Notes: generated from the letters alone by a model not told the origin. 64,000 nucleotides of DNA from Fibrobacter sp. UWEL (GCF_900142535.1 NZ_FRBE01000001.1:124001-188000), one strand, 5' to 3'; counted from the first letter of the stretch, positions 1-64,000 are shown. Numbers and translations: made by a program.

Positions 1-995
1 GAACGCCCGAGGATCTGGACGCATTCCTTCTGCCTTATGCCAACCGCAATGTTTACTTTTACAATGACGCTTGCGTCAAGAAGATCCTGGCCAGTCAGGA
101 GAATATTCCCCTCACTGTGGATCTTGTGAACGCGTCCCTGGATTTGAAGGGGAGTGATTGTTTTGAGTGTCCTTCCCTGAGTAATCCTTATATTCCTGGG
201 GAACTGGGTATCAAGAGTGTGGAACCGGATATTCTGCTGAGAAAGTCTCATCCTGTTTTTTGCGGGACGAAGCGGCCTGATGATGTGGTTTCTGTGGAGT
301 TCCAGCACAATGGTGGTTCTATTTTTAGTGACCGGCTGATGCTTTACGTGGCACGCCATACCAGTCGGATGGTTGCTCCTGGTGATGTGGGGCCCCTTGA
401 CAATCTCAATCTGATTAGTTTTCAGCATTTTGATACGTACCCTTGGGAAGTATGTCGGGACTACCGTTATACCATCAAGATGAGGACCCAGAACAATCTT
501 GTGTATTACAATAAGCAGACTATTACTCTCGTGGAAGTGAAGAAGTTTTTGGATCATGCAGATTATTTCGTGGATGATGATAGTCGCTTGGCCCAGTGGC
601 TTCGTGTCATTGATGCCTTGAACCGCGAAGATGATGATGCTTTTGCCAAGTATGCGGGTGACCCCATTTTCCAGGCCTTGCATAAGTCCGTCAAATTGTG
701 TAACTTTGACAGTGGATATTTGCTCAAGGAGTCTAAGCATATGACTGACATCGCCTACGAAAAGTATATTGCTGCTGAGGAAGGCCGTGCTGAGGGCCGT
801 GAAGCGGGCCTTGCAGAAGGTCGTGCAGAAGGTCGTGCAGAAGGTCGTGCAGAAGGTCGTGAAGCTGGTCTTGCTGAGGGGTCTGCCGCAAAAAGTCGGG
901 AGATGGCAAAAAGGATGCTTTTGGCCCATGAACCTGAAGACAAGATTGTCGCCTACACAGGTCTTTCTGTTGAAGAGATACGTCAGATTAAGTAA
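1..995 (+). CDS. Rpn-family PD-(D/E)XK nuclease / putative transposase, 5' end cut by window
   Basis: The reading frame is open from base 3, so the gene begins before the window and the GTG at 117 is not its start. Rpn proteins are recombination-promoting nucleases of the PD-(D/E)XK fold. The visible active-site-like residues are EPDILL followed by VEFQ, an E-x-Q pattern usual in this family. The C-terminus has an Ala-Glu-Gly-Arg repeat encoded by a 12-bp tandem repeat. It ends in a segment (EDKIVAYTGLSVEEIRQIK) that resembles the tail of the second family member at 16223-17047. A hairpin follows the stop codon. Family assignment is fairly firm; whether the protein moves DNA or acts in defence is unknown. 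Confidence 0.8.
   Translation, partial: TPEDLDAFLLPYANRNVYFYNDACVKKILASQENIPLTVDLVNASLDLKGSDCFECPSLSNPYIPGELGIKSVEPDILLRKSHPVFCGTKRPDDVVSVEFQHNGGSIFSDRLMLYVARHTSRMVAPGDVGPLDNLNLISFQHFDTYPWEVCRDYRYTIKMRTQNNLVYYNKQTITLVEVKKFLDHADYFVDDDSRLAQWLRVIDALNREDDDAFAKYAGDPIFQALHKSVKLCNFDSGYLLKESKHMTDIAYEKYIAAEEGRAEGREAGLAEGRAEGRAEGRAEGREAGLAEGSAAKSREMAKRMLLAHEPEDKIVAYTGLSVEEIRQIK
813..860 (+). repeat. 12-bp in-frame tandem repeat, four units
   Basis: Four identical GCAGAAGGTCGT units lie head to tail inside the Rpn gene and encode Ala-Glu-Gly-Arg. Degenerate copies flank them on both sides (about 780-812 and 861-885). Because the unit is 12 bp, copy number can change without a frameshift. Confidence 0.9.
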
Positions 996-1020
996 GGTGG
1001 CTCAAAATACATAATGATAA

Positions 1021-1047
1021 GCCTGGGGCAAGAGTGCCTCGGGCTTT
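1021..1047 (+). terminator. Hairpin after Rpn gene
   Basis: GCCTGGGGCA (1021-1030) pairs with TGCCTCGGGC (1035-1044) over a 4-nt loop using two G-U pairs. The T-run that follows is short, so termination may be weak. Confidence 0.55.
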
Positions 1048-1075
1048 ACTATTTAAAGTCGCATTTCTTTGATGC

Positions 1076-1121
1076 AAAAAAAAGAACCTCCCGCCTGGAG
1101 TACTTATTAGGCAGGAGGTTC
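1076..1121 (-). terminator. Intrinsic terminator of the lipoprotein gene
   Basis: On the minus strand a 13-bp stem (arms 1084-1096 and 1109-1121, one wobble pair) is followed by eight U (plus-strand A-run 1076-1083). It lies 28 bp beyond the stop codon of the 1149-2687 gene. Confidence 0.85.
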
Positions 1122-1148
1122 CGTTCTCGATTCGTAATGTCTTAGGTC

Positions 1149-2687
1149 TTATTCTGCGGAGCTGGAGGATGCCGGTTCCGGTTCTGCAGCTTCGGAAGAA
1201 GAGGAGGCAGGTGCTGCTTCAAACTTGACCTTTACAGTTGTAAGGGCCTGCAAGCCAGTAGCATCTTCGAACTTGAAGGTGAATTCGCCTCCTGCGGCAG
1301 GAAGGATGCTGGAATCAAAGACAATGTAAGGTGTAGTTGCAGAGAATGTGCCGCCATTTGCAATGGTTGTGTAATTGACGTTTCTGCCCTCGGTGACGCC
1401 GTAAGCGGTGAGCTTCAGGGTGGCCGCGCTGTTGACTGCGTCCACATTGAAGATTGCGGTTTCGCCTACGGTAAAGGTAACGCCTTCTGTAGTGAAATCG
1501 CTGATGGTTGTAGTATTGCCGCGGGGGCCCGGAGTAACAGTGACGTTACCCTTGCCTGCAGTTACACTGGCGCGGAAGGGGAGGAACATGTCGGTGTTCA
1601 AGGATACGTTGTGATTATCTTTGACAAAGTAAGTCACCTTGGTAATGCGCTTGCCGCTGAGTCCTGCAAACTGTTCGTAGGGAGGTACGCAGTTGTGGGG
1701 TTCTGTGAATTTGCTAGTGCTAAAGGCAAATTCGCGAGTCTGCAGCCAGATATGGCCAGAAGGAATTAGGCCGTACTTGTCGCCGAATTCATCTTCAATT
1801 ACGACAGCCTGGATGTTGTCTGTGGTAACTTCGAATACGTCGGCAGCGGCGAACTCAACCATGTAGTGGCCCCAGGCGGAGGCTGCATTGAGAATGGCAG
1901 TAGACGGAGTGCGGTTGGATACTGCACCATAAGTTTTACTGATGGAACCGTCTGCATTTATGACCTTATAGTTTACAGGAGCCTTTGCATCGTCAGACCA
2001 TGTGGCAGCCTTTACCAACTTGTAAAGATCGCTGGCGTCGCTTTCGGAACCATTGGCCATGACATCTTCGTAAAGAGCCTTGTTGATGGCTACGTCAACT
2101 TTGAGCAAACCCTTGAATTCGGTTGTTTCACCAACGATTTCGGTATTTGCTTGCAAGAATCTAGCGCCCTTTTGTGTGGTGGCGCTGGTAAATGCATCGT
2201 AGCCGTCCATCACTATAGATGCGCTGGGGGCCTTGAAGATTCCCTGGGTGGCGCTCATTTCGCCGTCTACGTCGTTAACTTCGCCATAGAAGAACTGTGC
2301 GAAGCTTAAATCTACAGTACCGTACATCAAGTCGGCAACAGGCGCTTCCTTGATCACTTCCACATCAATTGTGTCGTGGATGGTATCCTTCACCACGATG
2401 GTTGTCTTTACGGTGTCCATGGTCTTGATGACTTCGGTGGCGGATACGGTGTCATAGACCGTAACCACTTCGGTAACCTTGATGGTGTCGGGAACCTTGA
2501 TGATTTCGGAAACCTTGACGGTGTCCTGTTCCTTGACAACTTCTGTAACCAGCAGAGTGTCGGTTACGGAAATTTCGTTTCCTTCGGAATCGTAATACTT
2601 GGTTACATCGTCACCGCAGGCGGTTAGACCGAATGTTAAGGCAGCAACAAAGCCTGCCGTTCTAAGTGCTAGAACGCTTTTTTTCAT
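1149..2687 (-). CDS. Exported lipoprotein with periodic N-terminal Thr/Val repeat
   Basis: The 512-residue product begins with a lipoprotein signal (lipobox LTAC, Cys24), so it is likely anchored in the envelope. Residues about 40-120 form a striking repeat of roughly 12 residues built on D-T-[VI]-x-x-[ST]-E-[VI]-[VI], suggesting an extended beta or stalk-like segment. The remainder has no motif I recognise, and the C-terminus is a Ser/Glu/Pro/Ala-rich linker (ASSSSEAAEPEP). An SD (CGGAGA) precedes the ATG. It lies 24 bp after apbE and is probably co-transcribed with it. Function unknown; ApbE proximity could hint at flavinylation but no flavinylation motif was identified. Confidence 0.85.
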   Translation of the reverse strand: MKKSVLALRTAGFVAALTFGLTACGDDVTKYYDSEGNEISVTDTLLVTEVVKEQDTVKVSEIIKVPDTIKVTEVVTVYDTVSATEVIKTMDTVKTTIVVKDTIHDTIDVEVIKEAPVADLMYGTVDLSFAQFFYGEVNDVDGEMSATQGIFKAPSASIVMDGYDAFTSATTQKGARFLQANTEIVGETTEFKGLLKVDVAINKALYEDVMANGSESDASDLYKLVKAATWSDDAKAPVNYKVINADGSISKTYGAVSNRTPSTAILNAASAWGHYMVEFAAADVFEVTTDNIQAVVIEDEFGDKYGLIPSGHIWLQTREFAFSTSKFTEPHNCVPPYEQFAGLSGKRITKVTYFVKDNHNVSLNTDMFLPFRASVTAGKGNVTVTPGPRGNTTTISDFTTEGVTFTVGETAIFNVDAVNSAATLKLTAYGVTEGRNVNYTTIANGGTFSATTPYIVFDSSILPAAGGEFTFKFEDATGLQALTTVKVKFEAAPASSSSEAAEPEPASSSSAE

Positions 2688-2711
2688 GTTTTCTCCGGAT
2701 GTGAGGTTGTT

Positions 2712-3767
2712 TTACTTTTGGATAATCGTTTTGCTCTTGATTTGGTGGGTGAGTGTTAAAACGTCCTTGAGCCCATCGGTGTATGCGATGGTATGATCGT
2801 TCATGGTCAGGATCATTTGGAAACTTTCGTGATTGTTCTTCCAGAATTCAATGGCCTTATCTTTGCCCATGACGAATAGGCTTGTGGATAAGGCGTCGGC
2901 GTATAGCCCTGATTCGGCAACGATGGTGACCGAAGCTAATTCGTTTTCTACAGGTCGTCCTGTGTGTCCGTCAAAAATATGGATAAAACGCTTGCCGTTT
3001 TGTTCAAAGTAACGCTCGTATCCACCGCTTGTAATGACAGCCTTGTTGCAGACTGCGATGCCTCCAAGGGGCGCATCTCCCCAGGGGTTGTTAACGCCGA
3101 CTTTCCATGGTTTGCCATCGGACTTGCATCCTAATGTCTGTACGTTTCCGCCAAAGTCTAAAATAGCGGAAGTAATGCCTTTTGATTTCATCATTTGGAT
3201 TGCGCGATCACCGGCGAATCCTTTGCCAACGGCGCCCATGTCCATCATCATCCCTTTTTTCATTTGGATTGTGGCTGCTCCGGATTCGTCTTTCTCTGAA
3301 ATCGTGACCATCGTGAAGTCGGTAAGGGTAAGGGCTTCTGCGATTTCGGGAGCCGAGGGAACCCTATACTTTTCGGTGGTGAAACCCCATAAATGAACGA
3401 TGGGGTAGAGCGTTGGGTTAAAGGCTCCGTCTGTTTTCTGGGCCATGTTTAGGGAAAAAAGGAATAGTTTGGCGAATTCCGGTGGAATGGTGATGGACTT
3501 TTCTTCGCCACTGTTATCATGATTGAACTTGTAAATAAGGCTGCTTTCTTTTGTGGTAGAAAGGTTTGCCTCGAGACCTGCGATTATTGATGCAACGGAA
3601 TCGTTGACCGCATCTGATTTTGGACCGTAACTCTTCAAGGTCATGAATGTGTTCATGGCTTCGAATGATTTTGCTGATGTCTTGAATTCCTGTGTGTTCG
3701 TAGAATCATCTTTTGAACAGGCGAAAAACATAGAACAGCAAAGAATTATGGCAAGTAGTCGAGTCAA
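2712..3767 (-). CDS. apbE: FAD:protein FMN transferase, ApbE family lipoprotein
   Basis: ApbE enzymes attach FMN covalently to Thr/Ser of exported redox proteins such as Rnf/Nqr subunits, using FAD. Family signatures visible are MDMGAVGKGFAGD, the SGGYERYF stretch followed by HIFDGHTGRPV, and GLYADALSTSLFVMG. The N-terminus is a short lipoprotein signal ending FFAC (Cys17). The start is TTG at 3767, supported by AAGGA 5 nt upstream; the next in-frame ATG falls inside the signal peptide. It is the first gene of a probable two-gene minus-strand operon with the repeat lipoprotein. No flavoprotein substrate gene is next to it. Confidence 0.92.
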   Translation of the reverse strand: MTRLLAIILCCSMFFACSKDDSTNTQEFKTSAKSFEAMNTFMTLKSYGPKSDAVNDSVASIIAGLEANLSTTKESSLIYKFNHDNSGEEKSITIPPEFAKLFLFSLNMAQKTDGAFNPTLYPIVHLWGFTTEKYRVPSAPEIAEALTLTDFTMVTISEKDESGAATIQMKKGMMMDMGAVGKGFAGDRAIQMMKSKGITSAILDFGGNVQTLGCKSDGKPWKVGVNNPWGDAPLGGIAVCNKAVITSGGYERYFEQNGKRFIHIFDGHTGRPVENELASVTIVAESGLYADALSTSLFVMGKDKAIEFWKNNHESFQMILTMNDHTIAYTDGLKDVLTLTHQIKSKTIIQK

Positions 3768-3796
3768 GTTTTCCTTTTTGTATTTTAGATGTGGCT

Positions 3797-3824
3797 AATA
3801 TAGTAAGTTTAAGCTAACTTTTAA
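3797..3824 (-). promoter_or_regulatory. Candidate promoter of apbE, overlapped by a dyad
   Basis: Reading the minus strand, TTAAAA (3819-3824), a 16-bp spacer and TATATT (3797-3802) resemble a sigma-70 promoter. One arm of an inverted repeat, CTAACTTTT (3814-3822) with AAAAGTTAG (3840-3848), overlaps the -35 box. Confidence 0.35.
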
Positions 3825-3891
3825 AGATGTGCGGACTGAAAAAGTTAGAAAAAACTAATTTTGTAAGATTGGAGGGGCGATTATATGTGAT

Positions 3892-3905
3892 GTTTTTGCA
3901 AAAAC
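3892..3905. promoter_or_regulatory. 14-bp perfect palindrome upstream of hemL
   Basis: GTTTTTGCAAAAAC is its own reverse complement and ends 27 bp before the hemL start codon. The size and location suit a repressor site, but no regulator is known for it. Confidence 0.35.
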
Positions 3906-3932
3906 TCTAACATCTTTTCTACCTTTCCCATT

Positions 3933-5219
3933 ATGAATCATTCTATTAGTGAAAAACTGTTTGCTGAAGCAAAGTCCCTGATGCCTGGTGGCGTCAATAG
4001 TCCTGTTCGCGCTTTTGGTAACGTGGGGGCGACTCCTCCGTTTATCGCCCGCGCCAAGGGCAGTCATATTTATGATGTGGACGGCAACGACTATGTGGAT
4101 TACGTGGGCTCCTGGGGCCCCATGATGTTGGGCCATGCCCATGATTCCGTGATCAAGGCTGTGGCAGAAACAGCTCAGAATGGTTTGAGTTTTGGCGCGC
4201 CCTGCGGTCTGGAATCGGAACTGGCAAAGCTTGTGATGGAGCTGGTGCCCAGCATCGAAATGATTCGTATGGTGAACTCCGGTACGGAAGCTACCATGAG
4301 CGCCATCCGCGCTGCCCGCGGTTTTACCGGCCGCGATAAGATTATCAAGTTTGAAGGCTGCTACCACGGTCACAGCGACAGTTTGCTCATTAAGGCTGGC
4401 TCCGGCATGTTGACCACGGGCAAACCCAGCAGCAAGGGCGTTCCCGCAGACCTTGCCAAGTACACTTTGACGCTCCAGTACAATGACGTGGCCCAGGTTC
4501 GCGAAACCTTTGATGCCATCGGTGACGAAATCGCCGGCGTCATTGTGGAACCTGTGGCTGGCAACATGGGTGTTGTCCCTGCCACCAAGGAATTCCTCCA
4601 GACTCTTTCCGACGAAACCAAGAAGCACGGCGCCCTCCTGATTGTTGATGAAGTCATGACTGGTTTCCGCGTGGGCATTCATTGCGCACAGGGCCTGTAT
4701 GGCATTAAGCCTGACTTGACCACTTTCGGTAAAATCATTGGTGGCGGCATGCCCGTTGGTGCTTACGGCGGTCGCCTGGATGTGATGCAGCAGATTGCTC
4801 CCTTGGGCGGAATCTATCAGGCAGGCACCTTGTCTGGAAATCCTGTTGCCATGGCAGCAGGCCTTGCCACCATGCGCGAGCTTAGCGGCAATCCCGAACA
4901 TTATGTCCGTGCCGAACGTTCGACGACGAACCTGCTAAAGGGTCTCAAGGACGCAGCCGTTGAAGCGGGCCTCCCTATGACCACCAATCAGGTGGGTTCC
5001 ATGGGTTGCGTCTTCTTCACCGAAGGTCCTGTAAACTGCTTTGCCGATGTTCAGAAGTCTGACTTGGAACTGTTCCGCAAGTACTTCCTGGGAATGCTTG
5101 ACGAAGGCATTTACCTGGCCCCCAGCCAGTTCGAAGCCATCTTCGTCAGCTCCGCCCACACCGATGAAGACATCAACAAGACCATCGCCGCCGCCCGCAA
5201 GGTACTGAAGTCTTTATAA
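3933..5219 (+). CDS. hemL: Glutamate-1-semialdehyde 2,1-aminomutase
   Basis: This PLP enzyme converts glutamate-1-semialdehyde to 5-aminolevulinate in the C5 tetrapyrrole pathway. The 428-residue length matches the family. The N-terminal [13 protein letters not shown], the [19 protein letters not shown]-phosphate region, the VDEVMTGFR aspartate motif and the PLP lysine K267 in [18 protein letters not shown] are all present. No good SD is visible before ATG 3933. A near-copy of its last bases recurs at 6228-6251, beyond the next gene. Confidence 0.97.
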
Positions 5220-5221
5220 GT
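5198..5221 (+). repeat. Direct repeat copy 1 (hemL 3' end)
   Basis: The last codons, stop codon and next base of hemL match 6228-6251 at 22 of 24 positions; both differences are A to G. The pair flanks the AT-richer lipoprotein gene between them. Confidence 0.85.
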
Positions 5222-5251
5222 TTATATTTGAAGTAGTTTGGTTCGTTTTTG

Positions 5252-6199
5252 ATGAAAAGTGTTTTTTATATCATTGTGCTTTTGCTTTTGTCTAGTTGCG
5301 CCACCATTATGAATGGTGGTGAAAAACAGCTGCATTTCCACTCAGACGAACCTCGAACTAAGATTAGTGTCTCGGCGCAGCATGCATTTCCTGTAACAGG
5401 AAAGGACGACGTTGCTATAAAAGTCAAGAAAGGCGATGTGATGGTCCTTGCCGAAAAAACAGGGTGCGAACCTAGATCGATTACGGTTCAATCCTCATTT
5501 TCGGGTGGTTGGTACATTTTAGGTAATCTCTTCTCTTTTGTTTACTTTGGTTGGATTTTTGATCCCATCCTAGGTGGAAGTTGGTATTATGACCAAAAGA
5601 GTTTTGATGTAACTCCGGATTGTGGTGGACATTCCTATTCAGAATCTGATGATGCTTGGAATCAATCCTTAATTGAGGATGATGAAGTTGCTCCTCCTGT
5701 GAATAAGAAAAAATTGAAGAAAAATAAGCAACCTGTTACGGTTCCTAAAGAACCAGCCCCTGTTCAGGTAGAATATCCAACCACATACGTGGCTGTTCTA
5801 GAAACAGTTTCTGGAGCGGATCTTTTGGACCATAATTCCAAACTGTTCTTGACAGATGTTATGCGTGATGCCGCCAGCCGAGCCCTTCCTGCAAAGCAGG
5901 GCTTTGTGGTTATGACACGCGAAAATATCAACGTAATGCTTCCTCCTGGTAAATCTCTTGAAGAATGCGAAGGTAGTTGCCTTGCTGAAACCGGCCGAAA
6001 TATTGCTGCTGACTTTGTTGCTCAAGCTCGGATAGGGAAGTTTGCTAATTTCTTGACCATTACCGTGGAATTGTACGAGACGAAGTCCAGTAAATTGATT
6101 TCTAGCATTACTGCAAGAGCTTCTGATGAGGAACAATTGCTTGTAGAAATTGAAAATCACGCTGAAGAATTATTTGGCAAAGTTATAGAAAACAGATAG
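5252..6199 (+). CDS. Exported lipoprotein with a CsgG/TolB-N-like C-terminal domain
   Basis: The 315-residue product starts with a lipoprotein signal (lipobox SSC, about Cys17, then ATIMNGG). One hydrophobic segment (GGWYILGNLFSFVYFGW) lies near residue 90, followed by a Lys/Pro-rich linker around 150-175. The C-terminal 140 residues (VAVLETVSG, LFLTDVMRDAA, FVVMTRENINVML, and AADFVAQARIG) resemble CsgG/TolB-N-type periplasmic domains that sense or assemble envelope components. This is pattern similarity only. I chose ATG 5252 over the TTG one codon upstream. The gene is visibly AT-richer than hemL and sits between two imperfect copies of the hemL 3' end, suggesting insertion. Confidence 0.8.
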   Translation: MKSVFYIIVLLLLSSCATIMNGGEKQLHFHSDEPRTKISVSAQHAFPVTGKDDVAIKVKKGDVMVLAEKTGCEPRSITVQSSFSGGWYILGNLFSFVYFGWIFDPILGGSWYYDQKSFDVTPDCGGHSYSESDDAWNQSLIEDDEVAPPVNKKKLKKNKQPVTVPKEPAPVQVEYPTTYVAVLETVSGADLLDHNSKLFLTDVMRDAASRALPAKQGFVVMTRENINVMLPPGKSLEECEGSCLAETGRNIAADFVAQARIGKFANFLTITVELYETKSSKLISSITARASDEEQLLVEIENHAEELFGKVIENR

Positions 6200-6227
6200 T
6201 TGCGTAATCAAATTTGCATAATCCCCA

Positions 6228-6251
6228 CAAGGTGCTGAAGTCTTTGTAAGT
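6228..6251 (+). repeat. Direct repeat copy 2 (hemL 3'-end remnant)
   Basis: This non-coding copy of the hemL tail ends in the same TAAGT and differs from copy 1 at two positions. The two copies are exactly 1,030 bp apart. Confidence 0.85.
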
Positions 6252-6318
6252 GTCATCCCTTCGGCAAGCTCAGGGCAGGCTCTGAGCGGAGTGCGTAGCA
6301 CAAAGTCGAAGGATCTAG
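6252..6318. repeat. Dispersed GTCATCC...GGATCTAG element, long copy
   Basis: It begins GTCATCC and ends AGTCGAAGGATCTAG, sharing both ends with 27700-27728 but with about 38 extra internal bases. The internal part contains CTCAGGGCAGGCTCTGAG, itself hairpin-forming. It directly abuts the hemL remnant. Confidence 0.75.
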
Positions 6319-6369
6319 TGGTCTGATAGTATAAATCTATAGCCTTCTCTATAAACATTGTATAACTTT

Positions 6370-6438
6370 GAGCCTTGCCCTCGGTATAGGCTCTTTCTAT
6401 TTTTTGCGCCCGAAAAATTCACCCCGCAGGGGAGGTCA
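6370..6438 (+). promoter_or_regulatory. Structured leader of the NCS1 transporter gene
   Basis: GAGCC (6370-6374) pairs with GGCTC (6389-6393), with an inner TGCC/GGTA pairing, and is followed by TTTCTATTTTTT, as in an intrinsic terminator. Then CCCC GCA GGGG (6422-6432) would bury the SD GGGGAGG. This could be attenuation plus SD masking, or a terminator for upstream transcripts. It lacks the CUGAGA and other conserved elements of a TPP riboswitch. Confidence 0.45.
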
Positions 6439-6441
6439 ATG

Positions 6442-7623
6442 ATGGAAAAGCGAACAAGTATTTTCTCCAATGCAATCATCTGGTTTGGCGTTGCCATTTC
6501 CGTTTCTGAAATCGTTTGCGGTATCGAAATCGGTGAGGCGGCCAAACTGAGTGATATCTGGTTCCCGCTGGTGCTGGGCCACGTTCTGGGTGGCATCATG
6601 CTTTACTTTGTGGGCCTGATTGGTGCCCGCGTTCGTGTGAACGCCATGGAAACTACCGCTTCCACTTTCGGCAAGTACGGTTCCAAATTCTTCGCCATCT
6701 TGAATCTCACTCAGCTTATTGGCTGGATTGCCGTGCTGAATGCTCAGGGTGCCATGGCCTTGGCTGGCTTGAATCTTCCTATTTCGTTCCCGGTGACTTG
6801 CGTAATTCTAGCTGTGCTTATTGCGGCTTGGGTTTTTGTTGGCCTGCGTAAGACTGCGAAGATTACCACGGTGGTCATGGGACTGTTGGCAGTTCTTCTG
6901 GTGGTGCTTACTGCAAAGCTTTTCGGTGTGGATGCAGCCGCTGCCTCCCACGCAGCTGCACCTGCTCATCAGTTTGGCTTTTGGACTATTTTCGAGATTT
7001 CCATCGCCATGCCTCTTTCCTGGCTGCCGGTGATTTCTGACTACACCAAGGATGTGGAAAAGCCTGTTCCAGCAACCATCGCTTCCGCCGTGGCTTATAC
7101 TTTGGCCAGCCTCTGGATGTACTTCATTGGTCTGCAGATTGCTGGCCTTGGCCTGGGTGTTGAAAACGGTATTGCCCAGGCCATTCTCCTGGCTGGCATC
7201 GGTATTCCGGGTATTATTATCGTGGCCCTTTCTACAGTGACCACCAACTTCCTTGCTGCAAACTCTGCAGGCGAATCTGCCAAGGCCATCTTTAGCAAGT
7301 TGAATCCCAAGGTGGGTGGCGTTGTGGTTTGCGTCTTGAGCACCATTCTTGCCATCTGGGGCATTGTGGATCACTACATCAGCTTCCTCTACCTCATTGC
7401 CGCCGTATTTGCTCCCATGGCTGCGGTGCTTCTGGTTTCTTACTTCTTTGTGAAGGAACACCTGGACCAGAAGGGCTTCTGGATTTGGAACTTGATTTCC
7501 TGGGCAGTTGGCTTTGCTGTTTATGAAATTGCTGTGAACACCGGCGTGGATTGGATTGGTCCTACCATCCTGGCTGTCGCGGTTTCTGCGGCTCTGTCCT
7601 TTGCCGCAAAGCTAAAAAAATAA
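6442..7623 (+). CDS. NCS1-family transporter, CytX/CodB-like
   Basis: The 393-residue protein is almost wholly hydrophobic with about 12 membrane spans. It follows the nucleobase:cation symporter-1 pattern of the CytX (hydroxymethylpyrimidine) and CodB (cytosine) group, with GIEIGEAAKL in an early span and SWLPVISDYTKD mid-protein. Substrate cannot be fixed by eye; the thiamine precursor HMP is my preferred guess because of the CytX-like pattern, and a ThiE-like gene lies elsewhere in the window. GGAGG (6431-6435) is 6 nt before ATG 6442, which I prefer over ATG 6439. A strong terminator follows. Confidence 0.85.
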   Translation: MEKRTSIFSNAIIWFGVAISVSEIVCGIEIGEAAKLSDIWFPLVLGHVLGGIMLYFVGLIGARVRVNAMETTASTFGKYGSKFFAILNLTQLIGWIAVLNAQGAMALAGLNLPISFPVTCVILAVLIAAWVFVGLRKTAKITTVVMGLLAVLLVVLTAKLFGVDAAAASHAAAPAHQFGFWTIFEISIAMPLSWLPVISDYTKDVEKPVPATIASAVAYTLASLWMYFIGLQIAGLGLGVENGIAQAILLAGIGIPGIIIVALSTVTTNFLAANSAGESAKAIFSKLNPKVGGVVVCVLSTILAIWGIVDHYISFLYLIAAVFAPMAAVLLVSYFFVKEHLDQKGFWIWNLISWAVGFAVYEIAVNTGVDWIGPTILAVAVSAALSFAAKLKK

Positions 7624-7651
7624 CTAGCGGATAAATCCTGCGGACTATTTC

Positions 7652-7688
7652 ATTGCTCTTTCAAAAATGTTTGAAAGGGCAATTTTTT
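7652..7688 (+). terminator. Intrinsic terminator after the NCS1 transporter
   Basis: A 14-bp stem (ATTGCTCTTTCAAA with TTTGAAAGGGCAAT, one mismatch or wobble) with an AATG loop is followed by five more T. Confidence 0.9.
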
Positions 7689-7719
7689 ATATTTGGGCGG
7701 TAATAAAAAGAGGATGACC

Positions 7720-8712
7720 ATGATCGTTTCTTGGATGACCACCAATAAGTGTAACTTGACCTGTAAGCATTGCTACCAGAATGCTGGTGATACAAGGGCT
7801 CGTGAGCTTACTACAGAAGAAGGCCATAAGCTCATTGATGAAATCAAAAAGGCTGGTTTCAAGATCATGATTTTCAGTGGTGGCGAACCCATGACTCGCC
7901 CCGATATTGTGGAATTGGTGGAACATGCATCCCGCGTGGGCCTTCGTCCAGTATTTGGAACCAACGGCACAATGATTACTGCAGAAATGGCCCAGAACCT
8001 GAAGAAGGCTGGTGCCATGGCTATGGGTATTAGCATCGATAGTATTGATCCTGGTCGTCACAATAAGTTCCGTGGTTTGGATAATGCTTTTGAATTGACC
8101 TTGGCTGGCATTGAAAATTGCAAGGCCGCTGGTTTGCCCTTCCAGATTCACACTACCATCATGGACTGGAACCAGGGTGAAATCCTTGAAATTATGGACT
8201 GGGTCAAGGAAATCGGGGCTGTGAACCATCAGATCTTTTTCCTGGTGCCTGTTGGTCGCGGTAAGGAAATTGCGGATCACGCCCTTCATGTGGCTGAATA
8301 TGAAAAACTGCTCCGCTCCATTATGGAGAAGAGCCGCACCTTGGGTATTCCGGTGAAGCCCACTTGTGCTCCTCAGTTCCTGCGTATTGCAGACCAGCTG
8401 GATGTAAAGACTCGCTACACTCGCGGTTGTCTTGCTGGTTTGGATTATTGCATTATTAACCCGGTGGGAGAGGTTCGTCCCTGCGCCTATATGACGGAAG
8501 TTGCTGGCGACGTGCATGAAACTCCCTTTGATGAAATCTGGGCTAATGCTGAAGTTTTCAAGAAACTCCGCACCAAGGCGTACGAAGGCTTCTGCGGTAA
8601 GTGTAAGTATAACGATCGTTGCGGTGGCTGTCGCGCACGCGCTGCCTATTATCACGATGGCGACTATATGCACGAAGATAACAACTGCGCTTACGGTCGT
8701 GGCGTAAAGTAA
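7720..8712 (+). CDS. Radical SAM/SPASM protein, AhbC/NirJ-like
   Basis: The protein has the radical SAM cluster motif CNLTCKHC near residue 12, the SAM-binding GGEP, and a C-terminal SPASM-type Cys set (GCLAG, RPCAYM, CGKCKYNDRCGGCRARA, NNCAYGRG). This spacing and the MIVSWMTTNxCNL start fit NirJ2/AhbC, enzymes of siroheme-derived heme synthesis that remove side chains from didecarboxysiroheme. That is family knowledge; other SPASM maturases are possible. Start ATG 7720 has AGAGG 6 nt upstream; ATG 7714 is too close to it. It likely forms an operon with the next two genes. Confidence 0.85.
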   Translation: MIVSWMTTNKCNLTCKHCYQNAGDTRARELTTEEGHKLIDEIKKAGFKIMIFSGGEPMTRPDIVELVEHASRVGLRPVFGTNGTMITAEMAQNLKKAGAMAMGISIDSIDPGRHNKFRGLDNAFELTLAGIENCKAAGLPFQIHTTIMDWNQGEILEIMDWVKEIGAVNHQIFFLVPVGRGKEIADHALHVAEYEKLLRSIMEKSRTLGIPVKPTCAPQFLRIADQLDVKTRYTRGCLAGLDYCIINPVGEVRPCAYMTEVAGDVHETPFDEIWANAEVFKKLRTKAYEGFCGKCKYNDRCGGCRARAAYYHDGDYMHEDNNCAYGRGVK

Positions 8713-8724
8713 TTAGAGGAAACG

Positions 8725-9153
8725 ATGGCTGACGTAAAAGAAGATGAAATTTCTGAACTCCGTGAAAAGGACCGTGAGCATGATTCCCGCCTGGATTCCT
8801 TGACCGCACAAAACCAGACCCAGGATTTTAAACTGAAGTCTCAGATTGCCAAGGACAAGGAACACGATTTCCGTCTGGATTCTCTTGTGAACAAGAACGG
8901 AGCCCAGGATGCGGAAATCCATCGCCAAGCGGTGAAAGACGAAGAACATGACATTAAGTTCCAGAATCTGGAAGCCCGTTGCAATGCCATGGAAAAACAG
9001 ATTCGTCACTTGATGAAGATGCTTCCTGAACATGTTCAACTGGATGAAATTCCCGAAGAGAATCCTAAGGGGAAGGTTTCTCCCGCGGCCATTGCTGCTC
9101 TTGTGTGTGGTGTAGCTGCCTTGATTCTTTCTGTAGTGAACCTTCTTGTTTGA
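8725..9153 (+). CDS. Tail-anchored coiled-coil protein with 28-residue repeats
   Basis: The 142-residue product is a highly charged helix made of about three repeats of roughly 28 residues (KDREHDSRLDSL, KDKEHDFRLDSL, KDEEHDIKFQNL). A Pro-rich hinge follows, then one C-terminal membrane span (AAIAALVCGVAALILSVVNLL). This predicts a cytoplasmic coiled coil anchored by its tail. AGAGGA lies 5 nt upstream of ATG. It sits 12 bp after the radical SAM gene and 14 bp before tadA, so co-transcription is likely. No function is recognised. Confidence 0.8.
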   Translation: MADVKEDEISELREKDREHDSRLDSLTAQNQTQDFKLKSQIAKDKEHDFRLDSLVNKNGAQDAEIHRQAVKDEEHDIKFQNLEARCNAMEKQIRHLMKMLPEHVQLDEIPEENPKGKVSPAAIAALVCGVAALILSVVNLLV

Positions 9154-9167
9154 TCGGGTGGTTGCTT

Positions 9168-9707
9168 ATGGACGACCTGAAAAAAGTAGGCGACATCGAC
9201 CCGATGGAAATTGCAGCCAAACTGTTGGCGGAAGAGGATGAACGCTTTATGCGGCTGGCTCTTCGAGAAGCCCAGCAGGCTTTCGATGAAAAGGAAATTC
9301 CCATCGGCTGTGTCATCGTGAAGGATGGGGTAGTGATCGGTAAAGGTCACAACCAGATCGAGATGCTGAAAGATGCTACCGCCCACGCAGAAATCCTTAC
9401 CATCGGTACGGCTGCGGGTGCTCTGGATAACTGGCGTCTGGATGGCTGTACTTTGTATGTAACGCTGGAACCTTGCCCGATGTGCGCCGGGGCTATTCTC
9501 AATAGTCGCGTTTCCCGTGTGGTTTACGGCTCTCCCGATACACGCTTTGGTGGCTGCGGAACGACCATCGACGTTATTACAGATAACGCATTAAAACGTC
9601 CTGTTCCTGTTACAGGAGGCGTACTTGCCGATGAATGTCTAGGAATACTGAAGGCCTTTTTCCAGCGGATGCGCCTAGAAAAAGGTGACTCTGGTAAAAA
9701 AGCCTAA
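9168..9707 (+). CDS. tadA: tRNA adenosine(34) deaminase
   Basis: TadA converts A34 to inosine in tRNA-Arg(ACG). The zinc and catalytic residues are clear: HAE at 73-75 and PCPMC at 102-106 (Cys103, Cys106). Length is 179 residues, with a short N-terminal extension (about 25 residues) before the usual start (FMRLALREAQQAF). I start at ATG 9168 rather than in the upstream extension, which runs back into the preceding gene. It is last in its operon and is followed by a strong terminator. Confidence 0.93.
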   Translation: MDDLKKVGDIDPMEIAAKLLAEEDERFMRLALREAQQAFDEKEIPIGCVIVKDGVVIGKGHNQIEMLKDATAHAEILTIGTAAGALDNWRLDGCTLYVTLEPCPMCAGAILNSRVSRVVYGSPDTRFGGCGTTIDVITDNALKRPVPVTGGVLADECLGILKAFFQRMRLEKGDSGKKA

Positions 9708-9713
9708 TTCAGG

Positions 9714-9746
9714 GGTCTCTCGGAACATCGGGAGACCTTGTTTTTT
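9714..9746 (+). terminator. Intrinsic terminator after tadA
   Basis: GGTCTCTCG (9714-9722) pairs with CGGGAGACC (9729-9737), followed by TTGTTTTTT. Confidence 0.9.
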
Positions 9747-9757
9747 ATAGTCTTTGC

Positions 9758-9763
9758 TACATT
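9758..9763 (+). promoter_or_regulatory. Candidate -10 box (TACATT) for a leaderless start
   Basis: TACATT ends exactly 6 nt before ATG 9770 and there is no SD, so transcription would begin at or next to the start codon. It would drive the six-gene operon 9770-15446. Confidence 0.4.
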
Positions 9764-9769
9764 TTAGCC

Positions 9770-10597
9770 ATGACTTTTATTAAATATCTCGCCAGCTCTG
9801 CTGCACTGTTTTGTTTATGTTCCTGTGATAGCGACCAGTACGTTCTTGCTTTCAATACGGAAAACGCACCGGTTCAAACTTATCACCTTGAGTCCAACCT
9901 GAATTCCATTCTTCCTATGGATTCTACCACCACTTCTCCGGAAGCGATGAACACACACCTGCAGGTCCGTGCCTCCAATAGCATGCTGACCTCTTACGAC
10001 GATGGTTCGGCAAAGTTTGAACTGAAGGTGGACTCTGTGGACTACAAGTCCGACAAGCGTACCGTGGAAGAATTCCGCGAAATGGAAAAGGCTGTCTCCA
10101 CCGAAAATTTCCAGTACAAGATGGCTAAGGATGGCATGATCAGTTCCGCCATTCTGGAAGATTCCTTGACCTTGGGTTCCGAGGCCTTGAATCTGGTCCG
10201 TCTGTTCCTCAAGATTCAGCCCATCCTTCCGGGTAAGGCTGTTGCCGTGGGTGAAACCTGGGAACGTCCCACCGAAATTCCGGGTCGTAACGGCAATACC
10301 ACCGTCTACAAGACTTTCACCTTCCAGGACTACTACATTCACGATGGCGTCCAGATGGCTCGCGTCGGCATGAACCTGAAGTATCGGGAAACCGCTGATT
10401 CCACTTCCGACGTGCTGATGGAAAGCAATGGCTTCATCCTGGGCTCTGGCGATATTCTTTTCGATATTACCCACGGCGTTCTGGTGAACGCAAGCATTGA
10501 ACTGTCTGGTGACTTGAAGATGAACGATATCGTGTCCGGAAGCATCATTCCTGATATGCATGTCATCCAGAAGATTAAGCTGAGGAGCGAATTTTAA
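9770..10597 (+). CDS. Exported lipoprotein, first gene of the motor operon
   Basis: The 275-residue protein has a signal peptide ending in a lipobox-like LCSC (about Cys19). It is otherwise hydrophilic and beta-rich. A LPGKAVAVGETW segment near residue 155 resembles DUF6263-like exported proteins, but I would not rely on this. The stop codon overlaps the next start (TAATG), showing translational coupling to the beta-helix gene. It is a probable envelope component with unknown role; its link to the downstream motor genes is inferred from spacing. Confidence 0.8.
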   Translation: MTFIKYLASSAALFCLCSCDSDQYVLAFNTENAPVQTYHLESNLNSILPMDSTTTSPEAMNTHLQVRASNSMLTSYDDGSAKFELKVDSVDYKSDKRTVEEFREMEKAVSTENFQYKMAKDGMISSAILEDSLTLGSEALNLVRLFLKIQPILPGKAVAVGETWERPTEIPGRNGNTTVYKTFTFQDYYIHDGVQMARVGMNLKYRETADSTSDVLMESNGFILGSGDILFDITHGVLVNASIELSGDLKMNDIVSGSIIPDMHVIQKIKLRSEF

Positions 10598-11316
10598 TGC
10601 GTTTTGCAAAGTTGACTAGCTGTTTTGCTGGGCTTCTTGCCCTGGCCTCTTTTGCCGTCGCTGGCGAAAGACCTTTCCCGCAGGTAGAAAACGGCAAGGT
10701 TTCCTTACTTGCTTCTGAAAGCCCGTACCTGTTGGAAATGGGTGTGGTGTTTTCCGCCAAGGATACTTTGGACATTGAACCTGGGGTGACCGTCCTTATG
10801 GGCGAGTATGCCAAGATTACCTTCCGTGGTACGGTTCGCATCCAGGGTTCCGAAGAAAAGCCCGTTGTGTTCCGTAGCCAGAATCCTTCCTTTAGCTGGA
10901 ACGGCATTCATTTCATTTCTCTGAATCGCCCCTTCGAAGTAAAGAACCTGCTGGTGGAAAATGCTTTCCGCAATACGGTTTTCCGCTCTAAGGGCATTTT
11001 CGAAAACGTTCGTTTCGTGAACAACTACTATGGACTCTGGCTGGACGAAGCTCCGGAAATTTTCCTGTCCCGCTGCGAATTCGTTCGCAACCGCTTTGCT
11101 CTTTCCGCACGCGCAAGTAAGGCTATCTCTGCTGAAACCAAGATTTCCAATAACGTCTATGGTCTTTATCTGGAAGCTGGTGGCCAGTTTGAAGGGGATC
11201 AGTCTCTCGTGAAGAACAACCTGGAATCTGATGTCCGTAAGGAATCCGAAGAACTGGCAAGCCAGAACAAGCGCGTAAACCGCTCTATCTGGCAGCGTAT
11301 CGAAACTGCATTCTAG
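10597..11316 (+). CDS. Exported right-handed beta-helix protein
   Basis: A 22-residue signal peptide (cleavage near AVA-GE) is followed by about 215 residues of short parallel-beta-helix-like repeats (for example VRIQGSEEKPVVFRSQ, FENVRFVNNYYGLWL, and LSRCEFVRNRFALSA). The start is typical of periplasmic or surface beta-helix proteins (LDIEPGVTVLMG). No Asp triad of a pectin lyase is evident, so enzymatic activity is not claimed. It overlaps the lipoprotein stop by 1 nt and ends 8 bp before the DUF3348-like gene. Confidence 0.82.
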   Translation: MRFAKLTSCFAGLLALASFAVAGERPFPQVENGKVSLLASESPYLLEMGVVFSAKDTLDIEPGVTVLMGEYAKITFRGTVRIQGSEEKPVVFRSQNPSFSWNGIHFISLNRPFEVKNLLVENAFRNTVFRSKGIFENVRFVNNYYGLWLDEAPEIFLSRCEFVRNRFALSARASKAISAETKISNNVYGLYLEAGGQFEGDQSLVKNNLESDVRKESEELASQNKRVNRSIWQRIETAF

Positions 11317-11324
11317 GAGCCTAA

Positions 11325-12233
11325 GTGCAAGATTCCTTCCGCAGATCCATTCGTAAGATGACGGGCAATAGCGTCCGTCTGAACGTGCGCCCGAACCGTT
11401 CATCCATGGTGGCAAATTTGTCACAGTCCATGATGGTGACGTGGTCTATCGTTCTTTACGAACATCTGGATGCCATGCTGAACGATCCTACGGCAAATGT
11501 GGGATCCTCGGAATTGATTTCCTACAGTGAAACTGCATGGAAACTTGCTGATGCTAGCTTCCCTCAGATCATTGCAGATGCCAATAAGCTTTACGATGAA
11601 TTCCGCACGAAGTGGATTCAACGTTTTTCCACCGAAGAAGTGACTCGCTTGCTTCTGGAAGGTGGAGACTTCCTCCAGCATGATGAAGAAAAGGGCTGGA
11701 CGCTTACCGTCAAGAATAACAAGCAGGACATTAACGCTTTCTATTCCGCTACCATCCATTTGCTGGTCAGTGACGCAGAACCGCTCTTTGTCCGTATGCA
11801 CGGTCGCGTGATGCAACTGCAGGAAAAGCTTTGCAAGTACTGGCATGGGGAGTCCGCTGTGGATGCGGTTTCCAAACTCTTGCCCAGTCTTGAAGCGTCC
11901 CTCAGGGATAAGGAAAACGCTATGGTGGTATCCTTGCGTGGTTCCTTGAACGCTCTGGCCAAGAAACGTTTTGCGGCAGCCTTTGCAACAAAGGGAACCG
12001 GACACTACTACACGTCGGCGGCGTCCTGTGCACGTAATGTGGGACGTTACTGGAATCCCCATTATGCTTACGAAAATGGCTTCCTGGCCTTTACTGATGA
12101 TTTTTGCGATTATGCCCGCGGGCTTACGATTCAAGTGATTGAATGGTACCAGAGTAAGTGGGCGCTCTTCCTCCGCGGATTTAACCGTGGTCAGTTGAAT
12201 TTGTTTGAAACAGTGGCCTCTCCTAAGGCCTAA
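11325..12233 (+). CDS. DUF3348-like cytoplasmic protein of the motor operon
   Basis: The 302-residue soluble protein has no signal or membrane span. The pattern VANLSQSMMVTWSIVLYEHL and the helical stretch around residues 150-215 (PLFVRMHGRVMQLQEKL through SLRGSLNALAKKRFAAAF) match my memory of DUF3348, which precedes DUF802, OmpA and DUF2894 genes in proteobacteria. This is recalled similarity, not a search result. The start is GTG 11325, with AGGAG 6 nt upstream formed around the previous stop codon. It is 11 bp before the motor subunit gene and is probably a cytoplasmic partner of its tail. Confidence 0.75.
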   Translation: MQDSFRRSIRKMTGNSVRLNVRPNRSSMVANLSQSMMVTWSIVLYEHLDAMLNDPTANVGSSELISYSETAWKLADASFPQIIADANKLYDEFRTKWIQRFSTEEVTRLLLEGGDFLQHDEEKGWTLTVKNNKQDINAFYSATIHLLVSDAEPLFVRMHGRVMQLQEKLCKYWHGESAVDAVSKLLPSLEASLRDKENAMVVSLRGSLNALAKKRFAAAFATKGTGHYYTSAASCARNVGRYWNPHYAYENGFLAFTDDFCDYARGLTIQVIEWYQSKWALFLRGFNRGQLNLFETVASPKA

Positions 12234-12244
12234 GCAGGTGAAAA

Positions 12245-14137
12245 ATGAAGAATACATTCACATCCGTCTTGTTGTTAACTGTTGTGGGCCTTGCTGTTCT
12301 GGTGGCAGGCGCTAGTTATTTTGGCGCACCGCTGTTTGGCTGGATGATCATGATCGCCATCTTCGTGGTGTTCATCTTGGAACAGGTCGTCGCCCTCAAG
12401 AAGATTAAGCAGGTGGCTGCAGAAAATGAAGTTCTTGAAACTAGCAAACATCGCGGCATTTACGGCATCTCTGGCGATGGCGTTGTGGCAAAACGCATTG
12501 CTCTTGCCAAGAGCCTCCTGAATAAGAAAATCCGTCTGGATTCTCCCATCGCCTACGAAGTGCTGAATAACAACGTGGATATCAAGGTTCCCCGCAGTTC
12601 CGGCGGTACGGTGATTCTCCTTGGCTTGATGGGTACCTTCTTCGGTCTCATGGCGTCCATCGCTACAGCAGGTGGCGCTATGGATACTACCACACAGGGA
12701 ACTCTGGATACCATCCAGCACTTGTTCCAGAACATGAAGGGTATCTTCGGTACTTCTCTTTGCGGCTTGTTTGCTGCCTTGATCTTGAATGCAACCCGCA
12801 GTTTGATGATTTCCGCCCGTGATAACTTTATGGCTCGTTTGGATGCCTTGACCTTGAATATGCAGGGTGATGTGTCCGAAGAAGAATCTGACAAGACGGG
12901 TCTGGAACGTTTGTTCGAAAGTGTGGAAAAGAATCTCGCCGCTGTAACTGCTTCCGTTCAGGAAGGCCTTACGGGTGTTGTCAATAAGGTAGGGGAGGAA
13001 CTGTCCGCAACTACCGCCAAGATGAACGATAGCGTTTCTGCTTCCGTGGATCAGGTTTCTGCAAGTGTGAACGCTTCCGTCCAGAAGGTTTCCGCAGAAA
13101 TGTCCGCTTCCGTCAAGACCTTGAATGAATCTCTCGCTTCTGCCATGAGCGGCATGAACGATGCTGTGAAGGATCTGGGTGGTTCTGTCAGTGCATCCAT
13201 TTCTACCGCCTTCGCTCCTATGGAGAACAGTGTGAAGGCTCTGTCTGCTTCTGTGGAATCCATTCCCTCTAAGCTGGACGAAAAGCTGAACGGTCTTTCT
13301 GCAGCTCTGGATTCCGGCTTGGGTGACATTGCTGGTGGCGTAAAGGCAGGCCTCAATGGTGTGGCAGATGATGTGAAGTCCGCCTTGAGTGATGTTTCCG
13401 GCAGCGTCTACGATGGCCTCTATAAGGTCAGCGAATCTGCTCAGAACTCTCTGGCTGATTCCTCCAGCAGCATTGCAGAATCCATTGCGGATCAGGTCAA
13501 GCAGTCCAACGAACAGTGGAATGAATTCATGCAGCGTCTGGAAGAACGCGCTACCTCCAATGTGGATGCACAGCGTGAAGGTCTGGAAACTCTCAAGAAT
13601 GTCGCCCTTCAGGTGGCTGAAAAGGCTCAGGCCGGTTCTGCAGAACTTTCCGCTTCCGTCTCCGAAAAGCTGGGTACTCTTTCCAACGACATTCTGGCTG
13701 CCTTCCAGAAACTTTCCGAAACCTCTTCCGTATTGTTGGAAGCCCAGAAGGCTCTCACGGAAAGTATCGACAACCGTGTGGTCAAGGAAAAGGAAGCTAC
13801 CGACGCTCTTGGCGGAAACATTGTGGAAACCGCAGAACTCATGCGTGTGAACCAGTCCGAACTGAGCGCTAACTTGGAAATGCTCCGCGCCGGTCTGGAA
13901 ACCATCCTCGAAAAGCTCAGCGGTGATACCGCCGAACGTGACGAAGAAGAAAACTTCATCGAACACTTGAACCAGTCTCTGGAAGCCTTCCACGAACGCG
14001 CCAGCGAAGTGCTTATGGAAAATGCGGTCAAGACTCAGGAAATCCTCCTGGAAGTCCTGGAACAGACCCAGCGTGTGGGCCACTCCGCTTCTGTTGCATC
14101 CTCCGCAAGTTCCGAAGAATCCAAGGTCGAGGAATAA
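12245..14137 (+). CDS. MotA/ExbB/ZorA-like motor subunit with long helical tail (DUF802-like)
   Basis: The 630-residue protein has four predicted spans (about 8-27, 33-50, 121-142, 166-187). The last two carry LGLMGTFFGLM and FGTSLCGLFAALI, like the proton-channel spans of MotA, ExbB, TolQ and ZorA. Residues 210-620 are one long amphipathic helical tail rich in Ser, Ala and Val, with SVSASVDQVSASV-type repeats. This is the layout of DUF802 proteins and of ZorA, whose tail projects into the cytoplasm. It is followed 3 bp later by a MotB-like partner. I infer an ion-driven rotary complex; what it powers is unknown. Confidence 0.85.
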   Translation: MKNTFTSVLLLTVVGLAVLVAGASYFGAPLFGWMIMIAIFVVFILEQVVALKKIKQVAAENEVLETSKHRGIYGISGDGVVAKRIALAKSLLNKKIRLDSPIAYEVLNNNVDIKVPRSSGGTVILLGLMGTFFGLMASIATAGGAMDTTTQGTLDTIQHLFQNMKGIFGTSLCGLFAALILNATRSLMISARDNFMARLDALTLNMQGDVSEEESDKTGLERLFESVEKNLAAVTASVQEGLTGVVNKVGEELSATTAKMNDSVSASVDQVSASVNASVQKVSAEMSASVKTLNESLASAMSGMNDAVKDLGGSVSASISTAFAPMENSVKALSASVESIPSKLDEKLNGLSAALDSGLGDIAGGVKAGLNGVADDVKSALSDVSGSVYDGLYKVSESAQNSLADSSSSIAESIADQVKQSNEQWNEFMQRLEERATSNVDAQREGLETLKNVALQVAEKAQAGSAELSASVSEKLGTLSNDILAAFQKLSETSSVLLEAQKALTESIDNRVVKEKEATDALGGNIVETAELMRVNQSELSANLEMLRAGLETILEKLSGDTAERDEEENFIEHLNQSLEAFHERASEVLMENAVKTQEILLEVLEQTQRVGHSASVASSASSEESKVEE

Positions 14138-14140
14138 TCT

Positions 14141-14779
14141 ATGCGTTTCAAGAGAGACGAAAACAGCAATCCCTGGATGGCCTATACCGACTTAGGTGTA
14201 GCCCTGGTTTCGCTGTTCATTCTGGCTTTCGTAGCTATGGCTACCCTCAAGGAACAGAAGGCAGAAGACTTGACCCGTACCGAAGAAGAAGTGCTGAGCT
14301 GTCAGGAAGAAATGCGAAAGATTGCGGCTGAACGTAATGCCCTTCTTTCCAAGAGCTTGCAGACTTCTATTGAGGCAGGCCTTATCGCTCTTGAAGGTGG
14401 TAAGATTCAGATTCAGGCCCAGTTCCTGTTTCCTATCAATGGCGCAGACTTGACCAACGAAGGCGTTAGCGTGATTCGCGGAATCAGCAAGGGTCTTCTG
14501 GAAGCCATGGATTCTACAGACGTCATCATGGTTAGTGGCTTTACGGATGATACTCCCATCAAGTCTAAGTCCTATACCAACTGGAACCTTTCTACGGAAC
14601 GTGCGGTCAATGTGGTGAAGACTTTGATTAAGGAAGGTTTCCCGCCGGAACGCCTGTTCGCCGCAGGCTTTGGCGAACACCAGCCCAAGTATCCCAACGA
14701 TACGGAAGAACATCGTCGCTTGAACCGTCGTGTAGAAATTGGCGTGACCCCGCTCCAGATGATGGAAAAGTCTAACTAG
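14141..14779 (+). CDS. MotB/ZorB-like OmpA-family stator protein
   Basis: The 212-residue protein has a short cytoplasmic N-terminus and a single membrane span (about 15-35) that starts with Asp17 in AYTDLGVALVSLF, the position of the essential proton-binding Asp in MotB. A coiled linker (about 38-70) leads to an OmpA-type peptidoglycan-binding domain (75-205) with VSGFTDDTP, NWNLSTERAVNVV and NRRVEIGV. It should anchor the motor to the cell wall. The gene begins 3 bp after the motor subunit stop. Pairing with the long-tailed channel protein strongly supports a complex. Confidence 0.9.
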   Translation: MRFKRDENSNPWMAYTDLGVALVSLFILAFVAMATLKEQKAEDLTRTEEEVLSCQEEMRKIAAERNALLSKSLQTSIEAGLIALEGGKIQIQAQFLFPINGADLTNEGVSVIRGISKGLLEAMDSTDVIMVSGFTDDTPIKSKSYTNWNLSTERAVNVVKTLIKEGFPPERLFAAGFGEHQPKYPNDTEEHRRLNRRVEIGVTPLQMMEKSN

Positions 14780-14789
14780 GTTTGTGTAG

Positions 14790-15446
14790 ATGCAGGCTCG
14801 TCTTGAAACATTGAAACAGTCCATTGATGCTATCCGCAAGAGCGGAAAGCTTCCTCACTGGCGTATGGTTTATGCAGACAACCTGCTGAATCGTGCCGGT
14901 GAATATGTGGCTGTGGATCGTCTGCCCGAAGCAAAAATGGTGGCCGATAAGCTGGACCGCTGGATTTCTACCCACACGCCTAAGGTGGAGTCCAGTAATC
15001 GCTTTGCTGAAAATCCCATGGTCTTCTGGAATGCAGAAATCCTGGGTGGCATTTCTGAACGCATTAAGAAAACTCTGAACGAAAAGCGTGCCCTCGTTCC
15101 CAATACGGAACGAGAAACGATTTTACGCCGTTTGAACCTGGTAGAAAGCTGGGTGAAAGAGGGTAACGTCCTGGCGGCTCACGAAGAACTTCTTTCCCTT
15201 CGTGGTGCTTTAATTTCCCGTTTGCGTCGAAGCTATCGTGCTCGCCTGGTTGCTGTTGATTTGTACCAGGGGAATGTGGTTCAGCCTGCAGGTAGCCTGG
15301 TGGGCCTGTACAATGCCCGCCATACTTTGGAAGAAACCTTCCATGTGGTGGGTGAACGCGATCCCATTTGGGTCGAAGACTTCCTGGAAATCTATAACGA
15401 CCTGTTCCGCATCGTGGAACGCCTGGTGCCTCAGGATAAGAAGTAA
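14790..15446 (+). CDS. DUF2894-like cytoplasmic protein, last motor-operon gene
   Basis: The 218-residue soluble helical protein opens with LETLKQSIDAIRKSGKLPHW and then WRMVYADNLLNRAGEY with LDRWIS. This resembles the N-terminal pattern I recall for DUF2894, the fourth gene of the DUF3348-DUF802-OmpA-DUF2894 set. It has no signal, membrane span or catalytic motif. It starts 10 bp after the MotB-like gene, and a terminator-like hairpin follows 45 bp after its stop codon. Role unknown; it may bind the cytoplasmic tail or ring. Confidence 0.75.
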   Translation: MQARLETLKQSIDAIRKSGKLPHWRMVYADNLLNRAGEYVAVDRLPEAKMVADKLDRWISTHTPKVESSNRFAENPMVFWNAEILGGISERIKKTLNEKRALVPNTERETILRRLNLVESWVKEGNVLAAHEELLSLRGALISRLRRSYRARLVAVDLYQGNVVQPAGSLVGLYNARHTLEETFHVVGERDPIWVEDFLEIYNDLFRIVERLVPQDKK

Positions 15447-15461
15447 CTCCTCAAAAAGAAT

Positions 15462-15590
15462 TTGCAGCTTTGTTGACGTGCAAAAGCTATTCCTACAAAA
15501 ATACTTGTAGGTCTTTTTGTGTGCCAAAACACTTTTAACAAAAATATTTGTAGGTCTATTAGTGTGCAAAAGCGCTTCCAACAAATTTCA
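15462..15590 (+). repeat. 43-bp tandem repeat, three diverged units
   Basis: Units begin at 15462, 15505 and 15548. Shared blocks are TTGTAGGTCT, GTGTGCAAAAGC and ACAAAAATAT, with unit 1 the most diverged. The array starts 16 bp after the motor operon. Confidence 0.7.
15492..15518 (+). terminator. Terminator-like hairpin inside the 43-bp repeats
   Basis: CCTACAA (15492-15498) and TTGTAGG (15505-15511) form a perfect 7-bp stem spanning a unit junction, followed by TCTTTTTG. It would end the motor operon. Confidence 0.65.
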
Positions 15591-16160
15591 AACCCAAGAA
15601 TAGCCGGGGTAGTTGCTTGTTATGCGGACTGCTTGAAAGACCTTGGACAGATTGTTCCCGATCGGCCGGCGCTACCATTGAATAAACTGCATAAAGCCCG
15701 AATTGAAGCTTACAACAATTGCCATAAGGCCCTGGAATCATTGAAAGGTTTTGTTTCTCATAGTGAAAATCCCTGGTTTGAGCCCTTGGATAATGCCTTT
15801 CGGCGGTCTCTGTATCGAGTTCAAGTATCCCTTGCAAGGTCAATTTTAGATAATGCTTTCGCGGTGGCGTCTTCCGTCCCGTGGAATGAAAAGGATCTGT
15901 TCTCCTTGAATTCCCGCATGGAACAATTTATTGCCTTGAGCAGGGATTGCCACCAATGGGAACGTTTCAATGTGGAAGCGAAACGCGTCCGAAAGAGTAA
16001 GAACCATATGGCAGCCCGTAGAAATTGCGTTGTTGTTTATAGGTGCATTCTGGAACTGGCAAAAAACTATTCGGTCCAGGGAGACAAAGAGTGCTCGGAA
16101 TTTCTCTCCTGGCTAAAGACTGCATCGCATACTACAGATGAATGCACAGGCCGTAGCTAG
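15564..16160 (+). CDS. Hypothetical soluble protein
   Basis: The open frame continues upstream to a GTG at 15519, which would put the start inside the tandem repeats. I prefer GTG 15564, with TAGG about 8 nt upstream, but the start is uncertain. The 198-residue product is basic and helical with several Cys and no signal or membrane span (for example FRRSLYRVQVSLARSIL and RRNCVVVYRCILELAKNY). I recognise no family. It lies alone between the motor-operon terminator and a convergent Rpn gene. Confidence 0.5.
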   Translation: MQKRFQQISNPRIAGVVACYADCLKDLGQIVPDRPALPLNKLHKARIEAYNNCHKALESLKGFVSHSENPWFEPLDNAFRRSLYRVQVSLARSILDNAFAVASSVPWNEKDLFSLNSRMEQFIALSRDCHQWERFNVEAKRVRKSKNHMAARRNCVVVYRCILELAKNYSVQGDKECSEFLSWLKTASHTTDECTGRS

Positions 16161-16180
16161 AAATAACCATCTCCTAAAAA

Positions 16181-16221
16181 CAATGAAAAAACGCCATACG
16201 AATCAATCGTACGGCGTTTTT
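16181..16221 (-). terminator. Intrinsic terminator of the second Rpn gene
   Basis: Arms AAAAACGCCATACGA (16187-16201) and TCGTACGGCGTTTTT (16207-16221) form a fully paired stem (one G-U) when read on the minus strand. On the plus strand one pair is lost, so it may also stop rightward transcripts, less well. Confidence 0.85.
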
Positions 16222-16222
16222 A

Positions 16223-17047
16223 TTAAAGTTCCTTGATTTCCTCAGGAGAGAGACCTGTAATTTCAGCGATATCCTTGATGGCGTAGCCCTTATCGCGGAA
16301 ACCCTTGGCCAATTCCTTGTTCTTGGAATCTGCTCCCTCGGCAAGTCCTTCCTTGAGTCCCTTCTTGTAGCGAATGTTGAGTTCCTGTTCCAGAGTCATA
16401 TAAGCCTTCCTTGCTGCGGGGTCCATGCGGTACTTTTCGACCAGCTTGTGGATGCGCTTCATCTTTTCGGATTCGCACTTCTTGGTGGCGAAATACTGCA
16501 TGTATTCGCGAGTTGCCTCGTCGTCCATTTCGGAGTACTTCTTAAAGATATAATAATTCTTGTAGCAGAGGTCTCCCATCAAAATATTCGGGTCAGATTC
16601 CTCGCGGTTCTGGAACTTGTAAACGGGCTTTCCCTTCTTGAAAATGTCGGAAGGGCAGATGAACAGGATGTACTGTTCCTGGAGTTCCTCGTAGTCTGCG
16701 CCCTTGGCCAGGGCGTCCAAATCACACATCCCCTGATAATAACGTGCCCGCTTGGGAAGTTCCCCGGTATTCTCCATCTGCAGTTCGATATCAAACTGCC
16801 GGCCCACCTTAGTCGCGCCACCAGCGCCAGAAATGTCCTCGCGAACATGCACGTCAAAACGGACGCTCTTGTGGAAGGGATCCTCCTGGGACGCAGCCTC
16901 CGAAACAACGGAAATCTTATCAATGTTGACCTTCAGAACGTCCTGCAGGAAATCTCTGGCCACGTCCACATTGCTGAACACCTTCGTAAACATGAAGTTG
17001 TCCGTGATGTCCAGCTCCTCATAGGGCTTCATTTTGTATTCACTCAT
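16223..17047 (-). CDS. Rpn-family PD-(D/E)XK nuclease / putative transposase
   Basis: The 274-residue protein opens with the family pattern (LDITDNFMFTKVFSNVDVARDFLQ). It has the catalytic-like VGRQFDIELQM (D-x-E-x-Q) and a typical GKPVYKF plus NYYIFKKYSE middle. The C-terminus (KEGLAEG, KELAKGFRDKGYAIKDIAEITGLSPEEI) is related to that of the Rpn gene at the window's left end, but with a shorter repeat. A good SD (GGAGGT) precedes ATG 17047. It is transcribed alone from its own region and ends at a strong terminator. It looks intact. Confidence 0.88.
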   Translation of the reverse strand: MSEYKMKPYEELDITDNFMFTKVFSNVDVARDFLQDVLKVNIDKISVVSEAASQEDPFHKSVRFDVHVREDISGAGGATKVGRQFDIELQMENTGELPKRARYYQGMCDLDALAKGADYEELQEQYILFICPSDIFKKGKPVYKFQNREESDPNILMGDLCYKNYYIFKKYSEMDDEATREYMQYFATKKCESEKMKRIHKLVEKYRMDPAARKAYMTLEQELNIRYKKGLKEGLAEGADSKNKELAKGFRDKGYAIKDIAEITGLSPEEIKEL

Positions 17048-17139
17048 TATACCTCCGAGTAAAAAATGGTTTTACTCCTAACACGCTTTTTTGGAGGCGT
17101 TTGAATGGATTATTTTTGAAATATTTTGTTTACGTAATG

Positions 17140-17165
17140 AAAAAGGCCGCGATTCAATCGCGACC
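17140..17165 (-). terminator. Intrinsic terminator of argH
   Basis: On the minus strand GGTCGCGAT, a 3-nt loop and ATCGCGGCC (arms 17157-17165 and 17145-17153) are followed by a U-run (plus-strand A 17140-17144). Confidence 0.85.
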
Positions 17166-17196
17166 CTTTTCTAGATCTTAGCAGGAGCCTTTTGAC

Positions 17197-18645
17197 TTAA
17201 GCCTTTTTAAACTTCCTAAGCAATGCTTCTGCCTTTGTGAACTGCTGCTTTACAGACTTGGGACCGGTACCACCTTCGATGTTACGGCGGCTTACGCTGT
17301 ATTCGAAAGTCAGGGTCTTCTTCATCTTCTGCACATCGGGAACGCCGGCGGCTGCCCAAGATTCGTCGGACAGGTCCGTGAATTCTTTACCCTGGCGGGC
17401 GGCTTCGCCCACAAGGCTACCAACCACATGGTGAGCGTCACGGAACGGAACGCCTGCTTCTACCAAAAGGTCAGCCAGGTCGGTAGCCAGCAGCGCCGGC
17501 AGCATCTTGGCTTCCATCTTGTCGAAGTTGAAGCGTGCGGATTCCAGAGCTTCCTTCATCACGCGGAGAATCACCTTCACGTTGTGAACGCTGTCGAATA
17601 CGGGTTCCTTGTCTTCCTGCAGGTCGCGGCTATAAGAAAGCGGTGCGCCCTTTGCAAGAGTGTACATAGCGGTGAAGTTGCCCAGCATACGGCCAGACTT
17701 ACCGCGGATCAATTCCATGGAGTCCGGGTTCTTCTTCTGGGGCATCATGGAGGAGCCGCTGCTGAATGCATCGTGCAAAGTGAGGAAACCGAATTCGCTG
17801 GTGCTCCAGTTTACGAAATCTTCGGCGTAACGGCTCATGGTGTTTGCGATGATGGCGAGGTCGGCGTTGAATTCCAGCATCATGTCGCGGTGGCTTACTG
17901 CGTCGATGGAGTTGGGGCTTACATCCTTAAAGCCAAGTTCAGCAGCCACGAGAGCGCGGTGGTAGGGGAATGCGGAACCAGCCATGGCGCCGCTACCCAG
18001 CGGCAGCTGAGAATGCAATTCCAGGAAGTTGTCCAAGCGCTTAACGTCGCGGCTAACTGCGAAGAACATGCTCATGAGGTAATGGCTGAAGTAAATGGGC
18101 TGAGCCTGCTGCAAGTGAGTGTAGCCCGGCATCAGCTTGCCGAAGTACTTCTTGGAAAGATCCAGTACCACGTCCATCAATTCGATTTCCAGGGCGCGGA
18201 TTTCTGCAGCACGGTGACGCATGTAAAGCTTGAAGTCGGTGCAGACCTGGTCATTGCGGCTACGACCGGTGTGAATCTTCTTGCCCAGGGCGCCGATGCG
18301 TTCGGTAAGCACGCGTTCCACAGCCATGTGGATGTCTTCGTCGGAAGGCTGCCACAGGTTCTTGCCTGCGTGGTAGTCGTCCAGAATGGTCTTGAGACCG
18401 TCGCAAATCTTCTTGTATTCTGCCTTGGTCAGCACGCCGGATTCAACCAAACCTTTGCCGTGACCGATGCTGCCTTCGATGTCTTCTTCAATGAGTTCTG
18501 CGTCGAAGTGGAGGCTGAAGGACAGATCCACCATGGACTGGGCCATACCGCTAGCGAAGCGGCCGGTCCACATGTTGGTCTGGGTTCCCTTCTTGGATTC
18601 TTTCTTTGCAGCGGGCTTTGCTGCAGCTTTAGAAGACTTTGCCAT
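17197..18645 (-). CDS. argH: Argininosuccinate lyase
   Basis: ArgH splits argininosuccinate into arginine and fumarate, the last step of arginine synthesis. The fumarase-superfamily signature GSSMMPQKKNPDSMELIRGK is present, as are HTGRSRNDQV and TPGYTHLQQAQP-like segments (MPGYTHLQQAQ). The 482 residues include an unusual N-terminal Lys/Ala/Ser-rich stretch of about 23 residues before the usual MWTGRF start. The upstream region has a TATATT -10-like box. No other arg genes are nearby. Confidence 0.95.
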   Translation of the reverse strand: MAKSSKAAAKPAAKKESKKGTQTNMWTGRFASGMAQSMVDLSFSLHFDAELIEEDIEGSIGHGKGLVESGVLTKAEYKKICDGLKTILDDYHAGKNLWQPSDEDIHMAVERVLTERIGALGKKIHTGRSRNDQVCTDFKLYMRHRAAEIRALEIELMDVVLDLSKKYFGKLMPGYTHLQQAQPIYFSHYLMSMFFAVSRDVKRLDNFLELHSQLPLGSGAMAGSAFPYHRALVAAELGFKDVSPNSIDAVSHRDMMLEFNADLAIIANTMSRYAEDFVNWSTSEFGFLTLHDAFSSGSSMMPQKKNPDSMELIRGKSGRMLGNFTAMYTLAKGAPLSYSRDLQEDKEPVFDSVHNVKVILRVMKEALESARFNFDKMEAKMLPALLATDLADLLVEAGVPFRDAHHVVGSLVGEAARQGKEFTDLSDESWAAAGVPDVQKMKKTLTFEYSVSRRNIEGGTGPKSVKQQFTKAEALLRKFKKA

Positions 18646-18710
18646 AAGATGTTCCTTAAAATACAGGTCTAAACTTTTACGGGGTAAATATAGAAAAGCG
18701 AGCCCCTAAT

Positions 18711-20138
18711 TTACATCAAAGCGTATTTCAGCACGAATAGAATGCTGAGAATTCCCATGACGTAGTTTACACGCTTGCGCTTGCCGGTCAGCAGATTAAT
18801 CACCGTGTAGCTTACCACACCCAGCATAATGCCGTCGGAAATGGAGTAGGTGAGGGGCATGCCTGCAATGCAGATGAATGCGGGGATGGCTTCACCGTAA
18901 CTGCTGAAGTTAATCTTCACCACAGAGCTTACCATGTAGAAGCCCACAATCATCAATGCCGGAGCTGTGGCAAAACTAGGAACTGCAAGGAAAATGGGAG
19001 CCAGCAGAATGGATGCCAGGAACAAGCCCGCAGCGCCAACAGAAGTAAGACCGGTACGTCCGCCTGCAGCAACGCCGGAAGCGCTTTCCACGTAAGTGGT
19101 GGTGGTGGATGTGCCGAGAATTGCGCCAGCAGAAGTGGCGATAGAGTCTGCGCACAAAGCTCCGTTAATGCGGGAAAGCTTGCCATCCTTCAGGAATCCG
19201 CCCTTCATGGAAACGCCAATGAGGGTGCCCAGGGTGTCAAACAAATCCACGAAGAAGAATGCAAACATCACTACGAAGAAATCCAGAGAAGTCACCAGAG
19301 ACCATCCCTGTCCAACGACCGCACCGCCCTGGGTGTGAGTCCAGGAACCGGAATTGAAAAGTGCACCGAAGGTAATGCCAAATTCGCTGAAGGTATTGCC
19401 CAGATCGCTAAAGTAGTTTCCAAAACGGGGAACGATGGAGAAGAATCCTGCAGCGGGATTGGGTGTGTAAATGCCCACCAGTTCAGAAATAATACCCAGG
19501 AACCATGTGGCGAAAATGCCCAGCAGGATGGCTGCCTTCACCTTCTTCACCACCATAACGGCGGTCAGGACGGTGCCAATCAGTGCCAGCAATGCCCAGA
19601 TACCTGTAGTATGGAAATCGCTATTATGGAAGCTTACCATGCCCACCAAAGTCGCGTCATTATTGACAATCACCTTGGCGCCCTGTAAGGCGATAAACGT
19701 AATGAACAAGCCGATACCTACCGCAACAGCAGTCTTCAGCGAGATGGGAATGCTATTGAAGATTGCGCGACGAACAGGAGTCAGGGACAGAATCAAGAAA
19801 ATCAAACCTTCCACAAATACAGCCAGCAAGGCGAACTGCCAGCTATATCCCATGGTGAGCACCACGGTATAGCTAAAGAAGGCGTTCAGGCCCAGACCCG
19901 GAGCCAGCACGAAGGGATAGTTACTGAAAAATGCCATGAGAAGAGAACCCAGGGCTGCAGCCAACGCTGTTGCCAGGAAGATGCCTCCCTTAGGCATGCC
20001 GGAAGCGGAAAGAATTCCTGGGTTCACAGCCAGAATGTAGGCCATGGTCATGAAGGTTGTAAGACCGGCCAGCATTTCCGTACGGACGTTGGTCTTGTTG
20101 TCTGTCAGCTTAAAAAGCTTTTCGACGAGGTTGTTCAT
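18711..20138 (-). CDS. NCS2-family purine permease (AzgA/PbuG type)
   Basis: The 475-residue, 12-14-span protein has the AzgA-group features: N-terminal TNVRTEMLAGLTTFMTMAYI, APGLGLNAFFSYTVV and GTSTTTTYVESASGVAAGGRTG. These transporters take up adenine, guanine or hypoxanthine by proton symport. An AGGAGG SD lies 7 nt before ATG 20138. It follows apt by 17 bp on the same strand, so purine salvage import and phosphoribosylation are probably co-expressed. Confidence 0.92.
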   Translation of the reverse strand: MNNLVEKLFKLTDNKTNVRTEMLAGLTTFMTMAYILAVNPGILSASGMPKGGIFLATALAAALGSLLMAFFSNYPFVLAPGLGLNAFFSYTVVLTMGYSWQFALLAVFVEGLIFLILSLTPVRRAIFNSIPISLKTAVAVGIGLFITFIALQGAKVIVNNDATLVGMVSFHNSDFHTTGIWALLALIGTVLTAVMVVKKVKAAILLGIFATWFLGIISELVGIYTPNPAAGFFSIVPRFGNYFSDLGNTFSEFGITFGALFNSGSWTHTQGGAVVGQGWSLVTSLDFFVVMFAFFFVDLFDTLGTLIGVSMKGGFLKDGKLSRINGALCADSIATSAGAILGTSTTTTYVESASGVAAGGRTGLTSVGAAGLFLASILLAPIFLAVPSFATAPALMIVGFYMVSSVVKINFSSYGEAIPAFICIAGMPLTYSISDGIMLGVVSYTVINLLTGKRKRVNYVMGILSILFVLKYALM

Positions 20139-20155
20139 TTGGTCCTCCTATCTAA

Positions 20156-20683
20156 TTAATGTCCCGGGAAGTGGGTGAGGCTTTCGATCTTGTAGCCCTT
20201 CAGCTTTTCGCGTCCTCCAAGGTCGTCAAGTTCAATAACGAACAGGAACTTTTCTACGGTTCCGCCCAAGGATTCTATGAGCTTGGCGGCCGCTGCGGCG
20301 GTTCCACCCGTAGCTAGCAGGTCGTCTACAATAACAACTTTTTGACCCGGCTTGATGGAATCCTTATGGATTTCTATAGAGGCTGAACCATACTCAAGAT
20401 TATAATCCACGCCAACGGTTTCGCGGGGGAGCTTGCCCTTCTTGCGGACAGGGACGAATGCCTTGGTCTTTAGGGCTGCTAACGAAACTCCAAATAGGAA
20501 TCCTCTGGCCTCCAATCCTGCAACCACGTCAAAATCAACCCCCTTCAGGGAGCGGGTCAGTGCCTTGAGTGTCAATCTCAGACCTTGTGCATCATCCAGA
20601 ATTCCTGTGACGTCACGAAATACGATACCCGGCTTTGGAAAATCCGGAATGCTGATGATATAATCTTCAATCTTCTTTGTCAT
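20156..20683 (-). CDS. apt: Adenine phosphoribosyltransferase
   Basis: Apt makes AMP from adenine and PRPP. The PRPP-binding motif VVIVDDLLATGGTAAAA is complete, and PDFPKPGIVFRDVTG with GLEARGFLFG are typical. The family length of 175 residues is reached from ATG 20683; the open frame extends upstream into the previous gene but is not conserved-looking. ATG overlaps the stop of the radical SAM gene by 4 nt (ATGA), indicating translational coupling. Confidence 0.95.
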   Translation of the reverse strand: MTKKIEDYIISIPDFPKPGIVFRDVTGILDDAQGLRLTLKALTRSLKGVDFDVVAGLEARGFLFGVSLAALKTKAFVPVRKKGKLPRETVGVDYNLEYGSASIEIHKDSIKPGQKVVIVDDLLATGGTAAAAAKLIESLGGTVEKFLFVIELDDLGGREKLKGYKIESLTHFPGH

Positions 20684-21555
20684 AGTTTTTTCTCGACGGT
20701 TGCAATAATCTTGTCTCGTTCGCCGCACCAGTCGGGTGCAATCAGCAGCTCGCTAGGAGATTCCCCGCTGAAGCGTTCAATAGCCACGTCCATCCCGATG
20801 ATTCTGATCATTTCGGCGACCGCATCGCAGTATTCATCAAATGTCAGGAGCTTGATTTCTCCGTTGCCGAAATCTTCTGCCATGGCGGTTCCCACCACAA
20901 TGTGCAGGGGATGGATCTTGACGGCGGCCAGGTGCATGTCGCGGACAACCTGTGCGGTATGCTTGAAATCATCCATGGTCTCGCCGGGGAGGCCCACGAT
21001 TACGTGGGTGGTCACCCACAGCCCTGCTGCCTGGCAACGGGCCACGGCATCCTCAAATTCCTTGAGGGTGTGCCTGCGGTTAATACCTGCCAAAGTCAAG
21101 TCATTGGCGGTCTGCAGGCCGATTTCTACGATAATAGGCTTCTTCTTGTTCAGAGCCGCTAAGTAGTCCACCTTTTCCTGTTGCAAACAGTCCGGGCGAG
21201 TGCCGATGGCAAGCCCCGCTACTTCCGGATGTTTAATAATCGGGTCGATGATTCCCTTCAGGTGTTCCAGCGGGGCGTGGGTATTGGTATAGGGCTGTAA
21301 ATAGGCGAGAATACCTGCGTTAGGATATTTTCCTCGAAGCTTGGGAACGAACTTTTCTAGCTGTTCCTGAATACTCACTTTCGCCTGATCGAATACGGGG
21401 CTGAAACTGCGGTTGTTGCAGTAGCTGCATCCAGAAAATCCTTTGGTTCCATCCAGATTAGGGCAACTCATACCGCCATTCAGGGGAAGCTTTCGGACCT
21501 TGAGATAGTTTGGGAAAATCTCAAGAAGCAAGTCTCGATAAGGTTTGTACTTCAT
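20680..21555 (-). CDS. Radical SAM protein, TIGR01212/YhcC family
   Basis: The 291-residue protein starts with YRDLLLEIFPNYLKVRKLPL and has the unusual cluster motif CPNLDGTKGFSGCSYC (C-x11-C-x2-C) characteristic of the YhcC group, rather than CxxxCxxC. VEIGLQTANDLTLAGINRRH and HVIVGLPGE continue the barrel. The reaction of this family is not well established in what I know. It is the first gene of an operon with apt and the purine permease, overlapping apt by 4 nt. Confidence 0.9.
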   Translation of the reverse strand: MKYKPYRDLLLEIFPNYLKVRKLPLNGGMSCPNLDGTKGFSGCSYCNNRSFSPVFDQAKVSIQEQLEKFVPKLRGKYPNAGILAYLQPYTNTHAPLEHLKGIIDPIIKHPEVAGLAIGTRPDCLQQEKVDYLAALNKKKPIIVEIGLQTANDLTLAGINRRHTLKEFEDAVARCQAAGLWVTTHVIVGLPGETMDDFKHTAQVVRDMHLAAVKIHPLHIVVGTAMAEDFGNGEIKLLTFDEYCDAVAEMIRIIGMDVAIERFSGESPSELLIAPDWCGERDKIIATVEKKL

Positions 21556-21598
21556 GCATCAAAATTAAATAAAAAATGCTGGATGCAAGTTCCAGCAA

Positions 21599-21628
21599 TA
21601 AAAAAATGGGCGAGCCGAAGCCCGCCCA
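21599..21628 (-). terminator. Intrinsic terminator of the porin-like gene
   Basis: On the minus strand a 9-bp stem (arms 21620-21628 and 21607-21615) is capped by a C(UUCG)G tetraloop and followed by U8. Confidence 0.9.
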
Positions 21629-21651
21629 AAATTTCTTTTTCTAACTCAAGA

Positions 21652-22920
21652 TTAGAAAGTCAGCAGCATGCCGAAGTTGCCAACCAGGCCTGCCCATGCA
21701 GCAGAGTTCAGCTGATCAGCAATGGATGCTTCCAGAACCAGGTTCTTGTACTGGAAACGGACGCCTGCATTTGCCATGGGAGCGTTGGTGCGCATGGAGA
21801 ATTCAGAAACGTCGGTCTTGGAAGCCTTGGTTTCAGAGCTGTAGTAGCCCAGGACCTTCCAGTCATAGTTTGCGCCACCATAGAGGATCCAGTTTTCGTT
21901 CAGAGTGATTTCTGCGAGAACGTTGGGGGTGGTGTACAGACCGAAGAAGCTTCTGTCGCTAGCAGTTTCATCGAAGAAGATGAGGGGGAGGCGAGTGTTG
22001 GTACCGATGAAGACCTGTGCCATATCAGAGCTCAGCACGGGGAATGCAATGTTTGCATAGGGCTGGACTTCGAAGAAGGAGTCGTCGTTGGTGGTTTCGG
22101 TAGTGGTGTTGCCTGCTTCAACGATACGTTCGCTAGCCTGACGGAGAATGTTCACACCTACAGACCAGAAGAAGGTCTTGGCGGAAGGACCGTTAGAAAT
22201 GTTCACGTTCAAGCCAAGATCCCAGTAATCGTTGTCGGTTTCCTGAGCGTCGGTTTCGGTGTCAACTTCGTCCTGGAAGGTGAGCCAGTAGGCATTTGCA
22301 GTAAGGTCAAATGCACCCAGGTTCATACCGAACTTCAGGTTGATGACATCGCCAGCACCAGTGGTGGAAACGGAAGTTTCGTTGTCACCGGCTTCGGTGT
22401 CTTCCCAAGTCTTGTCCAGAGCGAAGTCTACTGCGAAACCCATGCCGCTAAATGCCATACCGACGGTAACGAGGCCCAGGTTGCGGAGGTTTGCTTCGTC
22501 ATACTGGGGGAGACCCTTGGTAATATCGACAATGCCAGCTGCAATGCCGTCAAATGCTGCCAAGTAGGTGATGCCACCCTTGGTCAGTGCCAAGGTAGCG
22601 GTTTCGCCAGACGGTTCCACATAGAGGAGGTTGCTGCCGTACATCTTGTAGGGAGAAAGCATGTTGCCGCCGATAGTTGCAGCACCAGCTTCGTTACCAA
22701 CCATGTTGTATGCGTCGCCGTGGAGAACGCTGAATACGCCATTGGGCTGTGCAGCCGGAGCGTCCTGTGCAGTAGCTGCCTGAGCAGGAGCAGATTCCTG
22801 TGCCGGGGCAGACTGTGCAGCCGGAGCGGATTCTTCTTCGTATTCGTCGTCTTCGTAGTCCTGAGCGATTGCTGCGGACATGGTCATTGCGGTAGTAAGG
22901 GCAATAAGTTTGAAGTTCAT
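21652..22920 (-). CDS. Outer-membrane beta-barrel (porin-like) protein
   Basis: The 422-residue protein has a signal peptide (MNFKLIALTTAMTMSAAIAQ). An acidic and Ala/Gln/Pro-rich linker follows (about 21-60). The remainder has the alternating amphipathic pattern and the final aromatic F (GNFGMLLTF) of beta-barrels. Start ATG 22920 is preferred because GGGAG lies 5 nt upstream; the in-frame ATG 12 bp earlier overlaps that SD. It has its own terminator and probably its own promoter (TATATTTA upstream). I infer an outer-membrane channel; substrate unknown. Confidence 0.8.
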   Translation of the reverse strand: MNFKLIALTTAMTMSAAIAQDYEDDEYEEESAPAAQSAPAQESAPAQAATAQDAPAAQPNGVFSVLHGDAYNMVGNEAGAATIGGNMLSPYKMYGSNLLYVEPSGETATLALTKGGITYLAAFDGIAAGIVDITKGLPQYDEANLRNLGLVTVGMAFSGMGFAVDFALDKTWEDTEAGDNETSVSTTGAGDVINLKFGMNLGAFDLTANAYWLTFQDEVDTETDAQETDNDYWDLGLNVNISNGPSAKTFFWSVGVNILRQASERIVEAGNTTTETTNDDSFFEVQPYANIAFPVLSSDMAQVFIGTNTRLPLIFFDETASDRSFFGLYTTPNVLAEITLNENWILYGGANYDWKVLGYYSSETKASKTDVSEFSMRTNAPMANAGVRFQYKNLVLEASIADQLNSAAWAGLVGNFGMLLTF

Positions 22921-23027
22921 ATAATCTCCCATAAAAAATCTGGTATTAAATATAGAAAGGGAATAGTGTTTTTTTGTGTATAATTTGAATTAACATGGTA
23001 AACTTAATTTCATATTTACTTTATATG

Positions 23028-23056
23028 AAAAAGAGGACCCGCTTTCGCGAGCCCTC
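23028..23056 (-). terminator. Intrinsic terminator of serS
   Basis: On the minus strand GAGGGCTCGC pairs with GCGGGTCCTC around a GAAA tetraloop (plus positions 23033-23056), followed by five U. Confidence 0.88.
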
Positions 23057-23081
23057 CTAGCAAATTATGTAAAAGAAAAGA

Positions 23082-24368
23082 TTACTTCTTCGGTTCAATC
23101 TTTTCCATGCCGCCCATGTACGGACGCAGCACTTCAGGAATCAACAGAGAGCCGTCCTTCTGCTGGTAGTTGTCGCAGATGCCGACCATGACGCGAGGAG
23201 TAGCAAGGCCAGAACCGTTCAAGGTGTGGATGAAGGTGTTCTTGCCGTTGATCTTGGTCTTGATGTTTGCGCGACGTGCCTGGTAGTCTTCGAAGTTAGA
23301 GCAGGAAGAAACTTCCAACCACTTCTTTTCGACCGGAGCGTAGACTTCAAGGTCGTAGCACTTTGCAGCACCGAAACCGAGGTCGCCCTTGCAGAGAGCC
23401 AGACGGTGGTAGGGGAGGCCCAGCTTTTCAAGGAGCATTTCGGCAAAGCGGGTCAGTTCTTCGTGATCTTCGTAGGAGTGTTCCGGATGAGCGAAGTACA
23501 CCATTTCAACCTTGTTGAACTGGTGGAGGCGCAGGAGACCGCGGGTGTCCTTACCGTAGGAACCAGCTTCACGACGGAAGCAAGCGGAGTATGCGCAAAT
23601 ACGCTTGGGGAGTTCGGATTCCGGAATGACTTCGCCAGAGTAGAGGTTGGTCAGAGGAACTTCTGCAGTGGGGATGAGGAACAGGTCGTCATCCTTGTCG
23701 CAGCGGTACATGTCTTCTTCGAACTTGGGGAGCTGACCAGTACCACGCATGGTGTTACGGGTTACCAGGTACGGAGGAGTGAATTCTTCGAAGCCGGCCT
23801 TCTGGTGTTCGTCCAGGAAGAACTGGATCAAAGCGCGTTCCAGGCGAGAGCCCAGACCGCGGTAAACGGGGAAACCGGAACCAGAAATCTTTGCGCCGCG
23901 TTCGAAGTCGAAAATGCCAAGGCGTTCGCCCAAGGTCTTGTGGTCCACGCGTGCGAAGTCATCGTTCTTGGTGTAGTAGTCAAAGGGAATCGGACCGTCT
24001 TTTTCAACCTTGTTGTCGTCGGAATCCTTACCTTCGATGGAGCGGGGAGCGATGTTGGGGACGTGCATGAGCATTTCGGTCTGCTTGTATTCCAGATCCT
24101 TCAGCTTCTTGTCCATTTCGTCAATCTTGTTGCCCAGTTCGCGGGTAGCAGCCTGAGCGGCGTCGGCGTTTTCGCCCTTCTTCTTCAGTTCACCGATGAG
24201 CTTGGACTGAGCGTTGCGTTCGCTCTTGAGGCGTTCCACTTCGGTGAGGAGGGGGCGGCGTTCTTCGTCGATGGCGAGAACATCGCGCAGGCTCACGGTA
24301 GTATACTTCTTTTCAGTTTCAGCAATATAATATTCCGGATTTTCGCGGATCTTCTTAATGTCAAGCAT
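23082..24368 (-). CDS. serS: Seryl-tRNA synthetase
   Basis: SerS charges tRNA-Ser. The N-terminal two-helix coiled-coil arm (about residues 30-110) that binds the long variable arm of tRNA-Ser is evident. The class II motifs follow: motif 2 RICAYSACFRREAGSYGKDTRG and motif 3 NGSGLATPRVMVGICDNYQ (split here for length: NGSGLATPR, then MVGICDN). Length 428 matches. A dispersed hairpin repeat lies just upstream (24425-24452). Confidence 0.97.
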   Translation of the reverse strand: MLDIKKIRENPEYYIAETEKKYTTVSLRDVLAIDEERRPLLTEVERLKSERNAQSKLIGELKKKGENADAAQAATRELGNKIDEMDKKLKDLEYKQTEMLMHVPNIAPRSIEGKDSDDNKVEKDGPIPFDYYTKNDDFARVDHKTLGERLGIFDFERGAKISGSGFPVYRGLGSRLERALIQFFLDEHQKAGFEEFTPPYLVTRNTMRGTGQLPKFEEDMYRCDKDDDLFLIPTAEVPLTNLYSGEVIPESELPKRICAYSACFRREAGSYGKDTRGLLRLHQFNKVEMVYFAHPEHSYEDHEELTRFAEMLLEKLGLPYHRLALCKGDLGFGAAKCYDLEVYAPVEKKWLEVSSCSNFEDYQARRANIKTKINGKNTFIHTLNGSGLATPRVMVGICDNYQQKDGSLLIPEVLRPYMGGMEKIEPKK

Positions 24369-24424
24369 TTTATGCCTCGGTTAGATAAAAATTTTCCCGT
24401 GTAATTATAGCAAATTCCTGCAAT

Positions 24425-24452
24425 GTCATCCTCGACCTGATCGAGGATCTAG
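24425..24452. repeat. Dispersed GTCATCC...GGATCTAG hairpin element
   Basis: GTCATCC opens and GGATCTAG closes the element, and ATCCTCGA pairs perfectly with TCGAGGAT around CCTGA. It lies between serS and the SGNH hydrolase, both on the minus strand. Confidence 0.75.
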
Positions 24453-24461
24453 CATTTTTGT

Positions 24462-25487
24462 TTATTTGAGGATCACTTTCTGGGTGGTTAAATTTGTTTT
24501 TACAATATACACGCCAGGCAGTTTCATCTGGAGTTCAAGGAATCCGTTAGAAACAGAACGTTTTACCAGATTGCCGTTCAGGTCAAATACTTCAACGGTT
24601 CCAGATATATGGTTCAGCTGGATGGACTTTCCCTGTACCGTAATTTGTGAATTTGTTCTTAATACGGTGGTCAGGCCGTCTTTACCATCGGAACTGCTAC
24701 TTGCTAAAGCGGTATTGCTGCTGGAGGATTCCGTGATAACGCTACTAGAAGATTCTAGGGGGCCTGTCATAATGGGCCCGTTCATAATGCTTTCGCCGAT
24801 GATTTCGGCCATGGCCTTTGCGCCTTCTTCATTGGGATGGACGCTGTCGGCCTGCAGCCATTCACGCTTGTTAAGTAGAGAATGAAGGTCGATTACATTG
24901 ACGCGCTTCTTCTCTGCCACTTCCTTAATCATGGGGTTGATTACGTTCACGATCGCAGAGTCGGTGATGAACCATCCGAGGTTGTTGGCGTAGGGCTGCA
25001 GTGTTACGTAAATCTCGGGCGTATGATTGTTGTGGAGGAAGGTGTCAATAAGGGCTTCGTAGTCCTTTTTCATCTCGGCAATCAGACTTTCGCGAGTATA
25101 ATTCTTGCCCTGGCTATCCTGCTTGTATTCGTAGAAGTAATAGTTGTAGTTCCCTTCGCTTCCGCTGAAGAAATACTTGCTGTCATTTGTACCCAGTTCA
25201 ATGATTACGATGTTGGGTTCAAAAGCGTATGCCTTTTTGAATTCGGGCTGTGTCCAGTAAGACTCCTGGGAGGCCTTGTGGAACATCTTGCCGGAGTTTC
25301 CATAGTTTTCAACTTGGTAAGTTCCTCCCAGAACGTATTGTAAATGCTGGGGATAGGTGGTTGCGCCGTTCAGCCCGTAGCCGTAGGTAATGCTGTTGCC
25401 TACACAGGCAATTCTCGTTTGTGCAGAAGCATTTACTGCAAATAAAGCGGAAATCATTGCGGCTGTTGCAAGAATTTTAAAACCCAT
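24462..25487 (-). CDS. Secreted SGNH/GDSL esterase with sorting-domain-like C-terminus
   Basis: The 341-residue protein has a signal peptide (cleaved near ASA-QT) and an SGNH hydrolase domain: GNSITYG with catalytic Ser32, GTND near 97, and DSVHPN with catalytic Asp and His near 217. Ser-rich linkers (LESSSS, ESSSSN) follow. The C-terminal 75 residues (VEVFDLNGNLVKR, LPGVYIVKTN) resemble type IX secretion C-terminal target domains. I infer an extracellular acetyl-xylan or similar polysaccharide esterase; the substrate is not proven. SD GAGAGG is present. It is divergent from the CE1-like esterase. Confidence 0.88.
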   Translation of the reverse strand: MGFKILATAAMISALFAVNASAQTRIACVGNSITYGYGLNGATTYPQHLQYVLGGTYQVENYGNSGKMFHKASQESYWTQPEFKKAYAFEPNIVIIELGTNDSKYFFSGSEGNYNYYFYEYKQDSQGKNYTRESLIAEMKKDYEALIDTFLHNNHTPEIYVTLQPYANNLGWFITDSAIVNVINPMIKEVAEKKRVNVIDLHSLLNKREWLQADSVHPNEEGAKAMAEIIGESIMNGPIMTGPLESSSSVITESSSSNTALASSSSDGKDGLTTVLRTNSQITVQGKSIQLNHISGTVEVFDLNGNLVKRSVSNGFLELQMKLPGVYIVKTNLTTQKVILK

Positions 25488-25539
25488 ACTGAACCTCTCT
25501 TTACGGGGAAAGTTAATAAAAAAAGGCCGATTTGGGGTG

Positions 25540-25555
25540 TTGTAATCCTTTACAA
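25540..25555. promoter_or_regulatory. Perfect dyad between divergent esterases
   Basis: TTGTAA, a 4-bp spacer and TTACAA form a perfect inverted repeat between the two divergent esterase genes. A shared operator is possible. Confidence 0.3.
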
Positions 25556-25657
25556 TGGTTATTTATTCCGGCTTAGAATATACGGAGCGTTGAGGTATAT
25601 ATTGTAGGCAGGGTGAGAACAAACTGCATAAAGTGCAGCATTAAAAGGAGTGTTAAA

Positions 25658-27142
25658 ATGAAATTTCTTTCCTTATTCTTAGTCGCAGCAACCGCTACTT
25701 TCGCACAATGGGGTGGTGGCGGCGGAAAATCTTTAAGCGACTACAAGAAGGTTTCTGTTTCGGGCCGCGATGTCTATGTGTACGCACCGTCTGGCCTTGC
25801 TGACAACAGCCCGTTGCTTCTTTCCTTGCATGGCATGGACCAGGATCCTAATTATCAGCAGCAGAATACCCACTGGGAAGCGGTTGCTGACACTGCAGGC
25901 TTTGTGGTGGCTTACCCTAAGGGCGGTACCGGCATGAGCACCTGGGACATTCAGGGCGATACGGATACTAAGTGGGTTTCTTCTATTATTGACCAACTTG
26001 CCAAGGATTACAAGATTAACACCAATCGTGTCTATCTTTCAGGCTTCTCCATGGGCGGTATGTTCACGTACCATTCCATGAGCAAGATTGCTGATAAGAT
26101 TGCGGCCTTTGCTCCCTGCTCTGGACCCAACGTGTATGGTGCATCCAAGGCTATGCGCCCCGTACCTATTTTCCATATTCACGGAACCAACGACGATGTG
26201 CTGCAATACAGCATGGTCGAGGATTTCCTGAAGAACTATCGCGATCAGTTTAACTGCCCGGCAACGGCTGAAGTCATTAGCAATTATCCCAACAGCGAAA
26301 ACCAGGGTACCATGTATACTTGGGGCCCCTGCGATGAAGGTGTATATGTGAAGCACCTGAAGCTCCAGGGCCGCGGTCATAGCCCCTCCAAGGCTGATGT
26401 TTCCGACATCTGGAACTTTGTGAAGGAATATTCCCTGGACGGTAGTTCTCCTGCCGCAGCGATTGTGGTTCCCACCAACCGTGATACCGTTTTCAATGGC
26501 ACATTCTCTGACTCCCTGAAGTTGGCTGGCTGGAGCCTGACTGTTCACAGCGGCGAAGGTACCTTCAAGCATTCTGACGGAAAGGCCGAAATCAATGTGA
26601 CAAAAGCCAGCACCAACGCCTATGACGTTCAGGTGATCCAGAATGGTATGCATTACGAAAAGGGCCAGAGCTACAAGCTGACTTTTGACGCTTCCGCTTC
26701 TGCAGCTAGAACCCTTGAAGTGAATCTGGAAAAGGATTCTAGCCCCTTTACTAGCTACCTGGGCGAAGCAAAGACCTTCGACTTGACTACCGCAGCCAAG
26801 ATTTACGAAATCAAGTTCACCATGACCGAAGATACCGACGAAAACGGTCGCATTTCCTTTAACGCAGGGCTTGCTACCGGTTCCGTGTACATCGACAACG
26901 TGAAGATTGAAAAGATTAGCGCCGCCGATGTTAATGGTCCTGGCACGGATGGGATTATAGTAAATCAACTCCTGCTGAACGGCGAAAGAACTTACAGTGT
27001 TTACAACCTGAAGGGCGCCTTTGTTTGCAAGTTTAGCACTCGTCTTGACAACATCCAGACGATGCTGAACGCAAAGAACCTCACCAAGGGATTGTATATC
27101 GTAAAAAGTGGGGATTTGAACAGAATTTTCTCTGTGAAGTAG
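25658..27142 (+). CDS. Secreted CE1-like esterase (feruloyl/acetyl-xylan type) with CBM-like domain
   Basis: The 494-residue protein has a short signal (cleavage near TFA-QW) and a PHB-depolymerase/CE1-like hydrolase domain. LLLSLHGM precedes the nucleophile GFSMGG (Ser131), with HGTNDD (acid) and GRGHSP (His) downstream. Residues about 285-420 form a beta-sandwich resembling CBM4/9-like carbohydrate-binding domains. A T9SS-like tail follows (YSVYNLKGAFVCKF, LTKGLYIVKSG). I chose ATG 25658 because AGGAG lies 7 nt upstream. It likely removes side chains from plant cell-wall xylan. Confidence 0.88.
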   Translation: MKFLSLFLVAATATFAQWGGGGGKSLSDYKKVSVSGRDVYVYAPSGLADNSPLLLSLHGMDQDPNYQQQNTHWEAVADTAGFVVAYPKGGTGMSTWDIQGDTDTKWVSSIIDQLAKDYKINTNRVYLSGFSMGGMFTYHSMSKIADKIAAFAPCSGPNVYGASKAMRPVPIFHIHGTNDDVLQYSMVEDFLKNYRDQFNCPATAEVISNYPNSENQGTMYTWGPCDEGVYVKHLKLQGRGHSPSKADVSDIWNFVKEYSLDGSSPAAAIVVPTNRDTVFNGTFSDSLKLAGWSLTVHSGEGTFKHSDGKAEINVTKASTNAYDVQVIQNGMHYEKGQSYKLTFDASASAARTLEVNLEKDSSPFTSYLGEAKTFDLTTAAKIYEIKFTMTEDTDENGRISFNAGLATGSVYIDNVKIEKISAADVNGPGTDGIIVNQLLLNGERTYSVYNLKGAFVCKFSTRLDNIQTMLNAKNLTKGLYIVKSGDLNRIFSVK

Positions 27143-27180
27143 AAAAACGATTCGGTCACAAATAACTAAATTATTGGGCG

Positions 27181-27693
27181 ATGAATTACAACTTTAAAAT
27201 GAAAGTAGTTCCCGCCCTTTTTTGCATTCTAGCCCTGTTTGTTTTGGCTGGATGTTACAGCTTTACCGCTAGTACACTACCCAGCCATATCAAGACGGTA
27301 AACATCCACGATGTGGATGATAAGACCATGGATGCAGTCCTTGCCAATGATATCCGTACGGCTGTTCTTGATATGTTCAAGAAGAACGCTGGCGGTGTTC
27401 GTGTGGTTAATGGCGAAGCTCATTCTGATTTTGAAATCACGTTGCTGTCCTATACCAATAAGCCTATGGATTATAACAGCAATAGCGATGTGGAAACTTA
27501 CCGCGTTACCATTCGTGTGGGCGTCAAGTTCTACGATAACGTGAAGGAACGTATCATTTATGAAAATAAGTCCCTTTCCGCAGAAGGAACTTATGATATT
27601 CAGGCTAACGAAACCGAAGACCGTCACGGCCAAAAACGCGCCATCGAAAAACTCCAGGACCTCATTATCACTAACGCTTTGGCAAAGTGGTAG
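27181..27693 (+). CDS. lptE: LptE-like LPS-assembly lipoprotein
   Basis: LptE plugs the LptD barrel that inserts LPS in the outer membrane. The 170-residue length, the lipobox LAGC followed by YSFTASTLPSHIKTV, and the late KSLSAEGTYD and RAIEKLQDLIITNALAKW segments fit the Bacteroidetes/Fibrobacter type of LptE. The ATG at 27181 follows a TAAATT box by 8 nt with no clear SD; ATG 27199 is an alternative that still gives a good signal peptide. It is followed by a dispersed repeat and a convergent NUDIX gene. Confidence 0.83.
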   Translation: MNYNFKMKVVPALFCILALFVLAGCYSFTASTLPSHIKTVNIHDVDDKTMDAVLANDIRTAVLDMFKKNAGGVRVVNGEAHSDFEITLLSYTNKPMDYNSNSDVETYRVTIRVGVKFYDNVKERIIYENKSLSAEGTYDIQANETEDRHGQKRAIEKLQDLIITNALAKW

Positions 27694-27699
27694 CCAGAT

Positions 27700-27728
27700 G
27701 TCATCCTGAGCGAAGTCGAAGGATCTAG
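27700..27728. repeat. Dispersed GTCATCC...GGATCTAG element, short copy
   Basis: It opens GTCATCCTGAGCG and closes AAGTCGAAGGATCTAG, and it abuts the NUDIX stop codon. The same ends occur at 6252-6318 and, more diverged, at 24425-24452. Confidence 0.8.
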
Positions 27729-28214
27729 TTAAATAAAGTCCTTAACAAAAACTTCTTCTTCATTGAGCAGAGCCTCTGTCAGCGTACTTCCCTTATAAGT
27801 CAATTTCAGGCTAAAGAAGGGTTCGCCTCGTTCCAGCAAGGCTAAGAAAATCAGGTCCCCATCCCAGTGGGGAAGTTTCGCCACGTCTGCCTTCGGGACC
27901 CATTCCAAATTGCCTTCGTCGCATTCTTTCAGGTCTCCCGTCCACTGTGTGGCGGTAAACAGGTGCATGAATTCTGTCTGGTCCATGCCATCGCTAATGA
28001 AGGTCACGATGCCGCGATACTTGGGCTTGATCAGCGTTAAGCCGGTCTCTTCCAAGGCCTCTCGCTTAATACAGTTTTCGGGTGATTCCCATTCCTCGAA
28101 CTTGCCGCCGATACCAATCCATTTGTCCTTATTGATATCGTTCTTCTTCTTTACGCGGTGAAGCAGCAGGTACTTGTCGTCCTGTTCAATATAGCAGAGG
28201 GTGGTGTTGATCAT
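27729..28214 (-). CDS. NUDIX hydrolase, MutT-like
   Basis: The 161-residue protein has a NUDIX box: GGKFEEWESPENCIKREA continuing LEETGL, i.e. G-x5-E-x7-R-E-x2-E-E-x-G. It is likely a nucleoside-diphosphate-linked pyrophosphatase, perhaps 8-oxo-dGTP-type, with a conserved VRK-like N-terminal strand (LLLHRVKKKND). No SD is seen; a TAGATT hexamer 6 nt before ATG suggests a leaderless start. It lies 9 bp downstream of the lipoprotein gene on the same strand. Confidence 0.9.
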   Translation of the reverse strand: MINTTLCYIEQDDKYLLLHRVKKKNDINKDKWIGIGGKFEEWESPENCIKREALEETGLTLIKPKYRGIVTFISDGMDQTEFMHLFTATQWTGDLKECDEGNLEWVPKADVAKLPHWDGDLIFLALLERGEPFFSLKLTYKGSTLTEALLNEEEVFVKDFI

Positions 28215-28220
28215 GACGCA

Positions 28221-28226
28221 AATCTA
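28221..28226 (-). promoter_or_regulatory. Candidate -10 box (TAGATT) for a leaderless start
   Basis: The minus-strand hexamer ends 6 nt before the NUDIX start codon and overlaps the last codons of the upstream gene. No SD is present. Confidence 0.35.
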
Positions 28227-28937
28227 GAAAACAAAATAAGAGGCGGTCAGGGATATTCCTAGACGATAACGGTCCGGATCCATGTCTAGAACGCTGTAAC
28301 GTCCTTCGATGGCAATGTCAAACTTACTCTGTCTGTAGCTAATATAGGCGGTAAGGCCGGCTTCTATCGCAGACCATTCGTTGTTGTCTCGTACAGGAAT
28401 CCAGACATCTCTGGCGATGAATTCCTCTATACCGATTCGTACGAATTCGCCAAGGGGTAGCTGCTGGATAAAGGAAACGCCACCTGCAAAAGTAACAAAC
28501 CATAGAGCCGGTAAATCCCCTAAATCGTCTACATCATAGCGGTCGTCTTTGTCCTCGTACTCTTCGTCATCGTCGTCATCACTAAGGAGACCAATGACGC
28601 TTAGAGTTCCAATCAGCCAAGGTGCGGAAATCCATGTACGGACTCCGTAATACTTGTCGCCAAAACCTGCAGTAAAATAAGGTGATGGCAAAAGTCCTGC
28701 GCCCCAAGTTAGGCCGTTTTTTGAGAAAAGGTATTCTAGTGAAGCTGGAAAATCCCAGCCATCATCCTTGACTGCGTATTGGGAAAACTCTCCGCGAACA
28801 GTAAATGCTTGTCGGCTTTCTCCGGGATACTTTGCGCTACGTTCCGTAGCATCCATGAACGCAGCGGTGCTAGGCGGGTGCATGGTGCAGCCCGTCAACA
28901 AGAGTAAAATCGTTATGGATACAAGTAAGTAGCGCAT
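28224..28937 (-). CDS. Exported lipoprotein, possible outer-membrane protein
   Basis: The 237-residue protein has a lipoprotein signal (LLTGC, Cys17). An acidic run follows near 120 (SDDDDDEEYEDKDDR) after a hydrophobic segment (PWLIGTLSVIGLL). The beta-rich C-terminal half ends in aromatic-terminated strands (LGISLTASYFVF), as in outer-membrane barrels. I recognise no family. A TATATT hexamer 6 nt before ATG with no SD suggests leaderless transcription. Confidence 0.8.
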   Translation of the reverse strand: MRYLLVSITILLLLTGCTMHPPSTAAFMDATERSAKYPGESRQAFTVRGEFSQYAVKDDGWDFPASLEYLFSKNGLTWGAGLLPSPYFTAGFGDKYYGVRTWISAPWLIGTLSVIGLLSDDDDDEEYEDKDDRYDVDDLGDLPALWFVTFAGGVSFIQQLPLGEFVRIGIEEFIARDVWIPVRDNNEWSAIEAGLTAYISYRQSKFDIAIEGRYSVLDMDPDRYRLGISLTASYFVF

Positions 28938-28943
28938 ACTTGT

Positions 28944-28949
28944 AATATA
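28944..28949 (-). promoter_or_regulatory. Candidate -10 box (TATATT) for a leaderless start
   Basis: TATATT ends exactly 6 nt before the ATG at 28937, with no SD. Confidence 0.45.
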
Positions 28950-28955
28950 GGAAAA

Positions 28956-29975
28956 TTAGCTCATCACTTGGTTCTTGCCGTTTTCCTTGGCTTTGTATAA
29001 CAGCTTGTCCGCTCTAATAATCCAAGTATCATACCTATCGCCAGGAGCGTAGTTCGATGCTCCTACCGATATTGTAAAATGAATATCTCCACAGTCTTCT
29101 TTAACGGGAGTTCTTTCGACCTCTTTTACCAAACTTTCCAAGATATTCTTGGGATCGTTCTTTCCGCAGATAAGGAATTCTTCACCGCCCCAGCGGCTGA
29201 TTGCACAGTCCTTGCAAATCTTTTTCATGATTTCTGCCAGCGTTACTAGAACTCGGTCTCCTGCGGCATGACCATATTTGTCATTGATTTTCTTGAAGTT
29301 ATCAATGTCTAGCATGGCGATCCAGAGCTGTGACGAAGAATCTTTTTCTTCAATGCTTTTTTGAAGGATTGTTCTCATGTTGAAACGATTTGACAACTTC
29401 GTCAATGCGTCATAGTTTGCTTGAAATTGAAGTTTCTTTTCGGACTCAATGATAATTCCTGTGGTCAGTTTTGCAAACCCGATTAAAAAACAGCAGACGC
29501 TGGTTAGATTGATTCCTAGGAATACAAGAGTGGGTATTCCTTCCACCCTATAGATTGGACCGTTTTTTACTGAATATAGGGAGGATAGTAGGCAGACGAT
29601 AACGATGATGGCGGAACAGAGGTTTGGTTTAGGGTCTTCTCCACCATATTTTGTTTGCATATACTTGATGTAGTATATCAACGGAATGGTGGAAAGAGAA
29701 TACAGCTGAAATCCGTAGTCGTAACCAAGGTATATAGTGCAGACTGCCATATAGATGGTCATCATGGCATATATAGACCAGGTTGCCTTAATGAATTGAT
29801 ATTTTTTGATCAATAGGTAATGCGCTAGATAGACTACGCACACAAAGATTGAATAATATACTAGGAACATAGCTCCGATTAAGGAGTAGACTAGCATCAT
29901 CAATACCACAAGCGACAAGATGACCGTGTTTGTGGCAAAGCTCAACTTCTGAATGTCTTTTATGTTCTTGATCAT
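28956..29975 (-). CDS. Membrane-bound diguanylate cyclase (GGDEF)
   Basis: The N-terminal 185 residues contain about six predicted membrane spans without a recognised sensor motif. The C-terminal 160 residues are a GGDEF domain: NYDALTKLSNRF, MLDIDNFKKINDKYGHAAGD, and active-site RWGGEEFLICG near 263. It should make c-di-GMP from GTP. No RxxD inhibitory site is seen upstream of GGEEF. The gene is AT-rich. The HD-GYP regulator at 35414 could be an opposing phosphodiesterase. Confidence 0.92.
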   Translation of the reverse strand: MIKNIKDIQKLSFATNTVILSLVVLMMLVYSLIGAMFLVYYSIFVCVVYLAHYLLIKKYQFIKATWSIYAMMTIYMAVCTIYLGYDYGFQLYSLSTIPLIYYIKYMQTKYGGEDPKPNLCSAIIVIVCLLSSLYSVKNGPIYRVEGIPTLVFLGINLTSVCCFLIGFAKLTTGIIIESEKKLQFQANYDALTKLSNRFNMRTILQKSIEEKDSSSQLWIAMLDIDNFKKINDKYGHAAGDRVLVTLAEIMKKICKDCAISRWGGEEFLICGKNDPKNILESLVKEVERTPVKEDCGDIHFTISVGASNYAPGDRYDTWIIRADKLLYKAKENGKNQVMS

Positions 29976-30013
29976 AATTCTTTTTCTTCAAGAAATATAA
30001 AAGAAATCAAAGA

Positions 30014-30039
30014 AAAAAGACCCATCTTTTGATGGGTCC
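30014..30039 (-). terminator. Intrinsic terminator of metG
   Basis: GACCCATC (30020-30027) and GATGGGTC (30032-30039) form a perfect stem, with six U following on the minus strand (A 30014-30019). Confidence 0.92.
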
Positions 30040-30074
30040 ATATATTAATTTGGATGCTTTTCTGCTAAAAAAGC

Positions 30075-32168
30075 TTAATGCACTCCATTTCCTTCGGGGA
30101 CGTCGCAGGTCACTGCCTTGCCGTCGATTTCCAGAGCGATGGCTTCGGCGCCTTCGCCTGCGGTGCAGAACACTTGGCCGTTCTTGACGGAGAGAGCGAT
30201 CTTTTCGAAATCCTTCAGCTTCAGTTCGCGAGGTTCGCTGGGAGCGATTCCCTTGAACAATGCGCGGTCACCGGGCTTTGCACCTTCGGGCACTGCCACC
30301 AGGCGGCACTTGTGGGATTCGGCTTCCAAGTCGCCAGCGAAGAGCATACCTGCGCTCATGATACCGCGAAGCGGTGCGGGCTTCAGGTTTGCGAACAAAA
30401 GAATCATGCGATCCTGAAGTTCAGAAGCTTCGTAGCTAGCCTTAAGGCCGGAGCAAACGGTGCGGAGTTCGCCTTCGCCTGCGTCAACCTTGAGAACGTA
30501 CAGAGAAGTTGCATCCGGATGGTCTGCCACTTCAACGATCTTTGCGGCGCGGAGGTCCATGGCGGCAGGAACGTCAGCTGCGGTCAGCGGCTTGTTCTGC
30601 TTGGGCTTCTGCTGCTGTTGCTGCTGCTGGGGCTTCACTTCTTCGTCGATGCGGGGGAACAGGGGCTTGCCTTCGCCGAAGACTTCGCCACCCTTCAACA
30701 GACCCCAGACCAGGTCTTCGGCACTTTCGAACTTGGTGCCCAGCATGGTCAGGCCTTCTTCTGCCTTGGTGGGGATTACCGGCCAAAGCATGCAAAGGCT
30801 GAGGCGAACAGCTTCTGCTGCCACATAAAGAACGGTTGCCAGCTCATCCTTGAGAGCCGGGTCCTTGGCCAGCTTCCAGGGAGCCTTGATTTCAAAGTAG
30901 CGGTTGATGCTACGGACCAAGGTCATGATGTTTTCGATGGACTGGGACAGACGAGCCTGGGGCAGGTCCTGCTTTATGTCTTCGATGACCTTCTTGGCCA
31001 AGTTCATCACGTCGTTGGCGGCGTCATCCATAGCGCCTGCAACGGGCAGCTTGCCTTCAAAGTTGGTGAGGACCAGCTTGTGGACTCGGTTCAGAACGTT
31101 GCCCAGGTCGTTTGCCAAGTCGGCATTAATGCGACGGACAAAGGAATCGTGGGTGAAGTTTGCGTCCTGGCCAACCACCATTTCGCGGGCCAAGTAGTAG
31201 CGGAATGCGTCGTTGCCGTACTTTTCCATGTAGTCCATGGGCTTAACAACGTTACCAGCAGACTTACTCATTTTTTCGCCGCCGTTCACCAGCCACCAGC
31301 CGTGAGCCAGAATGTGCTTGGGCAGAGGAATGTCCAGAGCCATCAGCATAGTGGGCCAGTACACGCTATGAGTGGTAAGAATGTCCTTACCGATCAGGTG
31401 ATAGGTGGCGGGCCAAATGGGAGTGCCATCGGCATAAGTCTTGTGGAAAGCGGTAGATGCGCTTACATAGTTCAAGAGAGCGTCGAACCAAACGTAGGTC
31501 ACATAGTCCTGGTCGAAAGGCAGAGGAATACCCCAGGAGAGGCGAGCCTTCGGGCGGCTGATGCAAAGGTCGTTCAGGGGCTGACGCAAAAAGCCCAGGA
31601 TTTCGTTACGACGGTAGTCGGGAACGATCCAGTCCGGGTTGGTGTTCAAGTGATCAATGAGCTGCTGCTGATACTTGCTCATCTTGAAGAAGTAGTTCTT
31701 TTCCTTCAGCCATTCCACCGGGCGGTGGCTAATGGGGTCGCACTTGTTTTCGTCCAGTTCGTCTTCAGAGAAGAAACGTTCTTCGCCGACAGAGTACCAG
31801 CCTTCGTATTCCTTGGAATAGATTTCGCCCTTGTCCCACAGCTTCTGCAGGCATTCCTGCACATAAGCCTTGTGTTCAGGGTAGGTGGTGCGGATGAAGA
31901 AGTCGTTGCAGATGCCCATCTTCTTCCACAGATCTTCGAAACGGTGGTAGTATTCGTCCACATGTTCCTGCGGAGTCACTTCGCGCTTGGCGGCGGCACG
32001 CTGCACCTTCTGGCCGTGTTCGTCGGTACCGGTCAGGAAGTAGGTCTGGTATCCAAGAATCTTGTGGAAGCGGGTAAGAATGTCTGCAAGGACGGTGGTG
32101 TAGGAATGACCGATATGGGGCGCGTCATTCACATAATAAATCGGAGTAGTAACGTAAAAGTTCTTCAT
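30075..32168 (-). CDS. metG: Methionyl-tRNA synthetase with C-terminal tRNA-binding domain
   Basis: The 697-residue enzyme has the class I motifs PHIGHSYTT (HIGH) and GGEKMSKSAGNVV (KMSKS). The connective region EGWYSVGEERFFSEDEL lacks the zinc-binding Cys knuckles of some MetRS types. A Gln-rich linker with seven consecutive Gln (about residue 505-520) leads to a fused OB-fold tRNA-binding domain (AAKIVEVADHPDATSLYVLKV). The start lies 9 nt after a TAAATT box with no SD, so a near-leaderless mRNA is possible. Confidence 0.97.
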   Translation of the reverse strand: MKNFYVTTPIYYVNDAPHIGHSYTTVLADILTRFHKILGYQTYFLTGTDEHGQKVQRAAAKREVTPQEHVDEYYHRFEDLWKKMGICNDFFIRTTYPEHKAYVQECLQKLWDKGEIYSKEYEGWYSVGEERFFSEDELDENKCDPISHRPVEWLKEKNYFFKMSKYQQQLIDHLNTNPDWIVPDYRRNEILGFLRQPLNDLCISRPKARLSWGIPLPFDQDYVTYVWFDALLNYVSASTAFHKTYADGTPIWPATYHLIGKDILTTHSVYWPTMLMALDIPLPKHILAHGWWLVNGGEKMSKSAGNVVKPMDYMEKYGNDAFRYYLAREMVVGQDANFTHDSFVRRINADLANDLGNVLNRVHKLVLTNFEGKLPVAGAMDDAANDVMNLAKKVIEDIKQDLPQARLSQSIENIMTLVRSINRYFEIKAPWKLAKDPALKDELATVLYVAAEAVRLSLCMLWPVIPTKAEEGLTMLGTKFESAEDLVWGLLKGGEVFGEGKPLFPRIDEEVKPQQQQQQQKPKQNKPLTAADVPAAMDLRAAKIVEVADHPDATSLYVLKVDAGEGELRTVCSGLKASYEASELQDRMILLFANLKPAPLRGIMSAGMLFAGDLEAESHKCRLVAVPEGAKPGDRALFKGIAPSEPRELKLKDFEKIALSVKNGQVFCTAGEGAEAIALEIDGKAVTCDVPEGNGVH

Positions 32169-32202
32169 ATGGCGCCAAATTTAGCAAAAAAGGGGAGTGG
32201 TC

Positions 32203-33246
32203 TTACTGGTAATATCTGATTTGGTACTTGTATTTCTGGAATTCCTTGAAGTCTCCGGTTTTAGAATCCTTCCTAGAATAGACACTTTCTATAACATTCC
32301 CGAAATCATCGGTGGTAATGCGGGTGACCGCATGTAAATTTCCTGCGTAGTCGTAGTATTCTTCACGAACCAGCTTTCCGTCTTCATATTTCAGGAATTT
32401 GGTGAATCCTCCAGATATAATCTTGGAAACTCGACCGTCCTCGCCGTATTCGTATTGAGTATGTTCCTGAGTGTCGCTAATGTCGCTGGAATAAACCAGG
32501 TCCACAATTTTCCCGTCTTGATTTCGCTGGATGGATTCGTAGGAATAAAGCTTTCCGTTGTAGGACACGCTTCTTTCCTTCACTTTCTTGCCGTCAGAAT
32601 CGTATGTGAAGGAAACCGCATCTTTCCCGTGGTATTGACCTTCAATTTGGATGGAAGAAATGTTGTGTTGTTCGTTATAGATTCGTTCCAGCTTGTGGGT
32701 AAAGGGGTAAATAACCCTCAGATCCTGTGCTTTGCCGGTTTCATCTACGAGAAAACTGATTTTATAGATCGCAGTGGATGTATCCTGTCTGGTGTAATAC
32801 CAGCGGGTGCCTCCGTCTTCCTTTTTCTGGGAACTTGCGATGATGGAATAATTCTTTTTCGTATAAGCTTCCCTACGTAACAAACGTCCGTCGTCATCTA
32901 GTATACTTTTTCTGCTGACAAGTGCTTTGCCCAGCGAATCCTTCACGTTCCACTCGGTTTCTACTTTGTCCTTGTTCCAGACCTTGAAAAAGGATGCTTT
33001 AAGATGTTCGGCACCGGCGGAATCGATATGAAATAGCTCTGCACTTAAATTCTCCACGTCTCCTATGAGCGCACGGTTTTCTTGGTCTTGAGGCTCTATG
33101 TAAGGCATGACTTTGCCTTGCTCGTCAAGAATGCTGAAAAACGTAAATGCCTTGGCCACTTGTACGTTGGAACATCCGTACAACGAGAAAAGAAGGAAAG
33201 CTGTTAAAAGCTTTCCTGCTAAATAAAAAAATGAATGATTGTTCAT
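32203..33246 (-). CDS. Lipoprotein with YD-like repeats
   Basis: The 347-residue protein has a lipoprotein signal (LYGC, about Cys25). The rest is a run of short beta hairpins (FTYDSDGKKVKERSVSYNG, YEYGEDGRVSKI, KYEDGKLVREEYYDYAGN) like the YD/RHS-type repeats of surface proteins. There is no nuclease or toxin domain. It begins 11 bp downstream of the 33258 gene and is probably co-transcribed. Function unknown. Confidence 0.8.
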   Translation of the reverse strand: MNNHSFFYLAGKLLTAFLLFSLYGCSNVQVAKAFTFFSILDEQGKVMPYIEPQDQENRALIGDVENLSAELFHIDSAGAEHLKASFFKVWNKDKVETEWNVKDSLGKALVSRKSILDDDGRLLRREAYTKKNYSIIASSQKKEDGGTRWYYTRQDTSTAIYKISFLVDETGKAQDLRVIYPFTHKLERIYNEQHNISSIQIEGQYHGKDAVSFTYDSDGKKVKERSVSYNGKLYSYESIQRNQDGKIVDLVYSSDISDTQEHTQYEYGEDGRVSKIISGGFTKFLKYEDGKLVREEYYDYAGNLHAVTRITTDDFGNVIESVYSRKDSKTGDFKEFQKYKYQIRYYQ

Positions 33247-33257
33247 TTGTTTGTGTT

Positions 33258-34568
33258 TTAGAAACTGTTTGTATTAAAATTAATGCCAATGTTGAAGAAC
33301 AAAGCGGGAATGAACTGGATTGGAGAAATTGCAAGACCCAGTTCAAATCGGTTGATTCCGGAGTCCACAAACAGGGATGTCTTGGATTCAATGTACTTCA
33401 TGCTTTCATTGACCGGAATAGTAATGGCTTCGCGAAAACCATAGGGTGTTTTGCTCTTCATATAGTATTCACCAAACAGTTTAACTCCGTGAATCAGCTT
33501 GGTTTCAGCTTCTTCGGTATCGTCGTCAGAATAACTCCAGCGGTTTTCCTTTTCTTTACCTACTGTCGACCAAACGTATGCTCCGTAGCCTGCGCCAAAT
33601 CCAAGACAGGTGCCGCTTGTGGCGGAACAACGGACTAATCCAAGAGAAACTTCCCAGTTGACGCCCATTTCGAGGAGGCCTTCAATGATTGCGGAGGAGT
33701 CACGGAATGCCTTGCTGTCTTCCAGGTAGTTGTCTGTCAGGTAGCCGATATTAAGGCCGACTGTACCGATTAACTCAATTTTTTTGTTGTGGGCAACTGT
33801 TCCCCAGGGCATTGCGGAGTACGCTTCCTGGTCGTATTCAAATTTTCCATTCTTGGCGGATTCGTTCAGGGACGGGTATTCTTCCTTGGTAACTACTTGA
33901 CTCCAGGGTCTTGTAAATTCCTTGAATCCGTGGCCATCGCGGACGAAATCTTTGATTTCATATCCGGAATGGACGATGATGGAGTCTTCCTGGAGAAGAG
34001 CGCTTTTTCTGGAAATGCTATGGAGAATTCCATTACCGCCCCAGATCAAGGCGGTGCCATCGTTTACAAACTGGAATCTCTTGCCTTTTCTCGGGTTGAT
34101 ATTGATGGATTCCAGAACTCCGTAACGAAATACAAAACTGAAGTTCCCCGCAATTTCTTCTACTTCATTCTTGATTTTCGTCAGGCTGTCATTTCCAAAG
34201 GCTTCGGTTCTCTGTCTTGCCTGCTTCTCGGATTCTGCCTTCACAATATCCATTAGGGGAGAATTGGTGAAAAATCCAGGAGAATAGACGTCCTTGTCGA
34301 AAAGATCGGAACATTCTTCCGTCCACTTTTCAAGAATACCCTTTATTTCTGCAGTGTGGTTTTCGTCGAAATGGATAACAAGACTGTCATTTTGATAGTC
34401 TGCCTTAAGGTACTGCTCGGGGGCATATTGGGGTAATGCCAGGACGGTGAGTTTCTGGATACATTCGCTGGCGTGAACTTTCAAGTTCATGTTATCCTTC
34501 TGGTCTGCCCATACTGCAGATGTCAGAAGGCTAGAGATTGCCATAACTTCAAGAACTCTCTTGAACAT
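33258..34568 (-). CDS. Exported protein, probable outer-membrane beta barrel at C-terminus
   Basis: The 436-residue protein has a signal peptide (MFKRVLEVMAISSLLTSAVWA). A soluble N-terminal half follows, and then a beta-rich C-terminal half with aromatic strand ends (IELIGTVGLNIGY, PALFFNIGINFN) typical of outer-membrane proteins. Start ATG 34568 has an excellent SD (AAAGGAGG, 7 nt spacing), whereas the ATG two codons upstream touches the SD. Divergent from the ThiE-like gene. No family recognised. Confidence 0.8.
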   Translation of the reverse strand: MFKRVLEVMAISSLLTSAVWADQKDNMNLKVHASECIQKLTVLALPQYAPEQYLKADYQNDSLVIHFDENHTAEIKGILEKWTEECSDLFDKDVYSPGFFTNSPLMDIVKAESEKQARQRTEAFGNDSLTKIKNEVEEIAGNFSFVFRYGVLESININPRKGKRFQFVNDGTALIWGGNGILHSISRKSALLQEDSIIVHSGYEIKDFVRDGHGFKEFTRPWSQVVTKEEYPSLNESAKNGKFEYDQEAYSAMPWGTVAHNKKIELIGTVGLNIGYLTDNYLEDSKAFRDSSAIIEGLLEMGVNWEVSLGLVRCSATSGTCLGFGAGYGAYVWSTVGKEKENRWSYSDDDTEEAETKLIHGVKLFGEYYMKSKTPYGFREAITIPVNESMKYIESKTSLFVDSGINRFELGLAISPIQFIPALFFNIGINFNTNSF

Positions 34569-34663
34569 GCACATTCCTCCTTTAAAGCGTGCTTTTTTCG
34601 GATGGGAAATATAACTTTTTCTAATATTCACCCCGATAACACAAAAGTATTACTTTGTAATTT

Positions 34664-35269
34664 ATGCTGAAATTGTACTTGACCACCTGTCCGGACGACT
34701 TTGCCGGTGAATATGACGATATCGAGGAAATGTTCAAGCGGGGTCTTTCCCGTCTTATCCTCAAGAAACGTCGTGGGACCGCCGATGACTATGAACGCTG
34801 GCTGTTGTCCTTGCCCATGGAATATCGTGAACGGATTTGGGTGTGGGGTACTCCCGATACGGCGGAACAGCTGGATGTCCGTGGCTGTGTGGCAGAAGCA
34901 GGTTCCTTCATGGGGGAGGTTCCCGAGTCCTGGAAACGGGTAAACTGCATTGCCTTCTGCCGATCCCTGGAACAGGTGAAGGATTTACCTGACTGGGTGG
35001 CGGGTGCCCTTGTAGGCCCTCTTTATCAGCCTTTTTCCGCCCTAGAACCGATGAATACTCTGGTCTCTAGCGCTTGTGTTTTAGAAGACCTTTCTACAAA
35101 ACTGTCTGAACTGGGCAACAGAATTCCGCTCATTATGTTTGGTGGAATAGACCAGGATAATTTACAGGATGTGAAAAAACTGCCTGTTTCCGGGGTGTCC
35201 ATGCTAGGGGGCGTCTGGAACTACGCTGATTCCATAAACGCCTTCATAAAGACCTCCAGAATGGTTTAA
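34664..35269 (+). CDS. ThiE/TenI-like thiamine phosphate synthase family protein
   Basis: The 201-residue protein ends in IPLIMFGGIDQDNLQDVKK plus VSGVSMLGGVW, the phosphate-binding end of the ThiE/TenI TIM barrel, and starts with LKLYLTTCP. The middle is divergent: the usual ThiE pyrophosphate-binding Gln/Lys and HLG-type residues (HLGQ-like) are not evident. It may therefore be TenI-like or have changed activity rather than being a full ThiE. It stands alone, divergent from the 33258-34568 gene. Confidence 0.75.
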   Translation: MLKLYLTTCPDDFAGEYDDIEEMFKRGLSRLILKKRRGTADDYERWLLSLPMEYRERIWVWGTPDTAEQLDVRGCVAEAGSFMGEVPESWKRVNCIAFCRSLEQVKDLPDWVAGALVGPLYQPFSALEPMNTLVSSACVLEDLSTKLSELGNRIPLIMFGGIDQDNLQDVKKLPVSGVSMLGGVWNYADSINAFIKTSRMV

Positions 35270-35401
35270 AAATCGGGACTGTGCTCTATATCACAGAGCT
35301 GTTCTTACTTTTTTCTTCTGCACTTGTGTTTTTTTACGAAAAACGGCAGTTTCCATTCCAAATTGGAATAAAATAGTTTGTCCCATTTCAAAATCTTAAC
35401 A

Positions 35402-35407
35402 TATATT
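35402..35407 (+). promoter_or_regulatory. Candidate -10 box (TATATT), start-deciding
   Basis: TATATT directly abuts ATG 35408 and lies exactly 6 nt before ATG 35414; TTGTCC at 35378-35383 is an 18-bp-spaced -35 candidate. Transcription would start at 35414, so that ATG is preferred. Confidence 0.45.
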
Positions 35408-35413
35408 ATGGGC

Positions 35414-36484
35414 ATGGATAGCTCATTTGCTAAGATTCTCGTTATTGACGACACCAAAACCAACATTGAAGTGTTGGAAGGAATCTTGTGCGGTGAATAC
35501 GACATGTATGTTGCCCTCAACGGCAAAAAGGGCTTGGCTTTGACCGAAAAGGTTAAGCCGGACCTCATTCTCCTGGATGTGATGATGCCGGAAATGGATG
35601 GTTATGAGACCCTCCGGCAGATGAAGGCTCGGGGCCTCGTGGATGATACCCCGGTTATTTTCCTTACCGCAAAGGCTGACGCCAAGAGTGAACAGACGGG
35701 TCTGGATCTTGGTGCCGTAGACTACATCGTAAAGCCTTTTAATCCGGATCTTGTACGCCTGCGTATTAAAAATCAGCTGGAATTCAAGCATCAGCGTGAT
35801 CATCTCCACGAACTGGTGGAAGAAAAGACTCTGGATTTACGTAAAACCTTGAAGGTCATGCTTACCAGTCTTGGCGCCTTGGCTGAATATCGCGATACGG
35901 ATACGGGTGAACACATTAAGCGCACTCAGGTTCTTGTCCAGATGCTTGCTGAAAAGCTGAAGAACCATCCGGACTTTAGCGCTGCTATTCCGAGTAAGGA
36001 ATATATCGAATTTTATGCAACTGCAGCTCCCTTGCACGATATTGGCAAGGTGGGCATTCCCGATGAAATTCTCCACAAGCCTGCAAAGCTTACGGATGAA
36101 GAACGTGAAATCATGAGCAAGCACCCCCAGATGGGCTATGACGTTCTGTCTAACGCTACTCGTGAATTGGCAGATCATCCCCTGGTAAAGATTGCGGCAG
36201 AGATTATCCTGAACCATCATGAACGTTGGGATGGCATGGGATACCCGAATAAATTGAAGGGGACTGATATTCCAGTCGGTGCCAGACTGATGGCCGTTGC
36301 CGATGTCTATGACGCCCTGGTTTCCCGTAGACCTTATAAGGAACCGTTCCCTCACGAAGTTGCTGTAGCGGAAATCCAGAATGGCCGCGGTACTCAGTTT
36401 GATCCCATTGTTGTGGATACCTTTATGGAACTTCAGTCCCAATTGCCCGCTCTTTATGAACGGTTTAAGGACGGGACGATTTAG
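35414..36484 (+). CDS. HD-GYP response regulator (c-di-GMP phosphodiesterase)
   Basis: Residues 1-125 are a receiver domain with phospho-acceptor Asp55 ([12 protein letters not shown]) and the Lys switch (VDYIVKPF). Residues 150-350 are an HD-GYP domain: [35 protein letters not shown] and [13 protein letters not shown]. It should degrade c-di-GMP when phosphorylated. The start is chosen from the TATATT position; ATG 35408 is the alternative. The hybrid kinase begins 11 bp downstream and is the probable partner. Confidence 0.93.
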
Positions 36485-36495
36485 GGAGCTGTCCC

Positions 36496-39400
36496 ATGAC
36501 TCATAATCCCTTAAATGACAAGCGTCGTCGCTTGAGATGGCGCATTTCTTTTGTTTATGCCATCCCCATGCTGGTGGCGTCCATCATCTTGGTGGGTTTT
36601 TTCTACTTCATGGTCCGCTCCATGTTCGTGACTTCTGCATATTCTTCTGCAGAAAGTAGCCTCAAGAACAAGGTGGTCTATAACGTCGAAAAGCTTTTGA
36701 CGGACTATGAAAATAATTTCATGGATCTTGCCAAGAAGACCCAGTCCTATAAGGAAGGTATCGTTAAGGGACAGACTGTCAGACAGGTCCTTAGGGACGA
36801 TGGCGTCATTGATGTCTATTACGGCTCTAGCAAGGGTGATTACTATTCCTCCCGAGCATTGAAGCTGGAAAGTGGTAAGTCCGAATTCCGTACAACAGCC
36901 TGGTATCTGGAAGCTGCCCGAAAGAAGGGTCTTGCTTTTACTGGTCCTAACGTCCGTCGTGATCTAGGCAAGATGACCATGACTCTGTCTCATCCTGTCT
37001 GGGATAAGAACAAGAAGGTGGCTGCTGTTGTGGCTGAGGATCTGGACTTGCACAAGGTTCGCACGTCCATGGGTTCCCTGGCTCGAGATGAAGGTGGTAT
37101 CACCTTACTCCTAAGCAAGGAAAACGACAACCTGATTACCTATTTCCCCTATGAAACCAATATGGGTAAGGTGGTTCAGGATACGGTGGAACACCTGCTG
37201 GAAATGGTTTCGGGCAGTTTTAGTTCGGATACCTTGAGTGCCGCAGAAGTTCTTCGTTTTGAACGGACTAATGAACATCACCAGCGTATGGTATTCATGG
37301 TGGTGAGCTTAAAGAATAAGCCGTTCTATGTGATTCATGCGGCTCAACAGAACCGTATTGTGTCTGGTGTGGAAAACCACATTTACGCATTTATTCTCCT
37401 GGTCATCTTTGCTGTGATTATTTTGATGGGAGCGGCAGCCTTCGTGTCCCATATGTTGTTCAGCCGATACATCCAGAGGGACTTGAGCGACAGCGTGAGC
37501 TCCAGTAACATGTTCGATACCCTGCTGGGAAGTGATAACTTCAGAATTATCTTGACTAATGATACCTTTGATATTCTCCATGCAAGTGCCTATGTGGTGG
37601 ACTTCCTTAACGATGGAGAAGATATTAAGGGGCAAATCCTCTTTAAGTATATTGATTCTGACCAATTCAAGAAGTTTGCCCATCGTGTGGCCATGGGCGG
37701 TGAAATGCATGCCAGCGAGCGCAAGATTCGCGTGCCTGTGAAGAGCCCCGATGGGGAAGTGGCATGGTGGGGTATCTTCTTCCAGGTGCTGGTGGAAGAT
37801 AACGGCGAAATGCGTTATCTGTTCATCATTACCGATGAAACCAGCGGTATTCAGAAGGATACGATTCTTGATACCATCATGATGTCTGCGGATCATTCCA
37901 TTCTGGTGATTTTCGACAGATACTTGAAGGTGACCTACATTTCCAAGCAGCTGGCGGATTTCTTTGGCTGTGAATGGAAATCTCTCATTGGCCTGAAGTT
38001 GGATGAACTGAAGGATATTGGCCTGCCGGAAGACATGATTCGTTCCTTGAAGCGTTCCTTCAGTAAGCAGGATCTCTGGAAGGATTCCTTTGAATTGAAG
38101 TCCGAAGCACTTCATACTAGTGTATGGTTCCGCGGTGAAGCCTGTACCCTAAAGATGCAGGAAACTCTGGTGGGCTACATGCTTTCCATGATCGACATTT
38201 CCGAAGTGGTGGCTGCTCGTGAGATTGCAGAACAGGCAACCCAGGCAAAGAGCGAATTCCTGGCCAACATGAGTCATGAAATCCGTACGCCTATGAATGC
38301 CATTATCGGTATGGCTCACTTGACTTCCGAGACCCAGCTGGATGAACACCAACGAGGATTTATTGATCGAATCAGTGCGGCAGCCAAGTCCCTGCTGGGT
38401 ATTATTAATAATATTCTGGACTTCTCCAAGATTGAAGCCAAGAAGCAGGAACTGGAAATCACTCAGCTGGTCCTTCAGGATGTGCTGGGCGAAGTGGCTG
38501 CCCTTGCGGAAGTTCGTATTGCAGGCAAGCCTATCGAGCTGATTGTGGACATTGATCCGGAAATTCCGGAAGTCCTGATGGGTGACCCCCTGCGAATCTC
38601 CCAGATCTTTACCAACTTGATTAATAACGCTACCAAGTTTACGGAAAAGGGAAACATTACTCTCCGCGTTGAAATGCTCCAGCGCAATGTCACCAGCGTT
38701 AAACTTTCCTTTAGCGTTATTGATACGGGTATCGGTATGACGCCGGAACAGCGCAACCGTCTGTTCAATGCCTTTACTCAGGCGGATGGCTCCACCACAC
38801 GTAAGTATGGCGGTACCGGTCTTGGCCTGGTTATTTCCAAGTCCCTGGTGGAATTGATGGGCGGCCAGATGGAAGTGGAAAGTACTGCTGGTGTGGGCTC
38901 CAGATTCTTCTTTACCATTACTCTGCCGATTGCATCTTCTGCCACTGTTCAGCCCAAGTGGATGGACGTTAATGATTTCAAGGGTAAGAACATCCTTCTG
39001 GTGGATGACTGCGCAAACTTGAGAACTGTTCTTCGTCGTTACTTGACCATGTTGCACTGCGTGGTTGAAGAAGCATCCTCTGTGGATGAGGCCCTGGATT
39101 TGATTCAAGTTCACGATGAAGCGGGGGAGGATCCTTTCGATTTGTTCCTGGTGGACTACGAAATGCCTATCCTCAACGGGTTTGACTTTGCCCATGGCTT
39201 AAACGAAAAGATGGTGAATGTGCCCAAGGTGCTGATGCATCCTATCCACTTTGACGAAAGCGACATGAGCAGGGCTCTGGGCCTTGGGTTCGGTAGTTGT
39301 GTTCCCAAACCACTCCAGATGAGCACATTGTTGAGCTCTATGCAGGAAGCCGTGGGTCTTGAGCCTACTTACAAGAAGGCGAAGAAGAAGGAAAAGAGCA

Positions 39401-40467
39401 AGATTTACTTTAAGGAAGCCAAGATCCTTCTGGTGGAAGATAACCAGATGAACCAGGAACTGGCGGTATCCCTGCTGAATAGCGTTGGCCTGACGGTGGT
39501 CGTGGCTAACAACGGTAAGGAATCCCTGGACATGCTGAAGAAGGACGCCTTTGACCTGGTTCTGATGGATATTCAGATGCCTGTCATGGATGGCCTTACT
39601 GCCACTAAGGAAATTCGAGCCCGCGAAGATGAATACTTCAAGAAGGTGCCGATTCTCGCCATGAGTGCTCGTGCCTTCCAGAAGGATACGGAAGAATGCT
39701 TTGCAGCCGGCATGAATGCCCATATTGTGAAGCCTATTGATCCGTCTCTCCTTTACGAGGAAATGGCCAAGTTCCTGGCAGTTGCTTCTGAAACTCCGTT
39801 GATTGCCTCTACTGAATCTGAAAAGGAATCCCTTACACCTGAAGATCGTGAGTTTGTCGCTCAGTTCCAGAAGGTTCGTGATTTCGATGCGGAAACAGGT
39901 TTCTATCATGCCAATAGCAGTCGCAGTATCTACCTGAAAATAGTGCAGGGCTTTGTCCGCGATTATAATAACAGCTGTTTCGAACTACGCCGTATGCTGG
40001 AAAATCACGACTATGAACCGTGTTCACGTATGGTTCATACCATTAAGGGCTTGTGTGGTACCATTGGCGCCGGGCAGGCACAGAAGCTAGGCTCGGATTT
40101 GGAAGAACAGCTTTCCCAGAATAGCTGCAATATGGCTCTCTTTGGTGCATTTGAAAATAGCCTGAAGAATCTGTTGCAGGACTTGCAAGTGGTTCTTGCC
40201 AATGTGGTTCAGGAAAATACGGATTCCGCCCCGAAACAGGCTGATCCTGAAGCTCAGGAAAAGCTGCAGGCTGCAGTTGATGCCTTGAAGGATGCCTTGG
40301 ATAATTGCTCCTCTACCCTTTGTAAGCGCATTCTGGATGATGTGGAATACATTTCCTTCATGCCGGAACAGGAACGCTTGCTGCGTAAACTGAAGGAACA
40401 GATTGAGGATTACGACTTCACGGAAGCGGGCGATACTCTGGAAGCTTTGGAAAAAACGCTAGCTTAA
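36496..40467 (+). CDS. Hybrid sensor histidine kinase with two receivers and HPt
   Basis: The 1323-residue protein has two spans (about 18-40 and 295-320) bracketing a Cache-like periplasmic sensor. Two PAS-like regions follow (340-570). Next come HisKA with His594 in [17 protein letters not shown], an HATPase domain ([33 protein letters not shown]), receiver 1 with Asp887 (FLVDYEMP), receiver 2 with Asp1025 ([12 protein letters not shown]), and an HPt domain with His1181 ([10 protein letters not shown]). A full His-Asp-His relay is thus in one chain. The adjacent HD-GYP regulator is the likely output. SD GGGAG supports ATG 36496. Confidence 0.95.
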
Positions 40468-40480
40468 AATCTTTGGTTCG

Positions 40481-40756
40481 CTAATGCAGAACCATTGCAG
40501 CCATAAAGGCTAATGCCACGATAATTGCTGCGGCAATTGCGATGGGATTGGCCTTTTTCTTTTTGTTTCCGTTCAGGTCTTCGCCAAACTCGTTCTCGAT
40601 GATTTCCTCGTAGTCGGGAAGTTCCTCGCCTGCGAACTCTGCACCGTCTTTCCAGCCGGTATTCTTGTCGCTACCGCAGTGGCGGCAGAAGGTGGCGTCG
40701 GGCTTGATTTCGGCTCCGCAGTGAGGGCAAAGCATGGTAACGGAATTGTCTTTCAT
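40481..40756 (-). CDS. Small zinc-ribbon membrane protein
   Basis: The 91-residue product has a zinc ribbon, CPHCG with CRHCG (C-x2-C...C-x2-C), at the N-terminus. An acidic middle follows, then one C-terminal membrane span (AIAAAIIVALAFMAAMVLH). ATG 40756 is preferred to an upstream TTG. A TATATT box 7 nt before it and lack of SD suggest a leaderless mRNA. Function unknown. Confidence 0.85.
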   Translation of the reverse strand: MKDNSVTMLCPHCGAEIKPDATFCRHCGSDKNTGWKDGAEFAGEELPDYEEIIENEFGEDLNGNKKKKANPIAIAAAIIVALAFMAAMVLH

Positions 40757-40763
40757 AGCAGTC

Positions 40764-40769
40764 AATATA
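40764..40769 (-). promoter_or_regulatory. Candidate -10 box (TATATT) for a leaderless start
   Basis: TATATT ends 7 nt before ATG 40756 and directly follows the terminator of the upstream gene, so the two elements nearly overlap. Confidence 0.45.
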
Positions 40770-40770
40770 C

Positions 40771-40798
40771 AAAAAGCCTTGGCGTTTCTGCCAAGGCT
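40771..40798 (-). terminator. Intrinsic terminator of the 40818-41693 gene
   Basis: AGCCTTGGC (40775-40783) and GCCAAGGCT (40790-40798) form a perfect 9-bp stem, with a U-run after it on the minus strand. Confidence 0.9.
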
Positions 40799-40817
40799 AT
40801 AGTCTGCGAAGTAAGAA

Positions 40818-41693
40818 TTACAGAATGTATTTCAGGTGCTGCTTCTTTTCTTCGTCGGAAATAACGTCCTTCAGTTCTCCGGTATTGAAGTCATAGCGGT
40901 AGATGAACTGCTCGTTCTTGCGGGTCTTGGGGCGGTTCTCGTCCACGACGTCAAAGAAAACGATGGAAGTGTTTTTCATGAATTCGTAGCCGAGAATTCT
41001 CTTGCCGGGAATGGAGACTGTCTTTAAGGTTCCCTGGTTCAGATCGTAGAAGTAGAAATCGCCTTCGTCATCCTTGTTCAGGAAACCGTCCTTGTTGGTA
41101 TCGTTTTCGGTTCCCAGGAAAGTGAGGTAACGCTTTTTACCCAGGCGGAAGTAGTTCAGTTCCCAGCCGGAGAAACGCTTTTCCATGAGAGTCTTGTGGA
41201 TGCCTGCCTCGCCGTTTTCGTAAACCAGATTCACGAAGTTGGTGGCGTAGAAAACCTTCACGGAAGTGGTGTCGGGGATTTTCTTGGGCTTTGCTATTTC
41301 CTTTTTCTCTTCCAAGGCCATGGAGGTAGCCAATGTTTCTTCGCCAGGATCATCAAAAACGACTTCGTCAACACCGCTTTCCATAAACCTGAAACGTTCC
41401 GTGAAGCGTTCCGGCTTTTCCATGGTTCTTGCTTCTACAGGAATGACAAATTCCTTCTTGTTGTTATCCAGGATGAACATGTTCTCGTAGGAAATGTATT
41501 GCCTGATTTCCTCCTTCTTGGCGTCCTTGGCCGCCTCTTCCTTAGAGAGGCTACCATTATTGCGGTCGTATTCCGGATAGCTCCTGGGCAAAGCCTCGCA
41601 GATCATAAAGAATGCCGCCAGGCACATGACAATCAGCGTGGGAATGGAAATGATTGCGAAAACAACGCGGTTATACTTTTGAAGCTTAGACAT
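40818..41693 (-). CDS. Membrane-anchored hypothetical protein
   Basis: The 291-residue protein has one N-terminal span (about 11-33) with a long hydrophilic, probably periplasmic part. TENDTNKDGFLNKDDEGDFY near residue 210 resembles a Ca-binding dockerin/EF-hand-like loop within beta-propeller-like strands. An AAGGAGG SD precedes ATG. It is a single gene with its own terminator. I recognise no family. Confidence 0.8.
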   Translation of the reverse strand: MSKLQKYNRVVFAIISIPTLIVMCLAAFFMICEALPRSYPEYDRNNGSLSKEEAAKDAKKEEIRQYISYENMFILDNNKKEFVIPVEARTMEKPERFTERFRFMESGVDEVVFDDPGEETLATSMALEEKKEIAKPKKIPDTTSVKVFYATNFVNLVYENGEAGIHKTLMEKRFSGWELNYFRLGKKRYLTFLGTENDTNKDGFLNKDDEGDFYFYDLNQGTLKTVSIPGKRILGYEFMKNTSIVFFDVVDENRPKTRKNEQFIYRYDFNTGELKDVISDEEKKQHLKYIL

Positions 41694-41777
41694 AAATCCT
41701 CCTTTTTTTATCCCTCATAAACTATAAAAGAGCTGATAGGAATGACTCGAATAATGAGTAAAACTTCCGAAACGAAA

Positions 41778-41802
41778 AAGACCCGCTCTAGCGAGCGGTC
41801 TT
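41778..41802. terminator. Accessory hairpin downstream of fba
   Basis: AAGACCCGCTC and GAGCGGTCTT pair with one bulged C around TAGC. It lies in tandem beyond the main fba terminator. Confidence 0.55.
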
Positions 41803-41810
41803 CCGTGAAA

Positions 41811-41845
41811 AAAGGTCACTTGGTTAGAAACCAAGTGACCTTTTT
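41811..41845 (-). terminator. Bidirectional intrinsic terminator of fba
   Basis: GGTCACTTGGTT (41814-41825) and AACCAAGTGACC (41829-41840) form a perfect 12-bp stem with A-run before and T-run after. Confidence 0.92.
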
Positions 41846-41900
41846 GAGAGCGAGTGCTACCGGAGGTTTTATTCACCTGCGATTGTGCACGAGCGGTCTA

Positions 41901-42899
41901 TTACAGCTTGTCGTTAGAACCAAGAACGTCAACGATCTTGTGTTCGTACATCTTCTGCATGTTTTCACGAGCCGGCTTCAGGTACTGACGCGGGTCGAAG
42001 TGATCCGGATGTTCGTTGAAGTACTTACGAACAGCAGCGGTCATAGCGAGACGAGAGTCGGAGTCGATGTTGATCTTGCAAACAGCAGACTTAGAAGCCT
42101 TGCGGAGCTGTTCTTCAGGAATACCAACAGCGTCCGGCAGACGGCCACCGTTTTCGTTGATGGTCTTAACTTCGTCCTGAGGAACGGAAGAAGAACCGTG
42201 GAGAACGATGGGGAAGCCCGGGAGCTGCTTTTCGATAGCTTCGAGAACGTCGAATGCCAGGGGAGGCGGAACCAGGATACCGTCAGCGTTGCGAGTGCAC
42301 TGTTCCGGCTTGAACTTGTAAGCACCGTGAGAAGTACCGATGGAGATAGCGAGAGAGTCGCAACCAGTACGGGTAGCGAAGTCAACAACTTCTTCCGGCT
42401 TGGTGTAGTGAGATTCTTCAGCAACAACTTCGTCTTCAACGCCAGCGAGAACACCGAGTTCAGCTTCGACGGTAACGTCGTGAGCGTGAGCGTATTCAAC
42501 AACCTTCTTGGTGAGGGCGATGTTTTCTTCGTACGGAAGAGCAGAACCGTCGATCATGACAGAGGAGAAACCGTTGTCAATGCAGTCCTTGCACAGTTCG
42601 AAAGAGTCACCGTGGTCGAGGTGGAGAACGATCTGCGGATTTGCGCAGCCCAGTTCCTTGGCGTATTCAACAGCACCCTGAGCCATGTAGCGGAGGATGG
42701 TGCCGTTTGCATAGTTACGAGCACCCTTAGAAACCTGCATGATGACCGGAGACTTCTGCTTAACGGAAGCCTGAACGATGGCCTGCATCTGTTCCATGGT
42801 GTTGAAGTTGAAAGCCGGGATAGCATAGCCACCAGCAACAGCCTTTGCAAACATTTCCTTGGTGTTAACCAAGCCGAGTTCCTTGTAAGAAACTGCCAT
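41901..42899 (-). CDS. fba: Class II fructose-1,6-bisphosphate aldolase
   Basis: This zinc enzyme of glycolysis and gluconeogenesis cleaves FBP to DHAP and GAP. YAIPAFNFNTMEQMQAI, the zinc-ligand region IVLHLDHGDSFELCKDCI, VEAELGVLAG and the phosphate-binding VLHGSSSVP are all present over 332 residues. SD AGAGGT precedes ATG. Codon use looks strongly biased towards a few codons, as expected of a highly expressed gene. It is transcribed alone with a strong terminator. Confidence 0.96.
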   Translation of the reverse strand: MAVSYKELGLVNTKEMFAKAVAGGYAIPAFNFNTMEQMQAIVQASVKQKSPVIMQVSKGARNYANGTILRYMAQGAVEYAKELGCANPQIVLHLDHGDSFELCKDCIDNGFSSVMIDGSALPYEENIALTKKVVEYAHAHDVTVEAELGVLAGVEDEVVAEESHYTKPEEVVDFATRTGCDSLAISIGTSHGAYKFKPEQCTRNADGILVPPPLAFDVLEAIEKQLPGFPIVLHGSSSVPQDEVKTINENGGRLPDAVGIPEEQLRKASKSAVCKINIDSDSRLAMTAAVRKYFNEHPDHFDPRQYLKPARENMQKMYEHKIVDVLGSNDKL

Positions 42900-42967
42900 T
42901 TTGTACCTCTTGTTTTGTTTTTTGGCGACTGACGCCGCCGGTTTAAGATTACGGGCTTCAATTTAGC

Positions 42968-43026
42968 AAAAAAGCAGCCGTTTGTGAATGTCCTAATTAA
43001 AAATTAGTTCACCCTCGGCTGCTTTT
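42968..43026 (-). terminator. Long nested hairpin terminator of the DUF4398-OmpA operon
   Basis: AAAAAAGCAGCCG and CGGCTGCTTTTT close a 59-bp element whose inside also folds: GTGAA with TTCAC, and CTAATT with AATTAG. Three nested stems on one axis are more than a simple terminator needs. Confidence 0.85.
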
Positions 43027-43048
43027 TGCGTATTACAATTTGTGAATA

Positions 43049-44131
43049 CTACTTGGCTGCAGGTTCAGCTGCCGGTGCGGGCTGTTCTGCTGCGGGCTTC
43101 TGTGCCTGCAGAGCCTTATCCTGGATCACCAGGTCCACGCGACGGTTCTTCTGGCGACCTTCCTTGGTTGCATTGTCTGCAATAGGCATGGTCATACCCA
43201 GACCCTTGGCGGTAAGGCGGCTCTCTTCGATGCCCTGATCCACCAGGAACTTCATCACGTTGTCAGCGCGCTGCTGGGACAACTTCATGTTGTGTTCTTC
43301 GGAACCAGTGTTGTCGGTGTTTCCTTCGATGGAGACATTGAACTGCTGGTAGACGGAAAGAATACCGGCAACCTTGGCGAGGCTGGTCTTCAGGTCCTGC
43401 TTCAAGTCTGCCTTGTTCACGGCAAACAGAATGTCGGACATGGAAAGGATAATACCGCGGGCGTCCTTGGACACCTGGATCATCTTGGACTGAAGTTCGT
43501 TCAGCTTGTTCATTGCTTCTGCCTGGCGGGCTTCTGCCTTGGCGCGTTCTTCGGCAAGAGCCTTCTTTTCGGCTTCCAGTGCGGCCTGTTCAGCTTCCAG
43601 CTTCTTCTGGAGGTCGGCTTCACGTTCGCCGGCAGCCTTCAGCTTTGCTTCCTGGGCAGCTGCTTCTGCCTGGAACTTTTCCTGGTTCTTCTGCATTTCG
43701 GCCTGGAGGCGTGCTTCCTGGTCCTTCATGTTTTTCTTTTCGGCTTCCAGGTCGCTCACCTGACCGCTACGGGCGGTGTTAATCTGTTCCTGAATAGCTT
43801 CGATGGAACGGTTGGTGGCTGCACGCTTCTGCCAGTTTTCGGCAATCTTGTTGCGGAGAGTCTGGGTTTCTGCCTGAAGCTTTACGATGGCGGCGTACTT
43901 CTGGCAGTTGTCTGCCAGGGCTGGAATGCGGTCGGAATCTTCATCGTCGGCAATGACTGAGAAGAGTTCGTTGTAGACGCCCTGTGCCTGAGCCAGGGTC
44001 AATTTTGCAGAAAGTGCGTTTGCAGGAATGGATGCCTTTGCGGAATCAAGTGCTGCCTGGCATTCGTTCAGGGGAGAAGCAAAGCTCATGGATGCTGCCA
44101 AAAGGCCCAGAGAAATAATCTTCTTGTTCAT
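43049..44131 (-). CDS. OmpA-family peptidoglycan-binding protein with coiled coil
   Basis: The 360-residue protein has a signal peptide (cleaved near SFA-SP) and a helical region with two Cys. Residues about 110-225 are a charged Ala/Glu/Lys coiled coil, followed by a C-terminal OmpA domain (DILFAVNKADLK, VSIEGNTDNTGSEEHN, LSQQRADNVMKFL, GRQKNRRVDLVI). A Pro/Ala tail ends it. It probably spans the periplasm and binds peptidoglycan. ATG overlaps the preceding stop (TAATG), so it is coupled to the DUF4398 lipoprotein. Confidence 0.93.
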   Translation of the reverse strand: MNKKIISLGLLAASMSFASPLNECQAALDSAKASIPANALSAKLTLAQAQGVYNELFSVIADDEDSDRIPALADNCQKYAAIVKLQAETQTLRNKIAENWQKRAATNRSIEAIQEQINTARSGQVSDLEAEKKNMKDQEARLQAEMQKNQEKFQAEAAAQEAKLKAAGEREADLQKKLEAEQAALEAEKKALAEERAKAEARQAEAMNKLNELQSKMIQVSKDARGIILSMSDILFAVNKADLKQDLKTSLAKVAGILSVYQQFNVSIEGNTDNTGSEEHNMKLSQQRADNVMKFLVDQGIEESRLTAKGLGMTMPIADNATKEGRQKNRRVDLVIQDKALQAQKPAAEQPAPAAEPAAK

Positions 44132-44526
44132 TACTTGCCCTCCTTCTTGGTTTCCTTGTCCAGAATGCTCTGGTAGATCAGCTTTCTTTCGACGTCGGCG
44201 CGGAGTTCGTTTTCCACCTTTTCGTTTTCCTTCTTGACCTGGTCGCGTTCAGCGGTAGCCAGAGCCAAGCGGACTTCCAGGTCAGCCTGTTCGGCGAGAG
44301 CCTGTGCCTGTTCTTCTTCGCCGTCAGCCTGCAGGGCCTTGGCGGAATCAAGCTTCGCTGCTGCACTTGCGGTGGTTGCTGCGTCCAGCTTGCTGTCGTT
44401 TGCCAAAGTCATGGTGGCTTCGGCCTGACCGAGGGAACGGGTGGATGTATTCTTATTTCCTGCACAGCCGGTAAGGGCTAAGAGTGCAGTCAATGCAATA
44501 CTACTAGCGATATACATTGCCTTCAT
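44131..44526 (-). CDS. DUF4398-type small lipoprotein
   Basis: The 131-residue product has a lipoprotein signal (LTGC, about Cys21) and a wholly helical Ala/Glu/Asp/Lys-rich body (AKLDSAKALQADGEEEQA, LEVRLALATAERDQVKKE). This is the DUF4398 pattern, which often precedes an OmpA-family gene as here. SD AAAGGAG is strong. It likely anchors in the outer membrane beside its OmpA partner. Confidence 0.85.
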   Translation of the reverse strand: MKAMYIASSIALTALLALTGCAGNKNTSTRSLGQAEATMTLANDSKLDAATTASAAAKLDSAKALQADGEEEQAQALAEQADLEVRLALATAERDQVKKENEKVENELRADVERKLIYQSILDKETKKEGK

Positions 44527-44612
44527 GAGGTCACTCCTTTACTCAAATTTTTGCACTAAAACTACAAATTTTTGTGAATAAAATATCTTACTAGACCCAA
44601 AACTTTTTTTAC

Positions 44613-44640
44613 TTGATGTGAAAGATTGTTTATATATATT
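44613..44640 (+). promoter_or_regulatory. Sigma-70-like promoter of the metallopeptidase gene
   Basis: TTGATG (44613-44618), a 16-bp spacer and TATATT (44635-44640) lie about 30 bp before the start codon. Confidence 0.6.
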
Positions 44641-44670
44641 TACCGAAGGTGTACAGGGCAGGAGTTTTTT

Positions 44671-45813
44671 ATGATTACTAGCAGTTTTCGCTTGATGGGT
44701 GGGGTGGTTCTTTCCTCCCTTCTTTTATTTACTTCCAGTGCTTTTGCCAAGGTGGACTATCATTTGAACAAGGTGGATAATCCCTCCGAAGACGAACTGG
44801 ATGCCTATGCGAAAATCACGGCTGCTATGGATTCTGCGGTGTATATGTACAATAAGTACACCCATATGACCAAGCATATCGAAGTCCACTACAATACTGG
44901 AGTGCAGACGGCTGATGCTAGCTACAATGGAACCATGAGGTTCGGCAAGAATCGATCTTACATGAATGTCCGTACGGCGATGCACGAAATGGGGCATACT
45001 ATGGGGATGGGTACCACCAGCGAATATACCGCCATGCTGAAGGATGGTGTTTTCCAGGGGGAAACCGCCCAGGCCAAGCTTAAGGAACTGACCGGTGACC
45101 CAACGGCTGTTCTCAAGGGGGATTCCCAGCATTTCTGGCCCTATGGCTTGAATTATGATTCCGAGTTACACTCTGAAGAGGACTTGATTATCCACTGTCA
45201 GGTTGTGGAGGCCATGTACCAGGATATCTTCAAGGAAAAGTTCTACATGGAAGCCCGCGTGAAATACCTTGCAGATGATAAATGTATGGGCATTACCGCC
45301 TGTAATGGATTAGAAATGATGGACTGTTCCGCCGAAGGTACGGTGGCGAAAATCTGGAGTGTGGGGGATAATCCTGTCACTTACCGCTTTGAATATGGGG
45401 AACGTGTCATTGATATTCCCAATGAATCTACCGCAGCAGGCGTTGTAGCAAGTACGTATACGTGGAACGCCGGTGCGCATCAACGTTATGTCCTTGAAGT
45501 TGCACCGGTAAATACGCCCAATGCATTCTACCTGCAGAACTACAAGAGCAAGCTTTATCTGCTTCCCTCGGGCAAGAATGTAGTCCAGGATGAACGGGGC
45601 CGCGATATGGAATCTGGAATCTGGGTTCTAACTGAGGTGACCAGCGTGGATCCTGTGGAACCTCCCGCAGATACGACAGAAACACCTGATGTCGTTGCCC
45701 GTAAGGTGGGCGTCCATCCCGCAGGAAAACTTTCCCGTCAAAAGTTCGACGCCATGGGCCGTTCCTTGCTGCATGAGCGTAAATTAAACCGTTTCCTGAA
45801 GGTGTTTCAGTAA
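44671..45813 (+). CDS. Secreted zinc metallopeptidase-like protein
   Basis: The 380-residue protein has a signal peptide (to about Ala26) and a zincin motif HEMGHTMGMG at 105-114 (His105, Glu106, His109). A third metal ligand at the metzincin spacing (HExxHxxGxxH) is absent, so the exact clan is unclear. The C-terminal half (AKIWSVGDNPVTYRFEY, RYVLEVAPVNTPNAFYLQN) resembles ricin-type or other beta-trefoil binding modules. The tail (FDAMGRSL) recalls sorting-domain ends. Start ATG 44671 has CAGGAG about 7 nt upstream. Confidence 0.83.
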   Translation: MITSSFRLMGGVVLSSLLLFTSSAFAKVDYHLNKVDNPSEDELDAYAKITAAMDSAVYMYNKYTHMTKHIEVHYNTGVQTADASYNGTMRFGKNRSYMNVRTAMHEMGHTMGMGTTSEYTAMLKDGVFQGETAQAKLKELTGDPTAVLKGDSQHFWPYGLNYDSELHSEEDLIIHCQVVEAMYQDIFKEKFYMEARVKYLADDKCMGITACNGLEMMDCSAEGTVAKIWSVGDNPVTYRFEYGERVIDIPNESTAAGVVASTYTWNAGAHQRYVLEVAPVNTPNAFYLQNYKSKLYLLPSGKNVVQDERGRDMESGIWVLTEVTSVDPVEPPADTTETPDVVARKVGVHPAGKLSRQKFDAMGRSLLHERKLNRFLKVFQ

Positions 45814-45829
45814 GGAATGCTCGATCTGA

Positions 45830-45857
45830 AAGGCTTGTTCAATACAGGCCTTTTTTT
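45830..45857 (+). terminator. Intrinsic terminator of the metallopeptidase gene
   Basis: AAGGCTTGT (45830-45838) pairs with ACAGGCCTT (45844-45852, one wobble), followed by T5. Confidence 0.88.
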
Positions 45858-45892
45858 GTATGTGGACGTTCCTGATAATGATTGTGTGAATG

Positions 45893-45926
45893 CAAAAAAG
45901 CACTTCTCAAAGAGAAGTGCTTTTTA
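45893..45926 (-). terminator. Intrinsic terminator of the tRNA operon
   Basis: AAGCACTTCTC (45898-45908) and GAGAAGTGCTT (45912-45922) form a perfect 11-bp stem with U-run on the minus strand, right after tRNA-Asp. Confidence 0.9.
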
Positions 45927-45927
45927 G

Positions 45928-46003
45928 CGGGATAGACGAGGCTTGAACTCGCAACCTCCGGCGTGACAGGCCGGTGCTCTAACCAAAATTGAGCTACCAC
46001 CCC
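45928..46003 (-). tRNA. tRNA-Asp (GTC)
   Basis: The minus strand folds as a cloverleaf: acceptor GGGGTGG with CTATCCC (two wobble pairs), anticodon stem CCGGC/GCCGG with loop CTGTCAC, and T arm with GTTCAAG. The anticodon is GTC. The D loop (AATTTTGGTTA) is about two bases longer than usual. CCA is not encoded. Confidence 0.93.
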
Positions 46004-46028
46004 AAAATCGTTTCCGATTTTTCGGTAG

Positions 46029-46103
46029 TGGGCGATAACGGATTCGAACCGCTGACATTCTGCTTGTAAGGCAGACGCTCTGAACCAGCTGAGCTAATCG
46101 CCC
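46029..46103 (-). tRNA. tRNA-Val (TAC)
   Basis: Acceptor GGGCGAT pairs with ATCGCCC, the anticodon stem is TCTGC/GCAGA with loop CTTACAA, and the T loop is TTCGAAT. The anticodon is TAC. CCA is not encoded. It is co-directional with tRNA-Asp, 25 bp upstream of it. Confidence 0.95.
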
Positions 46104-46144
46104 CTATAAGAATAAAAATCTTTCGATTTTTGCTTCTTGAAGGT

Positions 46145-46333
46145 TTACTTATCTTCTTTCTTGCCCTTCCAGAGAATTCCCAAAGGAATAATCACCAGGT
46201 AGGCGAGGCAGAGAATAAGAGGTGCAACCGTTAAGGAAACCGGGTTTTCCGCAGGACCTGTTGCCAGGCAGAGGAAACCGATGACCAGAAGGACAACGCC
46301 AAGAGCAACAAGAAGAAGATTCTTTTTTGTCAT
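46145..46333 (-). CDS. Small two-span membrane protein (DUF3098-like)
   Basis: The 62-residue product has two membrane spans (LLLVALGVVLLVIGFLCLA and LTVAPLILCLAYLVIIPLGI) and a charged tail (WKGKKEDK). The pattern resembles DUF3098 proteins of Bacteroidetes, from memory. GGTGA lies before ATG and a consensus promoter is upstream. It is probably the first gene of a transcript that continues into the two tRNAs. Confidence 0.8.
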   Translation of the reverse strand: MTKKNLLLVALGVVLLVIGFLCLATGPAENPVSLTVAPLILCLAYLVIIPLGILWKGKKEDK

Positions 46334-46365
46334 GTGTCACCTACCGTTTCACGATTACGAAGCCA

Positions 46366-46393
46366 AATATACAAACATATGATGTATTGTCAA
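46366..46393 (-). promoter_or_regulatory. Consensus sigma-70-like promoter
   Basis: On the minus strand TTGACA (46388-46393), 16-bp spacer, TATATT (46366-46371). It is the best promoter match I found, 33 bp before the small membrane gene and its tRNAs. Confidence 0.75.
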
Positions 46394-46424
46394 GGCAAAT
46401 GGAGCAAAAAACTCAATTTTTTTA

Positions 46425-46455
46425 TAAAAAAAGCGAGACTTTTTAGGTCTCGCTT
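46425..46455 (-). terminator. Intrinsic terminator of pgpH operon
   Basis: AAGCGAGAC (46431-46439) and GTCTCGCTT (46447-46455) form a perfect stem with a U-run on the minus strand. Confidence 0.92.
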
Positions 46456-46478
46456 CTTTTTTTACGTCCAAAGTAGTT

Positions 46479-48776
46479 TTATCTCTGTCCGGGGTACTTC
46501 ACGCGAGTGTGGTAGGTTCCGTCCAGACTGTTCAGGAACGCCTTTTCCAGCTTGGAAAGATCCTTGATGGAAAGGTTACTTTCGTTGAACTGACCTTCCA
46601 TATAGCGACCTTCGATGGTCTTGTGGATCATGGCGCTGAGGGCTTCGGGAGAGGTGTCTGCCATGGAACGGCTGGTGGCTTCGATAATGTCTGCCAGCAT
46701 GAGGATTGCGGTTTCCTTACTCTGGGGCTTGGGACCCTTGTAGCTGAAGTCTTCGATTTTCACTTCGCCGCCCTTTTCCTTGGCGTTTTCCAGAGCCTTG
46801 TGATAGAAGAACTGGATGACGGAGGAACCGTGGTGTTCCTGGATACCGGCAGTAACAAGTTCGGGGAGCTTGTAGTCGTTCTTAGCCATAGTAACGCCTT
46901 GTTCCACATGGCCCACGATAATCTTGACAGACTGCTGGGGATCCAGATTGTTGTGGGGGTTCACGCCTTGCTTCTGGTTTTCGGTAAAGTATTCGGGACG
47001 CATGGTCTTGCCGATATCGTGGTAAAGGGCCATGACGCGGACCAGCAGGGAATTGGCGCCAATACTGTCTGCCACCTTTTCTGCAAGGTTAGATACCTGA
47101 ATGCTATGATGGAAGGTGCCGGGTGCCATTTCGGAAATGCGCTTCAGGGCGGGGCGGTTAAAGTCTGACATTTCCATGAGGGTAAGCACAGTGGTAATAC
47201 CGAAGATCTTTTCCATCAAGTGAATCAGTGCCACGGATGCAAGTGCGGTACAAATCATCACGTTGGCGGCGCCAATAATCAAGTTATGGTAGAATACATC
47301 GAAGGAGAGACGGTTACGGAGCAAGAGCATGAGGGCGACTACGGCGGCCATGGTAATGACGCCTGTAAGGATGCCCCACAGGAACTGGACGCGGTAACGC
47401 ATTCTTGCCAGGGGATAGGTGGTTGCGAAAATCACGGCGAAAGCGCAAATGCCTGCAGCCAAGTCATAACCCGTAAGGATTCCGAAAATGAGGGAGGACA
47501 TGGTGGTGAATGCAAGGCCTATGCGACGGTCGTAAAGCACTGTTGCAACAACGGGTGCCAACGCAAAGGGGTACAGCCACATGATATCAAAGTTTTCGGA
47601 GAAAAGAGGAATTTCTACTTCCAGCTTGGCGATATTTCCAGAGAGGTGATGGACCAGCCAGAATACAATGAGCTGCATGAGGGTAAGAACCATGAGGCTC
47701 CACAGCTGGCGGGGATTCTTGAACATACCGCGGGAAGGCGTGAATACGAAGAACACCATGAAGAAAGAAATGATCACAACGAAGATGAGTGCGTTGCCGT
47801 AAACTGCGGTAAAGGTTCTGGAGTTTTCTTCTCTCTGCTGCGCAATCTGGAGGGCTTCGATTTTTTCGAGAATGTCCTTGGTGACGGGAGCGCCCTGGGC
47901 CACAATTTCCATACCGCGGGGGATCATACCTTTATTGAGGGTCACCTTGCTGCGGGCTTCTGTGCGGCTGGCCTGTGTTTCCTTTTCCAGGTAGTAGACG
48001 TTGGGCTGGACGAACAGGAACAAGGTTTCATAGAAGGCGGAAAGCAGTCCCTGGTCTGTGGGGAAGCTGTTCTGGAGTTGTGCGAATGCTTCGTCAATGC
48101 GACGCTGCACCGGCTGCACGTTGGCTACTTCCACCGTCACGTTTTCGTTATCCTTCAGGAGGGTGATGTTGGGGCGGGAATAGATGATGTGCTTGACGTT
48201 CTGGGATAGATTGTAGTTGCCGATGAACAGCTGGAGTGCAGTTTCATTGGGAGCGATGACCGTATTGGAAACGCCCTTCTGCAACATCTGGTTAAATACG
48301 GAAAGCAGGGAGTCGCGGGCCTTGGAGTTTTGGCTCAGGGGCTTAATGGCGGTGGTAGAAATTCTCTGTTTCAGGCTTTCGTAATAGCGACCGGCCTGGC
48401 TCACCTTGGTCTGGATGGTAGAGTCGGATCCTTCCGAGTTATTGGCCTGGTTAATCTGATGCTGGAGGCTTCCGTACTGGGCGACCTTCTGCAGGAAGCC
48501 TTTCAGTTCGTCATACTGACGCTTGGATTCGTCGGAGTTGTATTCGAAAATGGCGTTCACCTTTTCGGCGGCGCGATTACGTTCCGCTTCAATTTCCTGA
48601 GTAGACTTCGGAACTTCGAAATTGAAAGGGGCAATAATGGTACGCGGGCTTGCCTGACCTAAGTGAGGACGTTCCGCCTGGAGGGCGATGTTCTTGTCCG
48701 GAAACAGGACAATGGCGGCGATGACAATCAGCGCCCAGCCAATGAGAAGGTGAATCTTCATCTGTTTCTTTTTCAT
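46479..48776 (-). CDS. pgpH: 7TM-HD phosphohydrolase, PgpH-like c-di-AMP phosphodiesterase
   Basis: The 765-residue protein has an N-terminal span, a large extracytoplasmic 7TMR-HDED region (about 45-320), about seven spans (330-525), and a cytoplasmic HD domain. Metal ligands appear in [32 protein letters not shown] and [17 protein letters not shown]. The family hydrolyses c-di-AMP in characterised members. It is 14 bp after phoH, a common pairing. The often-linked ybeY is not next to it here. Confidence 0.92.
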
Positions 48777-48790
48777 CTTTACAACTCTCT

Positions 48791-49744
48791 CTACTTGTCT
48801 TTTTGCTCGTAGGCCATGAGGATGTCCTTCACCAGGTGATGGCGTAGAACGTCGGTGGCGGTAAAGTTAATTTGTGCGATTCCGGGAATGCCATTCAGAA
48901 TCTGCATGGCGTGGACGAAACCGGATTTTTGCCCCTTGCCTAGGTCCACCTGGGTGGCGTCACCGGTAATGATGGCCTTGCTGTAAGGACCAAGACGGGT
49001 GAGGAACATTTTCATCTGTTCGGGGGTGGTGTTCTGGGCTTCGTCCAGAATAATAAAGGCGCGCTTTAGGGTGCGTCCGCGCATGTAGGCCAGCGGAGCC
49101 ACTTCAATGGCGCCTGCTTCCTCGTAACGGCGGAGTTTTTCTGCGGGGAGCAGTTCGGATAGGCTGTCCTGGATGGGGCGAAGATAAGGCGCGATCTTTT
49201 CCTTCAGGTCGCCGGGCAGGTACCCTAGGGATTCGCCGGCTTCCACTGCCGGGCGGACCAGGCAGATGCGTTCCACTTCATGACGTTCCAGGCTGGCTAC
49301 AGCCAGAGTGACTGCCAGGAAGGTCTTGCCGGTTCCGGCAGGGCCTTTGGCGAAAATGACGTCATTCTTTTCCACTGCCTTGACCAGTTCTGCTTGTGCA
49401 GGGGTCTTTGCGAATACGGAAACGCCCAGACGATTGCGGAAGATGGGGGAGGAAGGAATTTCTTCCCCTTGGACTACCCCTGTCAGTTCTAGAGGTTCCA
49501 GGAGTCGTTCCACCTTCTTGGCCGTGATGGGTCTTCCATTTCGGGCTGCAATTTTCAGCTGGTCCAAAACGGCGAAAACGCCGGAAATATCACCATCTTC
49601 TCCGGCGATGATGGTAAGACCTGGAAGTCTCGTCTGTATTTCAACGGAAAAACGGCTCTCCAGCAATCGGAAAACCGTTTCATTCTCGCCTGAAATAGTA
49701 CGTTTCAGGTCGTCTGAAATTGAATAGCGCTGTACTTCGCTCAT
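48791..49744 (-). CDS. phoH: PhoH-family ATPase
   Basis: The 317-residue protein has Walker A GPAGTGKT (134-141) and Walker [10 protein letters not shown] (about 214-222), with [16 protein letters not shown] between them, diagnostic of PhoH. The N-terminal 100 residues contain a KH-like segment ([13 protein letters not shown]). PhoH proteins are RNA-linked ATPases or putative helicases. Start ATG 49744 lies 4 bp after the previous stop codon; the open frame extends into that gene without a family-like sequence. Confidence 0.92.
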
Positions 49745-49748
49745 CAAA

Positions 49749-50060
49749 TTATTCTGCGTCTTCGGCAGTAGACATACCAAGCTTGTTCTTGGCGTCGAAG
49801 ATTTCCTTACGGAGCTTGTGGTTATCTTCGTTGATAGCGGTAGCTTCCTGTTCGGTCTTCTTCAGCTTATTTTCGTCGATGACTTCCTTAGGAGGTTCCT
49901 TCTTCTTCTTTGCAGAGGTCTTGGCACCACCAGAAGTTTCAGCAGCTACATCATCATCATCGTATTCTTCGTCAGAACCGCCGTTAGAACCAGCGCAAGC
50001 AGTAAACATTGCAACGGTCATAGTTGCGACGATCAATTTCCAATTTTTAAAAAGAGACAT
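49749..50060 (-). CDS. Small lipoprotein, coiled-coil and acidic
   Basis: The 103-residue product has a lipoprotein signal (FTAC, about Cys22), an acidic stretch (DEEYDDDDVAAE), a Lys run (SAKKKKEPPK) and a short helical C-terminus (KLKKTEQEATAINEDNHKLR). It resembles Lpp-like envelope lipoproteins only in general form. It starts the lipoprotein-phoH-pgpH operon. Confidence 0.8.
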   Translation of the reverse strand: MSLFKNWKLIVATMTVAMFTACAGSNGGSDEEYDDDDVAAETSGGAKTSAKKKKEPPKEVIDENKLKKTEQEATAINEDNHKLRKEIFDAKNKLGMSTAEDAE

Positions 50061-50214
50061 TTATTCAGGCTCCATTCTAGTCTGTGATGGCTAAAATATA
50101 TATAACTAAATCTTGAATAAATGTAAAATTCATAAAAAAATAGGGCAAATTTGGACAAAATCCCGAACAATTGCCTTTGGATTGCCTAATTTTTGTGCCG
50201 TAAGAGGTAAAATC

Positions 50215-51564
50215 ATGTCTGTTTCTCCCTATTCGCAAGTTTTTTTGTCTTCTACCAACTACAATTCCAAGAGCTTGTACAAGAAACGCCGCAAAGCAAT
50301 GATGAAGGAACTGGATTCCTTCTGCGTTTTTGCTGGAATGCCCCTGGATCCCGGTGGAGAAGAGGCTTTTTCCCAGACTTTTACCCGCTTTATGCAAGAG
50401 CCAGCGTTTTTATACCTGACAGGGATTAATCAGGCGGAGTGCTACCTCCTGCTGGATCCGAGAGACGGGGCGGAAATCCTGTTTGTGCCGCCCAAGGACC
50501 CTTTCAAGGAATTCTGGAACGGAAAGCGCCTGGGATATCTGGATGGGGACAATGAGGTATCTAAGGTGACGGGCTTCGAGGATGTCCGCCCGGTGGATGA
50601 ACTGTTCGAGACGATTATTGCGAGAGCCAAGAAGAAACCCTCCTGCGGGCATGCCTACGCCTACTATTTCGAGAAATTTCCGGGAGACCATAACGATCAG
50701 TTCCGCAAGGAAATGCAGAAGGCCCTGAAGGGGACGGGTGTTACTCTGAAAAGTGCCGCTTCCATCCACTGGAAGTTGCGCCTGCCTCTGGAAAAGGAAC
50801 GCATTCTGGATGCTCGTAAGGCGCAGGCCGCGACGGAAGATGCTTTCCGCAAGGTGCTTGGCTCCATGTCTCACTTGACCAACGAACGCCAGCTGGGACT
50901 GATGTTGGACTACGAAATGCAGCGCCGCAGTGACGGCGATCTGGCTTTTCCCACCATCGTTGCTGGGGGTGAAAACGCCTGCTGTCTCCACTATGTAAAG
51001 AAGGATGAACCTTTAAATAAGGGAGACTTGGTCCTGCTGGATTTTGGTATCCGTATGGGAACCTTGCATAGCGATATTTCCCGCACCATTCCCGTAAATG
51101 GCAAGTTCAATCCCCTCCAGAAAATGTTGTACGAAATCGTATTGGACGCTCAGACGGAATACCAGAAGTATGTACGACCGGGCGTATCCTTAAAGGAAAT
51201 CGGGATGGTTCCTTGGGATTTCATCATGGATGCCTTGGAATCCAGGCTTGTCAAGGGCGCTAAGGGGGCGTATGAACTTCTTTACGATAAGCGCCCTCAC
51301 GGGGTCAGCCATTTTATAGGCGAACAGATCCATGAAGGCAGTCCTGAATCCAGGTCCCTGGATGTGGTTCTGGAACCGGGAATGCTAATTTCTTGCGAAC
51401 CTGGCCTATATGGCGAATTTTTCGCAATTATCGGCGGAAAGAAGTACATGGAGAAGATTGGTATCCGTATCGAAGATGATCTTCTCATTACAAAAACCGA
51501 ATTTGACAATATCTCCTCCAATATTCCTAAATCCGTAGCGGATTTGGAACGGCTAATTCATTAA
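50215..51564 (+). CDS. M24 metallopeptidase, Xaa-Pro aminopeptidase-like
   Basis: The 449-residue protein has an N-terminal creatinase-like domain (about 1-175) and a pita-bread catalytic domain with the five metal ligands in place: LLDFGIR (Asp), SDISRTIP (Asp), HGVSHFIG (His), CEPGLY (Glu) and IRIEDDL (Glu). It likely removes the first residue before proline, or acts as a prolidase. Start ATG 50215 is supported by AGAGGT 6 nt upstream; an upstream in-frame extension was not chosen. It is divergent from the lipoprotein-phoH operon. Confidence 0.93.
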   Translation: MSVSPYSQVFLSSTNYNSKSLYKKRRKAMMKELDSFCVFAGMPLDPGGEEAFSQTFTRFMQEPAFLYLTGINQAECYLLLDPRDGAEILFVPPKDPFKEFWNGKRLGYLDGDNEVSKVTGFEDVRPVDELFETIIARAKKKPSCGHAYAYYFEKFPGDHNDQFRKEMQKALKGTGVTLKSAASIHWKLRLPLEKERILDARKAQAATEDAFRKVLGSMSHLTNERQLGLMLDYEMQRRSDGDLAFPTIVAGGENACCLHYVKKDEPLNKGDLVLLDFGIRMGTLHSDISRTIPVNGKFNPLQKMLYEIVLDAQTEYQKYVRPGVSLKEIGMVPWDFIMDALESRLVKGAKGAYELLYDKRPHGVSHFIGEQIHEGSPESRSLDVVLEPGMLISCEPGLYGEFFAIIGGKKYMEKIGIRIEDDLLITKTEFDNISSNIPKSVADLERLIH

Positions 51565-51619
51565 ATCTGGCGAAAAAGCTAAATTTGCGACGCATTCAAG
51601 TTTTTTAATGAGGTAACTC

Positions 51620-54600
51620 ATGTGGAAAGTTAAAGGTGCTGTTCGCTACTTTTTGTCCATCCTTGCAACGACCTTTGTGCAGATGGCTGTGTTTATTTAC
51701 GCCCAGAAGATTCTTTCCGGCTCTTTTGCCGACGCCGCCAGCGGTCAGACCTGGCAGAACTTCATGCTGCAGATTTTCTTCATCGCCCCTTATGTGGTGA
51801 TGGTCTTCTTCGCAGGTTTCTTCACCAATAAGTTCTCCAAGAATAAGGTGCTGGCCTGGTCTTCACTGATGATGACCGCCTTTATTATCGCCCAGTCGGT
51901 GCTTGTGACCTGCGGCGTTCCCCGTGTGGCCTTCTGGCTTTCTATCGGATTGAGCTGTGGCTTTGCCATTCATAGTGCTGCCAAGTACGGTATCGTGAAG
52001 GAAATGTTTGGTGTTCGTAACTTGAGCTACGCCAACGCCTTCCTGCAGATCTTTAGCCTGATTGGTTTGATTCTTGCTTCCTGGTTCGTGATTGTGGGTG
52101 TGAACTTGATTGATGTGGCCCAGCTGAAGAACTATGAAGCGGTCCACCGCATTACCTCTCATTCTGTAGTGATTCCCTGGATTGTGACAGGCGTTAGTGT
52201 TTTGGGTACGGTGGCAAGCTTCCTAGTTCCCAAGGTCAAGTATGAAAACAAGAACGTGAATATGTCCAAGGTGAAGAAGCACCTGAGCCTGGGCTGGCGC
52301 GTTCCCACCCTTCGTGCATCCATTATCGCTCTGTCCATGTTCTGGGCCTTGGCTCAGGTGTTCGTCTTGATGTTCCAGGATGTTTCTGGCTCTCATACCA
52401 TCAATATGATGAGCACCTTTATGCCTTTTGCTGTTGCAGGCCTCATGGTGGGCGCTATCTTTGCCGCTTCCCGCTCCAAGGACTTTATTGAAACGGGCTT
52501 TATCCCTATGGGCATGGTGGGCGTGTCCGTGTGCATGTTCTTCGTGCCGTTTTTGGTCCATCCGGCCGCTCTTATTGTACTTTATTCTTTGATTGGCTTC
52601 TTCGGCGGTATTTTCCTGGTGCCGGTGAATGCCTTGCTCCAGTACAATACCCGTCCCAATAATTCCGGTTCCGTACTTGCTTTTGCCAACTTGATTCAGG
52701 CTGTGGTCCTGATCTTGTTCCTGTTCCTCTACTCCTTCATGGTCCACTATACGGAAATCCGTCCCCAGCTTTATTTCCTGGGTCTGGGTATTATTTCTGC
52801 GGTTGTGTTCTTCTGGACCATCTCCAACTTGCCTCAGGCAACGGTCCGTACTCTGCTGCGTCTGGTGTTTAACCGTTATCGCATTCGTGTTCAGGGCGTT
52901 CAGAACATTCCTAACGAAGGTCCGGTGCTGTTGGTGGGTAACCATCATAGCTTTATTGACTGGGCCATGATCCAGATGGCATCTCCTCGTCCCTTGTGCA
53001 TTGCTAGCAATAAGGACCATTTCGAACGTTGGTACCTCCGCGCAATCCTGAAGCGCTTGGGTATGATCCGTATTGACAATCGCCATCCCGCAACCGCCAT
53101 GGAAAAGATCCATGAGGCTCTTCTTGCGGGTAAGGCTGTGGTGATTTTCCCCACTGGTGAAGTTTCCAAGTCTCCTCATGTGGAACCGTTTAACATTGAT
53201 TATTCCAAGGCTATTGAAGGTACGGAAGCCTCCATCATCCCGTTCTACATCCAGGGCCTTTGGGGTTCCAACTTCAGCTATAGTGGCTCCGATATGTATG
53301 GCGCCTCCTCTGACCGCGCCGTTACCGTAGCCTTCGGTGAATCTATTCCTGCCACCACACCTCCTAACGAGGTTCGTGCTATTGTTCGTAAGGTTTCTAT
53401 CGACGCCTGGAAGTATGCGGTGGACTATACCCGCCCGATTGCCGACTCCTGGATTCGTACCTGCAAGCGCTATGTGAAGAATGGCCCTGCCATCTATAGC
53501 CCCGATGGAGGTCACCTTTCTGGCTTTAAGCTGATGGGTGCCGTGATGGCTTTCCGCGGTCTTCTCAAGAAGAAGCTGGGTAAGAAGGAACAGAATATCG
53601 GTATTATGTTGCCGCCTAGCCCTGCGGGTGTCATCGTGAACCTAGCCCTCTGGGTCATGGGTAAGACCAACGTCAACCTGAACTACACTTCCTCTGTAGA
53701 CAACGTAAAGTTCTGCTGTGACAAGGCGGACGTACAGACCGTGATTACCAGCCGTCAGTTCGTAGAAAAACTGAAGGGCCGCGGTAACGATTATTCCCAG
53801 GTGGCTTCCGACAAGGTTCGTTTGTTCTATGCGGAAGACCTGATGAAGGAAATTCCCAAGGCAAAGATTGCCTTCTTCCTGGTCCTGTGCATCATTATGC
53901 CGTCCTGGCTCATTCGTATGGTGTTCTGCAAGCGCACCTCCATGAATAGCAATGCGGTAATCGTGTTCAGTTCTGGTTCCGAAGGTACTCCTAAGGGGGT
54001 TGAACTGACCCAGCGTAACCTGATGGGCAATATCCAGCAGTTGGCATGTATCTTGAACGTGAGCCGCGGTGACGTGATGCTTTCTGAATTGCCGCTGTTC
54101 CATAGCTTTGGCCTGACGGTGACCACCTTGCTGAACTTGACCGAAGGTTGCCCCATTGTGGCGGTTGCTGACCCCACGGACGTGAAGACCATGGCCCGCG
54201 TCTGCTGCGAATTCCATGTGTCCCTCATGGTGGCAACGCCTACCTTCCTGAGAGCATTTACGGTTAGCCGCTATGTCCATCCCTTGGTCTTTAAGTCTGT
54301 TCGTCTGATTATTGCCGGCGCAGAAGCCATGCGTCCGGAACTGTCTACAGCATTCCGCCTGAAGTTCGGTAAGGAAGTGCTGGAAGGTTACGGCTGTACG
54401 GAAACCGCTCCGGTGGCCTCTACCAATACGGAAAACACCTTGATGAATGACTATACCACCTTGCAGGTCAATAACAAGCCTGGTACGGTGGGACCCGCAC
54501 TTCCGGGCACTCAGTTCCTCATTGTGGATCCGGACACCAATGAACCGCTGCCTACGGGTGAAGCGGGCATGATCTTGATTGGTGGCTGCCAGGTGATGAA

Positions 54601-55048
54601 GGGCTACCTGAAGGATCCGGATCGTACTAATAGCGCCATCATCGTTAAGGATGGTACTCGCTACTATCGTACCGGCGACAAGGGCTTCCTGGATGAAGAC
54701 GGCTTCCTGACTATTGTGGACCGCTACAGCCGATTTGCAAAGCTGGGTGGCGAAATGGTGAGCTTGGGTGCTGTGGAAAAGAAGATTCAGGACACCAAGG
54801 TTCTGGAAGGTTATGATTACTTGATCACCACCGTTCCCGATGCCGCCAAGGGTGAAAAGATCGTTCTACTCTATCAGGGTGATAAGGAGCCGAAACAGCT
54901 TCTCTCTGAATTGCGTTCCGGCGACTTCCCGCCCATTATGTTGCCCTCTGCTGCATTCCCGGTGGAAAAGGTTCCCAAGCTGGGTACCGGCAAGGCGGAC
55001 TTTACTACCGCCAAGAAGGTGGCTCGCGAATTGATGGGGATTAAGTAA
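51620..55048 (+). CDS. MFS-PlsC-acyl-CoA synthetase fusion (Aas/LplT-like)
   Basis: The 1142-residue protein joins three modules. An MFS transporter (1-400, about 12 spans) resembles the lysophospholipid flippase LplT. A PlsC acyltransferase (415-640) has the H-x4-D motif at His442-Asp447 in GNHHSFIDW and FPTGEVSKSP. An AMP-forming acyl-ACP/CoA synthetase (650-1142) has VFSSGSEGTPKGVELT, EGYGCTETAP and YRTGDKG. It probably imports lysophospholipids and re-acylates them for membrane repair. SD GAGGT precedes ATG. The next gene follows by 11 bp. Confidence 0.94.
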   Translation: MWKVKGAVRYFLSILATTFVQMAVFIYAQKILSGSFADAASGQTWQNFMLQIFFIAPYVVMVFFAGFFTNKFSKNKVLAWSSLMMTAFIIAQSVLVTCGVPRVAFWLSIGLSCGFAIHSAAKYGIVKEMFGVRNLSYANAFLQIFSLIGLILASWFVIVGVNLIDVAQLKNYEAVHRITSHSVVIPWIVTGVSVLGTVASFLVPKVKYENKNVNMSKVKKHLSLGWRVPTLRASIIALSMFWALAQVFVLMFQDVSGSHTINMMSTFMPFAVAGLMVGAIFAASRSKDFIETGFIPMGMVGVSVCMFFVPFLVHPAALIVLYSLIGFFGGIFLVPVNALLQYNTRPNNSGSVLAFANLIQAVVLILFLFLYSFMVHYTEIRPQLYFLGLGIISAVVFFWTISNLPQATVRTLLRLVFNRYRIRVQGVQNIPNEGPVLLVGNHHSFIDWAMIQMASPRPLCIASNKDHFERWYLRAILKRLGMIRIDNRHPATAMEKIHEALLAGKAVVIFPTGEVSKSPHVEPFNIDYSKAIEGTEASIIPFYIQGLWGSNFSYSGSDMYGASSDRAVTVAFGESIPATTPPNEVRAIVRKVSIDAWKYAVDYTRPIADSWIRTCKRYVKNGPAIYSPDGGHLSGFKLMGAVMAFRGLLKKKLGKKEQNIGIMLPPSPAGVIVNLALWVMGKTNVNLNYTSSVDNVKFCCDKADVQTVITSRQFVEKLKGRGNDYSQVASDKVRLFYAEDLMKEIPKAKIAFFLVLCIIMPSWLIRMVFCKRTSMNSNAVIVFSSGSEGTPKGVELTQRNLMGNIQQLACILNVSRGDVMLSELPLFHSFGLTVTTLLNLTEGCPIVAVADPTDVKTMARVCCEFHVSLMVATPTFLRAFTVSRYVHPLVFKSVRLIIAGAEAMRPELSTAFRLKFGKEVLEGYGCTETAPVASTNTENTLMNDYTTLQVNNKPGTVGPALPGTQFLIVDPDTNEPLPTGEAGMILIGGCQVMKGYLKDPDRTNSAIIVKDGTRYYRTGDKGFLDEDGFLTIVDRYSRFAKLGGEMVSLGAVEKKIQDTKVLEGYDYLITTVPDAAKGEKIVLLYQGDKEPKQLLSELRSGDFPPIMLPSAAFPVEKVPKLGTGKADFTTAKKVARELMGIK

Positions 55049-55059
55049 GGGGCCGGAGA

Positions 55060-55959
55060 ATGAAGGGTTTATCACCAATAAGAACTGCTCGCGTGATTGC
55101 CGGAGCCTTTGCGATTTCCGGCGGTATCCTGCTGACTGTATGCCTGCTGCTGATGAAACTGCTGGGTTTTCTCCCGATGGCTCAGGGAATGGTCCGCGAT
55201 GGACTCGCTCTGTACAATAGTTTCTCTGGACGTCTGGCGGTATCCAATATTGCGGGCCACAAGGAATTGCTGGAACAGTTGAACAACATGAAACATTTGC
55301 TTCCTTCCGACGCTTTGGTAGGGACGATTCATGTGGTGTTGGTAGTTCTTGTTGTGGTGGCCGCTCTTATTCTTGCCGCTGCCGTACTGGGATTGGTAAG
55401 ACCTTCCTTGATGATTTCCATTATGCTGAAGATTAAACTCCTTTCCGTGGTGGATGAAAACGGCCAGGAAGAAGTGGATAATGGCATTGCCGTCATGATG
55501 GAAAAGCTGGGGAATGTGAAACTGAAAACACTTGCTATTCCCGGCGCTATTGTTGCGGGCCTTGTTGTAGTGGGCTTTAGTATTTATGGTATCTCCAGAC
55601 TTACTGCTCCCACTCCAGAAGAATTGCTGGTGGATTTGGAACAGAAAGCTACGGAGTACGTGACGGCCCAGAAGGCTTTCTTTGGAAAGAGCAAGAGGAT
55701 CGGCTACGCAACGGACCTTTCTCTTCCGGAGTCTGCGGAAACGGATGCTTTTGAGTACAAAATAACGGACAACCGTTTTACTGCAACGAACCGCGTTGAA
55801 TTGTACGGTTGCGCTGTTGGAAACGTCTGGACGGTGTCTTCCTATGCAGATGGCGTGTTCAGCAAGGAACTGAAATTCTCCAGAAAGCCTCCTCAGGATC
55901 CTGCATGCGCAAAACTTTTGCCGGACTTTAAGAACGTGGGACGGGCGAGAAAACGCTAG
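55060..55959 (+). CDS. Membrane protein of unknown function downstream of the Aas-like gene
   Basis: The 299-residue protein has three predicted spans (about 11-35, 88-112, 163-183). The C-terminal 115 residues, probably periplasmic, have two Cys that could form a disulfide (YGCAVGN and DPACAKLL) and start with TEYVTAQKAFFGKSKRIGYA, resembling the globular head of type IV pilin-like proteins. A good SD (GGAGA) precedes ATG. Close spacing suggests a role with phospholipid recycling, but that is only context. Confidence 0.75.
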   Translation: MKGLSPIRTARVIAGAFAISGGILLTVCLLLMKLLGFLPMAQGMVRDGLALYNSFSGRLAVSNIAGHKELLEQLNNMKHLLPSDALVGTIHVVLVVLVVVAALILAAAVLGLVRPSLMISIMLKIKLLSVVDENGQEEVDNGIAVMMEKLGNVKLKTLAIPGAIVAGLVVVGFSIYGISRLTAPTPEELLVDLEQKATEYVTAQKAFFGKSKRIGYATDLSLPESAETDAFEYKITDNRFTATNRVELYGCAVGNVWTVSSYADGVFSKELKFSRKPPQDPACAKLLPDFKNVGRARKR

Positions 55960-55984
55960 AACCTTGTGGAAATTTCTGAATGAA

Positions 55985-56020
55985 AAAGACCCGCTGGAGG
56001 TAAACTCTAGCGGGCCTTTT
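55985..56020. terminator. Bidirectional terminator between convergent gene and tRNA-Arg
   Basis: CCCGCTGGAG (55990-55999) pairs with CTCTAGCGGG (56005-56014, one wobble on the plus strand), with A-run before and T-run after. Confidence 0.88.
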
Positions 56021-56022
56021 CA

Positions 56023-56095
56023 TACCCGGGCCGCGACTCGAACGCGGAGCTAATTCTTAGGAGGAACTCGTTTTATCCCGTTAAACTACCCAGGC
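56023..56095 (-). tRNA. tRNA-Arg (CCT)
   Basis: The minus strand folds as a cloverleaf: acceptor GCCTGGG with CCCGGGT (two wobble pairs), D stem GTTT/AAAC, anticodon stem AGTTC/GAATT with loop CTCCTAA, and T arm CCGCG-TTCGAGT-CGCGG. The anticodon is CCT, reading AGG. CCA is not encoded. Confidence 0.93.
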
Positions 56096-56172
56096 AACAA
56101 CTATGGGCGTCCTACAAGGTAAGATGGCCATAAGCGGAAACAAATATAGTATTATTTTTTTATCTTTTGGTT

Positions 56173-57783
56173 GTGAATAAAAAATACGTCCCCTTTATTG
56201 TGATTTTCTCCCTGCTGCTACTGTTGCCGTTTACGGTGCAGACTGTGGCGGATTTGCGTGGCGAGAAGCGTTTTGTTTCTTTTGATATTTTTAAGGATGT
56301 GGTGTACACGCCTTTCAAGAGGGAATCCTCCATGAATGAGGGGGCTGCCAAGCTGGACAATACCTGGCGTAGCGCTCGTGAAGCTATTGCTGGTGGTACT
56401 GATGCTGCCGAGGCCTTGGAACCTGTGATTGCGGCTCTTTCTGACTTGGAAGCGGTTGCCTTGACTGTGAATTCTTTTGCCCAGCTGGACTCCGCGGAAG
56501 CGGATTACAAGCTCTTGAAAAGTGCGGACACATTGTTGGCTGCTCTGGAAGATGAACCGGAAAGCTTCCCTCAGGTGGATTCTGTCCTGAAGTCTGTAAT
56601 CAATCGTTTTGGCGAATATTCCCTGGCTCGCATTTTTGGCGGAGTCAAGTATTATGGGATTTGGCAGGGTAAGTATCTGCGCGCTTTTGAAAAGAAGGTG
56701 GAAGATGAAAACGCCCTGGTGCTGGCTATGCGCCCTAAGTACCAACTGGCGGTTTGGACGCTTTTCAGTGACCCAGGCGAAAAGGTCGTCCTAGGTGATA
56801 AGCAGCAGGAGGGTGATCGCTGGTTATTTTATAGGCAAGATGTGGAATTTCTGGTCCGTCCGTCTCCCTTCGATGTGCGTGCGGCTAAACTGGACAACCC
56901 GCTGGAAGCCGTTACTAAGTTCCGCGACCAGCTGAAGGCCAAGGGTGTGGAACTGCTGGTGGTTGTGGTGCCGGGCAAGCCCTCCATCTATCCGGAACGT
57001 CTCACGGGCGTCCAGAGCGATTCTTATACTGCAGGACACGGCAAGAAGATGTTGGATACTCTCGCTTCCCTGGGGTTCAACACGGTGGATCTGTATTCCC
57101 CCCTGTGGGCGGCTAAGTCAGATGACAACAAGCTGGGCGCACTCTACCTGAATGATGATACCCACTGGACTCCGCGCGGTGCAGAACTTGCCGCCGAAGT
57201 GATTGCAAAGAAAGTCCAGCAGATGGGGGAGTCCGGTCTTGATCTGGGTGCCGCTAATATGGATTACGTGACCGCCGATAGCCTGGCGGATCGTATGGGC
57301 GATATCGGGGAAATGAGCGGCTTGAACAAGCACAATGTTTTCAAGATCCAGCAGGTGACGGGTCATGTGGTTTCTCAGCAGACAATCACAGAACGCGTGA
57401 TACCTCGTGTTGATTCCACTGTTGTTGACTCTGGCTCTGTAGCATCTGTAGATACTGCTGCTCGGGATTCTGTGGTATATGACACCACCCGCGTTCCTTT
57501 TAAGGATGATTTCCGTAAGGCAAAAATCTTGATTTTGGGTGACAGCTTCAGCCGCATTTACCAGACGGATGCGCCGGTGAACGCTGGCTGGATCGCCCAT
57601 TTTGCAAAGAACATGAATCGTCCGGTGGCAAGTATCGTCAGCGATGGCGGTGCAAGTACGTTGGTCCGCGAAAAGCTGGCTCGTAAGGCTGGTGTGCTGA
57701 AGGGTAAGAAACTCCTCATCTGGGAATTTGTGGAGCGAGACCTGCGCTTCGGAGCCGAAGGCTGGAAGGACGTAGATTTTTAG
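56173..57783 (+). CDS. AlgX/AlgJ-like SGNH-fold protein, exported or membrane-anchored
   Basis: One N-terminal span or signal (VPFIVIFSLLLLLPFTV) is followed by a helical region and then an AlgX/AlgJ-type SGNH-like domain. VVVPGKPSIYPERL, the DDTHWTPRGAELAAE catalytic-like His, and ILGDSFSRIY with GDSFS Ser are visible. Such proteins acetylate exopolysaccharides in the periplasm. The usual MBOAT partner is not next to it. Start GTG 56173 is tentative; TTG 56167 is possible and no SD is clear. Confidence 0.85.
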   Translation: MNKKYVPFIVIFSLLLLLPFTVQTVADLRGEKRFVSFDIFKDVVYTPFKRESSMNEGAAKLDNTWRSAREAIAGGTDAAEALEPVIAALSDLEAVALTVNSFAQLDSAEADYKLLKSADTLLAALEDEPESFPQVDSVLKSVINRFGEYSLARIFGGVKYYGIWQGKYLRAFEKKVEDENALVLAMRPKYQLAVWTLFSDPGEKVVLGDKQQEGDRWLFYRQDVEFLVRPSPFDVRAAKLDNPLEAVTKFRDQLKAKGVELLVVVVPGKPSIYPERLTGVQSDSYTAGHGKKMLDTLASLGFNTVDLYSPLWAAKSDDNKLGALYLNDDTHWTPRGAELAAEVIAKKVQQMGESGLDLGAANMDYVTADSLADRMGDIGEMSGLNKHNVFKIQQVTGHVVSQQTITERVIPRVDSTVVDSGSVASVDTAARDSVVYDTTRVPFKDDFRKAKILILGDSFSRIYQTDAPVNAGWIAHFAKNMNRPVASIVSDGGASTLVREKLARKAGVLKGKKLLIWEFVERDLRFGAEGWKDVDF

Positions 57784-57852
57784 ATATGAATTATGAATTA
57801 CGAGTTTCGAATTAAGAATCACTAATTACGAACTATTTATTTTGGATTTTTT

Positions 57853-58113
57853 ATGGCAAGACATGGAACTCCCACTCCGGGGCAGGCAATTTTGGAAGGT
57901 ATCGAATGGCTCAAGATGGACAAGGCTGAATTTGGCCGCCGTCTTGGTGTAACGCCCGAGGTGCTGGAAGCTCTTATTGCTGGTACTCAGACTATTACGC
58001 CAGAGCTCGCTTCTGCATTGGAATCTGTAACGGGTAGCCCCGCTGCATACTGGAGAATGCTGGATCGCAAGTCCCGTCAGGCTTCTGCCGCAGCCCCCTC
58101 TGAAAACGCTTAA
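57853..58113 (+). CDS. HigA-like helix-turn-helix protein without a toxin partner
   Basis: The 86-residue protein opens with the HigA/VapI-type pattern TPGQAILEGIEWLKMDKAEF, then an HTH (GRRLGVTPEVLEALIAG) and the family-typical SPAAYWRMLDRKSRQ. No HigB-type toxin gene is adjacent. It ends 8 bp before the PmbA/TldE gene, hence probably co-transcribed. It may be a stand-alone regulator of that gene. Confidence 0.87.
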   Translation: MARHGTPTPGQAILEGIEWLKMDKAEFGRRLGVTPEVLEALIAGTQTITPELASALESVTGSPAAYWRMLDRKSRQASAAAPSENA

Positions 58114-58121
58114 GGTTTTTT

Positions 58122-59450
58122 ATGAATATTGTTGATGCTGTCTCCTACATGTGTGATTTGGCCAAGGGTCAGGCTGAACAGTTTGATGTAATCGCTAGCA
58201 CCTCTCATTCTGAAGGCTTGTCCGTCTTTCAGGGCAAGGTTCAGAATACTGAAATTTCTGATTCCGTAGGTCTTGGCGTCCGTGTGATTAAGGATGGTCA
58301 TCCGGGTTATGCCCATACGGAACGTTTGACGAAGGATGCCATTGCCCAGACCTTGAAGGATGCTCTTTGCCACACCCAGTGGACCGAGACCATCGACATT
58401 ACTTTGCCCAACGCAGTGGAAGTTCCGAATACTTATCCTAACTACAATCCGGCCTTGGAATCCTTGACTCTCCAGCAGATGAAGGATTTCTGTATTGAAC
58501 TGGAAAAGCTGACCTTTGCAAAGTCCAAGGACATCGAAAACATTCCTTACCTGGGCGCAGACATGAATTCCGCTTCTTCCGTCATTGCCAATAATACGGG
58601 CCTGATGTACAAGGGTAAGTCCAATTACGCCGCCGTAGGCGCTGGCGCTGTTGCATCTCGTGATGGAATCAAGAAGCTGGGCAATTACGTGAAGTCCGGT
58701 CGTGACTGGAATGAATTCTCCATGGATGAGGTTGCTTCCAAGGCTGCAGAATATGCAACGGAATTGTTTGGTGCCAAGAAGATTGAAGGCGGCAAGATTC
58801 CCGTAGTGTTTGATCAGCGTATTTCCGCTCGAATTCTTGGAATGTATACTTCGCCCTTTATCGCAGAAGCCATGCAGAAGGGACAGTCCCGCTTGGCAGG
58901 GAAGGAAGGCGAAAAGATCGCCGGCGAAAAGTTCTCCATCATTAACGACCCTATGGGCGATATGTTCCAGCATAAGATTCGCTTTGACTCCGAAGGCTGT
59001 GTCGCCAAGCGTGTGGACGTGGTAAAGAATGGAGTGTTCACTAGCGCGCTGTACAATCTGGAAACCGCCGCGAAGGCTGGCTGTGAAACTACGGGTAACG
59101 GTTCCCGTGATTTCGGCAGCAAGATGGGGACCTGCTTCAATAACTTGTTGGTACCTCCTGGAACCATGTCTACCGCAGAACTCTTGAAGTTGTTCCCCAA
59201 GTGCTTGCTGGTGGTCCGTCTGGAAGGTGGCTCCGGCTGTAACGCTGTAAGCGGTGAACTGTCCATGGGCGCTCACGGTTTCTGGTGCGAGAACGGTGTC
59301 ATTCAGCATCCGGTGGATGGCGTCACCTTGAGTGGAAACATCTTTGACATCTTCCAGAATATTGTGGAAGTGGGTAATGAATATAAGGATGCCTTCAGCT
59401 CCTATCAGGTGCCTGCTCTCGCGGTAAGCGAATTAAGCGTCAGCGTATAA
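58122..59450 (+). CDS. pmbA: TldD/PmbA-family metalloprotease homologue
   Basis: The 442-residue length and segments SEGLSVFQGKVQNTEISDSVGLGVRV, split as SEGLSVFQGK and SVGLGVRV, plus LYNLETAAKAGCETTGNG and GCNAVSGELSMGAHGFW, fit PmbA/TldE. It lacks the HExxxH zinc motif of the TldD partner, as is normal for TldE-type subunits. No tldD gene lies in the window. The pair processes peptides such as microcin B17 and antitoxin CcdA in Enterobacteria. A HigA-like regulator precedes it. Confidence 0.9.
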   Translation: MNIVDAVSYMCDLAKGQAEQFDVIASTSHSEGLSVFQGKVQNTEISDSVGLGVRVIKDGHPGYAHTERLTKDAIAQTLKDALCHTQWTETIDITLPNAVEVPNTYPNYNPALESLTLQQMKDFCIELEKLTFAKSKDIENIPYLGADMNSASSVIANNTGLMYKGKSNYAAVGAGAVASRDGIKKLGNYVKSGRDWNEFSMDEVASKAAEYATELFGAKKIEGGKIPVVFDQRISARILGMYTSPFIAEAMQKGQSRLAGKEGEKIAGEKFSIINDPMGDMFQHKIRFDSEGCVAKRVDVVKNGVFTSALYNLETAAKAGCETTGNGSRDFGSKMGTCFNNLLVPPGTMSTAELLKLFPKCLLVVRLEGGSGCNAVSGELSMGAHGFWCENGVIQHPVDGVTLSGNIFDIFQNIVEVGNEYKDAFSSYQVPALAVSELSVSV

Positions 59451-59475
59451 AAAAAGAGCCTTAGGGCTCTTTTTT
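59451..59475. terminator. Bidirectional intrinsic terminator after pmbA
   Basis: AAAAAGAGCC and GGCTCTTTTTT form the stem around TTAG directly after the pmbA stop codon. Confidence 0.88.
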
Positions 59476-59542
59476 ATTTATGAATTACGAGTTATGAGTT
59501 GTGATTCGCTAGTGTGAAAAAGTGCGACTTGATGGTGCTGCA

Positions 59543-60421
59543 CTAGTTTTCTGGCTTTGATGCTTTTTTCTGTTTCTCGCGATAGACTAGAATGATCATC
59601 CAGATGATGCCGGCGAGAATCATCAAGCTGCAGAGGGTTTGACCGCGGCTCATGCCAAACAGGTCGTTACGTCCCAGGTGGGCGTCGGACTTGCGGAAGA
59701 ATTCGATGAAGAAGCGGAACAGACCATAGCCCATGAGATACAGGCAGGGCATCTTATCCTTCAGGAACTGTACCTTGCGGAGGTTATACAAAATCACGAA
59801 CAGAACAATCCCCTCGAAGGTCATTTCGTAAAGTTGGCTGGGGTGGTGGAGGATGGGGTTTTCCACAAAGCTGTCGTGGGCAAGGGGGAAGTACATGCCA
59901 ATGGGGCTGGTGGTTACTTCACCGAAAAGTTCTCCGTTAATAAAATTGCCGAAACGACCCCAGGTGTAGGCCAGCGGGGCTACCATGAAGCCCACGTTCA
60001 AGCCTTTCCACACGTCCATCTTGTTCTTCTTCAGGCCGATGATGATGAAGATGATTCCAAGAATCAAACCGCCGTGGTAGCTCATTCCGGCGATGCCCGT
60101 GAAGTGGAAACCCATGGCGTCGTGGGTGACCGGCAGGATGATTTCGGAGGGATTGGCCAGGTAGTAGCCCGGCTTATAGAAGAATACGTAACCCAGGCGT
60201 GCGCCGATGATGATGCCTGCAATAATCCAGGTGAAGAGGCTGTCGATCTGATCCTTGGTAAAGCCAATCTTTTCCTTCTTGTTCACGTAGGTATAGGCGG
60301 CGTAGGCGGTGGCGAAGGCGAAAATGTACATGACGCCATACCATTTCACCTCGAAACTACCCAAGGCAAAGGCGGTGCCGTCCATATATGTGGGAATCAA
60401 GTTCCACCAAGATAATTCCAT
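59543..60421 (-). CDS. lgt: Prolipoprotein diacylglyceryl transferase
   Basis: Lgt adds diacylglycerol to the lipobox Cys of prolipoproteins, the first step of lipoprotein maturation. The 292-residue polytopic protein has the signature YTWGRFGNFINGELFGEVT, the MSYHGGLILG motif with catalytic His, and HPSQLYE. SD TAGGAG precedes ATG. Many lipoproteins in this window would be its substrates. It begins 43 bp after the PBP gene on the same strand. Confidence 0.96.
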   Translation of the reverse strand: MELSWWNLIPTYMDGTAFALGSFEVKWYGVMYIFAFATAYAAYTYVNKKEKIGFTKDQIDSLFTWIIAGIIIGARLGYVFFYKPGYYLANPSEIILPVTHDAMGFHFTGIAGMSYHGGLILGIIFIIIGLKKNKMDVWKGLNVGFMVAPLAYTWGRFGNFINGELFGEVTTSPIGMYFPLAHDSFVENPILHHPSQLYEMTFEGIVLFVILYNLRKVQFLKDKMPCLYLMGYGLFRFFIEFFRKSDAHLGRNDLFGMSRGQTLCSLMILAGIIWMIILVYREKQKKASKPEN

Positions 60422-60464
60422 GTTCTACTCCTATAAGGTTGGTGTATGAACCGACCCACTTAAA

Positions 60465-61808
60465 TTACTTTTTTTCATTTCCCCAGAGGGCCTGGTGCGC
60501 CCAGTAATTGATCACCATTGCGGAAACCTGAGTGGTGGGCTGGGGACGGATTCCCTGAGGATCGTAAACTTGCATGACCACCAGGATGATTGCCTTGTTG
60601 GGGTCATCCTTGGACTGGGCGAATCCCATGAACCAGTCGTAACGTCCGTAGGGATCCTTGCCGTCCAGAGATCCGGTCTTGCCGCCGATGGTCAGGGCGT
60701 TATAGTTCTTGCGGGCCATATGCCTGGTGGAAATATTCTTGCGGGCGGTTCCGTGCGTGATGGAACGGATCATGGCCTGACGAAGACCGTAATAAGTGTT
60801 CTCGCTAAACTTGCCTACGTCCAGTGCCAGACGGCTCTTGGGGGCGAATCCATCCAGGTTGGTAGCCCAAGGAATTTCCAGCGGCTTCTTCATGAGGATG
60901 GCGCGGACCTGTGCGGCTGCCTGCAGGGGAGACAATGTGGTGGCGTCTGTAAAACCGCATGCCACTTCCGCCAGGCCATAGCCTGTATCGGGAGGTGCGT
61001 AGTTGGACTTGTTGGGAATACTTCCCGGATAGGTCATGTTGTAACCCAGGTTCTTGGCGGCTGCCTTCAGTCGACTTGCGCCCACATTCAGACCGATAAT
61101 ACCCAGAGGGGGATTGTAGGAATGGGCATAGGCATCCTGAAGTTCTGCGGTGGGACCCTTGTAATTTTCCGGAACGCGAAGCTGGTTCTTGTACAAGTGA
61201 TGGGCACGACCAATCAGCGGGATGGGGGTGTTTAGAGAATAACGGTTACTTTCCATGGCCGCTGCGATGGTCACAGTCTTTGCGAGGGAGGCGGCAGGGA
61301 AGGTGTTGCGGATGAGATAGTCCGGCTTATTCTGGACCTGGCCATCTTTCTGCTCGCCCCAGGCGATGATTTCGTTACTCTTGGCGTCCACCACCAGGAT
61401 CATGGCATGCTGGGGCTTGAAGGACCTGAGCATATTGTCGATTTTTTCTGCCAGGAAGGGATTCTTCTGACTCTTGATGTGAGTGTAGTCAATAGTTACT
61501 GGCTTTTCCTGTTCTGCGGGGACAGGTGCCGTGGCGTCCTGTTGTGCTGCCTGGGAAATGTTTTGGGTGGCGTCTTCAGCATTTGCAACTGTTGAAACCG
61601 AGGAGGTGTCTTCTCTTTCTTCCTCGGCCATCGCTTGCTCTTGAGCCTTGACGGTCTCATCCATTTCGTTTGATTCCTTGCCCTTGGAAAGGCAGGAACC
61701 GATACCTACGCAAAGGAGTACAAATACAAAGATGGCAATGGCGCGGTTACGCATGCGGGCCGCATGGGAAATCTGCTTTTTGGGTTCGATATAGGGCTTG
61801 AGGGACAT
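60465..61808 (-). CDS. Membrane-anchored penicillin-binding transpeptidase
   Basis: The 447-residue protein has one N-terminal span (about 23-40), an acidic Gln/Ala/Glu linker (45-105) and a transpeptidase domain with the three penicillin-binding motifs: SLAK at 174-177 (Ser174), SYN at 230-232 and KTG at 377-379. No glycosyltransferase domain is present, so it would cross-link peptidoglycan made by others or act as a beta-lactam-type hydrolase. It begins directly after orn with no gap. Confidence 0.88.
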   Translation of the reverse strand: MSLKPYIEPKKQISHAARMRNRAIAIFVFVLLCVGIGSCLSKGKESNEMDETVKAQEQAMAEEEREDTSSVSTVANAEDATQNISQAAQQDATAPVPAEQEKPVTIDYTHIKSQKNPFLAEKIDNMLRSFKPQHAMILVVDAKSNEIIAWGEQKDGQVQNKPDYLIRNTFPAASLAKTVTIAAAMESNRYSLNTPIPLIGRAHHLYKNQLRVPENYKGPTAELQDAYAHSYNPPLGIIGLNVGASRLKAAAKNLGYNMTYPGSIPNKSNYAPPDTGYGLAEVACGFTDATTLSPLQAAAQVRAILMKKPLEIPWATNLDGFAPKSRLALDVGKFSENTYYGLRQAMIRSITHGTARKNISTRHMARKNYNALTIGGKTGSLDGKDPYGRYDWFMGFAQSKDDPNKAIILVVMQVYDPQGIRPQPTTQVSAMVINYWAHQALWGNEKK

Positions 61809-62363
61809 TTAAATACGTTCTTTGAAGATTGTCTTGCGGTAGTATTCCAGTTCTGCAATGCTTTCGCGGATATCATCCAGTGCCTGGTGGCGTTCCATTT
61901 TCTGGAATTCGGGCAGGTTCGGATACCAGCGGAAAGTCAGTTCCTTGATGGAGCTTACGTCGATATTTCGATAGTTCAGCCATTCGGAAAGTTTGGGCAT
62001 GTACTTATAGATAAAGCGTCTGTCCTGGGTAATGGAGTTCCCGCAAAGCAGGTTGCCGCCTTTTTCTGTGTAAGGCTTGATCAGGTCCAGAACCATCTTC
62101 TCGCAGTCAGCGACGGTCAGTTTCGACTTGCGGCAGCGATCCACCAGACCACTTTGGGTGTGATGTCGCTTGTTCCAGTCGTCCATGCCTTCAAAAACAT
62201 TTTCGGGCTGATGTACGGCAAGAACCGGTCCCTCGGTAATCACCTTGAGATTTGGGTCGGTCACGATGGTGGCCACTTCAAGGATTACATCCTTGTCGGG
62301 GTTGAGACCTGACATTTCAAGGTCTATCCAGACGAGATTGGGGGAACTTTTCCATCTTACCAT
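61809..62363 (-). CDS. orn: Oligoribonuclease
   Basis: Orn degrades short RNAs, including pGpG from c-di-GMP turnover, and so fits with the GGDEF and HD-GYP proteins of this window. The 184-residue DEDDh exonuclease has WIDLEMSGLNPD (first two acids), the ALDDIRESIAELEYYR end with catalytic His-Asp-type residues (ERHQALDDIRES), and FIYKYMPKLSEWLNYRNIDVSS, seen as FIYKYMPKL and YRNIDVSS. The start is 9 nt from a TAAATT box and lacks an SD, so a very short leader is possible. Confidence 0.95.
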   Translation of the reverse strand: MVRWKSSPNLVWIDLEMSGLNPDKDVILEVATIVTDPNLKVITEGPVLAVHQPENVFEGMDDWNKRHHTQSGLVDRCRKSKLTVADCEKMVLDLIKPYTEKGGNLLCGNSITQDRRFIYKYMPKLSEWLNYRNIDVSSIKELTFRWYPNLPEFQKMERHQALDDIRESIAELEYYRKTIFKERI

Positions 62364-62390
62364 AGTGCGGCAAATTTAGCTTTTTTGATG

Positions 62391-62428
62391 AAAAAGACTG
62401 ATTTCCCATGCCGTTCGTCAGCCTTTTT
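62391..62428 (-). terminator. Terminator-like hairpin in the orn-fabF intergenic region
   Basis: Read on the minus strand, AAAAAGGCTGA and TCAGTCTTTTT pair fully (one G-U) with U5 after. It would stop leftward transcripts 28 bp before orn. Confidence 0.5.
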
Positions 62429-62458
62429 AGCCCTTTTATCAAAAACTTACATTTTGTA

Positions 62459-62480
62459 TACATTAAAACACTTTAATGTA
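62459..62480. promoter_or_regulatory. 22-bp perfect dyad upstream of fabF
   Basis: TACATTAAA, spacer ACAC, TTTAATGTA. It overlaps the -35 position of a TATATT box at 62495-62500 and lies 69 bp before fabF. A further half-site-like CTTACATT is at 62447-62454. An operator for a fatty-acid regulator is possible. Confidence 0.5.
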
Positions 62481-62549
62481 AGTTCTTTGTTTGCTATATT
62501 TGGCGTAGCTAAAACAAACTAATAATCTCAACATTTGGGTTAAGAAATT

Positions 62550-63779
62550 ATGGAAGAAGTTGTAATCACTGGTATGGGCTGCGTTTCTGCCCTTGGCAAC
62601 ACTCCCGACCTTCTCTGGGACAACCTCCTGGCTGGTAAGTCCGGCATCACTCCGATTACTCGCTTTGATGTTACCAATTTCACCACCAAGTTCTCTGCCA
62701 GCGTCAACGAATTCGTTGCAGACGAATACTTCTCTGCTCGCGACCAGTCTCGCTATTCTCGCAGCATCCAGTATGCCGTTTATTCCGCATACAAGGCTCT
62801 TGCTAATGCTGGTGTTGACCCTGCTGCTGAAGATCCGAGCCGCGCCGGTGTGATTATCGGTTCCGGTATCGGTGGTATGAAAATCTATACCGACACTTGC
62901 GTTGCCTATGCAACTCGCGGTCCTAGCCGTGTGTCTCCGTTCTTCATCCCTATGGCAATTACTAATATGCCTGCTGGTGAAGTTTCCAACCGTATCGGCT
63001 GGATGGGCCCCTGCTTCGCAGTGACCTCCGCTTGCGCTACTTCCAACCACGCCATTGCCGCTGCATACGACGCCATCCGTCTTGGCCGTGCAGATATCAT
63101 GCTGGCCGGTGGTGCTGACGAAACCGTTAACGAAGTTGCTGTTGCTGGTTTCTGCTCCATGAAGGCTCTTTCCAAGCGTAACGACGATCCTACTACCGCT
63201 TCCCGCCCCTTCGATGTTGATCGTGACGGTTTCGTGATTGGTGAAGGTGCTGGTGTTCTCGTTCTCGAAAGCCTTTCTCACGCTCAGAAGCGTGGCGCAA
63301 AGATCCTCGCTCGCGTTGCTGGCGTTGGCATGAGCGCAGATGCTCACCACATGTCCGCTCCCCGCGAAGATGGCGAAGGCGTTCGCATGGCTATCGAAAT
63401 GGCTCTCCGTGATGCTAAGATCGCTGCTTCCGACGTTGGCTACGTCAACACCCACGGTACTTCCACTCCCCTTGGCGACGTTGCTGAATGCTCCGCTCTT
63501 GAAAAGGTCTTCGGTCTCCGTGATACCCTCAAGATCAACTCCTCTAAGTGCATGATCGGTCATGCTCTTGGTGCTGCTGGTGCTCTCGAAGCAATCATCA
63601 CCATCAAGTCCCTCCAGAACCAGATGATCCACGCTACCACCAACGTGTTCAATCAGGACGAACGCATCCACTTCGACGTTTGCGCCAACAAGAACACTGC
63701 TCATAGCTTCAAGTATGCTATGTCCGATGGCTTCGGCTTCGGTGGTCACAACAGCGTTGTGCTCCTGGCTCGCGACTAA
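62550..63779 (+). CDS. fabF: Beta-ketoacyl-ACP synthase II
   Basis: FabF extends acyl-ACP with malonyl-ACP in fatty acid synthesis. The Cys-His-His triad is visible: Cys162 in VTSACATSNHAI, the NTHGTSTPLGD His (about 302) and the CMIGHALGAAGA His (about 339). The GFGGHNSVVLL end is typical. The 409-residue length is normal. Codon use is heavily biased, as for a highly expressed gene. No acpP or fabG is visible within the window. Confidence 0.97.
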   Translation: MEEVVITGMGCVSALGNTPDLLWDNLLAGKSGITPITRFDVTNFTTKFSASVNEFVADEYFSARDQSRYSRSIQYAVYSAYKALANAGVDPAAEDPSRAGVIIGSGIGGMKIYTDTCVAYATRGPSRVSPFFIPMAITNMPAGEVSNRIGWMGPCFAVTSACATSNHAIAAAYDAIRLGRADIMLAGGADETVNEVAVAGFCSMKALSKRNDDPTTASRPFDVDRDGFVIGEGAGVLVLESLSHAQKRGAKILARVAGVGMSADAHHMSAPREDGEGVRMAIEMALRDAKIAASDVGYVNTHGTSTPLGDVAECSALEKVFGLRDTLKINSSKCMIGHALGAAGALEAIITIKSLQNQMIHATTNVFNQDERIHFDVCANKNTAHSFKYAMSDGFGFGGHNSVVLLARD

Positions 63780-63835
63780 TAAGACCGCTCGGCTTAACTT
63801 CACATGAGTACATGTGTTTGAGCCTCGCTCTCACA

Positions 63836-63864
63836 AAAACGCCCGCTTTAAAAGCGGGTATTTT
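63836..63864 (+). terminator. Intrinsic terminator of fabF
   Basis: CCCGC (63842-63846) and GCGGG (63854-63858), extendable by TTT/AAA, are followed by TATTTTTG. Confidence 0.8.
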
Positions 63865-63894
63865 TGTTCACGGAAAGTTCGCGTTAGCACTTGA

Positions 63895-63900
63895 TATAAT
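63895..63900 (+). promoter_or_regulatory. Perfect TATAAT box
   Basis: TATAAT lies 7 nt before a second terminator hairpin and 54 nt before the start codon of the last gene. No convincing -35 was found. Confidence 0.4.
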
Positions 63901-63906
63901 CTTCTT

Positions 63907-63948
63907 GCCATCTTGGGGTTGTGCCCGGGATGGCTTTTTTTTATTTTT
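63907..63948 (+). terminator. Second intrinsic terminator or attenuator
   Basis: GCCATCTTGGG (63907-63917) and CCCGGGATGGC (63924-63934) form an 11-bp stem with two U-G pairs, followed by T8-A-T6. It sits between TATAAT and the next start codon. Confidence 0.85.
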
Positions 63949-63954
63949 TGCCCC

Positions 63955-64000
63955 GTGAAAAATTGGATTAGAAACATTTTGATTGGCGGTCTGGTATTTT
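63955..64000 (+). CDS. Start of a membrane or exported protein, 3' end beyond window
   Basis: GTG followed by 14 codons encodes a basic then hydrophobic N-terminus (KNWIRNILIGGLVF) like a signal anchor. No SD is visible. Too short to identify. Confidence 0.45.
   Translation, partial: MKNWIRNILIGGLVF

What the first reader, a model, noticed from the sequence alone, without database searches (positions are those of the whole stretch)
11325..15446. Uncharacterised four-gene ion-driven motor module (DUF3348-DUF802-OmpA/MotB-DUF2894 type)
Four genes spaced 3-11 bp apart encode a soluble helical protein, a four-span MotA/ExbB/ZorA-like channel with a tail of about 420 helical residues, a MotB-like protein with the channel Asp and an OmpA domain, and another soluble protein. 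This matches from memory a conserved but functionally uncharacterised proteobacterial gene set, and its motor pair resembles Zorya ZorA/ZorB. The effector genes of Zorya (ZorC, ZorD helicase, ZorE HNH nuclease) are absent. The set may therefore be a motor used for a different task, such as envelope sensing or force transmission.
Basis: partly seen in the sequence, partly recalled or inferred. Interest (0 to 1): 0.85.

Follow-up and report, generated by a model that had tools for sequence, protein, structure and literature searches.

The report
Core Zorya-III-like motor operon, motor sometimes lost
These four genes are a distant version of a known ion-driven phage-defence machine (Zorya type III), but in this bacterial class every near-complete genome carries it, nearly always as one copy like a housekeeping gene, and some lineages lack the motor while keeping the rest, which suggests that the motor is not the essential part.

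Summary
The four genes are real and read as described: F (302 aa), A (630 aa, four membrane spans, long tail), B (MotB-like, channel Asp17, OmpA domain) and G (218 aa). The genome is Fibrobacter. They are not an uncharacterised set but a divergent Zorya type III (ZorF-ZorA-ZorB-ZorG), a published system whose Stenotrophomonas member reduced phage plating. Pfam finds no DUF3348, DUF802 or DUF2894, but profiles of the Fibrobacterota F and G families rank proteobacterial DUF3348 and DUF2894 proteins first among 894 ORFs; tail tip and motor core are also homologous.

Two results appear new. (1) F occurs in 120 of 126 class-Fibrobacteria genomes, including all at least 90% complete, nearly always once, syntenic and under strong purifying selection; Cas1 occurs in 39 of the same 126. 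Stenotrophomonas is similar (about 59 of 61 species). (2) In 21 inspected loci from five lineages the operon is F-A-G: B is gone and A keeps only one or two spans plus the conserved tail tip (two losses, or one gain and one loss).

My model: the conserved unit is an F/G/tail-tip hub at the inner membrane; the ion motor is a removable regulator. Composition and motor absence are shown; hub binding and output are inferred.

The parts
11325..12233 (+). F: ZorF-like (DUF3348 superfamily) soluble helical protein, 302 aa
   Evidence: ORF. Class-wide family. Its HMM ranks proteobacterial DUF3348 proteins as the top 28 of 894 ORFs, best E 4.5e-5. AF2 pLDDT 86.8, pTM 0.83, no PDB fold match.
12245..14137 (+). 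A: ZorA-like channel subunit, four spans (residues 5-184), cytoplasmic tail to 630
   Evidence: Weak ZorA hits (PADLOC 1.2e-8, NCBIfam 1.2e-7). Core matches proteobacterial ZorA3 (hhalign P 1e-8) and solved ZorA (2.4e-4). Invariant LG..GT..G / FGTS..G motifs. Four spans.
13595..14044 (+). Conserved tail-tip domain of A (residues about 451-600)
   Evidence: 0.91-0.99 identity to the window in the genus, against 0.86-0.95 for the motor core and 0.35-0.72 for the mid-tail. Retained in all motorless A proteins. Homologous to proteobacterial tail tip (hhalign 97.5%, 6.6e-12; reversed control 3.8e-3).
14141..14779 (+). B: ZorB3-like, channel Asp17, OmpA peptidoglycan-binding domain
   Evidence: PADLOC ZorB3 1.1e-42. 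PF00691 1.2e-16. hhalign to proteobacterial ZorB3 99.9%. Absent as an orthologue in motorless lineages.
14790..15446 (+). G: ZorG-like (DUF2894 superfamily) soluble helical protein, C-terminal GxYN...DPxW motif
   Evidence: Its HMM ranks DUF2894 proteins as the top 10 of 894 ORFs, best 1.1e-4. Invariant G172, Y174, N175, W194. AF2 pLDDT 82, pTM 0.50, no PDB fold match.
9770..10597 (+). Lipoprotein (weak DUF6263), first gene of the probable operon
   Evidence: Lipobox-like CLCSC at the N terminus. DUF6263 2.5e-5, below cut-off. Upstream of F in the motor-bearing genera examined and in motorless family f3, subgroup f3a.
10597..11316 (+). Secreted right-handed beta-helix protein, second gene of the probable operon
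   Evidence: Beta_helix 4.7e-5, below cut-off. Upstream of F in nearly all motor-bearing genera of the family.
9712..9739 (+). Terminator-like hairpin before the operon
   Evidence: 12-pair stem plus T run; consensus match only.
15492..15511 (+). Terminator-like hairpin after G
   Evidence: 7-pair stem plus T run; consensus match only.

Best explanation
The operon encodes a divergent Zorya-type-III machine. A and B form an inner-membrane ion-driven rotor (by homology five A and two B); B is tethered to peptidoglycan through its OmpA domain, and A carries a long cytoplasmic rod. The rod's conserved tip is the docking site for the soluble proteins F and G. In Fibrobacteria this is a vertically inherited core envelope module, nearly always single copy. 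Its indispensable output unit is F + G + the membrane-anchored tail tip, and the motor adds wall-coupled control (gating or force) that can be discarded. Shown: composition, homology, the conserved channel Asp, universal presence, purifying selection, and lineages that lack B and the MotA core but keep F, tip and G. Inferred: stoichiometry, F and G binding to the tip, the motor acting as regulator, and an envelope-surveillance role of which phage protection may be one readout.
For: Same gene order as proteobacterial Zorya III. Homology of all four parts. F in 120/126 class genomes; the six misses are at most 88% complete. Cas1 in 39/126 of the same genomes. dN/dS of F 0.02-0.07 and B 0.04-0.08, like argH 0.03-0.07. 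Fixed housekeeping neighbourhoods. Near-core in Stenotrophomonas, the genus of the tested system. Motorless F-A-G operons in five lineages, no ZorB3 orthologue elsewhere in those genomes, A with one or two spans and, in g17, basic residues after the span, so the tip stays cytoplasmic. Tip at least as conserved as the motor core. F tree: two changes of state.
Against: The Stenotrophomonas system was reported to protect E. coli from phage, so defence may be the main function. In types I and II the motor is needed for activity. Marinobacter is patchy (22/61). F and G homology to DUF3348/DUF2894 is remote (best E about 1e-4 to 5e-5). No F-G-tip interaction was tested, and the output is unknown.
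Confidence: 0.55

Rival explanations
1. It is simply an anti-phage defence system (Zorya III) that has become fixed in the class: phage injection disturbs the wall, B senses it, the motor turns A's tail, and F/G execute abortive or local defence.
For: Published EOP reductions and liquid-culture protection for the Stenotrophomonas nitritireducens system; ZorB3 match 1.1e-42; types I and II work this way.
Against: Universal, nearly always single copy, low dN/dS, no defence genes adjacent (only a generic radical-SAM similarity to viperin models), against patchy Cas1 in the same genomes; motorless versions lack the proposed sensor.
Confidence: 0.25
2. It is a force-transmitting envelope machine analogous to Tol-Pal or Glt/Agl gliding motors, in which the motor plus the upstream lipoprotein and beta-helix protein connect the inner membrane, wall and outer membrane.
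For: Lipoprotein and beta-helix genes lie in the same probable operon in motor-bearing genera; OmpA domain in B.
Against: The long conserved part is cytoplasmic, not periplasmic. The motorless operons keep F, tip and G but lack force generation. The lipoprotein is also present with motorless f3a operons and absent in f2. No TonB/TolA-like gene in the operon. The same genome has six other MotA/ExbB-type matches elsewhere.
Confidence: 0.12
3. The motorless F-A-G sets are a separate paralogous system or decaying remnants, so they say nothing about the motor-bearing operon.
For: F in g15/g17 sits on a long branch (1.59) and is about 50 aa shorter.
Against: No genome carries both forms. F and G are intact and in the same order in many genomes. 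The tail tip keeps its motif. In f3/f5 the location is conserved. Open frames without internal stops argue against decay.
Confidence: 0.05

Closest known systems
Zorya type III (ZorA, ZorB, ZorF/DUF3348, ZorG/DUF2894; Payne et al. 2021, PMC8565338)
   Same: Gene order F-A-B-G; homologous motor core, tail tip, OmpA B subunit, F and G; no ZorC/D/E.
   Different: F and G escape Pfam and PADLOC models and A is only weakly recognised; no DUF802 tail repeats; probable operon also holds a lipoprotein and a beta-helix gene; core in the class; motorless relatives exist.
Zorya types I and II (ZorAB + ZorC/D or ZorE)
   Same: ZorA-like core with cytoplasmic tail; ZorB with channel Asp and peptidoglycan-binding domain.
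   Different: No ZorC, ZorD or ZorE in the operon; sequence similarity of A is weak (1e-4 to 1e-8).
MotAB flagellar stators / TolQR / ExbBD
   Same: Channel architecture, invariant Asp, GT..G and FGTS motifs, OmpA domain of MotB.
   Different: Long cytoplasmic C-terminal tail; F and G partners; no flagellar or Tol genes in the operon.
PRK09040 / NF006547 hypothetical protein family (NCBIfam)
   Same: Best NCBIfam match of B (1.8e-40), full length.
   Different: Below its curated cut-off (138.6 against 194 bits); the family has no assigned function.

Membership tests
Zorya type III | ZorA and ZorB flanked by ZorF and ZorG, order F-A-B-G | tested here: met
   Order and orientation identical to the annotated DUF3348-DUF802-OmpA-DUF2894 loci.
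Zorya type III | ZorB of type III | tested here: met
   PADLOC ZorB3 1.1e-42 against 5.6e-20 for the best ZorB1 model; channel Asp invariant.
Zorya type III | ZorA with MotA/ExbB core and cytoplasmic tail | tested here: met
   hhalign to proteobacterial ZorA3 core P 1e-8 against 7.5e-3 reversed; tail tip 6.6e-12 against 3.8e-3 reversed; PADLOC ZorA only 1e-8.
Zorya type III | ZorF is a DUF3348 protein | tested here: met
   By remote homology only: Pfam PF11828 negative, but the family HMM ranks 28 DUF3348 proteins first of 894 ORFs, best 4.5e-5, AUC 0.957.
Zorya type III | ZorG is a DUF2894 protein | tested here: met
   By remote homology only: Pfam negative, but the top 10 of 894 ORFs are DUF2894, best 1.1e-4, AUC 0.964; shared G-P-[LY]-N ... 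[SD]P motif.
Zorya type III | DUF802 repeats in the tail (seen in the proteobacterial members, not part of the published definition) | tested here: not met
   Present in Dyella ZorA3 (3.3e-25), absent in the window A and the whole own genome.
Zorya type III | Protection against phage | not testable with these tools
   Reported for the Stenotrophomonas member; needs an experiment for Fibrobacter.
Accessory anti-phage defence system | Patchy distribution, variable location, neighbouring defence genes | tested here: not met
   120/126 genomes, nearly always single copy, fixed synteny, low dN/dS, no defence neighbours.
Zorya types I and II | ZorC/ZorD or ZorE genes in the operon | tested here: not met
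   No such gene among the adjacent ORFs scanned with PADLOC.

The most novel reading that the evidence does not exclude
'Zorya III' is at root not a defence system but a conserved envelope-surveillance module of Fibrobacteria and several Proteobacteria. Its working part is a cytoplasmic F/G complex on a membrane-tethered peptide; the ion motor is a removable wall-coupled regulator, missing in several lineages; phage protection is a by-product or a secondary use.
Probability: 0.35. Interest if true: 0.8.

Novelty: new variant of a known kind. Interest (0 to 1): 0.58.

Why it matters
ZorF and ZorG have no known function or fold, and the only published phenotype I found for type III is phage protection. 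Lineages that lack the motor but keep F, the tail tip and G are a natural experiment. They point to the tip as the place where the motor's signal is read out, and they separate 'what the motor does' from 'what F and G do'. They also question whether a system counted thousands of times by a defence finder is mainly a defence system. Both points can be tested with single-gene deletions and pull-downs.

Tried and rejected
Pfam and NCBIfam for DUF3348/DUF802/DUF2894: negative at family level, resolved by profile tests. First hhalign with five proteobacterial sequences was inconclusive for F (P 0.044) and for the tail tip (0.006 against 0.0095 reversed); 66-71 sequences gave clearer values (F 1.6e-3 against 0.27 reversed, G 1.4e-3 against 0.17, tip 6.6e-12 against 3.8e-3). 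A plain HMM of the tail tip did not separate ZorA from background ORFs (AUC 0.50), so that link rests on profile-profile comparison with a reversed control. Possible N-terminal fusion of F in family f2 (G037:C173, 1003-aa frame): an open-frame artefact of GC-rich DNA. Fold search of F and G in the PDB: nothing. PADLOC viperin hit on the neighbouring radical-SAM gene: generic SPASM protein, not taken as defence. Sandaracinaceae L128 has an A/B pair with an unassigned third gene; not resolved. The Hu et al. 2025 Nature paper is not held.

Full report
WHAT IS THERE. The four ORFs are present at the stated coordinates with gaps of 11, 3 and 10 nt. A has four predicted spans and a cytoplasmic tail of roughly 440 residues. 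B has an OmpA domain and the channel Asp, D17, invariant in 15 aligned sequences. Two further genes probably belong to the transcription unit by position: a lipoprotein (9770-10597) and a beta-helix protein (10597-11316), with terminator-like hairpins at 9712-9739 and 15492-15511. The genome is 3.5 Mb. The nearest named records holding the operon are Fibrobacter succinogenes MAGs, with B 91-92% identical.

WHAT IT IS. PADLOC puts B in ZorB3 (1.1e-42) and A weakly in ZorA (1.2e-8). Zorya type III was defined in 2021 as a motor pair flanked by ZorF (DUF3348) and ZorG (DUF2894), and the Stenotrophomonas nitritireducens system lowered phage plating in E. coli (PMC8565338; also summarised in PMC11890865). 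Annotated proteobacterial loci have exactly the order DUF3348-DUF802-OmpA-DUF2894. Pfam sees none of these DUFs in the window, so I tested remote homology. Against 894 ORFs from proteobacterial ZorB3 loci, the Fibrobacterota F profile puts 28 DUF3348 proteins first (best 4.5e-5, AUC 0.957), and the G profile puts 10 DUF2894 proteins first (best 1.1e-4, AUC 0.964). The motor core aligns with hhalign P 1e-8 (reversed control 7.5e-3), shares the LG..GT..G and FGTS..G motifs, and its profile hits solved ZorA (2.4e-4). The tail tips align at 97.5% probability, 6.6e-12 (reversed 3.8e-3). DUF802 is a mid-tail repeat of the proteobacterial proteins and is absent here. F and G are modelled as helical proteins (pLDDT 86.8 and 82.1; pTM 0.83 and 0.50) with no match among solved folds.

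IT BEHAVES LIKE A CORE GENE. F occurs in 120 of 126 genomes of the class, nearly always once; the six misses are 62-88% complete. No match was found in the other classes of the phylum. Cas1, a true defence marker, occurs in 39 of the same 126 (counted by me from the list). In most of the genus the order (radical SAM)-tadA-lipoprotein-beta-helix-F-A-B-G is kept. In families f3 and f5 the operon lies at one place among genes that I read from their sequences as rluD, holA, greA, argJ and glyA (names from my own reading, not from a family scan). dN/dS is 0.02-0.07 for F and 0.04-0.08 for B, the same as argH (0.03-0.07), and higher for A (0.10-0.21), G (0.08-0.17) and the lipoprotein (dS is saturated in several pairs). 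No defence gene is adjacent. In Stenotrophomonas, the genus of the tested system, F is found in 58 of 61 species and B in 59; in one of the F misses B starts near a contig end, so F is probably cut off. Marinobacter is patchy, 22 of 61.

THE MOTOR CAN BE MISSING. In families f3, f4 and f5 and in genera g15 and g17 of the window's own family, the operon is F-A-G (21 loci read). B is missing, and A is either a one- or two-span protein with a coiled coil (f3, f4, f5) or only 168-244 aa: one span, usually a PKIEIP-type repeat linker, and the tip (g15, g17). Nearly every A ends in the same motif (RVNQaE ... ENAxKxQEiLxE; weaker in f4). ZorB3-type B scores 300-356 bits where it is intact, while motorless genomes have nothing above about 100 bits anywhere, the level of unrelated OmpA/MotB proteins in the other classes. 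Basic residues follow the single span in g17, so the tip should stay cytoplasmic (positive-inside rule). On the F tree motor presence needs two changes: two losses, or one gain plus one loss. Since the proteobacterial relatives have the motor, two losses is the simpler reading, but the root is not firmly placed and some branches are long. Within the genus the tip (residues 451-600, 0.91-0.99) is at least as conserved as the core (0.86-0.95), while the mid-tail is free to vary in sequence and length (A 518-632 aa).

HOW IT MOST LIKELY WORKS. By homology A5B2 forms a wall-tethered ion-driven rotor with a cytoplasmic rod; in types I and II the channel Asp, peptidoglycan binding and the rod are all important for activity (PMC11890865). 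The tip is the part shared by rods, coiled coils and repeat linkers alike, and it travels with F and G, so I infer that F and G act on or at the tip and that the rod or linker presents it at a distance from the membrane. The motor would then switch or drive this hub in response to wall state, and lineages without it run the hub unregulated or regulated otherwise. In g15/g17 a secreted redoxin-like protein is coupled to F in place of the lipoprotein. What the hub does is not shown. The core pattern favours an envelope housekeeping or surveillance role over a purely defensive one, but phage protection is the only published phenotype I found.

NOVELTY. Family: known (Zorya III), here a divergent branch. 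I found no paper that reports it in Fibrobacter (one hit holding both words once each, not read), its core status, or motorless forms; the library holds only open-licence papers, so prior notice elsewhere is possible.

Noticed in passing
L108:7673-8203, L110:6538-7080, L111:7201-7782: In motorless genera g15/g17 a secreted redoxin/AhpC-TSA-like protein of about 180 aa directly precedes F, overlapping it by one base or separated by up to 7 bp; it replaces the lipoprotein found upstream in other lineages.
   Followed up: partly
L108:8974-9672, L111:8519-9061, L112:8513-9130, L115:7514-8020: The shortest A proteins replace the coiled coil by PKIEIPKIE-type repeats between the membrane span and the tail tip, an unusual extended linker.
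   Followed up: partly
L128:50-3040: A Sandaracinaceae (Myxococcota) contig has a long coiled-coil protein, a ZorB3-like OmpA protein and a third gene in the G position; possible further branch of the family.
   Followed up: no
window 15519-16160: A 213-aa ORF after the operon has no homologue in any related locus compared; may be spurious or strain-specific.
   Followed up: partly
window 16223-17047 (-): Rpn family recombination-promoting nuclease (TIGR01784, 3e-24) next to the operon, not found there in relatives.
   Followed up: no
window 7693-8712: Radical-SAM SPASM protein syntenic with the operon in most of the genus; matches viperin models (3.9e-23), probably only as a generic radical-SAM protein.
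   Followed up: partly
window 51620-55048: 1142-aa fusion of MFS transporter, acyltransferase and AMP-binding ligase domains (Aas/LplT-like).
   Followed up: no
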